Assembly (NCBI GenBank): GCA_015655585.1
Contig: JAATEV010000110.1
Location: forward strand, 1 to 43,368
Direction: 5' to 3'
Source: Terriglobales bacterium
GTDB lineage: Bacteria; Acidobacteriota; Terriglobia; Terriglobales; Acidobacteriaceae
DNA length: 43,368 nt
Under the pieces are notes generated by a model. That model did not search any database and was not told where the DNA came from. It worked only from the letters and a program-made list of their open reading frames with translations. Below are positions 1-43,368 of the stretch, piece by piece (within the stretch, counting starts at the first letter, position 1; every line of letters starts with the position of its first letter). The translations under genes were made by a program, and so were the position numbers.

Positions 1-852
1 AATACGTTCCGCCTCGACCTCGTAAAGCCGGGCCCGCAGCACGCGCATCGCCTTCTCGCGGTTCTTGATCTGCGACTTCTCGTCCTGGCAGCTCACCACG
101 GTGTTCGTCGGCAGATGCGTAATCCGCACCGCCGAGTAGGTCGTATTCACCGACTGGCCGCCCGGCCCCGAGGAGCAGAAGGTATCCACGCGCAGGTCCT
201 TCGCCTCGACCTTGATATCGACCTCCTCGGCCTCCGGCAGCACCGCCACCGTAATCGCCGAGGTATGCACGCGGCCCTGCGTCTCGGTCGCCGGAACCCG
301 CTGCACGCGATGCACTCCAGACTCGTACTTCAACTGCGAGTAGACATTATCGCCTTCGATGATCGCCGTAACGTCCTTCAGGCCGTGGCCAATGCCGGTC
401 TCCGTCTGCGACAGGATCTCGACCTTCCACCTATGCTGCTCGGCGAACCGCAGATACATGCGGAAGACCTCTGCCACAAACAGCGCGGCCTCGTCTCCGC
501 CGGTTCCGGCGCGAAGCTCCAGGACCACGTTCTTCTCGTCGTTCGGGTCTTTGGGAAGCAGCAGAACCTTGAGCTGCTCTTCCAGAATCGGCAGCTTCGG
601 CTCCAGCGTGGCCAGTTCTTCTTCGGCCATGGCCTTCACGTCCGGGTCGGAGTCGGCGAGCATTGCCTTCGCCTCGGCGATTCCGTCCTTCACCTTGCGG
701 TACTCGCGGAACTTCTCTACCGTCGGCTCCATATCGCGATGCTGCTTGGCGACGGACTGAAACTTCTTCTGGTCGCTGACCAGGGTCGGGTCGGACATCT
801 GCCTGCCGAGGTCTTCATAACGGGCTTCGAGTTGGTCGAGGCGGTCGAACAT
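1..852 (-). CDS. prfA: Peptide chain release factor 1 (5' part, runs off window)
   Basis: Class I release factor that reads UAA and UAG in the ribosomal A site and triggers peptidyl-tRNA hydrolysis in the cytoplasm. The minus strand is open from the ATG at 852-850 to base 1, giving 284 residues without a stop. Seen: the RF1-type tripeptide PAT at residues 187-189 (RF2 would have SPF) and the catalytic GGQ at residues 231-233 within [12 protein letters not shown], both at the spacing usual for RF1. The N-terminal coiled-coil region begins [16 protein letters not shown]. The C-terminal part lies beyond base 1. Full-length RF1 is about 360 residues, so roughly 75 are missing because the window ends there, not because the gene is broken. 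prmC often follows prfA but cannot be seen here. Confidence 0.97.
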
Positions 853-1103
853 ACGTGCTCCAGTGTCTGCAAATTGATGAAAATGGGGGAGAAATCGCGG
901 AAAAGGCGTAGCTAGGCAAAGTCGTGACGATCCATCGACTCGGTCACGAGGGAAGAAAACACCGAATTTGCCGCTGCACTCATGCCTTATTAGATGTTAC
1001 TCCTCGCGCCGCCGTTGCGGAATGCACTTTTTGGCAACCCACTCGCGCCAAGGCCCAGGCTGGGAATAAGATCGCAGCAATCCCTTTTACTGGAGCCACT
1101 TCC

Positions 1104-1577
1104 GTGCGATCTTCCCGTAACCTCGTCCTTCTCTTCGTTCTTGCGGCTTTCCTCGCGCTTCCTTCGCTGCGCGCCCAGACCTTCACCCATCAGGACGAGC
1201 AAGCCATCCGCGCCGTCATGCAGAAGCAGATCGTCGACTGGAACAAGGGCGATCTCGACAGCTTCGCCAAAAGCTACAAGAACGCGCCGGACATCCTCTT
1301 CGTCAACTCCAGAATCTATCGCGGCTACGACGCCATGCTCCAGCGCTACAAGACCTCATACCCCACCCGCGAAAAGATGGGCATTACCAGCTACTCGCAG
1401 CTTGAGGTCCAGCCCCTCAGCGACAAGTTCGCCACCGTCACCGGCCACTTCCATCTGGAGCGCACCGCCGCTGGCGGAGGCAACGCCGACGGCTACTTCA
1501 TGGTCGTCTTCGAGAAGACCTCTGCGGGCTGGAAGATCGTCCGCGACGACACCACGCCGCTGCCGAAGGCCCAGTAA
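1104..1577 (+). CDS. Secreted SnoaL/NTF2-like protein
   Basis: Exported protein of 157 residues with a cone-shaped NTF2-like (SnoaL/DUF4440) fold. The GTG start at 1104 is preferred because GGAG lies 8 nt upstream and the next residues form a Sec signal (RSSRN, then a hydrophobic run, cleavage after LRAQ). The frame is open further upstream to 924, but that stretch has no coding look. The mature part begins with the typical helix HQDEQAIRAVMQKQIVDWNKG and ends with the FEKTSAGWKIVRDDTT strand pair. The family covers steroid isomerase-like enzymes and many proteins of unknown function. No catalytic residue can be assigned from sequence, so the substrate is unknown. It stands alone, divergent from prfA. 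Confidence 0.8.
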   Translation: MRSSRNLVLLFVLAAFLALPSLRAQTFTHQDEQAIRAVMQKQIVDWNKGDLDSFAKSYKNAPDILFVNSRIYRGYDAMLQRYKTSYPTREKMGITSYSQLEVQPLSDKFATVTGHFHLERTAAGGGNADGYFMVVFEKTSAGWKIVRDDTTPLPKAQ

Positions 1578-1582
1578 TCGCT

Positions 1583-1795
1583 TCAGCCCGCGCGTTTCGT
1601 CCGGATAATGTCCTCGCAGTTGAAGCACTGCCTCATCGAGCGGTTCGGCTTCCCTGTAATACGCCGGTTACGATGAATCGCCTGCAACCGGCTACACTTT
1701 TCCGTGATGTGAAATATCTCCGAGCCCTCGCTCCACGTCGGCGGAATCTCCGGCGTAAGCTTCGGTTCCTCGGGAAACAAAGGTATCGACTGCAT
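1583..1795 (-). CDS. Possible 70-aa Cys-containing small protein
   Basis: A 70-residue minus-strand frame that begins MQSIPLFPEEPKLTPEIPP and ends CFNCEDIIRTKRAG. It lies between two plus-strand genes and overlaps neither. It is rich in Pro and Glu early and basic later. One Cys in TEKCSRL and a CxxC near the end could bind a metal, but the set is too sparse to call a zinc ribbon. The start is uncertain: ATG at 1795 has no clear ribosome-binding site, and a GTG seven codons upstream (CRYRKW precedes the ATG) is possible. The amino-acid composition looks like real protein rather than shadow. I recognise no family, so this is tentative. Confidence 0.4.
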   Translation of the reverse strand: MQSIPLFPEEPKLTPEIPPTWSEGSEIFHITEKCSRLQAIHRNRRITGKPNRSMRQCFNCEDIIRTKRAG

Positions 1796-1895
1796 CCATT
1801 TACGATAACGGCACACGCTGAGGATTGCTATCCCAGCTCCGGCTTGTGAAGCTTTCCACGCGCGGCAAACATCTGACCAGACACAAGGAGTGTTC

Positions 1896-2936
1896 ATGGA
1901 ATACAGGCAACTTGGAAAATCGGGTTTGAAGGTGCCGGAGCTTTGCTTCGGTGCGGGTACGTTCGGCGGCAGCTCCAACGAGTTCTTCAAGGCATGGGGC
2001 GCCACCGCCGACATCGACGAAGCCCGTAAGCTGGTCGATATCTGCATGGAGTCCGGCATCAACTTCTTCGACACCGCGGACATCTACTCCGACGGGCAGA
2101 GCGAAGAAGTCCTCGGCAAGGCCATCGACCACCTCAACCGCGAAGACGTCCTCATCTCCACCAAGGCCACCTTCCGCCTCGGCAAAGGCCCCAACGACGT
2201 AGGTTCTTCGCGCTATCACCTCATCCAGTCGGCGGAGCGTTCGCTCAAGCGCCTCGGCACCGACTACATTGACGTCTACCACCTCCACGGCTTCGACGCG
2301 ACCTCGCCCGTCGAGGAGACCCTGCGCGCTCTCGACGATCTCGTCCGCGAGGGCAAGGTCCGTTACATCGCCTGCTCCAACTTCTCCGGCTGGCACCTCA
2401 TGAAGTCCCTCAGCGTCAGCGAGCGCTACGGCTGGAGCCGCTACGTCGGCCACCAGGCCTACTACTCCCTGCTCAACCGCGAGTTCGAGTGGGAGCTGAT
2501 GCCGCTCGGCATCGATCAGGGCGTAGGCACGCTCGTCTGGTCGCCGCTCGGCTGGGGACGCCTCACCGGCAAGCTGCGCCGTGGCGCACCCGCACCGGAG
2601 CAGAGCCGCCTCAACTCCAAGCTCGCCTCCGACGCCGGTCCACAGGTATCGGAAGAGCATCTCTACAAGATTGTTGACGCCATCGACGAGATCGCAAAAG
2701 AGACCGGCAAGACCGTTCCGCAGATCTCGCTCAACTGGCTCCTCCGCCGCCCCACCATCTCCACGCTCATCATCGGGGCTCGCAACGAGGAGCAGCTTCG
2801 CCAGAACATCGCCGCCACCGGCTGGGAGCTGACCAAAGAGCAGGTAGCCAAACTCGACGCCGCCAGCGAAGTCCCCCTCACCTACCCCTACTGGCACCAG
2901 CGCCAGTTCCAGGAGCGCAACCCCCGCGCGGTCTAA
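1896..2936 (+). CDS. Aldo/keto reductase
   Basis: NAD(P)H-dependent oxidoreductase of the aldo/keto reductase superfamily, 346 residues, cytoplasmic (no signal). AAGGAG ends 5 nt before the ATG at 1896 and decides this start over the in-frame GTG at 1890. The catalytic tetrad is complete: Asp59 and Tyr64 in FFDTADIYSDG, Lys90 in LISTKATF and His131 in VYHLHGFD. The C-terminal coenzyme-binding segment reads TLIIGARNEEQLRQNI. The closest group by eye is the AKR family that includes YajO/YhdN-type general stress reductases. The natural substrate cannot be read from sequence. The gene is monocistronic and closed by a strong terminator 20 nt downstream. Confidence 0.95.
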   Translation: MEYRQLGKSGLKVPELCFGAGTFGGSSNEFFKAWGATADIDEARKLVDICMESGINFFDTADIYSDGQSEEVLGKAIDHLNREDVLISTKATFRLGKGPNDVGSSRYHLIQSAERSLKRLGTDYIDVYHLHGFDATSPVEETLRALDDLVREGKVRYIACSNFSGWHLMKSLSVSERYGWSRYVGHQAYYSLLNREFEWELMPLGIDQGVGTLVWSPLGWGRLTGKLRRGAPAPEQSRLNSKLASDAGPQVSEEHLYKIVDAIDEIAKETGKTVPQISLNWLLRRPTISTLIIGARNEEQLRQNIAATGWELTKEQVAKLDAASEVPLTYPYWHQRQFQERNPRAV

Positions 2937-2955
2937 CCAACCTGCATCGCAACAT

Positions 2956-2992
2956 AAAAGAGGGCGCGGCAATCATAGCCGCGCCCTCTTTT
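2956..2992. terminator. Bidirectional intrinsic terminator
   Basis: A 15-bp perfect stem (AAAAGAGGGCGCGGC and its complement) with the 7-nt loop AATCATA. The A4/T4 ends give a U-tract in both directions. It lies between the convergent aldo/keto reductase (ends 2936) and porin (ends 3010) genes and can serve both. Confidence 0.9.
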
Positions 2993-3009
2993 ATTACCTT
3001 CGTCCCGAG

Positions 3010-4581
3010 TTAGAACTTCACCAGAAACGCCAGCGTCAGCCGGTTCTCGCTGTTGCGAAGATCGGGAGTCCATCCCGGAACCACCGACCCCAGGGCACCC
3101 GTATTGCCGCCCGGAGGTGTAACGCCTCCCGGCCCGCTGAAGTACGGCACATTCGCCGCGCGATGGTTATATTCCAGCCGATATGTGAAGTATTGGCTCG
3201 GCATATAGTCCGCCGTTACCGAGGCGTCCCATGCCTTGAACGGATCACCCGGATTCTCCGTGAAGTAAGGCGTGCCCGAAGCAGCCGTCGCGCCGTTGAT
3301 CGGCGGCAGCAGCACAAGGTACCGCCCCGGATTGTTGATCCGTCCTCCGCCCAGCGTCAGCGCATAGCGGTCGCGGTCGAACCAGAGCCGGTTGTACGCC
3401 ATAAAGCCAAGGAAGCTCTGCTTCGGGCCGTTCTTGCCGTTACCCATGCAGCTCACGCCGCCGCCGCTCTCGCAGCCGATGTCGCCGGTCAGCGTAGCCG
3501 CAGCCTTGCTGACAAAGGAGGTGGGCCGGTCATAGTACTTGTACTCCACGCTGTCGTCGCTGTGGTACCGCGTGCGGCTGGAGACGCCCAGCGCATCCTC
3601 GCCATAGCCATACTGGTTGAAGATGAAAGCCAACTTGCCGTTAGGCCGGTACAGAATCTGCCCGCCCAGCCCCGGACGATTGTTGAACCGTCCATACGAC
3701 TGCCATCCGTTGATGAACCAAGGCTCGATCTTCAGCTTGGCCGTCGGAAACCACTGCACCCGCACGCCGTTGAAGAACCACGGTGTATTCGACGACACAT
3801 ACGAGGGCTGATACGCCCAGTTATCGAACTGGTAGTACGAGAACAACCCCACGTAAGACATAAAGATTCCGGCATCCACGTTCAGGCCATGCTGCACGTT
3901 GAAGTGGTATCCGCCGTATGCCTCGGAGAGATACCGGTACGCATCGGCAAGGTTCCACTGCCCGCGCGCCGGGCTGGCATCGTTGCGCGGCGTCGTCTCC
4001 GAGTAGAGTCCGAACTGCGTCATCACCCTCGCCCGAACATTGTCATAGTGGAAATCCCCACCCACGCCAAGCTGGGTTAGCTGCACCTCGTTCGAGCGAA
4101 AGATCTCGCTCGATCCGCCGATAGTATCGTCCTTCGGATGGCGGAAGTCATACGTATAGTTCACGTCCGCGCGAATCTCCGGCGTAAAGAACGTCGTCGC
4201 ATACGGCGTGTCCTTCGTTCGCGCACTACCCGTCAGCCAGGTAAAGTCCGCAAACGCAAACGGCTCCGAATGCGGATCTTTCGGATCGGTCGAAACCGCA
4301 GGTAGCGGAGCAAGCATCGCAGACGCCACCGGAGCCTTCGGAGATATCGTGGGTTGTGTCTCTGGCGTGGAAGAGCTCGTCCTCTTCATCTCATCCAGCT
4401 CCTGTTGCATCTTCCGGAGCTGGTCTTCCAACTGCTGCATCTTCTGGTTCTGTGCTGGTGCGTCGCCTGAAGTTTGCTGTGCGGCATCCTGAGCCTGAAG
4501 AGACCCCGGAAGAGACAAACTCAGCGTAAGGAGACCTGCAATCGCCGTTCTCCGCACACTGAAACTCATATTGGTCTTCAC
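3010..4581 (-). CDS. Outer-membrane beta-barrel porin-like protein
   Basis: A 523-residue exported protein. GTG at 4581 is taken as start because GGAG lies 7 nt upstream; an ATG four codons later is possible. A Sec signal (hydrophobic GLLTLSLSLPG, cleavage near LQAQ) is followed by a short coiled coil at residues 45-67 (MQQLEDQLRKMQQELDEMKR), the usual periplasmic trimerising or peptidoglycan-side segment of such porins. The rest is rich in alternating aromatic strands (WFFNGVRVQWFPTAKLKIEPW) and ends in LAFLVKF, the terminal-Phe barrel signal recognised by BamA. This fits the outer-membrane porin families with an N-terminal coiled coil seen in Acidobacteriota. The solute is unknown. About 200 bp of leader separates it from the exporter gene upstream on the same strand, so it probably has its own promoter. 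Confidence 0.8.
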   Translation of the reverse strand: MKTNMSFSVRRTAIAGLLTLSLSLPGSLQAQDAAQQTSGDAPAQNQKMQQLEDQLRKMQQELDEMKRTSSSTPETQPTISPKAPVASAMLAPLPAVSTDPKDPHSEPFAFADFTWLTGSARTKDTPYATTFFTPEIRADVNYTYDFRHPKDDTIGGSSEIFRSNEVQLTQLGVGGDFHYDNVRARVMTQFGLYSETTPRNDASPARGQWNLADAYRYLSEAYGGYHFNVQHGLNVDAGIFMSYVGLFSYYQFDNWAYQPSYVSSNTPWFFNGVRVQWFPTAKLKIEPWFINGWQSYGRFNNRPGLGGQILYRPNGKLAFIFNQYGYGEDALGVSSRTRYHSDDSVEYKYYDRPTSFVSKAAATLTGDIGCESGGGVSCMGNGKNGPKQSFLGFMAYNRLWFDRDRYALTLGGGRINNPGRYLVLLPPINGATAASGTPYFTENPGDPFKAWDASVTADYMPSQYFTYRLEYNHRAANVPYFSGPGGVTPPGGNTGALGSVVPGWTPDLRNSENRLTLAFLVKF

Positions 4582-4783
4582 TTCACTTCTCCATTCCCGC
4601 TGCCGTGCTGCGCGAGAACGCAGGCCTGCGGCAGACGCTAAGATTCAGCGTAGGAACCGCGGCCTAAAGAGTTCGTCAAGGACCCATAAAGAGTTCATAA
4701 GGGCCCCGGAGACAGAAAGCCCTTAGTCGTTCAAAGACAGTAATTTACCGGGAAGAAACCGTCCGTGCGAAAACGCTGCCGGA

Positions 4784-6448
4784 CTAGTGTCCCGCCGAAG
4801 GATTGACGTTCTTCGGAGGACGAGGAATCAGGAACAGCAGAGGCAACATGCACGCGCAGAACACCGCCAGGTACTGGACGATATCCAGATACGCCAGCAT
4901 CCCCGCCTGCCTGTGAAGCTGGTTATAGACGTAAGCCTGCGCCGTGCTCGCCCCGGTTCCGGCCAGCGGATTGCCGCCGCGATGCCCGCCGAAGAATGTC
5001 TTCAGCGAAGCGATCTGGCTCATGAAAGCCGGATTGCCGGACGTCAGATTGCGGATCATGTTGCTCTCATGCGCCGCCGTCCTGCGCGTCAGCATCGTCG
5101 CCATAAACGCCGTGCCGCACGAGCCGCCGATGTTGCGCGCAAGGTTCGTCAGGCCGGAGACGTCGTTGTTCTCCGACTGCTTCACCCCGATGTACGAGAT
5201 CGTATTGATCGGGATGAACAGGAACGCCAGCCCCGAGGCCTGGAAGCACCGCAGAAACACCAGCCGTCCGTAGCTGATGTCCAGGTTCATCGTATGCATC
5301 GTAACCAGCGACAGCGTCAGCATGATGAACCCATACGCAATCAGCTTGCGCGGGTCCACCCTCCCTACCAGCAGGCCGACCACCGGCATCATGGCCATCA
5401 TCATCAGGCCCGCCGGAGAGAGCACCAGCCCCGCCAGTTCCGCCGTATATCCCAGCAGCGTCTGCACAAACTGCGGAATCAGAATCGTCGTGCCGTACAG
5501 CGAGAATCCCAGCACAAACATCAGCACAAAGCTGACAGAAAAATTAGGTCGTTTGAACAGCGTCAGGTTCAGGATCGGCCTGTGTCCTTCGCGAAGCTGC
5601 TTCAACTCCCACCAGATCATCACGACGAACGCAACCACCATGGCCACGGTAAAGAACGTAATCAGGTGCGAGGAGAACCAGTCATCCTCCTGGCCCTTAT
5701 CCAGCACAAACTCCAGCGAGCCGAATGTAAGGCCAAGCAATCCGAATCCCAGAAAGTCCAGCTTGATGCCGCCCTTTTGCGACTCCTTCACCTGCTTCTC
5801 CACCCACGGCGGATCTTCCACAATGCGCGAGGTAAGGAACAGCGAAAGCAGACAGATCGGCACGTTCAAAAAGAAGATCCATCGCCAATCAAAGTTATCG
5901 GTAATGTACCCGCCCAGAGTAGGCCCAATCGCCGGAGCGCACACCACGGCCAGGCCATACATCGCGAACGCCTGCCCGCGTTTCTCCGGAGGAAATGTAT
6001 CGGCCAGGATCGCCTGTTCCGAAGGAGCCAGTCCGCCGCCGCCAATGCCTTGCAGAATACGGAAGAAGATCAGAAGCGGCAGCGAAGGGGCCAGCCCGCA
6101 CATCGCCGAGCTGATGCCGAACAGCGCCACGCAGATCATGTAGAACTTCTTGCGCCCGATGAACGTCGTCATATAGGCGCCTGCCGGCAGAATGATCGCA
6201 TTCGCAACCAGATACGCCGTCAGCACCCACGTCGCTTCATCCTGGGTAGACCCCAGCCCGCCCGCGATATGCGGCAGCGCCACGTTGGCGATGGAGGAGT
6301 CAAGCACCTCCATAAACGTAGCCAGCGTCACCGTCATGGCGACGATCCATGGATTCACACGTGGCCGCCACGGCTGATCGACGGCCTTTGCCGGTACTTG
6401 CGCGTCAGGGAACTGAGCGTCTGAGAGTTCTATCGTAGAGGTCGCCAT
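4784..6448 (-). CDS. DHA2-family MFS drug exporter (EmrB/QacA type)
   Basis: A 554-residue inner-membrane transporter of the 14-helix DHA2 branch of the major facilitator superfamily, which exports drugs using the proton gradient. Seen: a cytosolic N-tail, a first helix with ATFMEVLDSSIANVALPHI (the usual DHA2 opening with an acidic residue), the loop motif GRKKFYMIC after helix 2 and the motif RILQGIGGGGLAPSEQA. About fourteen hydrophobic segments follow in order. EmrB proteins normally work with an EmrA membrane-fusion partner, but no emrA or tolC lies next to it, so it may act alone or with partners elsewhere. It is divergent from the M1 peptidase gene; the 116-bp gap holds an inverted repeat that could be an operator. 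Confidence 0.93.
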   Translation of the reverse strand: MATSTIELSDAQFPDAQVPAKAVDQPWRPRVNPWIVAMTVTLATFMEVLDSSIANVALPHIAGGLGSTQDEATWVLTAYLVANAIILPAGAYMTTFIGRKKFYMICVALFGISSAMCGLAPSLPLLIFFRILQGIGGGGLAPSEQAILADTFPPEKRGQAFAMYGLAVVCAPAIGPTLGGYITDNFDWRWIFFLNVPICLLSLFLTSRIVEDPPWVEKQVKESQKGGIKLDFLGFGLLGLTFGSLEFVLDKGQEDDWFSSHLITFFTVAMVVAFVVMIWWELKQLREGHRPILNLTLFKRPNFSVSFVLMFVLGFSLYGTTILIPQFVQTLLGYTAELAGLVLSPAGLMMMAMMPVVGLLVGRVDPRKLIAYGFIMLTLSLVTMHTMNLDISYGRLVFLRCFQASGLAFLFIPINTISYIGVKQSENNDVSGLTNLARNIGGSCGTAFMATMLTRRTAAHESNMIRNLTSGNPAFMSQIASLKTFFGGHRGGNPLAGTGASTAQAYVYNQLHRQAGMLAYLDIVQYLAVFCACMLPLLFLIPRPPKNVNPSAGH

Positions 6449-6509
6449 GGACTTTTAATACGATTGCGTGGAGAGCAGGAGGGATTCAGGAATTCGTCGG
6501 ATCCGCGCC

Positions 6510-6545
6510 GATTTTGATAAGAAAGAAGAAAATTCAATCAAAATC
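6510..6545. promoter_or_regulatory. Inverted repeat in divergent promoter region
   Basis: GATTTTGAT at 6510-6518 and its exact complement ATCAAAATC at 6537-6545, separated by an 18-nt A-rich spacer. It lies between the divergent starts of the MFS exporter (6448) and the M1 peptidase (6565), only 20 nt before the latter. It could be an operator for either gene or a weak leader hairpin. No regulator gene is adjacent, so the role is inferred from position only. Confidence 0.35.
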
Positions 6546-6564
6546 ACGATAAGCTAGCGTCACA

Positions 6565-8283
6565 ATGTCTACTCTTGCCCTCCGCCCCCGGCAACTTGCT
6601 GCGCTCGTCCTCTCTGCCTGCGCCGCGCTGACGCTCCACGCCCAGACATCTCAGACGCCATCCCAGACGTCCCAGACCCCGCCCGCAACCCAGGCTCCCC
6701 GCCGGGGCGGAGCCCGTCCCCCGCTCACCCCCGAGCAGATCCATGCCAACAAATTAATCGGCGAGTACGGTCCCTACCGCGCCAACAACGACCTGCTCTC
6801 CTACGATCTCGATATCCGCGTCGATCCCGAAAAGAAGCTCGTCAGCGGCAAGAACACCATCCGCTTCAAGATGCTCAAAGACGGTGACAAGATCCAGCTT
6901 GAGCTCGTCCCCACCCTCAATATCGATGGCATCAAGTTCGGTTCCGACACCCTCAAGTACGATCGCGATGGCCGCACCCTCTTCGTGAACTTCCCCCGCA
7001 CCCTCCGCGCCGGGCAGGTCTACTCCATCGTCTTCGCCTACTCCGGCACGCCCCAGTCCACCGGCCGCTTCGGCGGCTTCACCTTCGGCAAAGATCCCGT
7101 AGGCCGTCCCTGGGTCTACACCGCCTGCGAGGGCCTCGGCGCCAGCATCTGGTGGCCGAATAAGGACCAGTGGAAGGACGAGCCGCAGGAAGGAATGTGG
7201 ATTCGCGTCGCCGTTCCCAACGGACTCACCGACGTCTCCAACGGACGCTTCGCAGGTAAGAAGGACCTGGGCGACGGCTACACCCAGTGGAACTGGCACG
7301 TCCAGTACCCCATCAACAACTACGACGTCTCCCTGAACATCGGCACCTACGTCCACTTCGGCGACAAGCTCGGCGCGCTCTCGCTCGACTACTACGTCCT
7401 GCCCGAAGACCTCGATAAGGCCAAGGCGCAGTTCTCGCAAGCTCCCGGCATGATCAAGGCCTACGAGCACTACTTCGGCCAGTATCCCTTCCAGAACGAC
7501 GGCTACAAGCTCGTCGAAGCCCCCTACTCCGGCATGGAGCATCAGAGCGCCGTCACCTACGGCAACCTCTTCAAAAACGGCTATCTCGGCCGCGACTGGA
7601 CCGGCGTAGGCATCAGCCCGCGCTTCGACTTCATCATCATCCACGAGAGCGGCCACGAGTGGTTCGGCAACGCCATTACCGCCGCCGACCCCTCCGACAT
7701 GTGGATTCACGAGGGCTGGACCACCTACCTCGAAACTCTCTACGTCGAATACCACTACGGCCATGCCGACGCATTAAAGTACCTCAACGGTTACAAGCCC
7801 AAAGTCCACAACGACCGCCCCATCGTCGGCGAGCACGGCGTCAACATCAGCCCGCCGGAGGATCAGTACTTCAAGGGCGCGCTCTTCCTCAACACCCTGC
7901 GCAGCGTCGTCAACAACGACGCGCTCTGGTGGAAGACCCTCCACGGCCTCTTCCAGACCTTCAAATACAAGACCATCATGACCGAGGATGTGGTCGCCTA
8001 CTTCAACCAGCACACCGGCATGAACCTGACGCCGCTCTTCGACCAGTACCTGCGCCACACGGCCATCCCCACGCTGGAGCTGAAGTTCGACCAGCCCGGC
8101 TCTGTCTCCTACCGCTGGCAGGTGGATGAAAAAGCGTTTGCCATGCCCATCCGCGTAGGCGATCCCGCTCACTGGCAGATCATCCGTCCCACTACCGAGT
8201 GGCAGACGATGAAGACGCCCCTCACCAAGGACACGTTCGATGTAGCCACCGATCTCTACTACGTCAACGTAAACAAGAACTAG
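6565..8283 (+). CDS. Secreted M1-family metallopeptidase
   Basis: A 572-residue zinc aminopeptidase-type enzyme with a Sec signal (cleavage near LHAQ) followed by a Gln/Thr/Pro-rich linker. Gluzincin motifs are intact: HESGH at residues 360-364 with third ligand Glu383 in IHEGWTTYLE (the HExxH-x18-E spacing of M1), and GMEH at 323-326 in place of the GAMEN exopeptidase loop. An N-terminal beta-sandwich (about residues 60-260) precedes the catalytic domain; the large C-terminal ERAP/APN domain is absent, as in short bacterial M1 members. It likely trims peptides in the periplasm or outside the cell. A left-degraded copy of the multi-branched palindromic element begins within a few bases of its stop codon. 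Confidence 0.92.
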   Translation: MSTLALRPRQLAALVLSACAALTLHAQTSQTPSQTSQTPPATQAPRRGGARPPLTPEQIHANKLIGEYGPYRANNDLLSYDLDIRVDPEKKLVSGKNTIRFKMLKDGDKIQLELVPTLNIDGIKFGSDTLKYDRDGRTLFVNFPRTLRAGQVYSIVFAYSGTPQSTGRFGGFTFGKDPVGRPWVYTACEGLGASIWWPNKDQWKDEPQEGMWIRVAVPNGLTDVSNGRFAGKKDLGDGYTQWNWHVQYPINNYDVSLNIGTYVHFGDKLGALSLDYYVLPEDLDKAKAQFSQAPGMIKAYEHYFGQYPFQNDGYKLVEAPYSGMEHQSAVTYGNLFKNGYLGRDWTGVGISPRFDFIIIHESGHEWFGNAITAADPSDMWIHEGWTTYLETLYVEYHYGHADALKYLNGYKPKVHNDRPIVGEHGVNISPPEDQYFKGALFLNTLRSVVNNDALWWKTLHGLFQTFKYKTIMTEDVVAYFNQHTGMNLTPLFDQYLRHTAIPTLELKFDQPGSVSYRWQVDEKAFAMPIRVGDPAHWQIIRPTTEWQTMKTPLTKDTFDVATDLYYVNVNKN

Positions 8284-8448
8284 CACTTCATGCGGTACTG
8301 AACAGCGTGGGTCTCCCGTAGGTCAGAGGGTATATTTATCCGCCGACCAACGGGAGGCCCAAGCGAAGCTTTAAAAAGGCGTGAAACGCCCGCTCGCCGC
8401 GCAGGCGGCCCGTCCGGCAGGACACGAAGCTTAACAATCCGTGTCCGG
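8284..8448 (+). repeat. Multi-branched palindromic element, copy 1 (left part degraded)
   Basis: About 84 nt (8342-8424) match the right half of the element at 13755-13918 closely. The match includes the 16-nt arm GCCGACCAACGGGAGG, a hairpin GGCGT-gaa-ACGCC (8378-8390) and a second hairpin GCCGC/GCGGC whose base changes against the other copy keep pairing. The left arm survives as CTCCCGTAGGTC (8313-8324), pairing with one mismatch to 8345-8356. The outer left strand and one side hairpin are lost apart from GCGGTACT at 8292-8299. An extra hairpin GGACACG/CGTGTCC (8420-8446) is present only here. It follows the M1 peptidase stop directly, so it would form the mRNA 3' end. Confidence 0.8.
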
Positions 8449-8502
8449 AGTGCTAGATTCGAGTCTCCGCTGTTGCGCAACGGAGTGGAGAAGAAGACGT
8501 AG

Positions 8503-9285
8503 ATGCATCCGGACCTCGAAAAGCTGATCATCCTGCAAAACCACGACGTAGAGGCCAAACGCCTGCGCGACGAGATCGCCGCCCTGCCCAAACGTATCGC
8601 CGAGCTCGAAGCGAAAGCCAAGGCCGTGGAAGGCCAGCGCGCCGTCATCCTCGATCTCATCGCCAAAGAAGAGGCCCTGCGCCGCCGCCAGGAGTCCGAC
8701 ATCAAGGACCACAAGGCCAAGGCCGACCGCATCCGCAAGCAGATGGACCTAGCCACCACCACCGCGCAGGTAACGGCCTTCGAGCACGAGATAGCCTTCG
8801 CCCAGTCCGAGGCCAGCCGCCTCGAAGACGCCGAGCTGGAAAGCATGGAGCGCAGCGAAGGCCTCGACCAACAGAAGCTCCTCGCCGACGAGGCCGTCAC
8901 CAACGCCAACGCCACCCTCGATCGCGAGCGCATCCGCGCCGCCGAGACCATCGCGCAGGACAAGATCTCCCTCGCTGCCGTGGACGAGCTCCGCAAATCT
9001 GCCCGCGCCGGAATCGGCGAAGACGCCCTCTCCACCTACGACCGCATCGCCAAAGCCAAGGGCACAGCCATCGCCGAGGCCCTCAACCAGAAGTGCATGG
9101 CCTGCCAGATGATGGTGCGCCCGCAGCGCTGGAACGACCTCCGCGAGCGCGACAACAACGACACCATGATGACCTGCGAGACCTGCGGTCGCCTCCTCTA
9201 CTACGATCCCGCCCGCGACGCCCCGCAACGCAAGACCGTCCCCGTCGAAAGCATCGCCGCCTCCATCATCCGCTCCACCATCTGA
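8503..9285 (+). CDS. Coiled-coil protein with C4 zinc ribbon (COG1579 type)
   Basis: A 260-residue cytoplasmic protein. Residues 1-170 are a long antiparallel coiled coil rich in Glu, Ala, Arg and Lys (EKLIILQNHDVEAKRLRDEI and onward). The C-terminal zf-RING_7/COG1579 zinc ribbon has Cys198, Cys201, Cys225 and Cys228 in two CxxC knuckles. The family is widespread and sometimes described as a nucleic-acid-binding protein; its function is not established. A purine-rich stretch lies upstream of the ATG, but GGAG is 12 nt away, so the site is weak. The nucleotidase gene starts 12 nt after its stop, so the two are probably co-transcribed. Confidence 0.9.
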   Translation: MHPDLEKLIILQNHDVEAKRLRDEIAALPKRIAELEAKAKAVEGQRAVILDLIAKEEALRRRQESDIKDHKAKADRIRKQMDLATTTAQVTAFEHEIAFAQSEASRLEDAELESMERSEGLDQQKLLADEAVTNANATLDRERIRAAETIAQDKISLAAVDELRKSARAGIGEDALSTYDRIAKAKGTAIAEALNQKCMACQMMVRPQRWNDLRERDNNDTMMTCETCGRLLYYDPARDAPQRKTVPVESIAASIIRSTI

Positions 9286-9297
9286 GACAATACTCAG

Positions 9298-9825
9298 GTG
9301 AAACGCATTTGTATCGACATGGACGAGGTAATGGCTGACGCGCTCGGCGAACACGTCAGCCGTTACAATCAGCACTTCAACGAGCAGGTCACCCTCGCCG
9401 ATCTCGAAGGCAAGTGGCTCTGGGAGGTCGTCTCCTCGGATCGGCACGAAATCCTCGAAGCCCAGCTCCGCTCCGACGATTTCTTCTTTTCGTTAGCCGT
9501 CATGCCGGAGTCGCAGCGCGTCATCCGCCGCCTGCAACAGAGCTACGAGGTCTTCATCGCCACTGCCGCTATGGAGGTCCCCAGCTCCTTCGACCAGAAG
9601 TACCGCTGGCTAGCGGAGCACTTCCCCTTCATCCCCGCCTCGCACATCGTCTACTGCGGCGACAAGAGCATCCTCCGCGCCGACTACCTCATCGACGACA
9701 ATCCCCGCCAGCTACGCCGCTTCACCGGCGAAGGCATCCTCTACAGCTCCCCCCACAACGCCGGAGTCAAAGGCTACAAACGGGTCAACAACTGGCTCGA
9801 AGTAGAAAAACTCTTCCTCGACTAA
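9298..9825 (+). CDS. 5'(3')-deoxyribonucleotidase-like HAD phosphatase
   Basis: A 175-residue cytoplasmic enzyme of the NT5C/YorS branch of the HAD superfamily, which removes phosphate from (deoxy)nucleoside monophosphates. The GTG start at 9298 follows the zinc-ribbon gene by 12 nt and places HAD motif I (CIDMDEVMAD, nucleophile Asp7, acid/base Asp9) at the very N-terminus, as usual. Motif II is FIATAAM and the conserved Lys lies in DKSIL. Motif III is the acidic pair in YLIDDNPRQL. Length and order match the bacterial 5'-nucleotidase family. Substrate preference cannot be read. Confidence 0.88.
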   Translation: MKRICIDMDEVMADALGEHVSRYNQHFNEQVTLADLEGKWLWEVVSSDRHEILEAQLRSDDFFFSLAVMPESQRVIRRLQQSYEVFIATAAMEVPSSFDQKYRWLAEHFPFIPASHIVYCGDKSILRADYLIDDNPRQLRRFTGEGILYSSPHNAGVKGYKRVNNWLEVEKLFLD

Positions 9826-9882
9826 GCCACAAAAGAAATCGCTTTTAAATCCGCGCAAATTCAAAGAACCGCGGCCGTTCCT

Positions 9883-10329
9883 TTACGCGTAAAGAGCAGC
9901 CTCAAACTGCTGCAACATAGCGTCCGACCACGCGTGGGTAGACTTCCGCCACGTCTCGCCCTGCTCTTCCATGAAGTTCGGAAAGTCCATCCTGCAATAC
10001 CCGCACCGGGCCTTGAAGTCATACAGACCCTGCGCCGTGCCATCCAGATACAGCGCTGCCTGCATCCCGTCCCGCGACCACTCCACCGACGCGATCCGCT
10101 GCGGCTCCGGCCGCTGTTTCTCCGCATCGCTCTTCTTCAGCGCATCGACGTTATAGATCAGCATCGCATCCAGGATCGCGTGCTCATGTGCCTCCTGCGA
10201 GCGGTCGCACGCATAGAAGTATCCGGCCACCCCTTCATCTTCAAAGACGACCGTCCACGGAACGGCAGGGGAGTCCGACGAGAGAAACGCGCGGCCAGGC
10301 GTGAAAGAGAGCGAGTCCATATCTCTCAC
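9883..10329 (-). CDS. DUF2251-like protein
   Basis: A 148-residue soluble protein with no signal or membrane segment. The central WTVVFEDEGVAGYFYACDR and ILDAMLIYNV resemble the DUF2251 family, whose function is unknown. The C-terminal part has a CGYC pair (RCGYCRMDFP) that could bind metal or form a disulfide. The start is a GTG at 10329 or an ATG three codons later; neither has a clear ribosome-binding site. It is convergent with the nucleotidase and divergent from the membrane-protein gene. The family name is a recollection from motif text, so treat it as probable. Confidence 0.72.
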   Translation of the reverse strand: MRDMDSLSFTPGRAFLSSDSPAVPWTVVFEDEGVAGYFYACDRSQEAHEHAILDAMLIYNVDALKKSDAEKQRPEPQRIASVEWSRDGMQAALYLDGTAQGLYDFKARCGYCRMDFPNFMEEQGETWRKSTHAWSDAMLQQFEAALYA

Positions 10330-10460
10330 GATACACTCGAAGAGAGAACTTCTGCCGCGTCCGGAATCTGGAAATCGCGTGCATCTTTTTAGGACCGTTG
10401 GGGAAGCATTTACATGTTAATTCGCGAAAAATCCAGAACCCAGGACCAAGCACTGAACGC

Positions 10461-11663
10461 ATGAAGCTTCCCCGCATTAAATTCGGACGTCCTCAGCAGC
10501 TCGCCGCGCTCCTTCTCCTTCTCTTCCTCGGGGAGTGCCTCTGGGTCGTCAGCCGCCAGCAGCTCTCCCAGCAGGACTATCGCTACGCCCAGTGCGGGCG
10601 CGAGATGTGGGAGCGCCCCTCGCCCCTCGCCGGCTACTTCACCACCTGCGGCAACCTCAACGGCGACGGCACCTTCGCCTACCGAGTCTCCGGCCTGCCT
10701 CTCACCCTCCAGCGCCTCGTCCTCCTCGGGGCCGATAAGTTCCGCAAGCCCGAAAATCGTCTCTACGCCGAAGGCACCCTCAAGGGCTCCATGTGGGAGG
10801 CGCGCCACCAGCTCTTCAGCGTCAAATATCTCCTGCATCTCCCCTTCATCTTCTTCGCCATCTGGCTCGGTGGCGGGTTATGGTGGGTCTCCCGCCGCCT
10901 CTTCGGCAACGAAGGCGGATTCTTCGCCCTCGCCCTCTACTGCTTCTGTCCGGAGGTCGTCCGCGCCGCTGTCAATCCCAACAACGACGTCCTCGCCATG
11001 TGGGGACTCTACGGCCTCGTCTACACCGCCATCGGCGTCGCCCATGCCATGCAGGGGCCGCGGCGCAAATGGCGTCCGCGCATCGCACTCCTCACCCTCG
11101 CCCTCGGACTCACCGCCACCGCGCACCTGCTGGCCGCGATGGTAGGCTTCGTCCTCTCTTTCCTCTGGATGTTCTACCTCGCTGAGCGCCGCCGCAGCTA
11201 CGTCATGCAGGTGCTCATCTTCTCCGCCGTCGGAGCGATCGTCATTCTGCTCGCGTCGTATGCCTTCCGTCTCGCGCCCTTCAGCTACGTCTTTACCGGA
11301 GGCTCCGCCCGCTTCTGGTTTTCGCTCGAACCCGCCAGCCATTTCTTTTCCAGCCTCGCCAACGCGCCCATTGCCGTCGCCGCCCTCGTCTCGCTGATCC
11401 TCTACGTCACCACCCGGCGCTGTCGTTACTTCGGCAACACGGCCCCGCTCGTCATGACGCTCCTGCTGCTCCCCCTCATCACCACCCAAACCGTCTCGCA
11501 GCCTCTCATCTGGGCCATCCCCTTCCTCCTTACCTTCATCGGCGGTGTCTTCGCCGACGCCCTCGAAACCCGCCAGCGCAAGCTCTTCCTCGTCCTCTCC
11601 GGCGGCGTCCTCCTCACCCAGACCCTCATCTGCCTCTCGCTCCTCCCCCAGCTAGCCCGCTAG
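10461..11663 (+). CDS. Polytopic membrane protein, possibly GT39/PMT-like
   Basis: A 400-residue integral membrane protein with about nine to ten hydrophobic segments. It starts with one helix (LAALLLLLFLGECLWVV). An extracytoplasmic loop of about 90 residues follows (QQDYRYAQCGREMWE and onward). Alternating helices run to the C-terminus. This layout, with an acidic residue in the first loop and a positive-inside pattern, resembles lipid-linked glycosyltransferases of the PMT/GT39 type, but the usual Asp-Glu pair is not clear. The ATG at 10461 is used; the frame is open to 10398 without a good start. The role is not assigned. A dispersed hairpin repeat follows its stop. Confidence 0.65.
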   Translation: MKLPRIKFGRPQQLAALLLLLFLGECLWVVSRQQLSQQDYRYAQCGREMWERPSPLAGYFTTCGNLNGDGTFAYRVSGLPLTLQRLVLLGADKFRKPENRLYAEGTLKGSMWEARHQLFSVKYLLHLPFIFFAIWLGGGLWWVSRRLFGNEGGFFALALYCFCPEVVRAAVNPNNDVLAMWGLYGLVYTAIGVAHAMQGPRRKWRPRIALLTLALGLTATAHLLAAMVGFVLSFLWMFYLAERRRSYVMQVLIFSAVGAIVILLASYAFRLAPFSYVFTGGSARFWFSLEPASHFFSSLANAPIAVAALVSLILYVTTRRCRYFGNTAPLVMTLLLLPLITTQTVSQPLIWAIPFLLTFIGGVFADALETRQRKLFLVLSGGVLLTQTLICLSLLPQLAR

Positions 11664-11675
11664 CTGCATCGCAAA

Positions 11676-11795
11676 TTGCTTTGAAAAGGGTGAGCCTTCA
11701 GGGCTTCTGAAAAAGTCCTCGTTCCTGTCTTTGGGATTAGCGCAGGGCTTCAGCCCTGCGAAAAGTCGAGCAAATTACAAGGGGCTTCAGACCCG
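11676..11795 (+). repeat. Dispersed hairpin repeat, copy A
   Basis: About 120 nt in the 305-bp gene-free gap between 11664 and 11968. It is a composite of TTGCTTTGAAAAGGG at the left, TCTGAAAAAGTC, then a palindrome CGCAGGGCT-TC-AGCCCTGCG (11741-11760) and CAAGGGGCTTCAG at the right. The reverse complement of 39137-39256 matches it along the whole length. 30 nt at 11721-11750 are identical to the complement of 39182-39211, and the match continues 14 nt after one mismatch. The rest of the gap shows no gene. Confidence 0.85.
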
Positions 11796-11968
11796 CCCAA
11801 CAAACAAAAGAAATCTCTTCTGCATCACAAAGAGAATGTTGATATTCCCAAACTGAATCTCTCCAGCCACTGTTTTCGGCCCTGTTTCCACCGAAACCGG
11901 GGCAAATTCCTGCATAATAAGGCGTCACCGCAAAGAAAAAACTACAAGCCATCCAGGATGGTCCATTC

Positions 11969-13750
11969 GTGATCTTGAAGTCTCCCCTTCGCTCCCTCTG
12001 TGTCCTCGGCGCCGTCTCCCTCCTCCTCCTCAGCGGAGGATGCCGCCGCTCCCGCCGCTCCAAGTCCCAGCCCAACACCGACGCTTACGCCGACAAGCTC
12101 CACCAGCTCGTTGAAAAGAAAGCCCTGCCCTCCGAGAAGGTCGATACCAGCAAGGTACCCAACCTCCGCTGGCCCAACTTCTCCGACTACCAGTCCATCG
12201 TCGCCGCCTTCTACGAAGCCCGTAACTACGAGGTCGCCTGGACCCGCGACGGCGTCCCCACCCCCACGGCCAAAGCCTTCATCGAGCAGTTCCAGAACGC
12301 CTCCGCCAAGGGCCTCATCCCCGAGGACTACGACGCCTCCCGCTGGGACGGCCGCATCCAGGCGCTCTCAGCCAAATCCGACGACGCTATCTCTTCCTTC
12401 GACGTCGCCATAACCGTCAACGTCCTACGCTATATCTCCGATCTCCACATGGGCCGTGTCAACCCCGCCCACTTCAACTTCGAGATCCCCGTGCAGGACA
12501 AGAAGTACAACCTCGCCGAATTCGTCTCCGACAACGCAGTAGACGCCGCCGACGTTCCTAAACTGATCGCTGGCGTCGAGCCCGACTCCGAAGACTACCG
12601 CCGCACCGAGCAGGCCCTCGCCCACTATCTAGACCTCGCCAAACAACAGCAGGAAGAAAACGCCGACCCCCTTCCCGCAGTAGCCAAAACCGTCTCCACC
12701 GGCGGCTCCTACCCCGCAGCCGATGCTCTCCTCCAGCGCCTCCAGCTAGAGGGCGCCGCCGATCCAGCCCCCGCGCCGCCCGCCGACGCCCCCGCCCCGC
12801 GCCACACCACCTACACCGCGGCTCTCGCCACCGCCGTCAAGCACTACCAGCAGCGCCACGGCCTCACCGACGACGGCAAGCTCACCCCGCAGACCATCAA
12901 GTCCCTCAATGTCCCCCTCTCCGAACGCGTCCTCCAGCTCGAAAACTCCCTCGAACGTTGGCGCTGGCTCCCCGAGCCCTACCTCCACCCACGCCTCATG
13001 GTGAACCTGCCGGAGTTTCTCCTGCGCGGCTACACGCCCGACAACACCCAGGACTTCTCCATGCGCGTCGTCGTCGGCCAGGCCAAAGACAACCACGACA
13101 CCCCCGTCTTCGCCCACATGATGAAGTACCTCGTCTTCCGACCCTACTGGAACGTCCCCGTCAGCATCGCCCGCAAGGAGATCGTCCCGCACGTAGCCGC
13201 CAACCCCGGCTACCTCGCCTCGAAAAACTTCGAAGCCGTCAACAATAAAGGAGTTGTCCAGACCGGCGTTACCGCCCGACAGATCCAGCAGGGCATGGTC
13301 ATGGTGCGTGAGAAGCCCGGCCCCAAAAACTCCCTCGGACTGGTCAAGTTCATGTTCCCCAACCAGTACGACATCTACCTCCACTCCACCCCGGCGGTCT
13401 CGCTCTTCCAGCGCACCCGCCGCGACTACAGCCACGGCTGCATCCGCGTCCAGAAGCCCATCGACCTCGCTACCTGGGTCCTACAGGACAACTCCGGCGA
13501 CTGGGACACCGACAAGATCACCGACGCCATGAACAACGGTCCCGACAACAAGACCGTCAGCCTCAAAACCCAGCTCCCCATCGTCATCTTCTACCTCACC
13601 GCCCACGTCGACGAAGACGGTCAGGTAGACTTCTTCGACGACATCTACGGCTACGACGCCGACATGCAGCAGGTCTTCGCCAAAGGCCCACCCTACCCTG
13701 TAAAACCCGAGCCCATCGTCCCCAAAACCAAACCCGGAGATACGGTCTAA
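11969..13750 (+). CDS. L,D-transpeptidase lipoprotein (YcbB/LdtD type)
   Basis: A 593-residue cell-wall enzyme that makes 3-3 crosslinks in peptidoglycan or attaches proteins to it, using a Cys nucleophile. The start is GTG at 11969. The signal ends in the lipobox LSGGC with lipidated Cys25, so it is anchored to a membrane. Order of domains: YcbB scaffold domain (about 60-260), a Pro/Ala-rich linker, a PG_binding_1 helix bundle (about 280-320, KHYQQRHGLTDDGKLTPQTI) and the YkuD catalytic domain (about 345-510) with the active-site block YSHGCIRV, Cys491. All parts of the LdtD-type architecture are present. E. coli LdtD is of similar length but anchored by a membrane helix, not lipid. A 164-nt palindromic element begins 4 nt after its stop. 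Confidence 0.93.
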   Translation: MILKSPLRSLCVLGAVSLLLLSGGCRRSRRSKSQPNTDAYADKLHQLVEKKALPSEKVDTSKVPNLRWPNFSDYQSIVAAFYEARNYEVAWTRDGVPTPTAKAFIEQFQNASAKGLIPEDYDASRWDGRIQALSAKSDDAISSFDVAITVNVLRYISDLHMGRVNPAHFNFEIPVQDKKYNLAEFVSDNAVDAADVPKLIAGVEPDSEDYRRTEQALAHYLDLAKQQQEENADPLPAVAKTVSTGGSYPAADALLQRLQLEGAADPAPAPPADAPAPRHTTYTAALATAVKHYQQRHGLTDDGKLTPQTIKSLNVPLSERVLQLENSLERWRWLPEPYLHPRLMVNLPEFLLRGYTPDNTQDFSMRVVVGQAKDNHDTPVFAHMMKYLVFRPYWNVPVSIARKEIVPHVAANPGYLASKNFEAVNNKGVVQTGVTARQIQQGMVMVREKPGPKNSLGLVKFMFPNQYDIYLHSTPAVSLFQRTRRDYSHGCIRVQKPIDLATWVLQDNSGDWDTDKITDAMNNGPDNKTVSLKTQLPIVIFYLTAHVDEDGQVDFFDDIYGYDADMQQVFAKGPPYPVKPEPIVPKTKPGDTV

Positions 13751-13754
13751 AAAC

Positions 13755-13918
13755 GTCCTAACGCCGGACGGGCGGTACTTCGTACCGTGCCGAGCTTCGC
13801 GCAGTCCTCCCGTTGGTCGGCGGAAGAATCTACCAGCCGACCAACGGGAGGCCCACGCGAAGCTTTAAAAAGGCGTGCAAACGCCCGCCCCACGCGCAGT
13901 GGGCCCGTCCGGCAGGAC
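13755..13918. repeat. Multi-branched palindromic element, copy 2 (complete)
   Basis: A 164-nt element that folds on itself. The closing stem is GTCCT/AGGAC plus CCGGACGGG (13764-13772) with CCCGTCCGG (13904-13912). Inside are hairpin GGTAC-ttc-GTACC (13774-13786) and a long arm: AGCTTCGCG (13793-13801) with CGCGAAGCT (13856-13864), then the 16-bp CCTCCCGTTGGTCGGC (13806-13821) with its complement (13836-13851). Two more hairpins follow: GGCGT-gcaa-ACGCC (13872-13885) and CCCAC-gcgca-GTGGG (13889-13903). It fills the gap between the L,D-transpeptidase stop (13750) and the cyclophilin stop (13927, minus). It could act as a structured 3' end for both, a REP-like element, or a small mobile palindrome. 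Confidence 0.85.
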
Positions 13919-13926
13919 ATGATCCT

Positions 13927-15222
13927 TTAACGAGCCTTTCTAGGCACCGGAACCAGATTCTTCTTCACCATCTCCATATCCACCGGGTCGCCATCGTTCA
14001 GCACATCAATGTGCTCAATCACCACCGTATCCAGCGGCTTGTCCTTGGCGTCCCGCCGCACCCGCGCAATCTGCTTCTCCAACTCCACCGAAGCATCGTC
14101 GCACTGCCCAAAGACCGTATACGTCCTGCTCAGCCTCCGTACCGGATGCTCCGTCACGTAGAACTGGCTTCCATTCGTATTCGGCCCCGCGTTCGCCATC
14201 GCCAGCCGCCCCGCGCGGTAGAACGTAATCCCCTCCGTCGGCCCCTCGTCCTTGTACTGGAACCCCGGCCCGCCTCCGCCCGGCCGTCCTCCACCCTGCG
14301 CCAGAAAGTCAGGAATCACCCGATGAAAGCTTGACCCGTCATAGAACGGCCTGCCATGCACCACCTGCTTCGTCACCGGATCGGTCCAGTCCAGCGTCCC
14401 CGTGGCCAGCCCGATAAACACCCCGCTCGTAATCGGAGCCTGCTTCGTATACAGCCTGCACGTAATCTTGCCCATGCTCGTGTGAATAATCACCGTAGGC
14501 CCCGAGGGCTCCGGCTGCGGAGCCTCTGCCGGACGCTGCATAGCCGGCGGCAGAATCGGCTTCACCTTCGCGGCAACCTTGGGCATAGGCTGTCCACGCC
14601 GCACAATCGTCACCCGGTTAATCGCCACCGCCTGGTTCGGATCGCCGTCCGTCGTCAGCGCAAACCGCGTAATCTCCGCCGCCCGCTTCGCCGAGACTTC
14701 GTCGCACTGCCCAAAGATGGGCATGTGCCCATCCAGCGCGGCTGCCTTCCGGCTCGTAATCAGAAACTGTGAGCTGTTCGTGTCCGGCTTCGCATTCACC
14801 ATCGCCAGCCTGCCCGGAACGTCGAACTTCAGCTCCGGCACAATCTCATTCGCGAACGTATACCCAGCCGTCCCTTGCCGGTTACCCAGCCGGTCGCCAC
14901 CCACAATGTACGAGGAGGAATTCCCGGCAATCACCGTGCCGTCATAGAACCGCTTGCCATGCATCACCTTCCCGCTCACCGGGTCTGTCCAGTCCTTCGT
15001 CCCCTCCGCCAGCGCGATAAAGTTCGCCACGGCCACCGGAGCTTCTTTCTCAAAGAGCCTGCACGTCATCCGGCCCATCGTCGTATCGATCACTGCCACC
15101 GGCCCCGTAGGCTCCGGCCCCGACACCGGAAAAACCGCAGTCTGAGCCGCTCCTGAACCAGCCGCCACCAGCAAAGTGGAGGCCCAAAGGCAAACCGTCG
15201 TAACGCGAGAAAAAAGAGTCAT
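13927..15222 (-). CDS. Two-domain secreted cyclophilin (peptidyl-prolyl isomerase)
   Basis: A 431-residue exported protein with two cyclophilin domains (about 35-195 and 225-420). Cyclophilins isomerise X-Pro bonds during folding in the periplasm. The ATG at 15222 is chosen because AGGA lies 6 nt upstream and a Sec signal follows; the frame is open to 15273. Domain 2 keeps the catalytic block FHRVIPDFLAQGGG, plus MANAGPNTNGSQFYVT and TVFGQCDD. Domain 1 keeps the fold motifs (MVNAKPDTNSSQFLIT, MPIFGQCDE) but has VIAGNSSSYIVGG where FHRxxPxFxxQGG should be, so the catalytic Arg is lost with no length change. Domain 1 is therefore probably non-catalytic, perhaps a binding module. The gene is convergent with the L,D-transpeptidase. 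Confidence 0.9.
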   Translation of the reverse strand: MTLFSRVTTVCLWASTLLVAAGSGAAQTAVFPVSGPEPTGPVAVIDTTMGRMTCRLFEKEAPVAVANFIALAEGTKDWTDPVSGKVMHGKRFYDGTVIAGNSSSYIVGGDRLGNRQGTAGYTFANEIVPELKFDVPGRLAMVNAKPDTNSSQFLITSRKAAALDGHMPIFGQCDEVSAKRAAEITRFALTTDGDPNQAVAINRVTIVRRGQPMPKVAAKVKPILPPAMQRPAEAPQPEPSGPTVIIHTSMGKITCRLYTKQAPITSGVFIGLATGTLDWTDPVTKQVVHGRPFYDGSSFHRVIPDFLAQGGGRPGGGGPGFQYKDEGPTEGITFYRAGRLAMANAGPNTNGSQFYVTEHPVRRLSRTYTVFGQCDDASVELEKQIARVRRDAKDKPLDTVVIEHIDVLNDGDPVDMEMVKKNLVPVPRKAR

Positions 15223-15324
15223 TTTTATCCTGGCCTCCCGCCCACCCGGACAAACCCATCGGGACAAGAGCAAAATCGGCAGATGTTTTGGTAATGCAAT
15301 AAATATATATGCGCCACCAAGGCA

Positions 15325-16713
15325 TCACCCCCGCCGACGAGTACCCTCCCCCAGCCGCCGGGCAAAGTCCAGAAACACCAGCGCCGCCGGAGAATACCCT
15401 CCCGGATCGGGCTGTGTGAACACGCCCGTCAGCGGGTCCATCTGTTGCCGGAACTCCGTATGCCGCATCATCGCCTCGCACCACTGCCCCATCAGATGGT
15501 TCAGCTCGGCCTCCTTGCCATAGTGCGCCATCCATCGCGGAGCCCGCAGCGCCGTCAGAGCCTGGCTCGCCCCGCCCCAGCTATTCCTCGGAATCGGCCT
15601 CACAAACTTCGGGTCGTCCATCGCAACCGAGGCCAGCGGATACGCTCCCCAGAACGCCTTCGGATTGTGCAGTTGCCGCGTCCACACCGCGTCAATAATC
15701 GCCTTGTCCTTTGCTTTATCCAACACATGCTCGCCAAACACTCGGCTCATCGCGTCCGACCGCACCCGCACAAATTTGTTCTGCGCATCCACGTCATAGA
15801 ATGCCGCATCCTTAGGGTCATACAGCCGATCAATAATTAGCTTCCGAATCGTCTCCGCATCCGTGCGCCACTTCTCCGCCTCGCCCGGCTTGCCCAACGC
15901 CGTAGCCATCCTGCTCAATGCCACCCGCGCACCATACACCGTGGCCGAAAGATCCGGGCAAAGCCGCGGCAGCGAAGCAATCGGCGGACACTTCCGCGCA
16001 TCCAGGTCGGGACACGCATTCGGAATCCCCTCCCACCGCGGACTGTTGTCATGCCCCGTGTCATACGTGCAGAACCCCTCCACCAGACCCGTCTTCCGCG
16101 TATCGCGATACCGCCGCAGCCACGCATCCCACGCGCTGCAACTCTTGTAGGCCGCCGTTAGCAGCTCGTCGTCGCCCGTCATCTGGCTCAACTCCCACGC
16201 CGTCGCCGCAATCGGCACCACCATCTGGATCTGGCTGAAGCTCGTCGTCCCGTCCAGCCGCGTATACGCGCACATCTGCCCATCCGGCTTCTGGAGCGCA
16301 AAGAAGACCATGTGGTTGTTCTTCGCGGCTTGCAGGGGAGTCGCCGCGCCCGCCGGAGTCTTCACAAACCTCTCCAGCGTCCCGTACACCAGCCCCTCCT
16401 GAGGCGCACACTCCTGCCACACGCCCATGTACACGCTGCCCTCCACCAGCATCGGGTGCGGATACGTCTTGAATGTGTCGTGGACGTTCCCCGCCAGCGT
16501 CTTCAGCGCCGCGTCCCAGGTCGTAGCCCAGCGAGGATCGCCCGAGGCGAACGCAGGCCTCCCCGCCGCCTCCCACCCCATCCCATAAGCGCCGCCCGGC
16601 AGCATCGTCGCTCCTGCCGCCATCGCAGCCCGCTTCACAAACTCTCGTCTTGACCCGGAAAGTTCCATTCCGGCTACGCTCGATTTCGCAGAGATATTTT
16701 TTTTCATCCGCAT
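15325..16713 (-). CDS. Tat-exported MGH1-like glycoside hydrolase
   Basis: A protein of about 462 residues with a twin-arginine signal (SGSRREFVKRAAMAAG), so it should be exported folded through Tat. The body has the repeated helix pattern of an (alpha/alpha)6 barrel and resembles the MGH1-like/GH63-type glycosidase domain: YPHPMLVEGSVYMGVWQECA, TYDTGHDNSPRWEG and RNSWGGASQAL are typical substrate-groove motifs. The catalytic pair cannot be fixed by eye; the Asp in GHDNSPRW is a candidate general acid. The ATG at 16713 or another two codons on could be used; neither has a clear ribosome-binding site. It is divergent from mutY with only 39 bp between starts. The substrate, likely an alpha-linked sugar or plant glycan fragment, is unknown. 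Confidence 0.78.
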   Translation of the reverse strand: MRMKKNISAKSSVAGMELSGSRREFVKRAAMAAGATMLPGGAYGMGWEAAGRPAFASGDPRWATTWDAALKTLAGNVHDTFKTYPHPMLVEGSVYMGVWQECAPQEGLVYGTLERFVKTPAGAATPLQAAKNNHMVFFALQKPDGQMCAYTRLDGTTSFSQIQMVVPIAATAWELSQMTGDDELLTAAYKSCSAWDAWLRRYRDTRKTGLVEGFCTYDTGHDNSPRWEGIPNACPDLDARKCPPIASLPRLCPDLSATVYGARVALSRMATALGKPGEAEKWRTDAETIRKLIIDRLYDPKDAAFYDVDAQNKFVRVRSDAMSRVFGEHVLDKAKDKAIIDAVWTRQLHNPKAFWGAYPLASVAMDDPKFVRPIPRNSWGGASQALTALRAPRWMAHYGKEAELNHLMGQWCEAMMRHTEFRQQMDPLTGVFTQPDPGGYSPAALVFLDFARRLGEGTRRRG

Positions 16714-16752
16714 GATGCGGATAAGTGTACCCCCGCATTTAAACTTGCAGCG

Positions 16753-17871
16753 ATGCATCCTCAAGCCGGGCCTCCCGCCTCGAACGACAAACCGACCCGG
16801 AACGCTTCCTCGCTCGATCCCTTCAGCTTCCGCCGGAAACTCATGCCGTGGTACCGCACCCACGCCCGCAAGCTACCCTGGCGCGGCGTCAGCGATCCCT
16901 ATCGCATCTGGGTCTCCGAAGTCATGCTCCAGCAGACCCGCGTAGCCGCTGTCATCGACCGCTACAACGACTTCCTCCTCCGCTTTCCCACCATCCCCGC
17001 CCTGGCCCTCGCGCCCGAGGCCGACGTTCTCGCCGCCTGGTCCGGCCTCGGCTACTATCGTCGCGCCCGTATGCTCCACAAGGCCGCCAAGTTCATCATC
17101 GAGGAGCGCGGCGGCGTCCTCCCCCAGACCTCCATCGGCCTGCGCACCCTCCCCGGCATCGGCGAATACACCTGCGCCGCCATCGCCAGCATCGCCTTCG
17201 GAGAGAGCATTGCCGTCATCGACGGCAACGTCGAGCGCGTCCTCCTCCGTCTCACCGGACAGCCTCAGCTCGGGACCGCCGCCGGTCGCACCTTCGTCCG
17301 CCAGCAGGCCGACATTCTCGTCCCGCGCCGCCGCATCAACGCCCACGTCAACGCTCCCGGCGATCACAACCAGGCCATGATGGAGCTCGGAGCCACCATC
17401 TGCCTCCCCAAGGCGCCGCTCTGCCTCCAGTGTCCCGTCTACAGCATGTGCAAGACGCGGGGCGAGCATCCCACCCTGCCTCGCCCCGCGCAACGCAGCC
17501 GCCCCGCCGCCTATCTCCTCAGCCTCCGCAAACGCGGCACTCTCACCGAGGTACTCCTGGAGCTTCGCCTCTCCAACGCCAGCCTCATGCCCGGCATGTA
17601 CGAGCTGCCGCCTCTGCCGACCGATTCCGTACAGGGCCGAGAGCCGATCCTCCGTCTCCGCCACGCCATCACCAACACCAACTACTACGTGCAGGTCTTC
17701 GCCGCTCGCGGCCCCAAGGACCGAGGGCTCCGCCGCGCTATTCCCGCGGCGAAGAACGATCTCCATTGGGTGAGGACCGGTCGTCTGGCAGAGTTTCCTC
17801 TCACCGGCCTTACCCGCAAGATCCTCCAGCGCCTCGACGTCATGGCCGCATCTATCCCCGCCCCCAAATGA
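16753..17871 (+). CDS. mutY: A/G-specific adenine DNA glycosylase MutY
   Basis: A 372-residue base-excision repair enzyme that removes adenine mispaired with 8-oxoguanine. Order of parts: N-terminal tail, catalytic Glu56 in SEVMLQQT, helix-hairpin-helix LPGIGEYTCAAI, catalytic Asp157 in VIDGNVER (101 residues after the Glu, as in E. coli), and an iron-sulfur loop with Cys217, Cys224, Cys227 and Cys233 (C-x6-C-x2-C-x5-C). The C-terminal NUDIX-like 8-oxoG recognition domain runs from about 250 to 365. All signature residues are present. The start at 16753 has no strong ribosome-binding site and the first 25 residues are extra compared with E. coli, so a later start is possible. Confidence 0.97.
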   Translation: MHPQAGPPASNDKPTRNASSLDPFSFRRKLMPWYRTHARKLPWRGVSDPYRIWVSEVMLQQTRVAAVIDRYNDFLLRFPTIPALALAPEADVLAAWSGLGYYRRARMLHKAAKFIIEERGGVLPQTSIGLRTLPGIGEYTCAAIASIAFGESIAVIDGNVERVLLRLTGQPQLGTAAGRTFVRQQADILVPRRRINAHVNAPGDHNQAMMELGATICLPKAPLCLQCPVYSMCKTRGEHPTLPRPAQRSRPAAYLLSLRKRGTLTEVLLELRLSNASLMPGMYELPPLPTDSVQGREPILRLRHAITNTNYYVQVFAARGPKDRGLRRAIPAAKNDLHWVRTGRLAEFPLTGLTRKILQRLDVMAASIPAPK

Positions 17872-17889
17872 AATTCCCAATAGAGGCAT

Positions 17890-18031
17890 TTGCTTTGAAA
17901 GGATGGGGCTTCAGAGGAAGCTGAAAAGTCGTTATCTTGTAAGGCCCAGGCTTGTTTTGAAAGGGCGGGGCTTCAGCCCCGCCGTAAAGCTCACCTATGC
18001 AACGCGACTTTAGTCGCCGAGGGAATCTTTC
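17890..18031 (+). repeat. Composite hairpin repeat downstream of mutY
   Basis: First a module TTGCTTTGAAAGG...GCTGAAAAGTCG (17890-17932), shared with the repeats at 11676 and 39137. Next TTTTGAAAGGG (17955-17965) overlaps the palindrome GGCGGGGCT-TC-AGCCCCGCC (17964-17983), followed by GTAA. Then comes a hairpin GCGACTTTAGTCGC (18004-18017) and GAGGGAATCTTTC (18019-18031). The second half recurs in the same direction at 18881-18960, so the XRE-cupin gene is framed by direct repeats. No gene is seen in the gap. Confidence 0.75.
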
Positions 18032-18069
18032 ACGAAGCCAAAGCCTCTTTCCCTCCAGCGCCAACGCTC

Positions 18070-18828
18070 CTACTGCATCTGCGACGTCCCTTTCCTGGCC
18101 GCAGGCATCATCGGCGTGCGTCCGCCCGTCAGGTTCGCCAGCCGTGCGCCCGCCGCCTGATGCGGCAGCGCATGTTGCAGCGTCACAATCAGCGCCGTAG
18201 CTGGTTCCTCGCCCACGCAGGCGTAGTTGTGGCTCGTATTCGCGTCAAAGTAGACCGCGTCGCCCGCTTCAATGCGATGGATCGTCTCGCCATGCCGAAC
18301 ATCCAGGCTGCCCGAGAGCAGGTACAGGAACTCGCAGCCTGCATGTTGATGCGACCGCGGCACCCGGCTTTCCTTCAGTGGCAGAAACTCCGCAAAGTAA
18401 GGGTCAAGCTGCCTGTCCGGAACCTGGTACCCCAGGCTCTCGAAGAAGTACGACGGGTCTTCCGCACCCGTCTGGGGCAGTCGCACGCGCTCGCCGCGCC
18501 GATGCACCCGGAACAGCGCCTGAGGTTCGGGATCGAAGAAGTAGCTCAGGTCCTTCGAGAAGACCATCGCGATCCGGGCTAGGTTACGCAGCGTAGGCAC
18601 CACGCGCCCTGTCTCCAGTTGCGACAGAAAGCTTGCGGAGAGGCCCGTATGGCGGCCCAGTTCTACAAGCCCCATCGACTTCTTCAATCGCAGGTATTTA
18701 ATGCGTTCGCCAATGCGTTTCTCGGCGATAAAGGATTCAGCAGCTTCGCCATCGACCTGCAGCTTTCGTATATCTGCAGACGTGGACTCTTCAGGCATCG
18801 ATCCGGAGGGGAGGGGTACGGAGGCCAT
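18070..18828 (-). CDS. XRE-family regulator with cupin sensor domain
   Basis: A 252-residue transcription regulator. Residues about 38-97 form an XRE/Cro-type helix-turn-helix (IGERIKYLRLKKSMGLVELG, then SASFLSQLETGRVVPTLRNL). Residues about 155-220 are a cupin_2 beta-barrel (HQHAGCEFLYLLSGSLDV and AGDAVYFDANTSHNYACVG). The cupin keeps several His residues and so may bind a metal or a small ligand. This HTH-cupin architecture is used by SutR/PuuR-type regulators of amino-acid, polyamine or sulfur metabolism. No target gene is apparent: the neighbours are mutY and the FN3 lipoprotein, and the gene stands alone between two copies of a hairpin repeat. The ligand is not known. Confidence 0.92.
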   Translation of the reverse strand: MASVPLPSGSMPEESTSADIRKLQVDGEAAESFIAEKRIGERIKYLRLKKSMGLVELGRHTGLSASFLSQLETGRVVPTLRNLARIAMVFSKDLSYFFDPEPQALFRVHRRGERVRLPQTGAEDPSYFFESLGYQVPDRQLDPYFAEFLPLKESRVPRSHQHAGCEFLYLLSGSLDVRHGETIHRIEAGDAVYFDANTSHNYACVGEEPATALIVTLQHALPHQAAGARLANLTGGRTPMMPAARKGTSQMQ

Positions 18829-18862
18829 GTTTTCATCCTTAAATTGTTTTGTTTCAGAGAGT

Positions 18863-18960
18863 GCTGAAAAAGTCTCGGTTTTTTGAAAGGGACGCGGTCT
18901 AGGACGCGCCGTAACTTTCCCTCCTGCTCAACGGGACCGGAGTCGCTGAGGGAATCTTCC
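18863..18960 (+). repeat. Composite hairpin repeat upstream of the XRE-cupin gene
   Basis: GCTGAAAAAGTC (18863-18874), TTTTGAAAGGG (18881-18891), an imperfect palindrome around GACGCGGTCTAGGACGCG ending in CGTAA, then CAACGGGACCGGAGTCGC and GAGGGAATCTTCC (18948-18960). The order of parts is the same as at 17955-18031. The palindrome cores differ in sequence but both remain self-complementary. The gap from 18829 to 19083 holds nothing else that I can identify. Confidence 0.7.
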
Positions 18961-19083
18961 TGCTTCAAAAAGAGACTCTTCCATTATCTCTAAAAAAGAC
19001 AGATGGTGAAACGTCGTCAAAATTTGTATGAGGTCCTGAATTTTTTAGGCTCCGGCCAAAGAATCAGTGCGATGGAGACAAAC

Positions 19084-20337
19084 GTGCCTCCTCCTACCTC
19101 CAATGCTAGCCTCAAGGAAATGAAGTTTTTCACCTCACCTCGTCGCCGTCTCGCGCAGCGGGCGGCTCTCGCAGCGCCTCTTCTCCTGCTGGGCATCGGT
19201 TGTGCCAGCCCCGGCGATCCCCATCCCCCCTCCCTCAAGCTTCCCGAGATCGTCAAAGATCTCTCCGCCACCCGCGTCGGCGATCAGGTTCGCCTCCAGT
19301 GGACCACCCCCTCCAAAACCACCGATGGCCTGCTCATCAAAGGCCCCATCACCGCCGAGATCTGCCGTACCACCGCTTCTGCCGCCGCAGCAGCTACAAG
19401 AAAAACCGTCTGCACTCCCGTCACTCGCGTCGCCGTCCAGCCCGGCCCCTCGCAGGCCGCCGACTCCCTGCCCCCGGCCCTCACACAGGACCCTCCACAG
19501 CTCCTTCTCTACAGCATCCAGCTTCTCAACGCGCACCAGCACACCGCTGGCCCCTCTCCCGCCGTTTTCGCCGCCTCCGGGGCCGCGCCGCCGCCGGTCG
19601 AGCAGCTCCACGCCTCCAACATCCCCACCGGTGCCATGCTCGAATGGAAGCCCCAGCCCGCCACCAACTCCTACGTCGAGCTCGACCGCCTCATCGAAGG
19701 CGCTCCCGCCACTCAGCCAAAGTCCTCGGCAAATAAGCCCACCACCCGGCTGAAAACCCAGAAGCCCCAATCCGCAGCCTCTTCAACACCCGGCCCAGCC
19801 GCAACAAAGCTCTTCAAATCGCCTCCTCCCCCCACCGAGGTCAAACTCCGCACGCCCCAGCAGGTCTCCGACCCCGGTGGCACCCTCGACCGCAGCGCCC
19901 AATCCGGAGTCCAGACCGGAGCAGCCTACCAGTACACCGCGCAGCGCGTCCGCAGCCTCACCCTCGACAACCACGCTCTCGAAATCCGCAGCCTCCAATC
20001 CCCCGCCGTGGCCCTCCAGCTTCGCGACACCTTCCCCCCGCAGGTCCCCACCGGCCTCGCCGCCGTTCCCGGCCCTTCCAGCATCGATCTCTCCTGGGAG
20101 CCCGTCCCCGACGCCGACCTTGCGGGCTACATCCTCTACCGCCAGCCGGTCTCCTCCGCAGGTTCACCCACCGGCCCCGCAACCCGCCTCAACTCCGTTC
20201 CCACCACCGCTCCCTCCTATCGAGACGAGACGGCCGTACCCGGACAACTGTATGCTTACCGGGTATCCGCCATCGACAATACAGGCAACGAGAGCGGCCC
20301 CAGCATCGCCATTCAGGACATCAGAAGGGAGCACTAG
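19084..20337 (+). CDS. Putative lipoprotein with fibronectin type III domains
   Basis: A 417-residue exported protein. GTG at 19084 is preferred because GGAG lies 6 nt upstream; ATG codons at 19072 and 19120 are in frame. A basic segment (SPRRRLAQRAALAAP) leads into LLLLGIGC, where the Cys is a likely lipid anchor, although the box is not ideal. Then come FN3-like modules: LPEIVKDLSATRVGDQVRLQW (first), VEQLHASNIPTGAMLEWKP (second, poorly preserved) and VPTGLAAVPGPSSIDLSWEP with YRVSAIDNTGNESGPS (third, the clearest). Long Pro/Ser/Ala-rich linkers separate them. FN3 modules in such proteins bind carbohydrate or protein. The FAH hydrolase gene starts 6 nt after its stop, so they are probably co-transcribed, though no shared function is obvious. 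Confidence 0.75.
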   Translation: MPPPTSNASLKEMKFFTSPRRRLAQRAALAAPLLLLGIGCASPGDPHPPSLKLPEIVKDLSATRVGDQVRLQWTTPSKTTDGLLIKGPITAEICRTTASAAAAATRKTVCTPVTRVAVQPGPSQAADSLPPALTQDPPQLLLYSIQLLNAHQHTAGPSPAVFAASGAAPPPVEQLHASNIPTGAMLEWKPQPATNSYVELDRLIEGAPATQPKSSANKPTTRLKTQKPQSAASSTPGPAATKLFKSPPPPTEVKLRTPQQVSDPGGTLDRSAQSGVQTGAAYQYTAQRVRSLTLDNHALEIRSLQSPAVALQLRDTFPPQVPTGLAAVPGPSSIDLSWEPVPDADLAGYILYRQPVSSAGSPTGPATRLNSVPTTAPSYRDETAVPGQLYAYRVSAIDNTGNESGPSIAIQDIRREH

Positions 20338-20343
20338 AGAACC

Positions 20344-21162
20344 ATGCGATATTGCAAGTATGTATCCACTGAGAACGGCATTCAGCTCCCCCGTTACGCC
20401 CACGTAGAGCAGCGCAACGGTATCCTCTGGGCCACCCTGCCCATGCAGGCCCCGCAGGAAGACCTCGCGGCCCACACCGTGCCTCCTCTGGCCGCCAACT
20501 TCGAGCCCGCCCCCCTCTCCGAGCTTCAGCTCCTCCCTCCCGTCTCTCCGTCCAAGATCCTCTGCGTAGGCCGCAACTATGGCGACCACGCCGCCGAGCT
20601 CGGCAACGAGGTTCCCAAAGAGCCTGTCCTCTTCCTCAAGCCTCCTTCATCGCTTATCGGCTCCCGCGGCGCGGTCATCATGCCCAAACTCTCCAGCCGC
20701 GTCGACTATGAGGGCGAGCTGGCCATCGTCATCGCCCGCCGCTGCCGCCATATCGGCCCCGACGAGGACGTCCGCCCCTACATTCGCGGCTATGTCTGCG
20801 TCAACGACGTCACCGCCCGCGACCTCCAGAAGTCCGACGACCAGTGGACCCGTGGCAAAGGCTTCGACACCTTTTGCCCCACCGGCCCCATCGTCTCCGA
20901 CGAGCTCGACCCCGTCGAAGGCGACTCCGTCACCGTCACTACCCGCCTCAACGGAGTAGTCCGCCAGCTAGGCAACACCCGCGACTTCATCTTCCCCATC
21001 CCCTATCTCCTGCGCTACATCACTGCCTTCACCACCCTCGAACCCGGCGACCTCATCCCCACCGGAACCCCCGCCGGAGTAGGGGCCGTCCAGCCCGGCG
21101 ACATCGTACAGGTCGAGATCGAAGGCCTCGGCATCCTCGAAAATAAATTCGCAGCCGAGTAA
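20344..21162 (+). CDS. Fumarylacetoacetate hydrolase family protein
   Basis: A 272-residue cytoplasmic metal-dependent hydrolase/isomerase/decarboxylase of the FAH superfamily. The N-terminal 70 residues are a small beta domain, then the FAH domain opens with [17 protein letters not shown]. Metal ligands are visible: Glu residues in [10 protein letters not shown] and Asp in [12 protein letters not shown]. The conserved Lys is in [13 protein letters not shown], and [13 protein letters not shown] forms the C-terminal loop. Members cleave acylpyruvates, isomerise catechol-degradation intermediates or decarboxylate oxaloacetate; which one applies here cannot be told. No aromatic-degradation genes are nearby. 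It starts 6 nt after the FN3 gene. Confidence 0.92.
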
Positions 21163-21247
21163 CACGAACACGAGCACAATAGGAAGACACAAGCGGCCCG
21201 ACCAGCAAGGCTTGGTAAAATCAGATAGCAGCCTAAGGAGCATTCAA

Positions 21248-22243
21248 ATGGCATCGTTACTCGAACAACTTCGCGCATACACCAAGGTCGTCGCCGACTC
21301 CGGCGACATCAACTCGATCGAGAAGTTCAAGCCGCAGGACTCCACCACCAACCCCTCGCTCATCGAGGCCGCCGCCAAGATGCCGGCCTATCAGCAGATC
21401 GTCGATGACGTCCTCAAGCAGGCCCGCAAGGATGCCGGCTCCGCCGCCTCCGACAAGGAAGTCGCCGCCCTCGCCTTCAAGTCCCTCGCCGTGGCCTTCG
21501 GCCTCAAGATCCTCAATATCGTCCCCGGCCGCGTCTCCACCGAGGTTGACGCCCGTCTCTCCTACGACACCGAGAAGACCAAGGAGCAGGCCCGCGACAT
21601 CATCGCCCAGTACGACAAGGCTGGAATCTCCCGCGACCGCGTCCTCATCAAGATCGCCAGCACCTGGGAAGGCATCAAGGCCGCCGAAGCTCTCGAGCAG
21701 GAGGGCATCCACTGCAACCTCACCCTTCTCTTCGGCCTCCACCAGGCCATCGCCTGCGCCGAGGCCCAGGTCACCCTCATCTCTCCCTTCGTAGGCCGCA
21801 TCCTCGACTGGTACAAGAAGGACACCGGCAAGGATTACACCGGCTCCGAAGACCCCGGCGTCCAGTCCGTCACCACTATCTACAACTACTACAAGAAGTT
21901 CGGCTACAAGACCGTCGTCATGGGCGCCAGCTTCCGCAACATCGGTGAGATCAAAGAGCTCGCTGGCTGCGATCTCCTCACCATCGCGCCCAAGCTCCTC
22001 GAAGAACTCGACACCACCGAAGGCGACCTCCCGCGCAAGCTCGATCCCGCCGTATCCGAGGCGATGGACATCCAGAAGATCACCATCGATCAGGCCACCT
22101 TCGAGAAGATGCACGCCGCAGACCGCATGGCCCACGACAAGCTCAAGGAAGGCATCGACGGCTTCTCTAAGGCACTCGAAGACCTCGAGCAGCTCCTCGA
22201 AAAGCGTCTCGCCGAGATCAGCGAGACCGCAGCCGCCCACTAA
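21248..22243 (+). CDS. tal: Transaldolase
   Basis: A 331-residue enzyme of the non-oxidative pentose-phosphate pathway that moves a dihydroxyacetone unit between sugar phosphates. AAGGAG followed by CATTCAA leads to the ATG at 21248. Family blocks: [13 protein letters not shown] near the N-terminus, Schiff-base Lys135 in [12 protein letters not shown] (E. coli TalB uses Lys132), [31 protein letters not shown] and [14 protein letters not shown]. The length matches the classic TalB/TalA subfamily, not the short transaldolase-like group. It ends at a strong terminator and begins 85 nt after the FAH gene, probably under its own promoter. Confidence 0.97.
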
Positions 22244-22267
22244 TCGAACCACTCACCTGCAACACAA

Positions 22268-22296
22268 AAAGGCTCGCGCCAAAAGCGCGGGCCTTT
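22268..22296. terminator. Intrinsic terminator after transaldolase
   Basis: A 12-bp stem AAAGGCTCGCGC / GCGCGGGCCTTT with one T-G pair and loop CAAAA. Its T-tract follows on the plus strand and its A-tract precedes. Placed between tal and the convergent DUF3050 gene, it can work both ways. Confidence 0.85.
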
Positions 22297-23092
22297 ATCT
22301 TTGCACTTCAGACAGAATGGCATCCCAAAGCGCCAGCCGAGCCTCCAGAGCCCGCTCCGCGGCAACGCCCGCCTCTTCCCACCGCCCCGCATCTTCTCCG
22401 CACAGGTCCGCCACCATCCGCAGCGAGAGCGGCCCATGGTCCTCTCCATCCACCTCGATGTGCCTCTCCAGATACCACACGAACAGCGAAAACCGTCCCG
22501 GGTTCCGCTCATCCAGCTCCCGCACCAGCGCCCGGAACATATCCGGAATCAAGTCCTCGCGGCCAAAGGTAAACGCCGCCGCCAGCGCAGGAAGACTGCC
22601 CGAATCGATCAGCTCGAACGTGTTCCGAACAAACGCGCGCGGGCCCTCCGGCAGCCCTTCAAAAGCCGCCCCCGGAGCAATCCCGGCGGCCAGCCTCGCA
22701 GCCAGCTCGCGGAATCCCGTCGTATCGGCCCCGCACTGCTCCATCGCCTCCAGATACAGCTCAAAATGGCTGATCGTCCGCCCGTCGTAAACGTCCGACT
22801 CCTCGCCCAGCACAATCTCGTTGATAAACCGGCGGCTCTCAGGAAAAGCCGTAGGCATCCACGGAACCGTCACGCACGTCAGCCTCCCTTGCAGCGCCTT
22901 AAGCATCGACATGAAGTCCCACACGGCGAACACATGCGACTCCATAAACCGCCGTAAATGCTCTTCCGTCCGCACGCTGGAGTACAAGGGGTGTACAGCA
23001 ATACGCGCGCGAAGCGGCGCAATACGGCTTTCAATCACGGCAACAGATGCGGGCTCGGATGTCTTCAACGGCATACCTCCATTATCCGGCAT
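22295..23092 (-). CDS. DUF3050 protein (heme-oxygenase-like fold)
   Basis: A 265-residue soluble protein matching the DUF3050 family by its opening RIAPLRARIAVHPLYSSV, helix RRFMESHVFAVWDFMSMLK, VPWMPT and C-terminal LERHIEVDGEDHGPLSLRM. Known of the family: it is placed near the heme-oxygenase-like/TENA helical superfamily. His and acidic residues spaced on these helices could hold a metal pair as in the newer diiron oxidases of that fold; this is inference. The start is ambiguous: ATG at 23092 lacks a ribosome-binding site, ATG at 23074 has GGAGG directly against it, and a TTG at 23068 has the best spacing (7 nt). Confidence 0.82.
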   Translation of the reverse strand: MPDNGGMPLKTSEPASVAVIESRIAPLRARIAVHPLYSSVRTEEHLRRFMESHVFAVWDFMSMLKALQGRLTCVTVPWMPTAFPESRRFINEIVLGEESDVYDGRTISHFELYLEAMEQCGADTTGFRELAARLAAGIAPGAAFEGLPEGPRAFVRNTFELIDSGSLPALAAAFTFGREDLIPDMFRALVRELDERNPGRFSLFVWYLERHIEVDGEDHGPLSLRMVADLCGEDAGRWEEAGVAAERALEARLALWDAILSEVQR

Positions 23093-23107
23093 ACAGAGCC
23101 CTGCCCT

Positions 23108-23662
23108 CTACGGAATCCCGATCAGCAGACCCGCGCTCATCCCCACCGATTGCGGATGCCCTCCCGCAAAGCTGTAGTCATAAGCCGGTTCCAGATACCA
23201 GCCGAAGCGGTGCCGTTTCCCCGGCCAGAACATGAAGTCCCCCGCTACCTCCGCGGCAAACGTATTGCTCGTCTTCCCATCCTCGCGCAGGTGGCTCCAC
23301 GAAGGCCCCACCCCCAGCATGAACTCCGCCTTCCGCGAGATCGTCCACGGCTTCTTGAATAGAAAATCCACGTCCCACTCCGCCGAGTTGCGCGTGTAGA
23401 AGGGCGAAACCCCCGCCTCAATCTCCAGCCAGTTCTCAATCGGCGTCATCTCCGCCGCCAGGTTCGGCGCAAACACCGCCGCGCCTCCGCTGAACTCCCA
23501 GCTAGTCGCCGCCCCCAACTCCAGAATGACCTTAGGCTCATCCTCCTCAACAGTCTCCCGCGAATGAGCGGACGGCGCGGCGGGGAGCTCCTGCCCAAAG
23601 GCAGGCAACCACAAAAATAGAAACAGGCACGCTCCAGCAAGCGCGCACACGCAACGATGCAT
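23108..23662 (-). CDS. Secreted beta-barrel-like outer-membrane protein
   Basis: A 184-residue exported protein. GGAG six nt upstream supports the ATG at 23662, which opens a Sec signal (LAGACLFLFLWLPAFGQ). The mature part has alternating polar/aromatic stretches (WLEIEAGVSPFYTRN, AEFMLGVGPSWSHLRE, RFGWYLEPAYDYSFAGG, SVGMSAGLLIGIP) typical of small 8-10 strand barrels. The last residue is Pro, not the usual terminal Phe. I recognise no named family beyond a general outer-membrane barrel. It follows a small Cys-rich protein gene by 58 nt on the same strand. Confidence 0.72.
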   Translation of the reverse strand: MHRCVCALAGACLFLFLWLPAFGQELPAAPSAHSRETVEEDEPKVILELGAATSWEFSGGAAVFAPNLAAEMTPIENWLEIEAGVSPFYTRNSAEWDVDFLFKKPWTISRKAEFMLGVGPSWSHLREDGKTSNTFAAEVAGDFMFWPGKRHRFGWYLEPAYDYSFAGGHPQSVGMSAGLLIGIP

Positions 23663-23720
23663 AGCTATCTCCAAATGGTGAATAGGAATCTTTCCTCTGC
23701 GCCGCAGGCGCAAAGCGGAC

Positions 23721-24065
23721 TCACGAAGCGGAGACAGCAACCCGAGGCGGCCGAAACACACCCAGCGCAGGAGCCGGAACCGCAGAAGCCGGTTCCACCC
23801 CACGCTCCACGCTCACAGCGCCCATCCTTCCCAGCTCCGGCCCCAGATGAGGAAGCCCCTGCGCCACGCAGCAGGAGCAGATGCCGTTGCAGGTATCGGG
23901 AGCTGTAGAGAGCGGAGGATGAAGCAGCAAATGCGGCAGCGAGCCGGCAATGAACCCAGGCCCATCGCAAAGATCGCAATGCGGCATATGAATCGCCATG
24001 CATCCCAGCACCATGCACAACACCCACGCAAGCAAGCGAGTCCGTGTTGGAGCGGAACGATTCAC
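23721..24065 (-). CDS. Small Cys/His-rich membrane-anchored protein
   Basis: About 114 residues from a GTG at 24065 (start uncertain; the frame is open to 24104). An N-terminal hydrophobic segment (LLAWVLCMVLGCMAIHM) is followed by PHCDLCDGP, then HLLLHPPL and TCNGICSCC, and finally a Pro/Val/Ala tail. The paired CxxC and His suggest an exported metal- or disulfide-binding protein. It lies on the same strand 58 nt before the barrel protein and after the terminator of the FecR-like gene. I do not recognise the family. It could be a shadow reading, but the motif density argues for a real protein. Confidence 0.5.
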   Translation of the reverse strand: MNRSAPTRTRLLAWVLCMVLGCMAIHMPHCDLCDGPGFIAGSLPHLLLHPPLSTAPDTCNGICSCCVAQGLPHLGPELGRMGAVSVERGVEPASAVPAPALGVFRPPRVAVSAS

Positions 24066-24102
24066 GCTACTAACAATAAACCCGTCCGGGTCTGGCCCTG
24101 CC

Positions 24103-24139
24103 AAAAAATCAAAGGGCCAGCCTCCTGAGAGACTGGCCC
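24103..24139 (-). terminator. Intrinsic terminator of the FecR-like gene
   Basis: On the minus strand GGGCCAG and CTGGCCC (24114-24139 in total) form a 7-bp stem around a 12-nt loop, followed by TTTGATTTTTT (24103-24113). It lies 20 nt after the FecR-like stop codon and before the small Cys-rich gene. Confidence 0.8.
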
Positions 24140-24159
24140 AAAGCTAACAACCGGACAAC

Positions 24160-25161
24160 TTACCGGTGACCGCCACCGCCACCACCGCCGTGCGAACCAC
24201 CGCCTCCACCGCCATGGAAGCCTCCCCCGGCAGACCCTCCGCCGCGGAATCCGCCACCGGCAAAGCCAGGACCGCGATGTCCTCCTGCGCCCGCGACGCC
24301 GCCCCATCCGCCACGGTTAAAGCCGTAGCCCCGTCCGCCCCAGTATCCGCGGCCATACACAAACCCGCCGCCATACAGGTAATAGGGCGAGTAGAACCCG
24401 AACCCAAACGGGCTCCAGTACGGCCCATAGCCGCCCGGCAGCCAGTCATAGGCATACAGCGCCTGGTCCCAGTACCATCCCGGAGCGAATCCGTTATAGC
24501 CCGCATATTGCCCCGCCAGATCCACGTTCGCCTGTCCCAGGTACTGCGCCCGCAAGCTGCTCCACTTGTAGAAGTCGTCCTGCGCGTTCTTGTCGAACGA
24601 GACTGGCTTTACCGCCTCGCCCGTCATCGCCAGCAAGCGGCCGCCCTTCACATCCACCGGCTTGATGTCCGAAGCCAGATCGCTGCCCGGATACACCGCT
24701 GCCTTGCCGTCAAACGTCCGCACCGTATTATTCTCGGCGTTGAACTCGTACAGCCCATTCTTCAGAATCTGGGTCTGGCCGTTCTTCTGGTCAATCAGGA
24801 TCGTGTTCTGCTCATAAATCTGGTCCGCCTCCACCTGTGCCCGCCCGCTCTCCAGCGAGACCTCGGTATGCGTCAGGTTCGGAGACACCATCCGAATCGT
24901 GCTGTTGTCATCCACCCGCAGAAAGACGCCCGGCGTCAACAGCACCTCCACCCGACCGTTCCCGGTAGCCAGATACTGGCCCGGAGCAAGCACGGTCGTT
25001 CCAACCGACTTGGCAGAGATCTGATGTCCTTCAATGGAAGCCTGCCCTTCCACGTAATTAAGAGTTCCTGGCTGGGCTGGGTTGGCGTTCTGCCCAAAAG
25101 CAGGGGCCAACAGAGTCGCCATGGAAAGGAGAAAGATCGCCCTGAGCCTTGGCATGTTCAT
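24160..25161 (-). CDS. FecR-domain protein with Gly/Tyr/His-rich tail
   Basis: About 333 residues with a Sec signal (LRAIFLLSMATLLAPAFGQ). Residues about 30-165 look like a FecR-type beta-rich domain (YVEGQASIEG, GQYLATGNGRVEVLLTPG, VFLRVDDNSTIRM, VSLESGRAQVE). In Acidobacteriota such domains occur in free exported proteins not linked to iron signalling. From about residue 235 the chain becomes Tyr/Trp/Gly-rich (WYWDQALYAYDWLPGGYGPY), and the last 70 residues are nearly all Gly with His, Arg and Phe. Such tails are flexible and may be surface-exposed or metal-binding. The start is ATG at 25161 (GAGG 3 nt away) or 25155 (9 nt away). It ends at a clear terminator. Confidence 0.75.
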   Translation of the reverse strand: MNMPRLRAIFLLSMATLLAPAFGQNANPAQPGTLNYVEGQASIEGHQISAKSVGTTVLAPGQYLATGNGRVEVLLTPGVFLRVDDNSTIRMVSPNLTHTEVSLESGRAQVEADQIYEQNTILIDQKNGQTQILKNGLYEFNAENNTVRTFDGKAAVYPGSDLASDIKPVDVKGGRLLAMTGEAVKPVSFDKNAQDDFYKWSSLRAQYLGQANVDLAGQYAGYNGFAPGWYWDQALYAYDWLPGGYGPYWSPFGFGFYSPYYLYGGGFVYGRGYWGGRGYGFNRGGWGGVAGAGGHRGPGFAGGGFRGGGSAGGGFHGGGGGGSHGGGGGGGHR

Positions 25162-25254
25162 ATACCTCACTTGTTTAGATGTACGCGCTTAGGGAAAGTA
25201 ACAGGGCAGAAACAGCCGCTCGTGCGATTAACGGCTAAAAGCGACGTTTATCGA

Positions 25255-25312
25255 CACTTTCTTTTTCAACGAAAAAAGTTGCGGCCCCAACGCAATTTTT
25301 TCGTTGAAAGTG
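25255..25312. terminator. Hairpin with internal A/T tracts between hslU and the FecR-like gene
   Basis: CACTTT (25255) pairs with AAAGTG (25312). Inside, CAACGAAAAAA-g-TTGCG (25267-25283) pairs with CGCAATTTTTTCGTTG (25291-25306) around the loop GCCCCAA. On the minus strand it reads TTGCG-loop-CGCAA followed by a T6 run, fitting an intrinsic terminator for hslVU. The remainder of the 300-bp gap (25162-25461) holds the promoter of the FecR-like gene and nothing else I can recognise. Confidence 0.6.
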
Positions 25313-25461
25313 GCGCAATTTTCAGTGCCGAACGGATGGTCCATAACCCACCATCCCGGAACCACGAATCCACCGCAATCACCACACAAAAAACCACGTT
25401 CCAGCGCACGGAAAAATCACAAACCCCTTGTAAAATGGGCGCTTCAGCACACGTAGAAAAA

Positions 25462-27018
25462 CTACAAAATATACCGCGAAAGGTCCTGGTCCTTCACGAT
25501 CGAAGCCACCTGCTGGCGCACATACTCAGGGTCCACCACGATCACCTTCTCGGTTCCCGTGGCCGTCTGTCGTTCGATCACCGGCAAAGGGGGCACCGGC
25601 TTCTGCGGTTCCGCCGTAAGTGGCGCGGATACATGCACTTCCCCGACAACACCCTCCTCCGTCCGCGGACTCTTGAACAGGTCCGGAGCCTGGAAGCTGA
25701 TCTCGTCCAGCACCCGCTCCAGAATCGTATGCAGCCGCCTGGCTCCAATGTTCTCGGTAGTTTCGTTCACCCGGAACGCAAACTGCGCCATCTCCGCAAT
25801 CGCTTCCTTCGTAAACTCCAGCTTAAGTCCTTCCGTTTCAAGCAAAGCCATGGCCTGCTTCACCAGAGAAGACTTCGGCTCCGTCAGAATCCGCACAAAG
25901 TCATCGACCGTAAGTGATTGCAATTCAACGCGAATCGGGAACCGCCCCTGCAACTCAGGAATCAGATCGCTAGGCTTCGAGACATGAAATGCTCCCGCCG
26001 CAATAAACAAAATATGGTCGGTAGAAACCATCCCATACTTGGTGCTGACCGTAGTCCCTTCAACAATTGGCAGAATGTCCCGCTGCACGCCCTCCCGCGA
26101 GACGTCTGGTCCGTGGCCACCTTCGCGCCCGGCAATTTTGTCGATCTCGTCCAGAAAGACCATTCCAGAATCTTCCACGCGCTCCACCGCCAGCCGCGTA
26201 ACCTGGTCCATATCGATCAGCCGGCCTTCCTCCTCCTGCACCAGATATTCGAAGGCCTCCACCGCCTTCATCTTGCGCTTTTTCGTCCGCTGCCCAAACA
26301 GACCCGGCAACATGTCCTTTAGATTGATGTCCATATCCTCCGTACCTTGGTTGGAGATGACCTCAAAACTAGGCTGATTCCGATCTCGGACGTCCAGTTC
26401 CACCATGCGGTCGTCCAGCTTTCCCTCCCGGAACTGTTGCCGCAGCCGCTCCCGCGTGCGTTGCTCCCGGTCCTCCGGCTTCTCTTCCTCTCCGGCAGGA
26501 GGAAGCACAGGTGCAGAGCTTTCCGATGTTGCATTCACAGGGGTTACGGTCGCCGGCGAAGGTGGCAGAAGAAGGTCGATCAGCCGGTCTTCGGCTGCCA
26601 GTTCGGCCTTGTCCTCAACCTCCTCCATCTTCTCCTCGCGAACCATATCGATGGCGATCTCCACCAGATCGCGCACAATCGACTCCACATCGCGTCCCAC
26701 ATAGCCCACCTCGGTGAACTTCGACGCCTCCACTTTCAGAAACGGCGAGTTCGTAAGTTTGGCTAAACGCCGTGCTATCTCGGTTTTACCCACCCCCGTC
26801 GGCCCAATCATGATGATGTTCTTGGGCATGATCTCTTCCGCGAGCTCAGGAGACAGCTTCTGCCGACGCATCCTGTTGCGCAGCGCAATCGCCACGGCGC
26901 GCTTGGCAGCCTGCTGGCCAACCACGTATTTATCCAGCTCCACCACGATCTCACGTGGAGTCATCTCATCGAGTGCGAGAGCCTGATCCTCAGCAGCTCC
27001 GGGAAGAAAGATTGCCAT
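25462..27018 (-). CDS. hslU: HslU, ATPase subunit of the HslVU protease
   Basis: A 518-residue AAA+ unfoldase that feeds proteins to the HslV chamber. Seen: Walker A GPTGVGKT at 72-79, pore loop GYVG at 105-108, the intermediate (I) domain at about 130-265, Walker B VFLDEIDK at 287-294, and the C-terminal tail DLSRYIL that docks into HslV. The protein is about 75 residues longer than E. coli HslU (443). The excess is mainly a Pro/Ser/Glu-rich stretch at about 150-190 in the I domain, so it does not touch the ATPase core. AAGGAG lies about 10 nt before the ATG. It follows hslV by 60 nt and the two form an operon. Confidence 0.98.
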
Positions 27019-27078
27019 ATCGGGGATACTCCTTACTGCGAAACTGCGATAAACCGAATTGAATCAACAAGAAAAACG

Positions 27079-27735
27079 CTAGCGGCTCGCCTGCGGCTCC
27101 GACTTCAGCTCTTCCACGGTCATCTGGTCATTCGTGTAAATACAGATGTCGGATGCAATCTTGAGGCTTTTTACCGCGATTTCGCGGGCGTTGAGGTCCG
27201 TATTTTCCATCAGGGCGCGTGCGCTGGCCAGGGCGTAACTGCCGCCGCTTCCAATGGTGGCGATGCCCTCATCCGGATCGATGACGTCGCCTGTTCCAGA
27301 CAATAAAAATGTTTGTCTGGGATCGGCAACGATCAGAAGGGCTTCCAACTGGCGCAGCATCTTGTCTGTGCGCCAGTCCTTCGCCAGTTCCACGGCTGCC
27401 CGGCCCAGATTTCCGGCATATTGTTCCAGCTTCACCTCGAAGCGGGCGAACAGGGAGAAGGCGTCGGCGGTCGATCCTGCAAATCCAGCTAAAACCTTGT
27501 CCTGGTATAGTTTGCGGATCTTCTTCGCCGAACCCTTCATGATGGTTGCTCCGATGGAGACCTGCCCGTCGGCAGCCATTACGACCGAATCGCCTCGACG
27601 CACGCAGATCACCGTGGTCGAGCGCACTCTGCGCCCTTCGGCGAGATCGAGCGGATGGGCCGCAGAGCGAAGAGTTGATTCCAAAATGGGATTGGTGGCG
27701 GTTGCGTCGGCAGGAGAAGAAAAAGACGGTTTCAT
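27079..27735 (-). CDS. hslV: HslV, peptidase subunit of the HslVU protease
   Basis: A threonine peptidase that forms the double-hexamer chamber degrading HslU-fed proteins. Core blocks: [63 protein letters not shown] and [14 protein letters not shown]. The catalytic Thr must become the first residue. Here RS-TTV lies 39 residues after the ATG at 27735 (41 after a GTG at 27741), so the reading frame carries an extra N-terminal stretch. Either this is a cleaved propeptide or the true start is the GTG at 27627, which gives MRS-TTV and has AAGG 8 nt upstream. E. coli HslV starts M-TT directly. The operon order hslV-hslU is standard. Confidence 0.95.
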
Positions 27736-27810
27736 TGGCACTTTTCAGTATATCGTCATTCGTCCCAGTCCCTTCTTTTCGGAATTTCTATGCGATACAA
27801 GGAGGGTTTC

Positions 27811-28353
27811 GTGTACTACGTGGTACTCCTTGACTGTACTGTGACTGGCATGGAATATCCTGTGGGGCATAAGACCGTGTTCGAGACCCATCTATCTCAA
27901 CTCTTTCTACCGCTTCGCTCACCGCGAACTATAGCTGCTGTTTCCGTGGGGGCGGCCGCTGCGGCAGGCCTTGCGTGGTATGTTCTCTCGCGGCCAAAGC
28001 CCAGCGAAGAGGAGATGGAGCGGAATCGGCGCGATCTGCTTGCAAGCAACGGACGTATTACGGATGGCAGTATCACCGATGTTGCCACCACGCAGGATGG
28101 GCCGTCAGCTATGCCCAGAGTCATTTTGTACAACTACCGCATCGCAGGCGTTTCGTATGAGTGTGGACAGGTGGTTACGGCACTGGCCGACTATGTTCGT
28201 GATATTCGTATCGATCTGCCGATCCAGGTTCGTTATGATCCGCACAATCCGGCCGACAGCATCGTGGTTGCGGAGTCGTGGAGCGGGCTTCGTTTCGCGT
28301 CCATACCTCACGCGAATGGCGAGGAGCGGGAAAGTTCCAGCCTGGTTGATTGA
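27811..28353 (+). CDS. DUF3592-like membrane protein
   Basis: About 180 residues. AAGGAGG ends 5 nt before the GTG at 27811, which settles the start; an ATG seven codons upstream has no such site. One strong membrane segment (IAAVSVGAAAAAGLAWYVLS) divides a short N-terminal part from a soluble C-terminal domain. That domain reads ILYNYRIAGVSYECGQ and IQVRYDPHNPADSIV, similar to DUF3592 proteins, where V-x-Y-x-P-x-NP is the hallmark. Function is unknown. It is divergent from hslV and runs in the same direction as the CDF transporter gene, whose start is 33 nt downstream, so the two may share a transcript. Confidence 0.65.
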   Translation: MYYVVLLDCTVTGMEYPVGHKTVFETHLSQLFLPLRSPRTIAAVSVGAAAAAGLAWYVLSRPKPSEEEMERNRRDLLASNGRITDGSITDVATTQDGPSAMPRVILYNYRIAGVSYECGQVVTALADYVRDIRIDLPIQVRYDPHNPADSIVVAESWSGLRFASIPHANGEERESSSLVD

Positions 28354-28385
28354 ACCTGCATTCGCTGCCGTTCTACACTTACACC

Positions 28386-29330
28386 ATGCACATGGTAGCG
28401 ACACCAAACAGGAATATGCAGCGGGTTTTGCAAGTTTCCATGGTGCTGACCCTCGCCTATGTGGTTGCTACATTTTTCTTCGGAGTGCGGGCCCATTCGC
28501 TGGCCCTGATCTCCGAGGCCGGGCATAACGTAAGCGATCTGCTGGCTATTCTTCTTTCCTTTGTGGCGGTTTACTTTCAGGGGAGACCTGCGAACGCGCA
28601 GAAGACCTTCGGGTATCAGCGTGCCGGTGTGCTGGCTGCTTTCGTCAATGCGCTTACCCTGGTCGTCTTATCGGCGTGGATTGCCGTCTCCGCGCTCCAC
28701 CGGCTGAGCGATCCGGTTACTGTGCAGCCCCGGCTGATGATGTATGTGGCGGCCGCGGGCGTTCTTATGAATGGCGTCATCGCCATTCTGCTTTCCCGGT
28801 TTTCGGGGGACGTGAATATGCGGAGCGTCTTTCTGCACATGCTGGGGGATACGCTCTCGACTGCTGCCGTGATTGCTGGCGGAGCGGCGATTTTGTTTAC
28901 AGGAATGAGATGGATCGACCCGGTGCTTTCGCTGTTGATCGCCGGAATGATCATCTGGAGCTCCATCGGGATCATCCGGGAGACGCTGAACATTCTGCTG
29001 GAAGGAACGCCCAGCGGCCTTCGGCTAGGCGACGTGCGGGAAGCGATGGAGTCGGTGGATGGGGTGCTGAACGTGCATGACCTGCACGTCTGGAGCCTGG
29101 GTTCCCAGTCCCACGCGCTGGCCAGCCATATCACCATTGCCGAGCGACCGATGTCGGAGTGCAGCAGGATTCTGGAAAGCATCAACGACACGCTTCGCAA
29201 GCGCTTCCACATTTACCACACAACGATCCAGTTCGAGACGAGTGGCTGCGAGACGACGCATGGTTGTAGCGCACCTCCGGCGCTTGAGCCGGTTGGAGCG
29301 CATACGCATCATCACGGTCATAGCCACTAA
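28386..29330 (+). CDS. Cation diffusion facilitator (Zn2+/Co2+/Cd2+ exporter)
   Basis: A 314-residue inner-membrane antiporter that exports divalent metals using protons. Six hydrophobic segments are followed by a cytosolic ferredoxin-like domain. The metal-site motifs are H47-NVS-D51 in helix 2 (SEAGHNVSD) and H151-MLG-D155 in helix 5 (FLHMLGDTL), the His/Asp pattern of the zinc-selective CzcD/ZitB branch. The C-terminal domain has VHDLHVWSLGS, diagnostic for the family, and ends in a His-rich tail (GAHTHHHGHSH). The ATG at 28386 is chosen; an upstream TTG at 28350 overlaps the previous stop. Zinc is the likeliest substrate. Confidence 0.94.
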   Translation: MHMVATPNRNMQRVLQVSMVLTLAYVVATFFFGVRAHSLALISEAGHNVSDLLAILLSFVAVYFQGRPANAQKTFGYQRAGVLAAFVNALTLVVLSAWIAVSALHRLSDPVTVQPRLMMYVAAAGVLMNGVIAILLSRFSGDVNMRSVFLHMLGDTLSTAAVIAGGAAILFTGMRWIDPVLSLLIAGMIIWSSIGIIRETLNILLEGTPSGLRLGDVREAMESVDGVLNVHDLHVWSLGSQSHALASHITIAERPMSECSRILESINDTLRKRFHIYHTTIQFETSGCETTHGCSAPPALEPVGAHTHHHGHSH

Positions 29331-29345
29331 ATAAGAGAGAGAAGC

Positions 29346-29383
29346 TTGCAGGAATGCCTGTGACCGCGATGGCATTCCTGCAA
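29346..29383. terminator. Hairpin between convergent CDF and OsmC genes
   Basis: A perfect 13-bp stem TTGCAGGAATGCC / GGCATTCCTGCAA with a 12-nt loop, 15 nt after the CDF stop and 15 nt before the OsmC stop. It lacks a clean U-tract, so it may be a weak or factor-assisted terminator for both. Confidence 0.6.
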
Positions 29384-29397
29384 ACAGGTGGCAGGAT

Positions 29398-29817
29398 CTA
29401 GAGAAGTGTTGCGTCCAGCGTAATCTCGGCCTTCAGGACCTTCGAGACGGGGCAGCCAAGCTCCGCGTTATGAGCGAGCTCGGCGAATTTTTCCGGGGTC
29501 GCGCCGGGGACCTTCGCCTTGGTGGTCAGATGGATCTTCGTGATTGTGGGGGCTCCATGCAGATCGAGAGTCAGCACTGCGGTCGTCTCAATCGATTCCG
29601 GCGTAAGGCCGGCTTCGGTGAGTTGCGCGCCCAGTGCCATGCTGAAGCAGCCTGCGTGAGCGGCCGCGATCAACTCCTCCGGGTTTGTGCCTACGCCCTC
29701 GGCAAAGCGCGTCTTGAAGCTGTACTGCGTATCTTGCAAGGTGCCGCTCTGTGTGGAGATGGTGCCTGAGCCTTCCTTGAGCGTGCCGTGCCATACTGCG
29801 CTTGCGCTGCGGTCCAT
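29398..29817 (-). CDS. OsmC-family peroxidase
   Basis: A 139-residue cytoplasmic thiol peroxidase that reduces organic hydroperoxides. The catalytic pair is present: Cys57 in AAHAGCFSMAL and Cys122 in LGCPVSKVL, with Arg37 (KTRFAEG) activating the thiol. The length and the opening SASAVWHGTLKEGSGTIS fit the OsmC subgroup rather than Ohr. It is convergent with the CDF gene. No regulator of the OhrR type is adjacent, so induction cannot be judged. AGGAGAG lies a few bases upstream of the ATG. Confidence 0.95.
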   Translation of the reverse strand: MDRSASAVWHGTLKEGSGTISTQSGTLQDTQYSFKTRFAEGVGTNPEELIAAAHAGCFSMALGAQLTEAGLTPESIETTAVLTLDLHGAPTITKIHLTTKAKVPGATPEKFAELAHNAELGCPVSKVLKAEITLDATLL

Positions 29818-29924
29818 AAATCTCTCCTTGGTGATTCATCGATTACAAGATAACCGTACCTTCTTCGATGCCTGAGACTGCCAAAGGAAGTTGAAAAAAT
29901 GTCGATTCGGGCTACTATCTTCGA

Positions 29925-30110
29925 ATGCAGACGACCTCAACAGTGGAGACGCCGGAAGACCTGTCTACCGAAGATGCAGCGCAGTGCGCTCTCTTGGCGG
30001 AGCACCATTCGCGTTTCTGTCCTACGTGTTCCTCGCGTCTGGAAGATAGTCGCTGCAAGCTGATCTGCCGCGTTTGCGGCTATTTTCTCAGTTGCGCTGA
30101 CTTCTATTGA
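29925..30110 (+). CDS. 61-aa zinc-ribbon protein
   Basis: A small soluble protein. An acidic N-terminal half (STVETPEDLSTEDAAQCALL) is followed by FCPTCSSRLEDSRCKLICRVCGYFLSC, with two CxxC knuckles 16 residues apart suited to binding one zinc. The ATG at 29925 is the only in-frame Met at the start. It lies alone between OsmC and the M28 peptidase gene. The family is unknown; by size and fold it may bind nucleic acid or a protein partner. Confidence 0.7.
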   Translation: MQTTSTVETPEDLSTEDAAQCALLAEHHSRFCPTCSSRLEDSRCKLICRVCGYFLSCADFY

Positions 30111-30155
30111 GCTTTTGGATGGCCTCCGGACACGAAGACCACCCCCAAAAACTTT

Positions 30156-31823
<1,668 letters not shown>

Positions 31824-31994
31824 GCAGTGATGACTCCTTGGGGTAGCGTCCTGAAGGCGAATCAGTTCCTCTTCGGTCAGGATGGCTTTGCATGGGTAGC
31901 AATTTTTAATGCAACTGCGGATGCGGATCAGTGTAACGGTATCGTAGCAATCATCAAAACATCTTCCTCTTTCCTGCCTTCAGAAAGAGAGGAC

Positions 31995-33383
31995 ATGAGC
32001 TGGTGGCGAGCGGGTTTTGGTATGGTTGTTCGCATGTGGATGAAGCCTAGGATTGTGGCCTGGCTTGCGTTGTGGGTGGTTTCGTTGCCGGTGGCACAGG
32101 GAAAAGTGGTGGCTCCGACTCCGCCCATGGGCTGGAATAGCTGGGATGCGTATGGGCTCACCATTACGGAGGACCAGTTTCGGCAGAACATGGCGGTCTT
32201 TGCGGCCCAACTCAAGGAGTTTGGCTGGAAATACGTGGTGGTGGATGAAGGGTGGTATTTGCAGAACCCGGAGGTTGCTAAAACTCCCGAGGAGTTGCGC
32301 TATACCGTGAACTCGCGGGGGCAGTACGAACCGGCTCTGAACCGGTTTCCTTCGTCTCAGAATGGCGCTGGGTTTAAGCCGTTGGCGGATGCGGCGCATC
32401 GGGAGGGTTTGAGGTTCGGGATACATATTATTCGTGGGATTCCTAAGCAGGTGTTTGCGGCGGATACGCGGATCGGCGGGACCGAATTTCGTGCAAAAGA
32501 GGCTGGTGACAGCACGGATATTTGTCCGTGGAATCCGGACAATTATGGGGTGCGAGAGAATGCTGCGGGGCAGGCCTGGTACGACGCTTTGATGAAGCAA
32601 TATGCCGGGTGGGGTGTGGACTACATCAAGGTGGATTGCATCGCTTCGCATCCGTACAAGGGCGCGGAGATCAGGATGATCCACAAGGCGATCCTGCGGA
32701 CGGGAAGGCCGATGGTGCTGAGCCTTTCGCCGGGGCCGACGTCGTTGACGAACATGGCCGAGGTCGCGGCAAATGCACAATTGTGGCGAATCTCCGACGA
32801 TGTGTGGGACCAGTGGCGCAGCGGGAAGGCGTGGCCGCAGAGTGTGGCGGCGCAGTTTCCGGTGCTGGCGAGCTGGGTGAAGTATGCGAAGCCGGGCAAC
32901 TGGCCGGATGCGGATATGCTGCCGAGTGGGGCGTTGATGCCGTCGCCGGGGGATGGCGTGGCCAGGATGTCGCGGCTGACCGAAGATGAGCAGAGGGCGA
33001 TGGTGACGCTGTGGGCTATGGGGCGGTCGCCGTTGTTTATTGGGGCTAATCTCACGAAGCTGGATAGCTTTACCAAGGCGCTGCTGACGAACCAGGAGGT
33101 GATCGCGATCGATCAGCACTCTACGGGGAACCATCCTCTGGAGCAGGAGGGGACGGTGTTGGCCTGGACGGCGAAGTCTTCTACCGGCAGTGCGATGTAT
33201 CTGGCTCTATTCAACCTTGGGGATGATTCTGCTCGGATGGAGAAGCCCTATGGCACGTATGGTCTGCCGGGCAAGGTCTACAAGGTGCGCGACGTCTGGG
33301 CCCGGAAGGAGCTGGGAGAGCTGCTGGATATCTCGGTGGAGATTCCGGCGCATGGGGTTGCGTTGTTTGCGCTGCGGCGTTGA
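31995..33383 (+). CDS. GH27-family glycosidase (alpha-galactosidase type)
   Basis: An exported retaining glycosidase of about 462 residues. After a short leader and a Sec signal (IVAWLALWVVSLPVAQG) the (beta/alpha)8 domain opens with PPMGWNSWDAYG, the hallmark of GH27. The nucleophile is Asp214 in DYIKVDC and the acid/base is Asp269 in RISDDVWDQW, 55 residues apart as in plant alpha-galactosidases. A C-terminal beta-sandwich (about 385-462) ends the chain. The start is uncertain: ATG at 31995 has a purine-rich site very close, and ATGs at 32022, 32034 and 32040 are possible. The frame happens to stay open back to 30207, antisense to the M28 gene. Substrate: terminal alpha-galactose or beta-arabinopyranose of plant glycans, by family. 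Confidence 0.92.
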   Translation: MSWWRAGFGMVVRMWMKPRIVAWLALWVVSLPVAQGKVVAPTPPMGWNSWDAYGLTITEDQFRQNMAVFAAQLKEFGWKYVVVDEGWYLQNPEVAKTPEELRYTVNSRGQYEPALNRFPSSQNGAGFKPLADAAHREGLRFGIHIIRGIPKQVFAADTRIGGTEFRAKEAGDSTDICPWNPDNYGVRENAAGQAWYDALMKQYAGWGVDYIKVDCIASHPYKGAEIRMIHKAILRTGRPMVLSLSPGPTSLTNMAEVAANAQLWRISDDVWDQWRSGKAWPQSVAAQFPVLASWVKYAKPGNWPDADMLPSGALMPSPGDGVARMSRLTEDEQRAMVTLWAMGRSPLFIGANLTKLDSFTKALLTNQEVIAIDQHSTGNHPLEQEGTVLAWTAKSSTGSAMYLALFNLGDDSARMEKPYGTYGLPGKVYKVRDVWARKELGELLDISVEIPAHGVALFALRR

Positions 33384-33450
33384 AGGTTGATTCGTAGAGA
33401 GCTTCGCCTTAGTATCGCCCTGAGTGGACTTCAGGAAGATAAAGGCGAAG

Positions 33451-34494
33451 ATGGATTTGAATCGGACGAAGGCGGCGGATGCGGAGCGGCTGGTCTCGGC
33501 TGGAAAGGTCGAGGAGGACGCGGCCTTTGAGCTGAAGCTGCGGCCTACGAAGCTTGCAGAGTTTATTGGTCAGGAGAAGGCGAAGGAGCAGCTTGCGATA
33601 GCGCTGGAGGCGGCGAAGTCGCGCGGCGAGGCGCTGGATCATGTCCTGCTCTTTGGGCCGCCGGGGCTGGGGAAGACGACGCTGGCTACGATCATCTCGA
33701 ATGAGCTGGGGGTGGGGTACCAGCAGACGTCCGGGCCTGCGCTCCAGATTCAGGGAGACCTGACGGCGATCCTGACGAACCTGCGGGAGAAGCAGGTGCT
33801 GTTCCTCGACGAGATCCACCGGCTTCAGCCTGTTCTCGAAGAGAAGCTGTACACGGCGCTGGAGGACTACAAGCTGGATATCATCATCGGTCAGGGCCCG
33901 GCGGCCCGGACGCATGTGATGGACATCAAGCCGTTTACGTTCGTGGCCGCTACGACCCGTCCGGGGCTGTTGAGTTCTCCGCTGCGGAGCAGGTTCGGTA
34001 TCCTTCTGCGTCTGGAGTTCTATACCGACGATGAGCTGCGTTTTGTGGTGGAGCGGAGCGCGGAGGTGCTGGGGGTGCCGATCGATATGGATGGGGCGGC
34101 GGAGATCGCGATGCGGTCGCGGGGGACGCCGAGGATTGCGAATCGGCTGCTGCGGCGCGTGCGGGACTATGCTCAGGTGCGAGCCAAGGGTGTCATCGAC
34201 CGGCCGACGGCGCAGGCCGCGCTGGCGCTCCTAGAGGTGGACGCTCACGGGTTCGATGAGCTGGACCGGCGGCTGCTGCGGACGATTATCGAGAAGTACG
34301 ACGGCGGGCCGGTTGGGCTGAACACGCTGGCGGCGGCGCTTGCCGAGGAACAGGACGCCCTGGAAGAGGTCTACGAGCCGTTCCTGATCCAGATCGGGTT
34401 TCTGGATCGGACGCCGCGTGGACGTGTGGCCACTCGGCTGGCTTATGAGCATCTCGGGATCGAGATGCCGCGGAAGATGCCCGGTCTGTTTTAA
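33451..34494 (+). CDS. ruvB: Holliday junction branch-migration ATPase RuvB
   Basis: A 347-residue AAA+ motor that with RuvA drives branch migration during recombination repair. Seen: Walker A GPPGLGKT at 69-76, Walker B LFLDEIHR at about 114-121, sensor [21 protein letters not shown], the arginine-finger region, and the C-terminal winged helix ending in [17 protein letters not shown]. The ATG at 33451 has AAGG at a suitable 6 nt; a GTG at 33424 is also in frame. ruvA and ruvC are not adjacent. It is convergent with ychF. Confidence 0.98.
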
Positions 34495-34495
34495 A

Positions 34496-34529
34496 TGTTT
34501 CGAGGTGTCCAGATGGACACCTCGAAACA
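34496..34529. terminator. Bidirectional hairpin between ruvB and ychF
   Basis: A perfect 15-bp stem TGTTTCGAGGTGTCC / GGACACCTCGAAACA with loop AGAT, one base after the ruvB stop. Short T/A runs flank it on both sides. It separates two convergent genes. Confidence 0.8.
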
Positions 34530-34546
34530 CCTGTAAAAATGCGGAT

Positions 34547-35644
34547 TTAAACGTTGAACTTGAAGAAGAGAATGTCTCCGTCCTTGACGACGTACTCTTT
34601 TCCTTCGGAGCGGAGGAGTCCCTTTTCTTTTACGGCCTGTTCGCTGCCGTATTTGAAGAGGTCTTCGCTGGCGTAGCAGTCGGCCTTGATGAAGCCTTTT
34701 TCGAAGTCGGAGTGGATGACACCGGCGGCACCGGGGGCCTTGGTGCCGCGGCGAATGGTCCAGGCGCGAACCTCCTGCACCCCGGCGGTGAAGTAGGTGA
34801 TGAGGTCGAGCAGCCGGTAGGCGGAGTGGATGAGGCGGTTCAGGCCGGGCTCCTTGAGGCCTATGGACTCCAGGAACTCGGTGCGCTCGGCGGGCTCCAG
34901 TTGGGCGATCTCGGACTCCAGCGCGCCGCAGATGCGGACTACCTGACTGCCTTCCTCGGCGGCTCGCTTCTCGACGGCTTCAGTGTAGGCGTTGCCAGCG
35001 ATGAGGGCGGCCTCGTCCACGTTGGCGACGTAGAGCTGGGGCTTGGCGGTGATGAGGAAGAGCTCGCGGGCGGCGGTGCGCTCGTCGTCGGTGAGGTCGG
35101 CGGTGCGGGCGGGCTTGCCGGCTTCGAGGACGGCCTTGAGTTTGGCTACGGCGGCGGCTTCGGTCTTGACCTTGGGGTCCTGAGAGTTACGGGCCAGCTT
35201 CTCGACGCGCTGGCTGCGCTTCTCGACGGTGTCGAGGTCGGCGAGGAGCAGCTCGGTGTTGATGATGTCGATGTCGTGGAGGGGGTTAACGCCTCCGGCT
35301 ACGTGGATGACCTCGGGGTCGTCGAAGCAGCGGACGACGTGGCAGATGGCGTCGGTGGAGCGGATGTGGCCGAGGAACTGGTTGCCGAGGCCCTCACCCT
35401 TGGAGGCTCCCTGGACGAGACCGGCGATGTCGATGAACTCCATGGTGGTGGGGACCAGGGACTTGGGCACGATGAGCGCGGAGATCTTGGCGAGGCGGTC
35501 GTCGGGCACGGTGACGGTGCCGGTGTTGGGGTCGATGGTGCAGAAGGGGTAGTTCGCTGCCTGGGCCTTGGCCGAGGTGAGGGCGTTGAAGATGGTGCTC
35601 TTTCCGACGTTGGGCAGGCCAACGATTCCGCAGTTCAGTGGCAT
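34547..35644 (-). CDS. ychF: Redox-regulated ATPase YchF (Obg-family)
   Basis: A 365-residue P-loop protein of the Obg/YchF group; YchF prefers ATP, binds ribosomes and affects oxidative-stress responses. Seen: P-loop GLPNVGKST at 9-17, Switch region FCTIDPNTGTV, G3 DIAGLVQGASKGEG at about 72-85, a coiled-coil insert at about 125-200, the G4-equivalent LYVANVDE and a C-terminal TGS domain ending in GDILFFKFNV. Length matches the family (363 in E. coli). In many bacteria ychF sits beside pth, rplY and prs; here it is 7 kb from prs on the other strand. Confidence 0.98.
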   Translation of the reverse strand: MPLNCGIVGLPNVGKSTIFNALTSAKAQAANYPFCTIDPNTGTVTVPDDRLAKISALIVPKSLVPTTMEFIDIAGLVQGASKGEGLGNQFLGHIRSTDAICHVVRCFDDPEVIHVAGGVNPLHDIDIINTELLLADLDTVEKRSQRVEKLARNSQDPKVKTEAAAVAKLKAVLEAGKPARTADLTDDERTAARELFLITAKPQLYVANVDEAALIAGNAYTEAVEKRAAEEGSQVVRICGALESEIAQLEPAERTEFLESIGLKEPGLNRLIHSAYRLLDLITYFTAGVQEVRAWTIRRGTKAPGAAGVIHSDFEKGFIKADCYASEDLFKYGSEQAVKEKGLLRSEGKEYVVKDGDILFFKFNV

Positions 35645-35777
35645 CTTGGGTAAGGATTCCTTGTGATTCGTTCTCTTACAGGATAGTTCATTGGGCAGTC
35701 GCTAGTTTTCAGGGCGGTGAAGAGGAAGATTTTATTGCGGATGGAGTAGGCTGGTGGGGATGTTGGGAGGAGAGACG

Positions 35778-36329
35778 ATGAAGGGTGCGATGGGTGTTTG
35801 TTTGCTGGCGGCGATGGCGGGTGTGGCGGTGGGACAGCAGGCCGCGAATCCGGCGATCTTTGCGATAAAGGCTCCGGTGACGAGTGGGCCTGCTGCCGAG
35901 GTGCAGCGGAGCTATGCTGGGGTGAAGGCGAATATTCAGAAGTCGGCGGACAAAATGCCTGCGGCGGACTTTGGGTTCAAGCCTACGCCGGATGTACGGA
36001 CGTTTGCGCGGGTGGTGAACCACATCACCGAGGCTCAGCTTCGGAGCTGCGGCACGATGAACGCGACGCCACAGTTGCCGACGGTACCTCCGGAGACTGC
36101 GGACAAGGCGACGATTGTCGATGCGCTGAAGGCCTCGTTTGCGGAGTGCGACAAGGCGTTTGTCGCGCTGACGGACGCGAACCTGGCCGAGATGGTCACG
36201 ATGGGGCAGGGAAAGCGGTCGCGGGTTGGGCTGATGTGGGGGACGGTCTCCCATGACCAGGAGCAGTATGCGACTCTGGCGCTTTATATGCGGCTCAAGG
36301 GGTTGGTGCCTCCCAGCAGCGAGAAGTAG
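35778..36329 (+). CDS. Secreted DinB-like four-helix protein
   Basis: A 183-residue exported protein. GGAGG lies 7 nt before the ATG at 35778, choosing it over the ATG at 35760 eight codons earlier. After a Sec signal (MGVCLLAAMAGVAVGQQ) comes a four-helix DinB/YfiT-type domain: SYAGVKANIQKSADKMP, FKPTPDVRTFARVVNHITEAQL, FAECDKAFVALTD and WGTVSHDQEQYATLALYMR. The His residues in VVNHITE and TVSHDQEQ are at the metal-ligand positions of the family. DinB-like enzymes are often thiol-dependent transferases, but exported forms in this phylum have no known role. Confidence 0.85.
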   Translation: MKGAMGVCLLAAMAGVAVGQQAANPAIFAIKAPVTSGPAAEVQRSYAGVKANIQKSADKMPAADFGFKPTPDVRTFARVVNHITEAQLRSCGTMNATPQLPTVPPETADKATIVDALKASFAECDKAFVALTDANLAEMVTMGQGKRSRVGLMWGTVSHDQEQYATLALYMRLKGLVPPSSEK

Positions 36330-36831
36330 GTCCCCCCTCCCCCCTGATATTGCGCAAAGTCTTCAAAACATTGGGGTTGTGGGTGGACTTTGGGTTTGGG
36401 TGATCTGTAAAGTATTCAAAATAAATAGGTTATGTCTTAGGGTTTGTGGTATTTGCTTGTTCGTTATTGATGGTTTGGTTAATGGCGGTTGGTTTTTGTT
36501 TTCCTTATTTAAGTTTAGCGGGTTGGGTGGGGAAATATGCCACGGGTATGTGGTTGGAAATAAAGTGGATGATGGGTTTTTGGGCTTGACAGGTTTTTAG
36601 GGCTTCGGGCGCGATAACAGTAAAGACAACGACAAAAGCAAATGCGGTTCGCGCTTTGCGCGAATGCCCATGTCCGAAAGTCCGGACATGGGGCACCCGT
36701 GTTTGTGGCTGGGGAGATATTCGAAGTGGACGTTGCTGATGGAGTTTCCTTCTCTGGCCGTTGCGTGGCGGGGAGATGGGACAGTCTTGCTTTGGGACTT
36801 TCATCCTGCGGGAGATTCTGGGGTGGGGTGG
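36330..36831. other. 502-bp gene-free region, GT-rich then repeat-bearing
   Basis: 36355-36600 is far lower in GC than its surroundings and strongly G+T-biased on the plus strand. It shows no frame with a credible protein. From 36601 GC returns to normal. 36648-36664 is a hairpin TTCGCGC-ttt-GCGCGAA, directly followed by the palindromic repeat at 36667. After that I see no recognisable element up to the membrane-protein stop at 36832. Confidence 0.6.
36667..36700 (+). repeat. CCCATGTCC palindromic dispersed repeat (intergenic copy)
   Basis: CCCATGTCC (36667-36675) and GGACATGGG (36684-36692) form a 9-bp hairpin, followed by GCACCCGT. The 17 nt GGACATGGGGCACCCGT recur exactly at 41701-41717 inside ispE, where the same hairpin is present with a different loop. 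Confidence 0.8.
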
Positions 36832-37182
36832 CTACCAGCGGGCGGTGGAGCGGTAGAAGACGCAGTGGGTTTCTAGGTACCAGGAAATTACGAAGAGAAG
36901 AAGCATGATGCTGATGGCCCAGTAGAAGAGGCGGATGGGCAGGGTGGCGGAGAGGGACGGGTGGGGTTGGGACTCGGCGTCGCGGAAGAGAAGACCGCTG
37001 ACGGTGCAGATGGCGGCGGAGAGGGCGAGCATGAGGAGCGAGTTCAGGATGCGGTCGTGGAGGGCTGGGCTGGGGATGGGGAAGTTGAAGTCTCCCTGAA
37101 CGAGGAAGGCTGTGTGGAAGAGGACGCAGAGGGAGAGGATGCTCAGGAGGAGGGCGGCGGGTTTGGCTAGTTCCATGAGCAT
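36832..37182 (-). CDS. Small four-helix membrane protein
   Basis: A 116-residue protein that is mostly hydrophobic. Four predicted membrane segments occur at about 8-28 (ALLLSILSLCVLFHTAFLV), 48-66 (LLMLALSAAICTVSGLLF), 83-103 and near the end (ISIMLLLFVISWYL). Short loops lack conserved catalytic residues. It starts at ATG 37182 with AAGG about 11 nt upstream, or at an ATG two codons on. It lies 65 nt after gamma-glutamyltransferase on the same strand and may be co-transcribed with it. I recognise no family. Confidence 0.6.
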   Translation of the reverse strand: MLMELAKPAALLLSILSLCVLFHTAFLVQGDFNFPIPSPALHDRILNSLLMLALSAAICTVSGLLFRDAESQPHPSLSATLPIRLFYWAISIMLLLFVISWYLETHCVFYRSTARW

Positions 37183-37247
37183 GGTCGCGGGGACCTTGAT
37201 TGGTGGTAGTTTACTGGGTTTTTGGGTGGGTTTGGGCTGAAATTTTA

Positions 37248-39005
37248 TTAGTAGCCGGCGGCTTTGCCGTAGGTGTGGCGGTTGTCGTGGCCGCCTAAGC
37301 GGTCGTTGGTTTTGGGGTCTATGGCGATTAGTTCGCTGTCGCCCCAGGTGCCGGGGTTGTGTTCGTCGGCTATGGCTAAGCGATTGATAATATAGCCTTT
37401 GTCGGCTAGCTGGTTGGCGGTTTCGACGGGGAATTTTTTCTCCAGGTCGAGGCGGTCGGGCAGGTACTGGTGGTGGAAGCGGGGGGCGTCGGCGGTTTGC
37501 TGGATGTTGAGGTGGTTGTCTATGGCGCTGATTAGGTCGTTGGCTACGGTGGTGATGATGGTGGCGCCGCCGGGGGAGCCCAGGACGAAGGCTAATTTTG
37601 CTGGATGGTTTGTGGATGGCAGCGTGGTGACTATGGTTGGCGTCATGGCGGAGAGTGGGCGTTTTCCGGGGGCTATGGCGTTGGCGGCGCTCTGGATGAG
37701 GCCGTAGGTGTTGGGGACGCCGGTCTTGGAGGTGAAGTCGTCCATCTCGTTGTTGAGGAGGAAGCCGAGACCTTCTACGGTGACGCCGGAGCCGAAGCTT
37801 CCGTTGAGGGTGAAGGTGTTGGAGACGGCGTTGCCTTCGGCGTCCACGATGGAGAAGTGGGTGGTTTGGGTTGGTTCGTTGACGGTTTTGGACGGCTGGG
37901 GAGGTGGTAGAAAGCCGGTGGGTCGCTGGAGTTCAGAGGAGAGAGTGGGTTGGGTTGGTTCTATGGTGGCTCGCCAGGCGGCGGCGTACTTTGGGCTGGC
38001 CATCTGGGCTATGGGGAGCTGGTTGAAGTCGGGGTCGCCGAGGTAGTCGGCTCGATCCTTGTAGGCTCGGCGGAAGGCCTCGGTGATTAGGTGGACCTGC
38101 GGGGCGCTGCGGTCTGGTCCTAGCTTGGGCAGGTTGTAGGTGGAGAGGATGTTGAGGACTTCGAGGAGGACGATGCCGCCGGAGGAGGGTGGCGGGGCGG
38201 TGATGATTTTGTAACCGTGATAGTTGCCGATGAGGGGAGCGCGGTCCTTTACCTCGTAGGAGGCGAGATCGGCGGCGGTGATGAGGCCGCCGTGGGATTG
38301 CTCGAAGGCGGCGATCTGTTTGGCCATGGGGCCGGTGTAGAAGTCGCCGGGGATGGCGGCGATGCGTTCGAGGGTGGTGGCGAGGAGTGGCTGGCGGAAG
38401 CGGTCGCCGGGCTGGTAGAAGTTGCCGTTGCGCTGAAAGATGCGGGTGGAGGCGGGGAACTGGGCGAGGAGCTTGCTGTGGAGGGCGTTGGCCTCGGGCT
38501 CGGTGAGGAGGAAGCCTTCGCGGGCTAGTTTGATGGCGGGGGCCATGTCCTGCGCTAGGGTGAGCTTGCCGAAGTGTTTTTGCGCGTAGGTTAGACCGGC
38601 TACGGAGCCGGGGACGCCGCTGGCTTTGTAGCCTACGAGGGAGAGATTGGAGACTATGTTGCCGTTGACATCGAGGTACATGTCTCGGGTGGCGGCGGCG
38701 GGGGCTTTTTCGCGGTAGTCGAGGAAGTGGGTGCGGCCGGTGTGGTCGCGGATGAGCATGAAGCCGCCGCCGCCGATGTTTCCGGCGGCGGGGTGGACGA
38801 CGGCTAGGGCGAAGCCTACGGCTACGGCTGCGTCTATGGCGTTGCCGCCTTGCTTGAGGATGGCTAGACCGGCGTCGGTGGCGTCGTGGTGGATGGTGAC
38901 TACCATGGCGTGTTTGGCTCGGACGGGCTGCTGGGCGGGGCTTTGGGTGAGGAGGGTGATTAGGAGGAAGAGGATTCGGCGGGTGTTTTTTCGGGCGAGG
39001 ATCAC
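37248..39005 (-). CDS. ggt: Gamma-glutamyltransferase
   Basis: A 585-residue exported enzyme that transfers or hydrolyses the gamma-glutamyl group of glutathione and related peptides. GTG at 39005 is chosen because GGAG lies 8 nt upstream and a Sec signal follows (RILFLLITLLTQSPAQQ); the open frame to 39164 runs into non-coding repeat sequence. The proenzyme self-cleaves before a Thr: Thr381 in PTQTTHFSIVDAEGN, giving a small subunit of 205 residues. Other blocks: GGNAIDAAVAVGFALAVVHP, NIGGGGFMLI, FLDYREKAP, and TFTLNGSFGSG with LLNNEMDDF. All catalytic features are intact. It likely recycles glutathione amino acids in the periplasm. Confidence 0.96.
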   Translation of the reverse strand: MILARKNTRRILFLLITLLTQSPAQQPVRAKHAMVVTIHHDATDAGLAILKQGGNAIDAAVAVGFALAVVHPAAGNIGGGGFMLIRDHTGRTHFLDYREKAPAAATRDMYLDVNGNIVSNLSLVGYKASGVPGSVAGLTYAQKHFGKLTLAQDMAPAIKLAREGFLLTEPEANALHSKLLAQFPASTRIFQRNGNFYQPGDRFRQPLLATTLERIAAIPGDFYTGPMAKQIAAFEQSHGGLITAADLASYEVKDRAPLIGNYHGYKIITAPPPSSGGIVLLEVLNILSTYNLPKLGPDRSAPQVHLITEAFRRAYKDRADYLGDPDFNQLPIAQMASPKYAAAWRATIEPTQPTLSSELQRPTGFLPPPQPSKTVNEPTQTTHFSIVDAEGNAVSNTFTLNGSFGSGVTVEGLGFLLNNEMDDFTSKTGVPNTYGLIQSAANAIAPGKRPLSAMTPTIVTTLPSTNHPAKLAFVLGSPGGATIITTVANDLISAIDNHLNIQQTADAPRFHHQYLPDRLDLEKKFPVETANQLADKGYIINRLAIADEHNPGTWGDSELIAIDPKTNDRLGGHDNRHTYGKAAGY

Positions 39006-39136
39006 CTTGGGGGCTCCGTTTTTGTTGTGCCGGTGGTTGGGGACAGCATACCAGTGAAATGGGAGTGGGTTGGGTGTAGAAAGGGAGGGCTGAAGAGGTT
39101 GTTGAAAAAGGTAGTGGTGGCTTGGCAGAAAAGACC

Positions 39137-39256
39137 CGGGGCTGAAGCCCCTTGTTATTTGCATGGTTTTTCGCAGGGCTAAAGCCCTGCGCTAATCCCA
39201 AAGACAGGAACGGCGACTTCTCAGCATCCTCTTGAAGCTGCAGCTTTTCAAAGCAA
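39137..39256 (-). repeat. Dispersed hairpin repeat, copy B
   Basis: The reverse complement matches copy A (11676-11795) along about 120 nt, with 30 identical nt at 39182-39211. It contains the palindrome CGCAGGGCT-AA-AGCCCTGCG and, at its left edge, GGGGCTGAAGCCCC. It fills most of the 346-bp gap between the divergent ggt and ECF sigma genes; no gene or other signal is seen there. Confidence 0.85.
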
Positions 39257-39351
39257 CGATTTTTCAGCTTCGAAACGACGAATTTTCCGCATCCTCAGAA
39301 AAGCGTGAACGGTTTTTGAGATTGGCCGGTCTTAGAGAGGGAAGAGGGGAT

Positions 39352-39930
39352 ATGGACTCGCTGACAACCTGGGTTTGGGACGATCGGGAGGGATGCGGGG
39401 ACCGGGAAAGCGGGCGTTTGCGCGAGGTCGAGCGAGAGCAGAGGGAGGCGGCGTTCGCGGCTCTGGTGGAGCGGCAGGGAAGGTTTCTTTATCGCGTGGC
39501 TTATGCGGTTTTGAAGAACAGCCATGACGCGGAGGATGCGGTGCAGGAGGCGTTTCTGAAGCTGTACCGGACGGGGGCTTGGCGGGGGATGGTGGAGGAG
39601 AAGGCTTATCTGGCTCGGGTGGTTTGGCGGATTGCGGTGGAGAGGCGGCCCAAGGGAGTGCAGGTGGAGATGGAGGAGATGGTTGCGAAGGGGGATTCGC
39701 CGGAGGTGGGTGTGGCGAGGAGCGTGGAGGCGATGCGGCTGCGGAGGATGATCGGAGAGTTGCCGGATGGGTTGCGGCAGGCGCTGGAGCTGAGTGCGCT
39801 GGAGGAGATGAGCTCGCGGGAGGTAGGGGTGGTGATGGGGATTCCCGAGGGTACGGTGCGGACGCGGTTGATGCGGGCGAGGGAGGAGTTGCGGCGGAGG
39901 TATCTGGGTGGGAAGGAGGGTTTGCGATGA
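39352..39930 (+). CDS. ECF-type RNA polymerase sigma factor
   Basis: A 192-residue extracytoplasmic-function sigma factor. Region 2 covers about 40-105 (AFAALVERQGRFLYRVAYAV, HDAEDAVQEAFLKLYR) and region 4 about 130-185 (LPDGLRQALELSALEEMSSR, VVMGIPEGTVRTRLMRAREEL, the DNA-reading helix). GGGGA lies just before the ATG at 39352; the frame is open upstream to 39232 through repeat DNA. Its stop overlaps the next start (ATGA), and that gene overlaps the third, so the three are one operon. It probably directs its own operon and envelope-related targets, held in check by the membrane protein that follows. Confidence 0.95.
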   Translation: MDSLTTWVWDDREGCGDRESGRLREVEREQREAAFAALVERQGRFLYRVAYAVLKNSHDAEDAVQEAFLKLYRTGAWRGMVEEKAYLARVVWRIAVERRPKGVQVEMEEMVAKGDSPEVGVARSVEAMRLRRMIGELPDGLRQALELSALEEMSSREVGVVMGIPEGTVRTRLMRAREELRRRYLGGKEGLR

Positions 39931-40535
39931 GCGAGTTTGATGGTTTTGATGAGTTGCTGGATGGGGTTTTGCGGGAGGATGGGCGGGTCGAGCCTCCTGT
40001 GGGGATGGAGCGGCGGGTTCTGGCTCGGGTGAGGGAGGCTTCGCCTGCTCGGCGAGTGGGCTGGCGGGTTTGGTGGGGATTGGCGGGTGCGGTGGCTGCT
40101 GGTTTGGTGGTTTTGGGGATTTGGATGCCGGGGGGAGCGCGGAAGGTGGAGGTTCGGCGGGCTTCGGTTGGGGTGGAGGTGAAGACAGAGGTTTCGCCTC
40201 ATGAGGAGATGAGTGAGGTTGCGAGTTCTGAGTCTGCGCGAGTTGTTCGGGCTCGTGTGGGTCGGGCTGGATTGCGGAAGGTGAATGTTTCTTCAGAGGC
40301 TAAGGAGGAGTTGCCGAAGCTGGATGTGTTTCCTTCGCCGGTTCCTTTGAGTGCGGAAGAGCGGGCGTTGGTGGAGTTTGGCAGGCAGCATCCTGAAGAG
40401 GCGAAGAAGTTGATGGCGGTAGAGAAAGCAGATAAAGCGGATGTGGCGATCAAGCCTCTGAAGACTGAGCCTGTCCAGATTGCGGCGCTTGTGATTGAAC
40501 CAATTGATACAGAGTTGAAGGGAGACAAACGATGA
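39927..40535 (+). CDS. Putative anti-sigma factor (single-pass membrane protein)
   Basis: A 202-residue protein that overlaps the sigma gene by 4 nt (ATGA). A cytosolic part (about 1-45, SEFDGFDELLDGVLREDGRV) precedes one membrane helix (WWGLAGAVAAGLVVLGIW, about 48-66). A periplasmic segment of about 135 charged, Lys/Glu/Val-rich residues follows. There is no HxxxCxxC zinc motif, so it is not a ZAS-type anti-sigma factor. The role is inferred from topology and position. It is followed with another 4-nt overlap by a secreted protein gene. Confidence 0.72.
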   Translation: MSEFDGFDELLDGVLREDGRVEPPVGMERRVLARVREASPARRVGWRVWWGLAGAVAAGLVVLGIWMPGGARKVEVRRASVGVEVKTEVSPHEEMSEVASSESARVVRARVGRAGLRKVNVSSEAKEELPKLDVFPSPVPLSAEERALVEFGRQHPEEAKKLMAVEKADKADVAIKPLKTEPVQIAALVIEPIDTELKGDKR

Positions 40536-41062
40536 AGATCATGAACGTTGTTTTGTGTGGGCTGCTGATGGCGGGTGGGGCGAGCTTTGGACAAAGCGGA
40601 CAGGCAACGCCTTCGGCTCAGTCGGAAGCGAAGCAGTACAAGGCTGTATTCGTGGCAAAAGAGGTTGAGGGAGGGAAGGTGATCAATTCTCGCGAATATG
40701 ATGCCAATCTGGCTCTGAACGAATCGCCGCGCGGGATGGGGGCCATTAGAACCGGGGAACGCATTCCCCAGTCAACTGGCTCAGGAGGACAGTTCCAATA
40801 CTACGATTCCGGGGTGAATCTGGATTATAGAGAGGCTCGAATCCAGGAGAACAGTGTTCTTATGACTATCACTGCCAGTATCAATAGCCTTGCTGCAAGG
40901 CCGCAGGATGGCACGGTGCAGTTGCCTTCGATCATTAGAAACAATCAATGGAGCGGGCAGGTAAAGGTCACGCTGGGGAAGCCGGAGGTGATTTTTAGCT
41001 CCGATGATGTTTCGTCGAAGCGGACGATGCAGCTTGAGCTGACGGTGACTCCTGTGCGTTGA
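40532..41062 (+). CDS. Secreted protein of the ECF sigma operon
   Basis: A 176-residue exported protein with a Sec signal (MNVVLCGLLMAGGASFGQ), overlapping the preceding gene by 4 nt. The mature domain is beta-rich: YKAVFVAKEVEGGKVINSRE, then RTGERIPQSTGSGGQFQYYD, SGVNLDYREARIQENSVLMT and the C-terminal RTMQLELTVTPVR. The stretch from RTGERIP to MTITASI looks somewhat like the beta-strand module at the N-terminal side of secretins, but it is too short to be a secretin. It may be the output or the signal sensor of the sigma/anti-sigma pair. The family is not recognised. Confidence 0.75.
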   Translation: MKIMNVVLCGLLMAGGASFGQSGQATPSAQSEAKQYKAVFVAKEVEGGKVINSREYDANLALNESPRGMGAIRTGERIPQSTGSGGQFQYYDSGVNLDYREARIQENSVLMTITASINSLAARPQDGTVQLPSIIRNNQWSGQVKVTLGKPEVIFSSDDVSSKRTMQLELTVTPVR

Positions 41063-41089
41063 CGGCGGGCGGCACTTACAATCGGTTTG

Positions 41090-42364
41090 ATGGCTACGCG
41101 TGTTCGTTCGTATTCGAAGATCAATCTGGGGCTGGCGATTGGGCCGGTGCGGGCGGATGGGTTTCATGGGTTGACTACGCTTTATCAGACGCTGGAACTG
41201 CATGACCGGGTGACGGTGAAGGCGAAGAGGCTGGCGGCGGGGGAGACGCGGATTTCGTTGACGACGAACCATCCGTTTGTGCCGCGGGATGGGCGGAATA
41301 CGGCGTGGAAGATGGTGGAGCGGTGTCTGGAGCGGCTGGGAGTGGCGGCCGCGGTGGAGATCGACATTGAGAAGAGGCTGCCGGTGCAGGGCGGAATGGG
41401 GGCCGGGTCGGCGAATGCGGCGGCGGCGCTGATCGGGCTGGAGCGGGAGCTGGGGGTGGCGTTGCCGGGGGTGGAGAGGCTGAAGCTGGCGGCGGAGGTG
41501 GGGTCGGATGTGCCGCTGTTTCTGATTGGCGGGGCGGTGCAGGGGATGGGCCGGGGGGAGATGGTGGTGCCTATGCCGGACTTTCCGGGGACGCATTGCG
41601 TGGTGGCGGTGCCGGAAGTGGGGGTGTCTACTCCGGCGGCTTTTAAGGACTGGGATGCACGGCGGGCTGCGGAGGCGGTGGAACCCATGTCCCAGAGGCG
41701 GGACATGGGGCACCCGTCTTTGATATCCGGTTCGACGATATCTGGTTCGACGATATCTGGTTCGACGATCCCTGATTCGACGATATCTGGTTTGGCTTTG
41801 GTTTCTCAGGGGGATTTGGGGGTGGCGGGTGTTGATTTATTGACTTCTTCCCCGAAGCTTGATAGATTACAGGAGTTGAGTCTTGCTTACTCATCTCTTT
41901 CCGCTAAGACGGGTTCTCTAAGGACTGGTTCTTCGGTGGGGGATGGTAGGTTCGGCACCTCCGGTATCGTTCGCGATCGTACTCCTGATAACAAGCAGGG
42001 ATTGCCTGAGAAAGCTCGGGCCGATACGCGGGATGATCTGGCCGAGAATACCCTTCTCGCGCTTGTCCGCACCGGGATTGGAAACGACGGTCTTCAGAAC
42101 GATTTTGAAGAGGTCGTATTTCCTCAGTATCCCTCCTTGCGTTCAATCAAGCGTCAATTGATGGGTATCGATTCGGGGAGTCCCGCTGTGTATGCGGCTC
42201 TTTCGGGTTCCGGCTCTGCACTGTTCGGACTTTACCGGTCCGAGGCGGATGCCAGGGAAGCTCAGCAGCGCGTCCAGTCGGCTGCGTTCGACGTTGGGGT
42301 GCGGGTCTTTGTGACGAAGACCTTGCCTCGTGCCGAATACTGGAACGGGATGTTCGCAGAGTAA
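41090..42364 (+). CDS. ispE: 4-diphosphocytidyl-2-C-methyl-D-erythritol kinase with large inserted linker
   Basis: GHMP kinase of the MEP isoprenoid pathway. It is 424 residues; the family is normally about 280-310. The N-terminal half is standard (SYSKINLGLAIGPVRADGFH and the ATP loop PVQGGMGAGSANAAAAL). The C-terminal half is also standard (NDFEEVVFPQYP and ALSGSGSALFGLYRS). Between FKDWDARRA and DLAENTLLALVRTGI lie about 115 residues (199-314) of Ser/Gly/Thr-rich, low-complexity sequence. Its first part is made by a dispersed palindrome and a 15-bp tandem repeat read in frame. Both catalytic halves are intact, so the enzyme is probably active with a floppy loop. tRNA-Gln and prs follow, a common gene order. 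Confidence 0.93.
   Translation: MATRVRSYSKINLGLAIGPVRADGFHGLTTLYQTLELHDRVTVKAKRLAAGETRISLTTNHPFVPRDGRNTAWKMVERCLERLGVAAAVEIDIEKRLPVQGGMGAGSANAAAALIGLERELGVALPGVERLKLAAEVGSDVPLFLIGGAVQGMGRGEMVVPMPDFPGTHCVVAVPEVGVSTPAAFKDWDARRAAEAVEPMSQRRDMGHPSLISGSTISGSTISGSTIPDSTISGLALVSQGDLGVAGVDLLTSSPKLDRLQELSLAYSSLSAKTGSLRTGSSVGDGRFGTSGIVRDRTPDNKQGLPEKARADTRDDLAENTLLALVRTGIGNDGLQNDFEEVVFPQYPSLRSIKRQLMGIDSGSPAVYAALSGSGSALFGLYRSEADAREAQQRVQSAAFDVGVRVFVTKTLPRAEYWNGMFAE
41684..41717 (+). repeat. CCCATGTCC palindromic repeat inside ispE
   Basis: CCCATGTCCC (41684-41693), a 6-nt loop, GGGACATGGG (41700-41709), then GCACCCGT. It shares 17 identical nt and its hairpin design with the intergenic copy at 36667-36700, same orientation. 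It is read as PMSQRRDMGHPS, with no stop. Confidence 0.85.
41719..41790 (+). repeat. 15-bp tandem repeat inside ispE
   Basis: Four units of TTCGACGATATCTGG at 41731, 41746, 41761 (three changes) and 41776, preceded by a partial unit from 41719. It encodes the pentapeptide ISGST several times. The unit is a multiple of three, so gain or loss of copies keeps the reading frame. Confidence 0.9.
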
Positions 42365-42423
42365 CTTCGCCGGGTGCAAAAGGCCGTCCAGATAGTAAGA
42401 TGGGACTGCAACTGGCGAGTGTG

Positions 42424-42497
42424 CTGGGCGATCGACTAATGGTAGGTCCAGAGACTTTGAATCTCTTTGTCTAGGTTCGAATCCTAGTCGCCCAACC
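42424..42497 (+). tRNA. tRNA-Gln (anticodon TTG)
   Basis: A complete cloverleaf: acceptor TGGGCGA / TCGCCCA, D arm GAC...GTC with GG in the loop, anticodon stem AGAGA / TCTCT around CTTTGAA giving anticodon TTG, T arm TAGG-TTCGAAT-CCTA, discriminator A and an encoded CCA at 42495-42497. It reads CAA. It lies 59 nt after ispE and upstream of prs on the same strand. Confidence 0.97.
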
Positions 42498-42745
42498 AAA
42501 ACAGTCGACGCCAGATGCGAGAGGTTTAGGGTTATTTCGCGGCAGGAACAGGCCGCTGAGTAAGACAATTTTGGACTCCGCGAAAAACTGTGCGGAGAAA
42601 GAAGTAAGAAGTTTGATGGACCGCAGTCTTTAGTTTTTAGAAGTTCGCAACAAAGGATTTTTAGAGAACGGCGCCGCAACAAGGCGTCGTAAGACACAGT
42701 GCAGAAGGAACATTCAAGGTCAACCAACCTCGGAGGGTTTCAGAG
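42498..42745 (+). other. Leader region between tRNA-Gln and prs
   Basis: 248 bp without a gene. A small hairpin CTCCGC/GCGGAG lies near 42575-42597. TTGATG (42613) and TTTAGA (42636), spaced 17 nt, are a weak candidate promoter. GGAGGG lies about 9 nt before the prs ATG. No known riboswitch or attenuator was recognised. Confidence 0.4.
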
Positions 42746-43368
42746 ATGAAGAATCAGGACACTGCGGTTCTATCCCCTATTTCGGGGCAGGCTGAGGAGC
42801 TAGAAACGATCTCCCAGCCTGCGCCAGCGCCCGGCTCCAAGGGCTTGCGCACGCCGGAGGCCGCTCCGGAGAAGAAACGTCCGGGACGGCTTTCGGACGA
42901 TAAGCGCATCAAGATTTTCTGCGGATCTTCGAATCGCCCGTTGTGCGAGGAGATCTGCAAGTTCGTCGGTGTGCCGCTGGGCGAGACCCGGTTGCAGAGA
43001 TTCTCCGACGGCGAGGTACATTTTCAGTTGCTCGAGAACGTTCGCGGTGCGGACGTATTCCTCGTGCAGCCTACGTGTTTTCCGGTGGATCAGCACCTGG
43101 TTGAGCTGCTGATTATGATGGACGCGCTGAAGCGCGCCTCGGCCGGACGCATCACGGTTGTGATTCCGTATTACGGCTACGCCCGGCAGGACAGAAAAGA
43201 CCGGCCGAGGGTTGCGATCACGTCGAAGCTGGTTGCCGATCTGCTGCAAACGGCCGGTGCGAACCGGGCTCTGCTGGTGGATCTGCACGCAGCGCAGATT
43301 CAAGGGTTCTTCAATATTCCGGTGGATCACCTGTTTGCCAGCCCGGTGCTGGTGAGCTACTTCCGGGA
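42746..43368 (+). CDS. prs: Ribose-phosphate pyrophosphokinase (5' part, runs off window)
   Basis: PRPP synthetase, which transfers pyrophosphate from ATP to ribose 5-phosphate for nucleotide, His and Trp synthesis. The frame is open from the ATG at 42746 to the last base, 207 complete codons. Conserved blocks: [40 protein letters not shown], the ATP-binding [15 protein letters not shown] and [20 protein letters not shown]. About 54 residues precede the usual start of the fold (KRIKIF), rich in Pro, Ala, Glu and Ser. GGAGGG at about 9 nt supports this early start, so the extension is probably translated. The C-terminal third, with the PRPP loop, lies beyond the window. Confidence 0.95.

Follow-up and report, generated by a model that had tools for sequence, protein, structure and literature searches.

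A palindromic element between two convergent genes

The window, the whole 43,368-nt stretch of Terriglobales bacterium DNA analysed here (own genome assembly 74.7% complete), carries a palindromic element that occupies the entire gap between two convergent genes, one for an L,D-transpeptidase (YkuD) and one for a cyclophilin-type peptidyl-prolyl isomerase (Table 1; gene calls were made with a codon-score script, not taken from an annotation). The YkuD stop codon ends 4 nt ahead of the element and the cyclophilin stop lies 8 nt from its right end. The predicted fold has four arms within an outer stem, with a minimum free energy of −108.8 kcal/mol compared to a shuffle mean of −63.4 (z −13.6; equalled by 0 of 200 shuffles), which bears out the coordinates and the outer stem with four arms first proposed from the letters alone (hereafter, the sequence-only reading). 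The long arm has 10 bp followed by 16 uninterrupted bp plus a few tip pairs, close to the 9 bp and 16 bp counted in that reading.

Table 1. Coordinates of the features discussed (window positions unless a locus is named)
Feature	Position	Strand	Evidence
Upstream gene, L,D-transpeptidase (YkuD)	11969..13750	+	Pfam, orthologues
Convergent gene, cyclophilin-type peptidyl-prolyl isomerase	13927..15099	-	Pfam
Full element, two half-units in inverted orientation	13755..13918	+	Fold; own-genome BLAST; covariance-model matches on both strands
Right half-unit	13838..13918	+	Model R1, 102.3 bits; covariation; itself a member of the R1 alignment
Left half-unit, divergent, inverted	13755..13819	-	Model R1, 28 bits, E 1.6e-7
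Left-end terminal hairpin followed by TTTTT, terminator-like for the convergent gene	13754..13770	-	1 found; shuffles mean 0.5
Second copy, a right half-unit	8344..8423	+	Model R1, 95.3 bits (also in the R1 alignment); BLAST
Loops holding other repeats	L169:250-339, L241:5797-5894, L248:6661-6746, L215:3892-4073, L236:947-1113, L182:6200-6283
Gap-free orthologous pairs with a both-arm change	L140/L133, L174/L186, L163/L162, L138/L191
Y1 loci with inverted repeats	L070, L075, L079, L081, L083, L085, L087, L088, L091, L093, L095, L096, L098, L101

The right half-unit is made up of a core arm (CGACCAACGGGAGG), hairpin h1 (GGCGT.GCAA.ACGCC), hairpin h2 (CCAC.GCGCA.GTGG) and a terminal hairpin (GTCC.GGCA.GGAC), and the left half is a variant type that starts with GTCCTAACGCCGGAC. 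The second copy, placed at 8342–8424 in the sequence-only reading, was recovered by both BLAST and the covariance model; it is no full element but a right half preceded by part of a left arm, which begins at about 8313, 29 nt past the stop codon ending at 8283. Between the last hairpins of the two copies five stem letters differ and the loop GCGCA is identical, as had been noticed, and of the three pairs affected, two (A-T to C-G and C-G to G-C) are genuinely compensatory. The remaining one, which had been read as C-G to T-G, does not compensate: the position is non-paired across the family, with C (102), T (34), G (21) or A (18) standing opposite the G and another arrangement in 2 of the 177 h2 sequences, a set chosen by loop from 203 distinct units.

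Anatomy, copy number and hosts of the family

The unit of the family is an 81-nt half with three hairpins and half of the long central arm, arranged in the order core arm, linker, h1, h2 and terminal hairpin as in the right half-unit above; a full element is an inverted dimer whose two halves join at the core. Hairpin h1 occurs as GTCAC.GAA.GTGAC or as GGCGT.GCAA.ACGCC, while h2 has four pairs around the loop GCGCA or GCGTA. The 296 unit matches come from 119 named stretches together with 32 from the own genome. They resolved into 89 core-to-core dimers (gap below 400 nt), leaving 118 singles, of which 36 have a recognisable left arm and 82 have none. The gap within the dimer was below 60 nt in 70 of the 89; the other 19 hold 60–400 nt in the loop, sometimes including other repeats. 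An exact match to the right end was the criterion for choosing the named stretches, at least 119 in all, so this sample lacks copies that have no right end.

BLAST of the own genome returned 75 pieces at about 40 places, the full-length pieces being 83–93% identical. The end motif CCCGTCCGGCAGGAC, allowing at most one mismatch on both strands, occurs 50 times in genome G000, 206 times in G014, 286 times in G024 and 297 times in G031 (per-strand counts of exactly 100 or 150 being read as at least 100 and at least 150), whereas its reversed-letter control occurs 0–4 times in these four genomes. Many other species have the motif 0–3 times, and copy number is patchy, from 0 to about 300. Within the genus, 26 of 37 genomes had a match to the covariance model of the 81-nt half-unit (R1); among 24 genomes from other groups there was 1, with a marginal match (E 4e-4). 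The model was trained on 205 of 215 sequences with lengths of 72–98, partly the same data as were searched, and up to 76 candidates per genome were scored. The matches listed include ones in Edaphobacter lichenicola (the taxonomy has it as Tunturiibacter lichenicola), Granulicella sp., Terriglobus sp. and Acidobacteriaceae records, as well as in a single assembly with no label beyond 'bacterium'.

No match was found in viral contigs with the exact pattern, nor in plasmids or phages. At the Rfam gathering threshold only a distant tRNA scored above it and no family matched the element; at a loose E-value the only matches were to miRNA precursors, below threshold, which we take as hairpin artefacts. 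The sequence-only reading had named a lack of further copies, or copies that break pairing, as the contrary outcome. Copies proved to be many and most stay paired, with about 6–9% of the h1 and h2 pairs in the sampled units departing from Watson–Crick pairing. The family is real and widespread in its genus, and it has no Rfam match.

Placement relative to genes and at orthologous loci

The elements lie close behind genes. Where an element end looks onto the 3′ end of a gene (144 cases), its distance from the stop codon is at most 15 nt in 90 and at most 20 nt in 102; for dimer ends the median distance is 9 nt from a stop, and 40–51 nt where the end faces a gene start. Of 89 dimers, 77 could be used for gene context, with 27 between convergent, 35 between tandem and 15 between divergent genes, compared to 121, 433 and 118 among 672 adjacent gene pairs; the context table is without 40 of the 207 elements, which had no gene on one side or overlapped a predicted gene. 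In the own genome, the left side sits behind a gene 3′ end in 28 of the 38 copies with genes called on both sides. We considered whether solo halves invariably have a gene 3′ end on their broken side, and rejected this: in the 57 usable solos that lack a left arm, a 3′ end was faced by the intact end in 37 and by the broken side in 33.

Immediately after the terminal hairpin an A is present in about 80% of ends, followed by a weak T-rich stretch. As both occur alike before a gene end and before a gene start, they appear to be part of the element or of its target.

Comparison of orthologous loci reveals that copies have been gained or lost. At all 29 loci compared in other genomes, the YkuD orthologue stops at the same C-terminal motif (judged by eye), and in none of the 29 does a unit lie directly behind it. 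Two of these loci hold a unit at another position according to a model search: L105 has it about 1 kb downstream, and L107 on the upstream side of the orthologue. Synteny links the window to the E. lichenicola locus L185, in which an element follows the orthologue of the gene that ends at 11663, a site that is empty in the window; conversely, no element follows the YkuD gene of L185, unlike that of the window. Gain or loss was also seen between L138 and L191 and between L209 and L234, and one orthologous site may be full, half, a 45-bp end-to-end remnant (L234) or empty. The element has clear inverted ends, the terminal inverted repeats of the MITE definition; no target-site duplication was seen, the occupied and empty loci being too diverged to show one.

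Covariation of the stems

The h2 and terminal hairpins of 60 aligned half-units, a subset of 143 eligible, were compared with shuffles that ignore relatedness. Standard pairs fill 98.8% of the cells compared to 87.6% after shuffling, 56 cells are changed on both sides compared to 16.5, and the covariation score is 0.294 compared to 0.073; none of these three values was reached by any of 500 shuffles or in any slid register. Two weaker measures were less distinct, namely pairs with a both-sided change (3 against 2.3, attained by 159 of 500 shuffles) and further pair types (8 against 6.3, attained by 18 of 500). Since the terminal hairpin is nearly invariant in this set, the covariation signal comes from h2. 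In h1 with the GAA loop, 425 of 445 cells are Watson–Crick compared to 311 expected by shuffling, in 89 hairpins chosen by loop from 203 distinct units.

The loops and the linker, by comparison, are nearly constant, while the stems vary and mostly remain paired. Among units taken without regard to loop, the h2 loop reads GCGCA or GCGTA in 69 of 73 solos without a left arm, 29 of 34 solos with one and 138 of 155 dimer halves. Six orthologous half-unit pairs were aligned, and all four that are free of gaps show at least one change of both arms in place (Table 1), L138/L191 having in addition one broken pair, in L138; the two others differ by module exchange or larger changes. The terminal hairpin has changed wholesale in one genome, G027, which has GGCC.GGCA.GGCC at least 100 times per strand and the usual end type only 6 times. 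Each of the other genomes among the 61 has the G027 type 0–3 times.

The many intergenic copies with covarying stems agree with the earlier statement that the folded form is copied as a unit. The further claim in that statement, that covariation shows the folded form to be selected, goes too far, as paired changes also come from template switching and from conversion between copies. Solos lacking a left arm have 91.0% of their h1 and h2 positions paired, solos that possess one 94.2% and dimers 93.1%, with h1 scored at its best-pairing loop length, which leans towards pairing. Such near-equality would not be expected if solos were dead remnants and pairing were kept only by selection for mobility. 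Given the pairing of the solo halves and the template switching described in excerpts of PMC8794818, we rejected covariation as proof of selection.

We therefore considered whether the covariation could be purely mutational, with template switching across hairpins or gene conversion perfecting the palindromes and no structural selection. The process is documented for RNA genes in the same excerpts (PMC8794818), and it would suit a family in which paired changes come with few intermediates, G.T and A.C mispairs are similar in number, solo halves are paired almost as well as dimers and a limited set of stem types is common to the copies. A blind process acting on whole palindromes, however, predicts something other than loops and a linker that hold nearly still as the stems change, and a single terminal pair change at the at least 200 ends of G027 needs amplification or very thorough conversion. 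A purely mutational origin is thus a possibility that we hold to be rather doubtful, and template switching and conversion among copies probably contribute to the paired changes.

DNA-level or RNA-level pairing

Selection in a transcript should clearly favour G.U over A.C mispairs. Pooled counts, which mix both strands, gave G.T and A.C numbers of 3 and 4 in h1, 8 and 14 in the inner four pairs of h2 and 7 and 4 in the terminal hairpin; the second h1 type gave 8 and 6, with 21 non-folding hairpins excluded. Recounted by the direction of transcription, in units oriented by both flanking genes (55 sense and 49 antisense), there are 19 mispairs of the G.U type and 15 of the A.C type, h1 being scored, here and for its second type, at its best-pairing loop length as above. 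In 117 units between oppositely directed genes the numbers are 24 G.T and 16 A.C. As G.U does not exceed A.C on the transcribed strand, the pairing looks DNA-level: the hairpins seem to change letters yet stay paired at the DNA rather than the RNA level. A clear RNA signature is absent in this small sample.

These counts weigh on the structured 3′ RNA that had been offered earlier as one reading, taken here as an RNA at mRNA 3′ ends (a terminator, a stability element or a ribosome-stalling hairpin) whose covariation is selected in the transcript. The nearness of the ends to stop codons (90 of 144 within 15 nt) fits it, as do the terminator-like match on the minus strand at 13770–13754 and the weak T-rich tract outside the ends, where TTT is about twice as common as in controls (82 of 267 compared to 200 of 1510 random intergenic 14-mers); in addition, excerpts of PMC12306157, citing another paper, report E. 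coli REPs within 15 nt of a stop as ribosome-stalling. On the other hand, 19 G.U against 15 A.C, in a sample of 34 cases that is few, is not the clear excess that RNA selection should produce, copy number is very patchy between species, and no Rfam family save a distant tRNA rises above its gathering score. Structured RNA as the cause of the covariation is accordingly quite improbable.

Search for a mobiliser

The sequence-only reading had also raised movement by a RAYT-type transposase. Y1_Tnp genes are common in the genus, and Y1 transposases were the most evident candidates. We searched 43 Y1 loci (34 in the genus and 9 in other genera of the order, a subset of the Y1 matches and some cut by contig ends) with nhmmer at E 1, and none carried the unit. 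Genomes G002, G014, G027 and G028 gave no Y1_Tnp match, all four being element-rich and listed as 99–100% complete. G009, G010 and G013, with 6, 8 and 4 Y1 matches, had 0 element matches in the DNA search (G010 had one in the covariance search), and the number of Y1 genes does not track the number of elements. Exact inverted repeats of at least 15 nt, 350–2600 nt apart, were found at 14 of the 32 Y1 loci of a first set, and none is recognisable as the element.

On this evidence, a RAYT- or TIRYT-mobilised REP family served in trans by a Y1 HUH transposase is unlikely. The architecture and placement of our elements do resemble those of REP dimers as given in excerpts of PMC3733652, and candidate Y1 genes abound in the genus; yet the unit is missing from all the Y1 loci searched, the inverted repeats seen at 14 of the first 32 are of another kind, four element-rich genomes gave no Y1 match, and the family has neither a GTAG nor a CGTC tag.

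Other routes to a partner gene gave little. When the proteins of the fetched stretches, 335 of them within 300 nt of a unit, were compared by clustering alone, no convincing recurrent neighbour and no transposase-like family emerged, the largest cluster having 7 members, 3 of them adjacent. No autonomous copy was seen either: of 20 outward-facing pairs 60–3500 nt apart, only one encloses a predicted gene, presumably the housekeeping GTPase MnmE.

Separately, the Y1 loci showed inverted repeats of other families, e.g. GGGTGCCCCATCC, GGGTGCCCCAT and AAAAGGGGCTTTAGCC, which look like the TIR-flanked type of Acidobacteria in excerpts of PMC3733652. One Y1_Tnp match, G005:C109:3890-4252 (L073), was much stronger than the others listed (E 9.3e-38) and is perhaps an ordinary IS200-type transposase.

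Relation to known repeat families and proposed mechanism

The family shares with GTAG-tagged REP/REPIN sequences a high copy number of intergenic palindromes, occurrence as inverted dimers and solos, a position behind stops and between convergent genes, and families that differ between species. As in REPINs, two inverted units make the full element (89 dimers and 118 singles among 296 unit matches). It differs from them in its 81-nt three-hairpin half-unit, where they have a single palindrome of 20–40 bp, in lacking GTAG in a base table of the 26 nt outside 250 ends, and in that its terminal GTCC/GGAC sits inside a hairpin whereas the GTAG-type tetranucleotide is unpaired in REP; in addition, the element lay beside none of the Y1 genes searched.

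CGTC-tagged REPs (Di Nocera 2013, PMC3733652), as far as excerpts of that paper describe them, are likewise palindromic dimers without a dedicated transposase. They have an unpaired terminal CGTC/TGTC tag, an 8–9 bp stem opening with complementary AT and mostly a CCA tail, and the five phyla named for them in these excerpts exclude Acidobacteria. In our family the end GTC is paired, within GTCC.GGCA.GGAC, and a comparison by eye with the text of PMC3733652 showed no agreement in stem length, in loops or in the paired AT that opens the stem. The TIRYT-associated TIR repeats of Acidobacteria, in excerpts of the same paper, come from the same phylum and are inverted-repeat families of moderate copy number; unlike them, our family flanks none of the Y1 loci searched, some of which bear repeats such as GGGTGCCCCAT and AAAAGGGGCTTTAGCC instead. 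No description of the family in Acidobacteria was found in the literature searched, including excerpts of PMC6006769 and PMC3174227; excerpts of PMC12306157 place Granulicella aggregans in a table of counts in which no family is named.

Taken by behaviour, the family is of the REP/REPIN kind; by tag or transposase, it is neither a GTAG nor a CGTC REP. A mobile palindrome of the REP/BIME type, one of the classes put forward by the sequence-only reading, is the best class for it, and a new REP-like variant the best reading. We consider it likely that this is a non-coding, REP/REPIN-like family of DNA palindromes, mobile now or in the past and confined, in the genomes searched, to a single genus-level group of soil Acidobacteriaceae. 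We take it as REP-like mobile DNA owing to the combination of fixed loop letters with stems that are free but paired, a pattern that an enzyme reading a folded strand would need.

In such a mechanism the unit would spread through a folded single-stranded DNA form, and a putative enzyme would check the loop letters and the pairing of the stems, much as reported for some TnpA_REP proteins, which according to excerpts of PMC8266576 depend in vitro on loop bases and on intact stems. Template switching, or conversion between copies, could be the source of some of the compensatory changes, which would then be filtered by the need to fold. A copy that has come to lie behind a gene may well serve there as an incidental terminator or as a roadblock at the 3′ end. 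Tentatively, we suggest that a non-Y1 enzyme reads the conserved loops, requires the stems to pair irrespective of their letters and deposits copies directly after stop codons, in which case it would belong to an undescribed system of single-stranded DNA transposition or amplification in which enzyme and element co-evolve. Such co-evolution is suggested by the change of the G027 terminal hairpin from GTCC/GGAC to GGCC/GGCC.

With up to some hundreds of ends per genome in many species, the family offers a large natural data set of DNA stem covariation without an RNA G.U signature. Two questions become testable, namely what mobilises REP-like palindromes that have no adjacent transposase, and what share of covariation is due to template switching as opposed to selection. 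It also advises caution, as covariation between genomic copies alone is no evidence for a structured RNA.

Mosaic copies

BIME, ERIC and BOX elements share with the family a modular, mosaic make-up and palindromes of roughly 100–200 bp. In some copies of our family (L010, L027, L033, L036 and L038), part of the central arm has given way to a longer module around CCTGCCCAGACCGGTATAC, which makes them mosaics. An extra hairpin type, CCCCGCAAACAGGTCTTCGTTTGTGGGG, was seen in some h2 (L134, L138, L161, L178 and L186) and varies between copies. Finally, in some elements the loop that separates the two core arms contains other repeats, e.g. TCATCCTGAGCGAAGC, GCGGCTTTAGCCGC and GGGTGCCCCACGTCTC (Table 1), as if hairpin loops were insertion targets.
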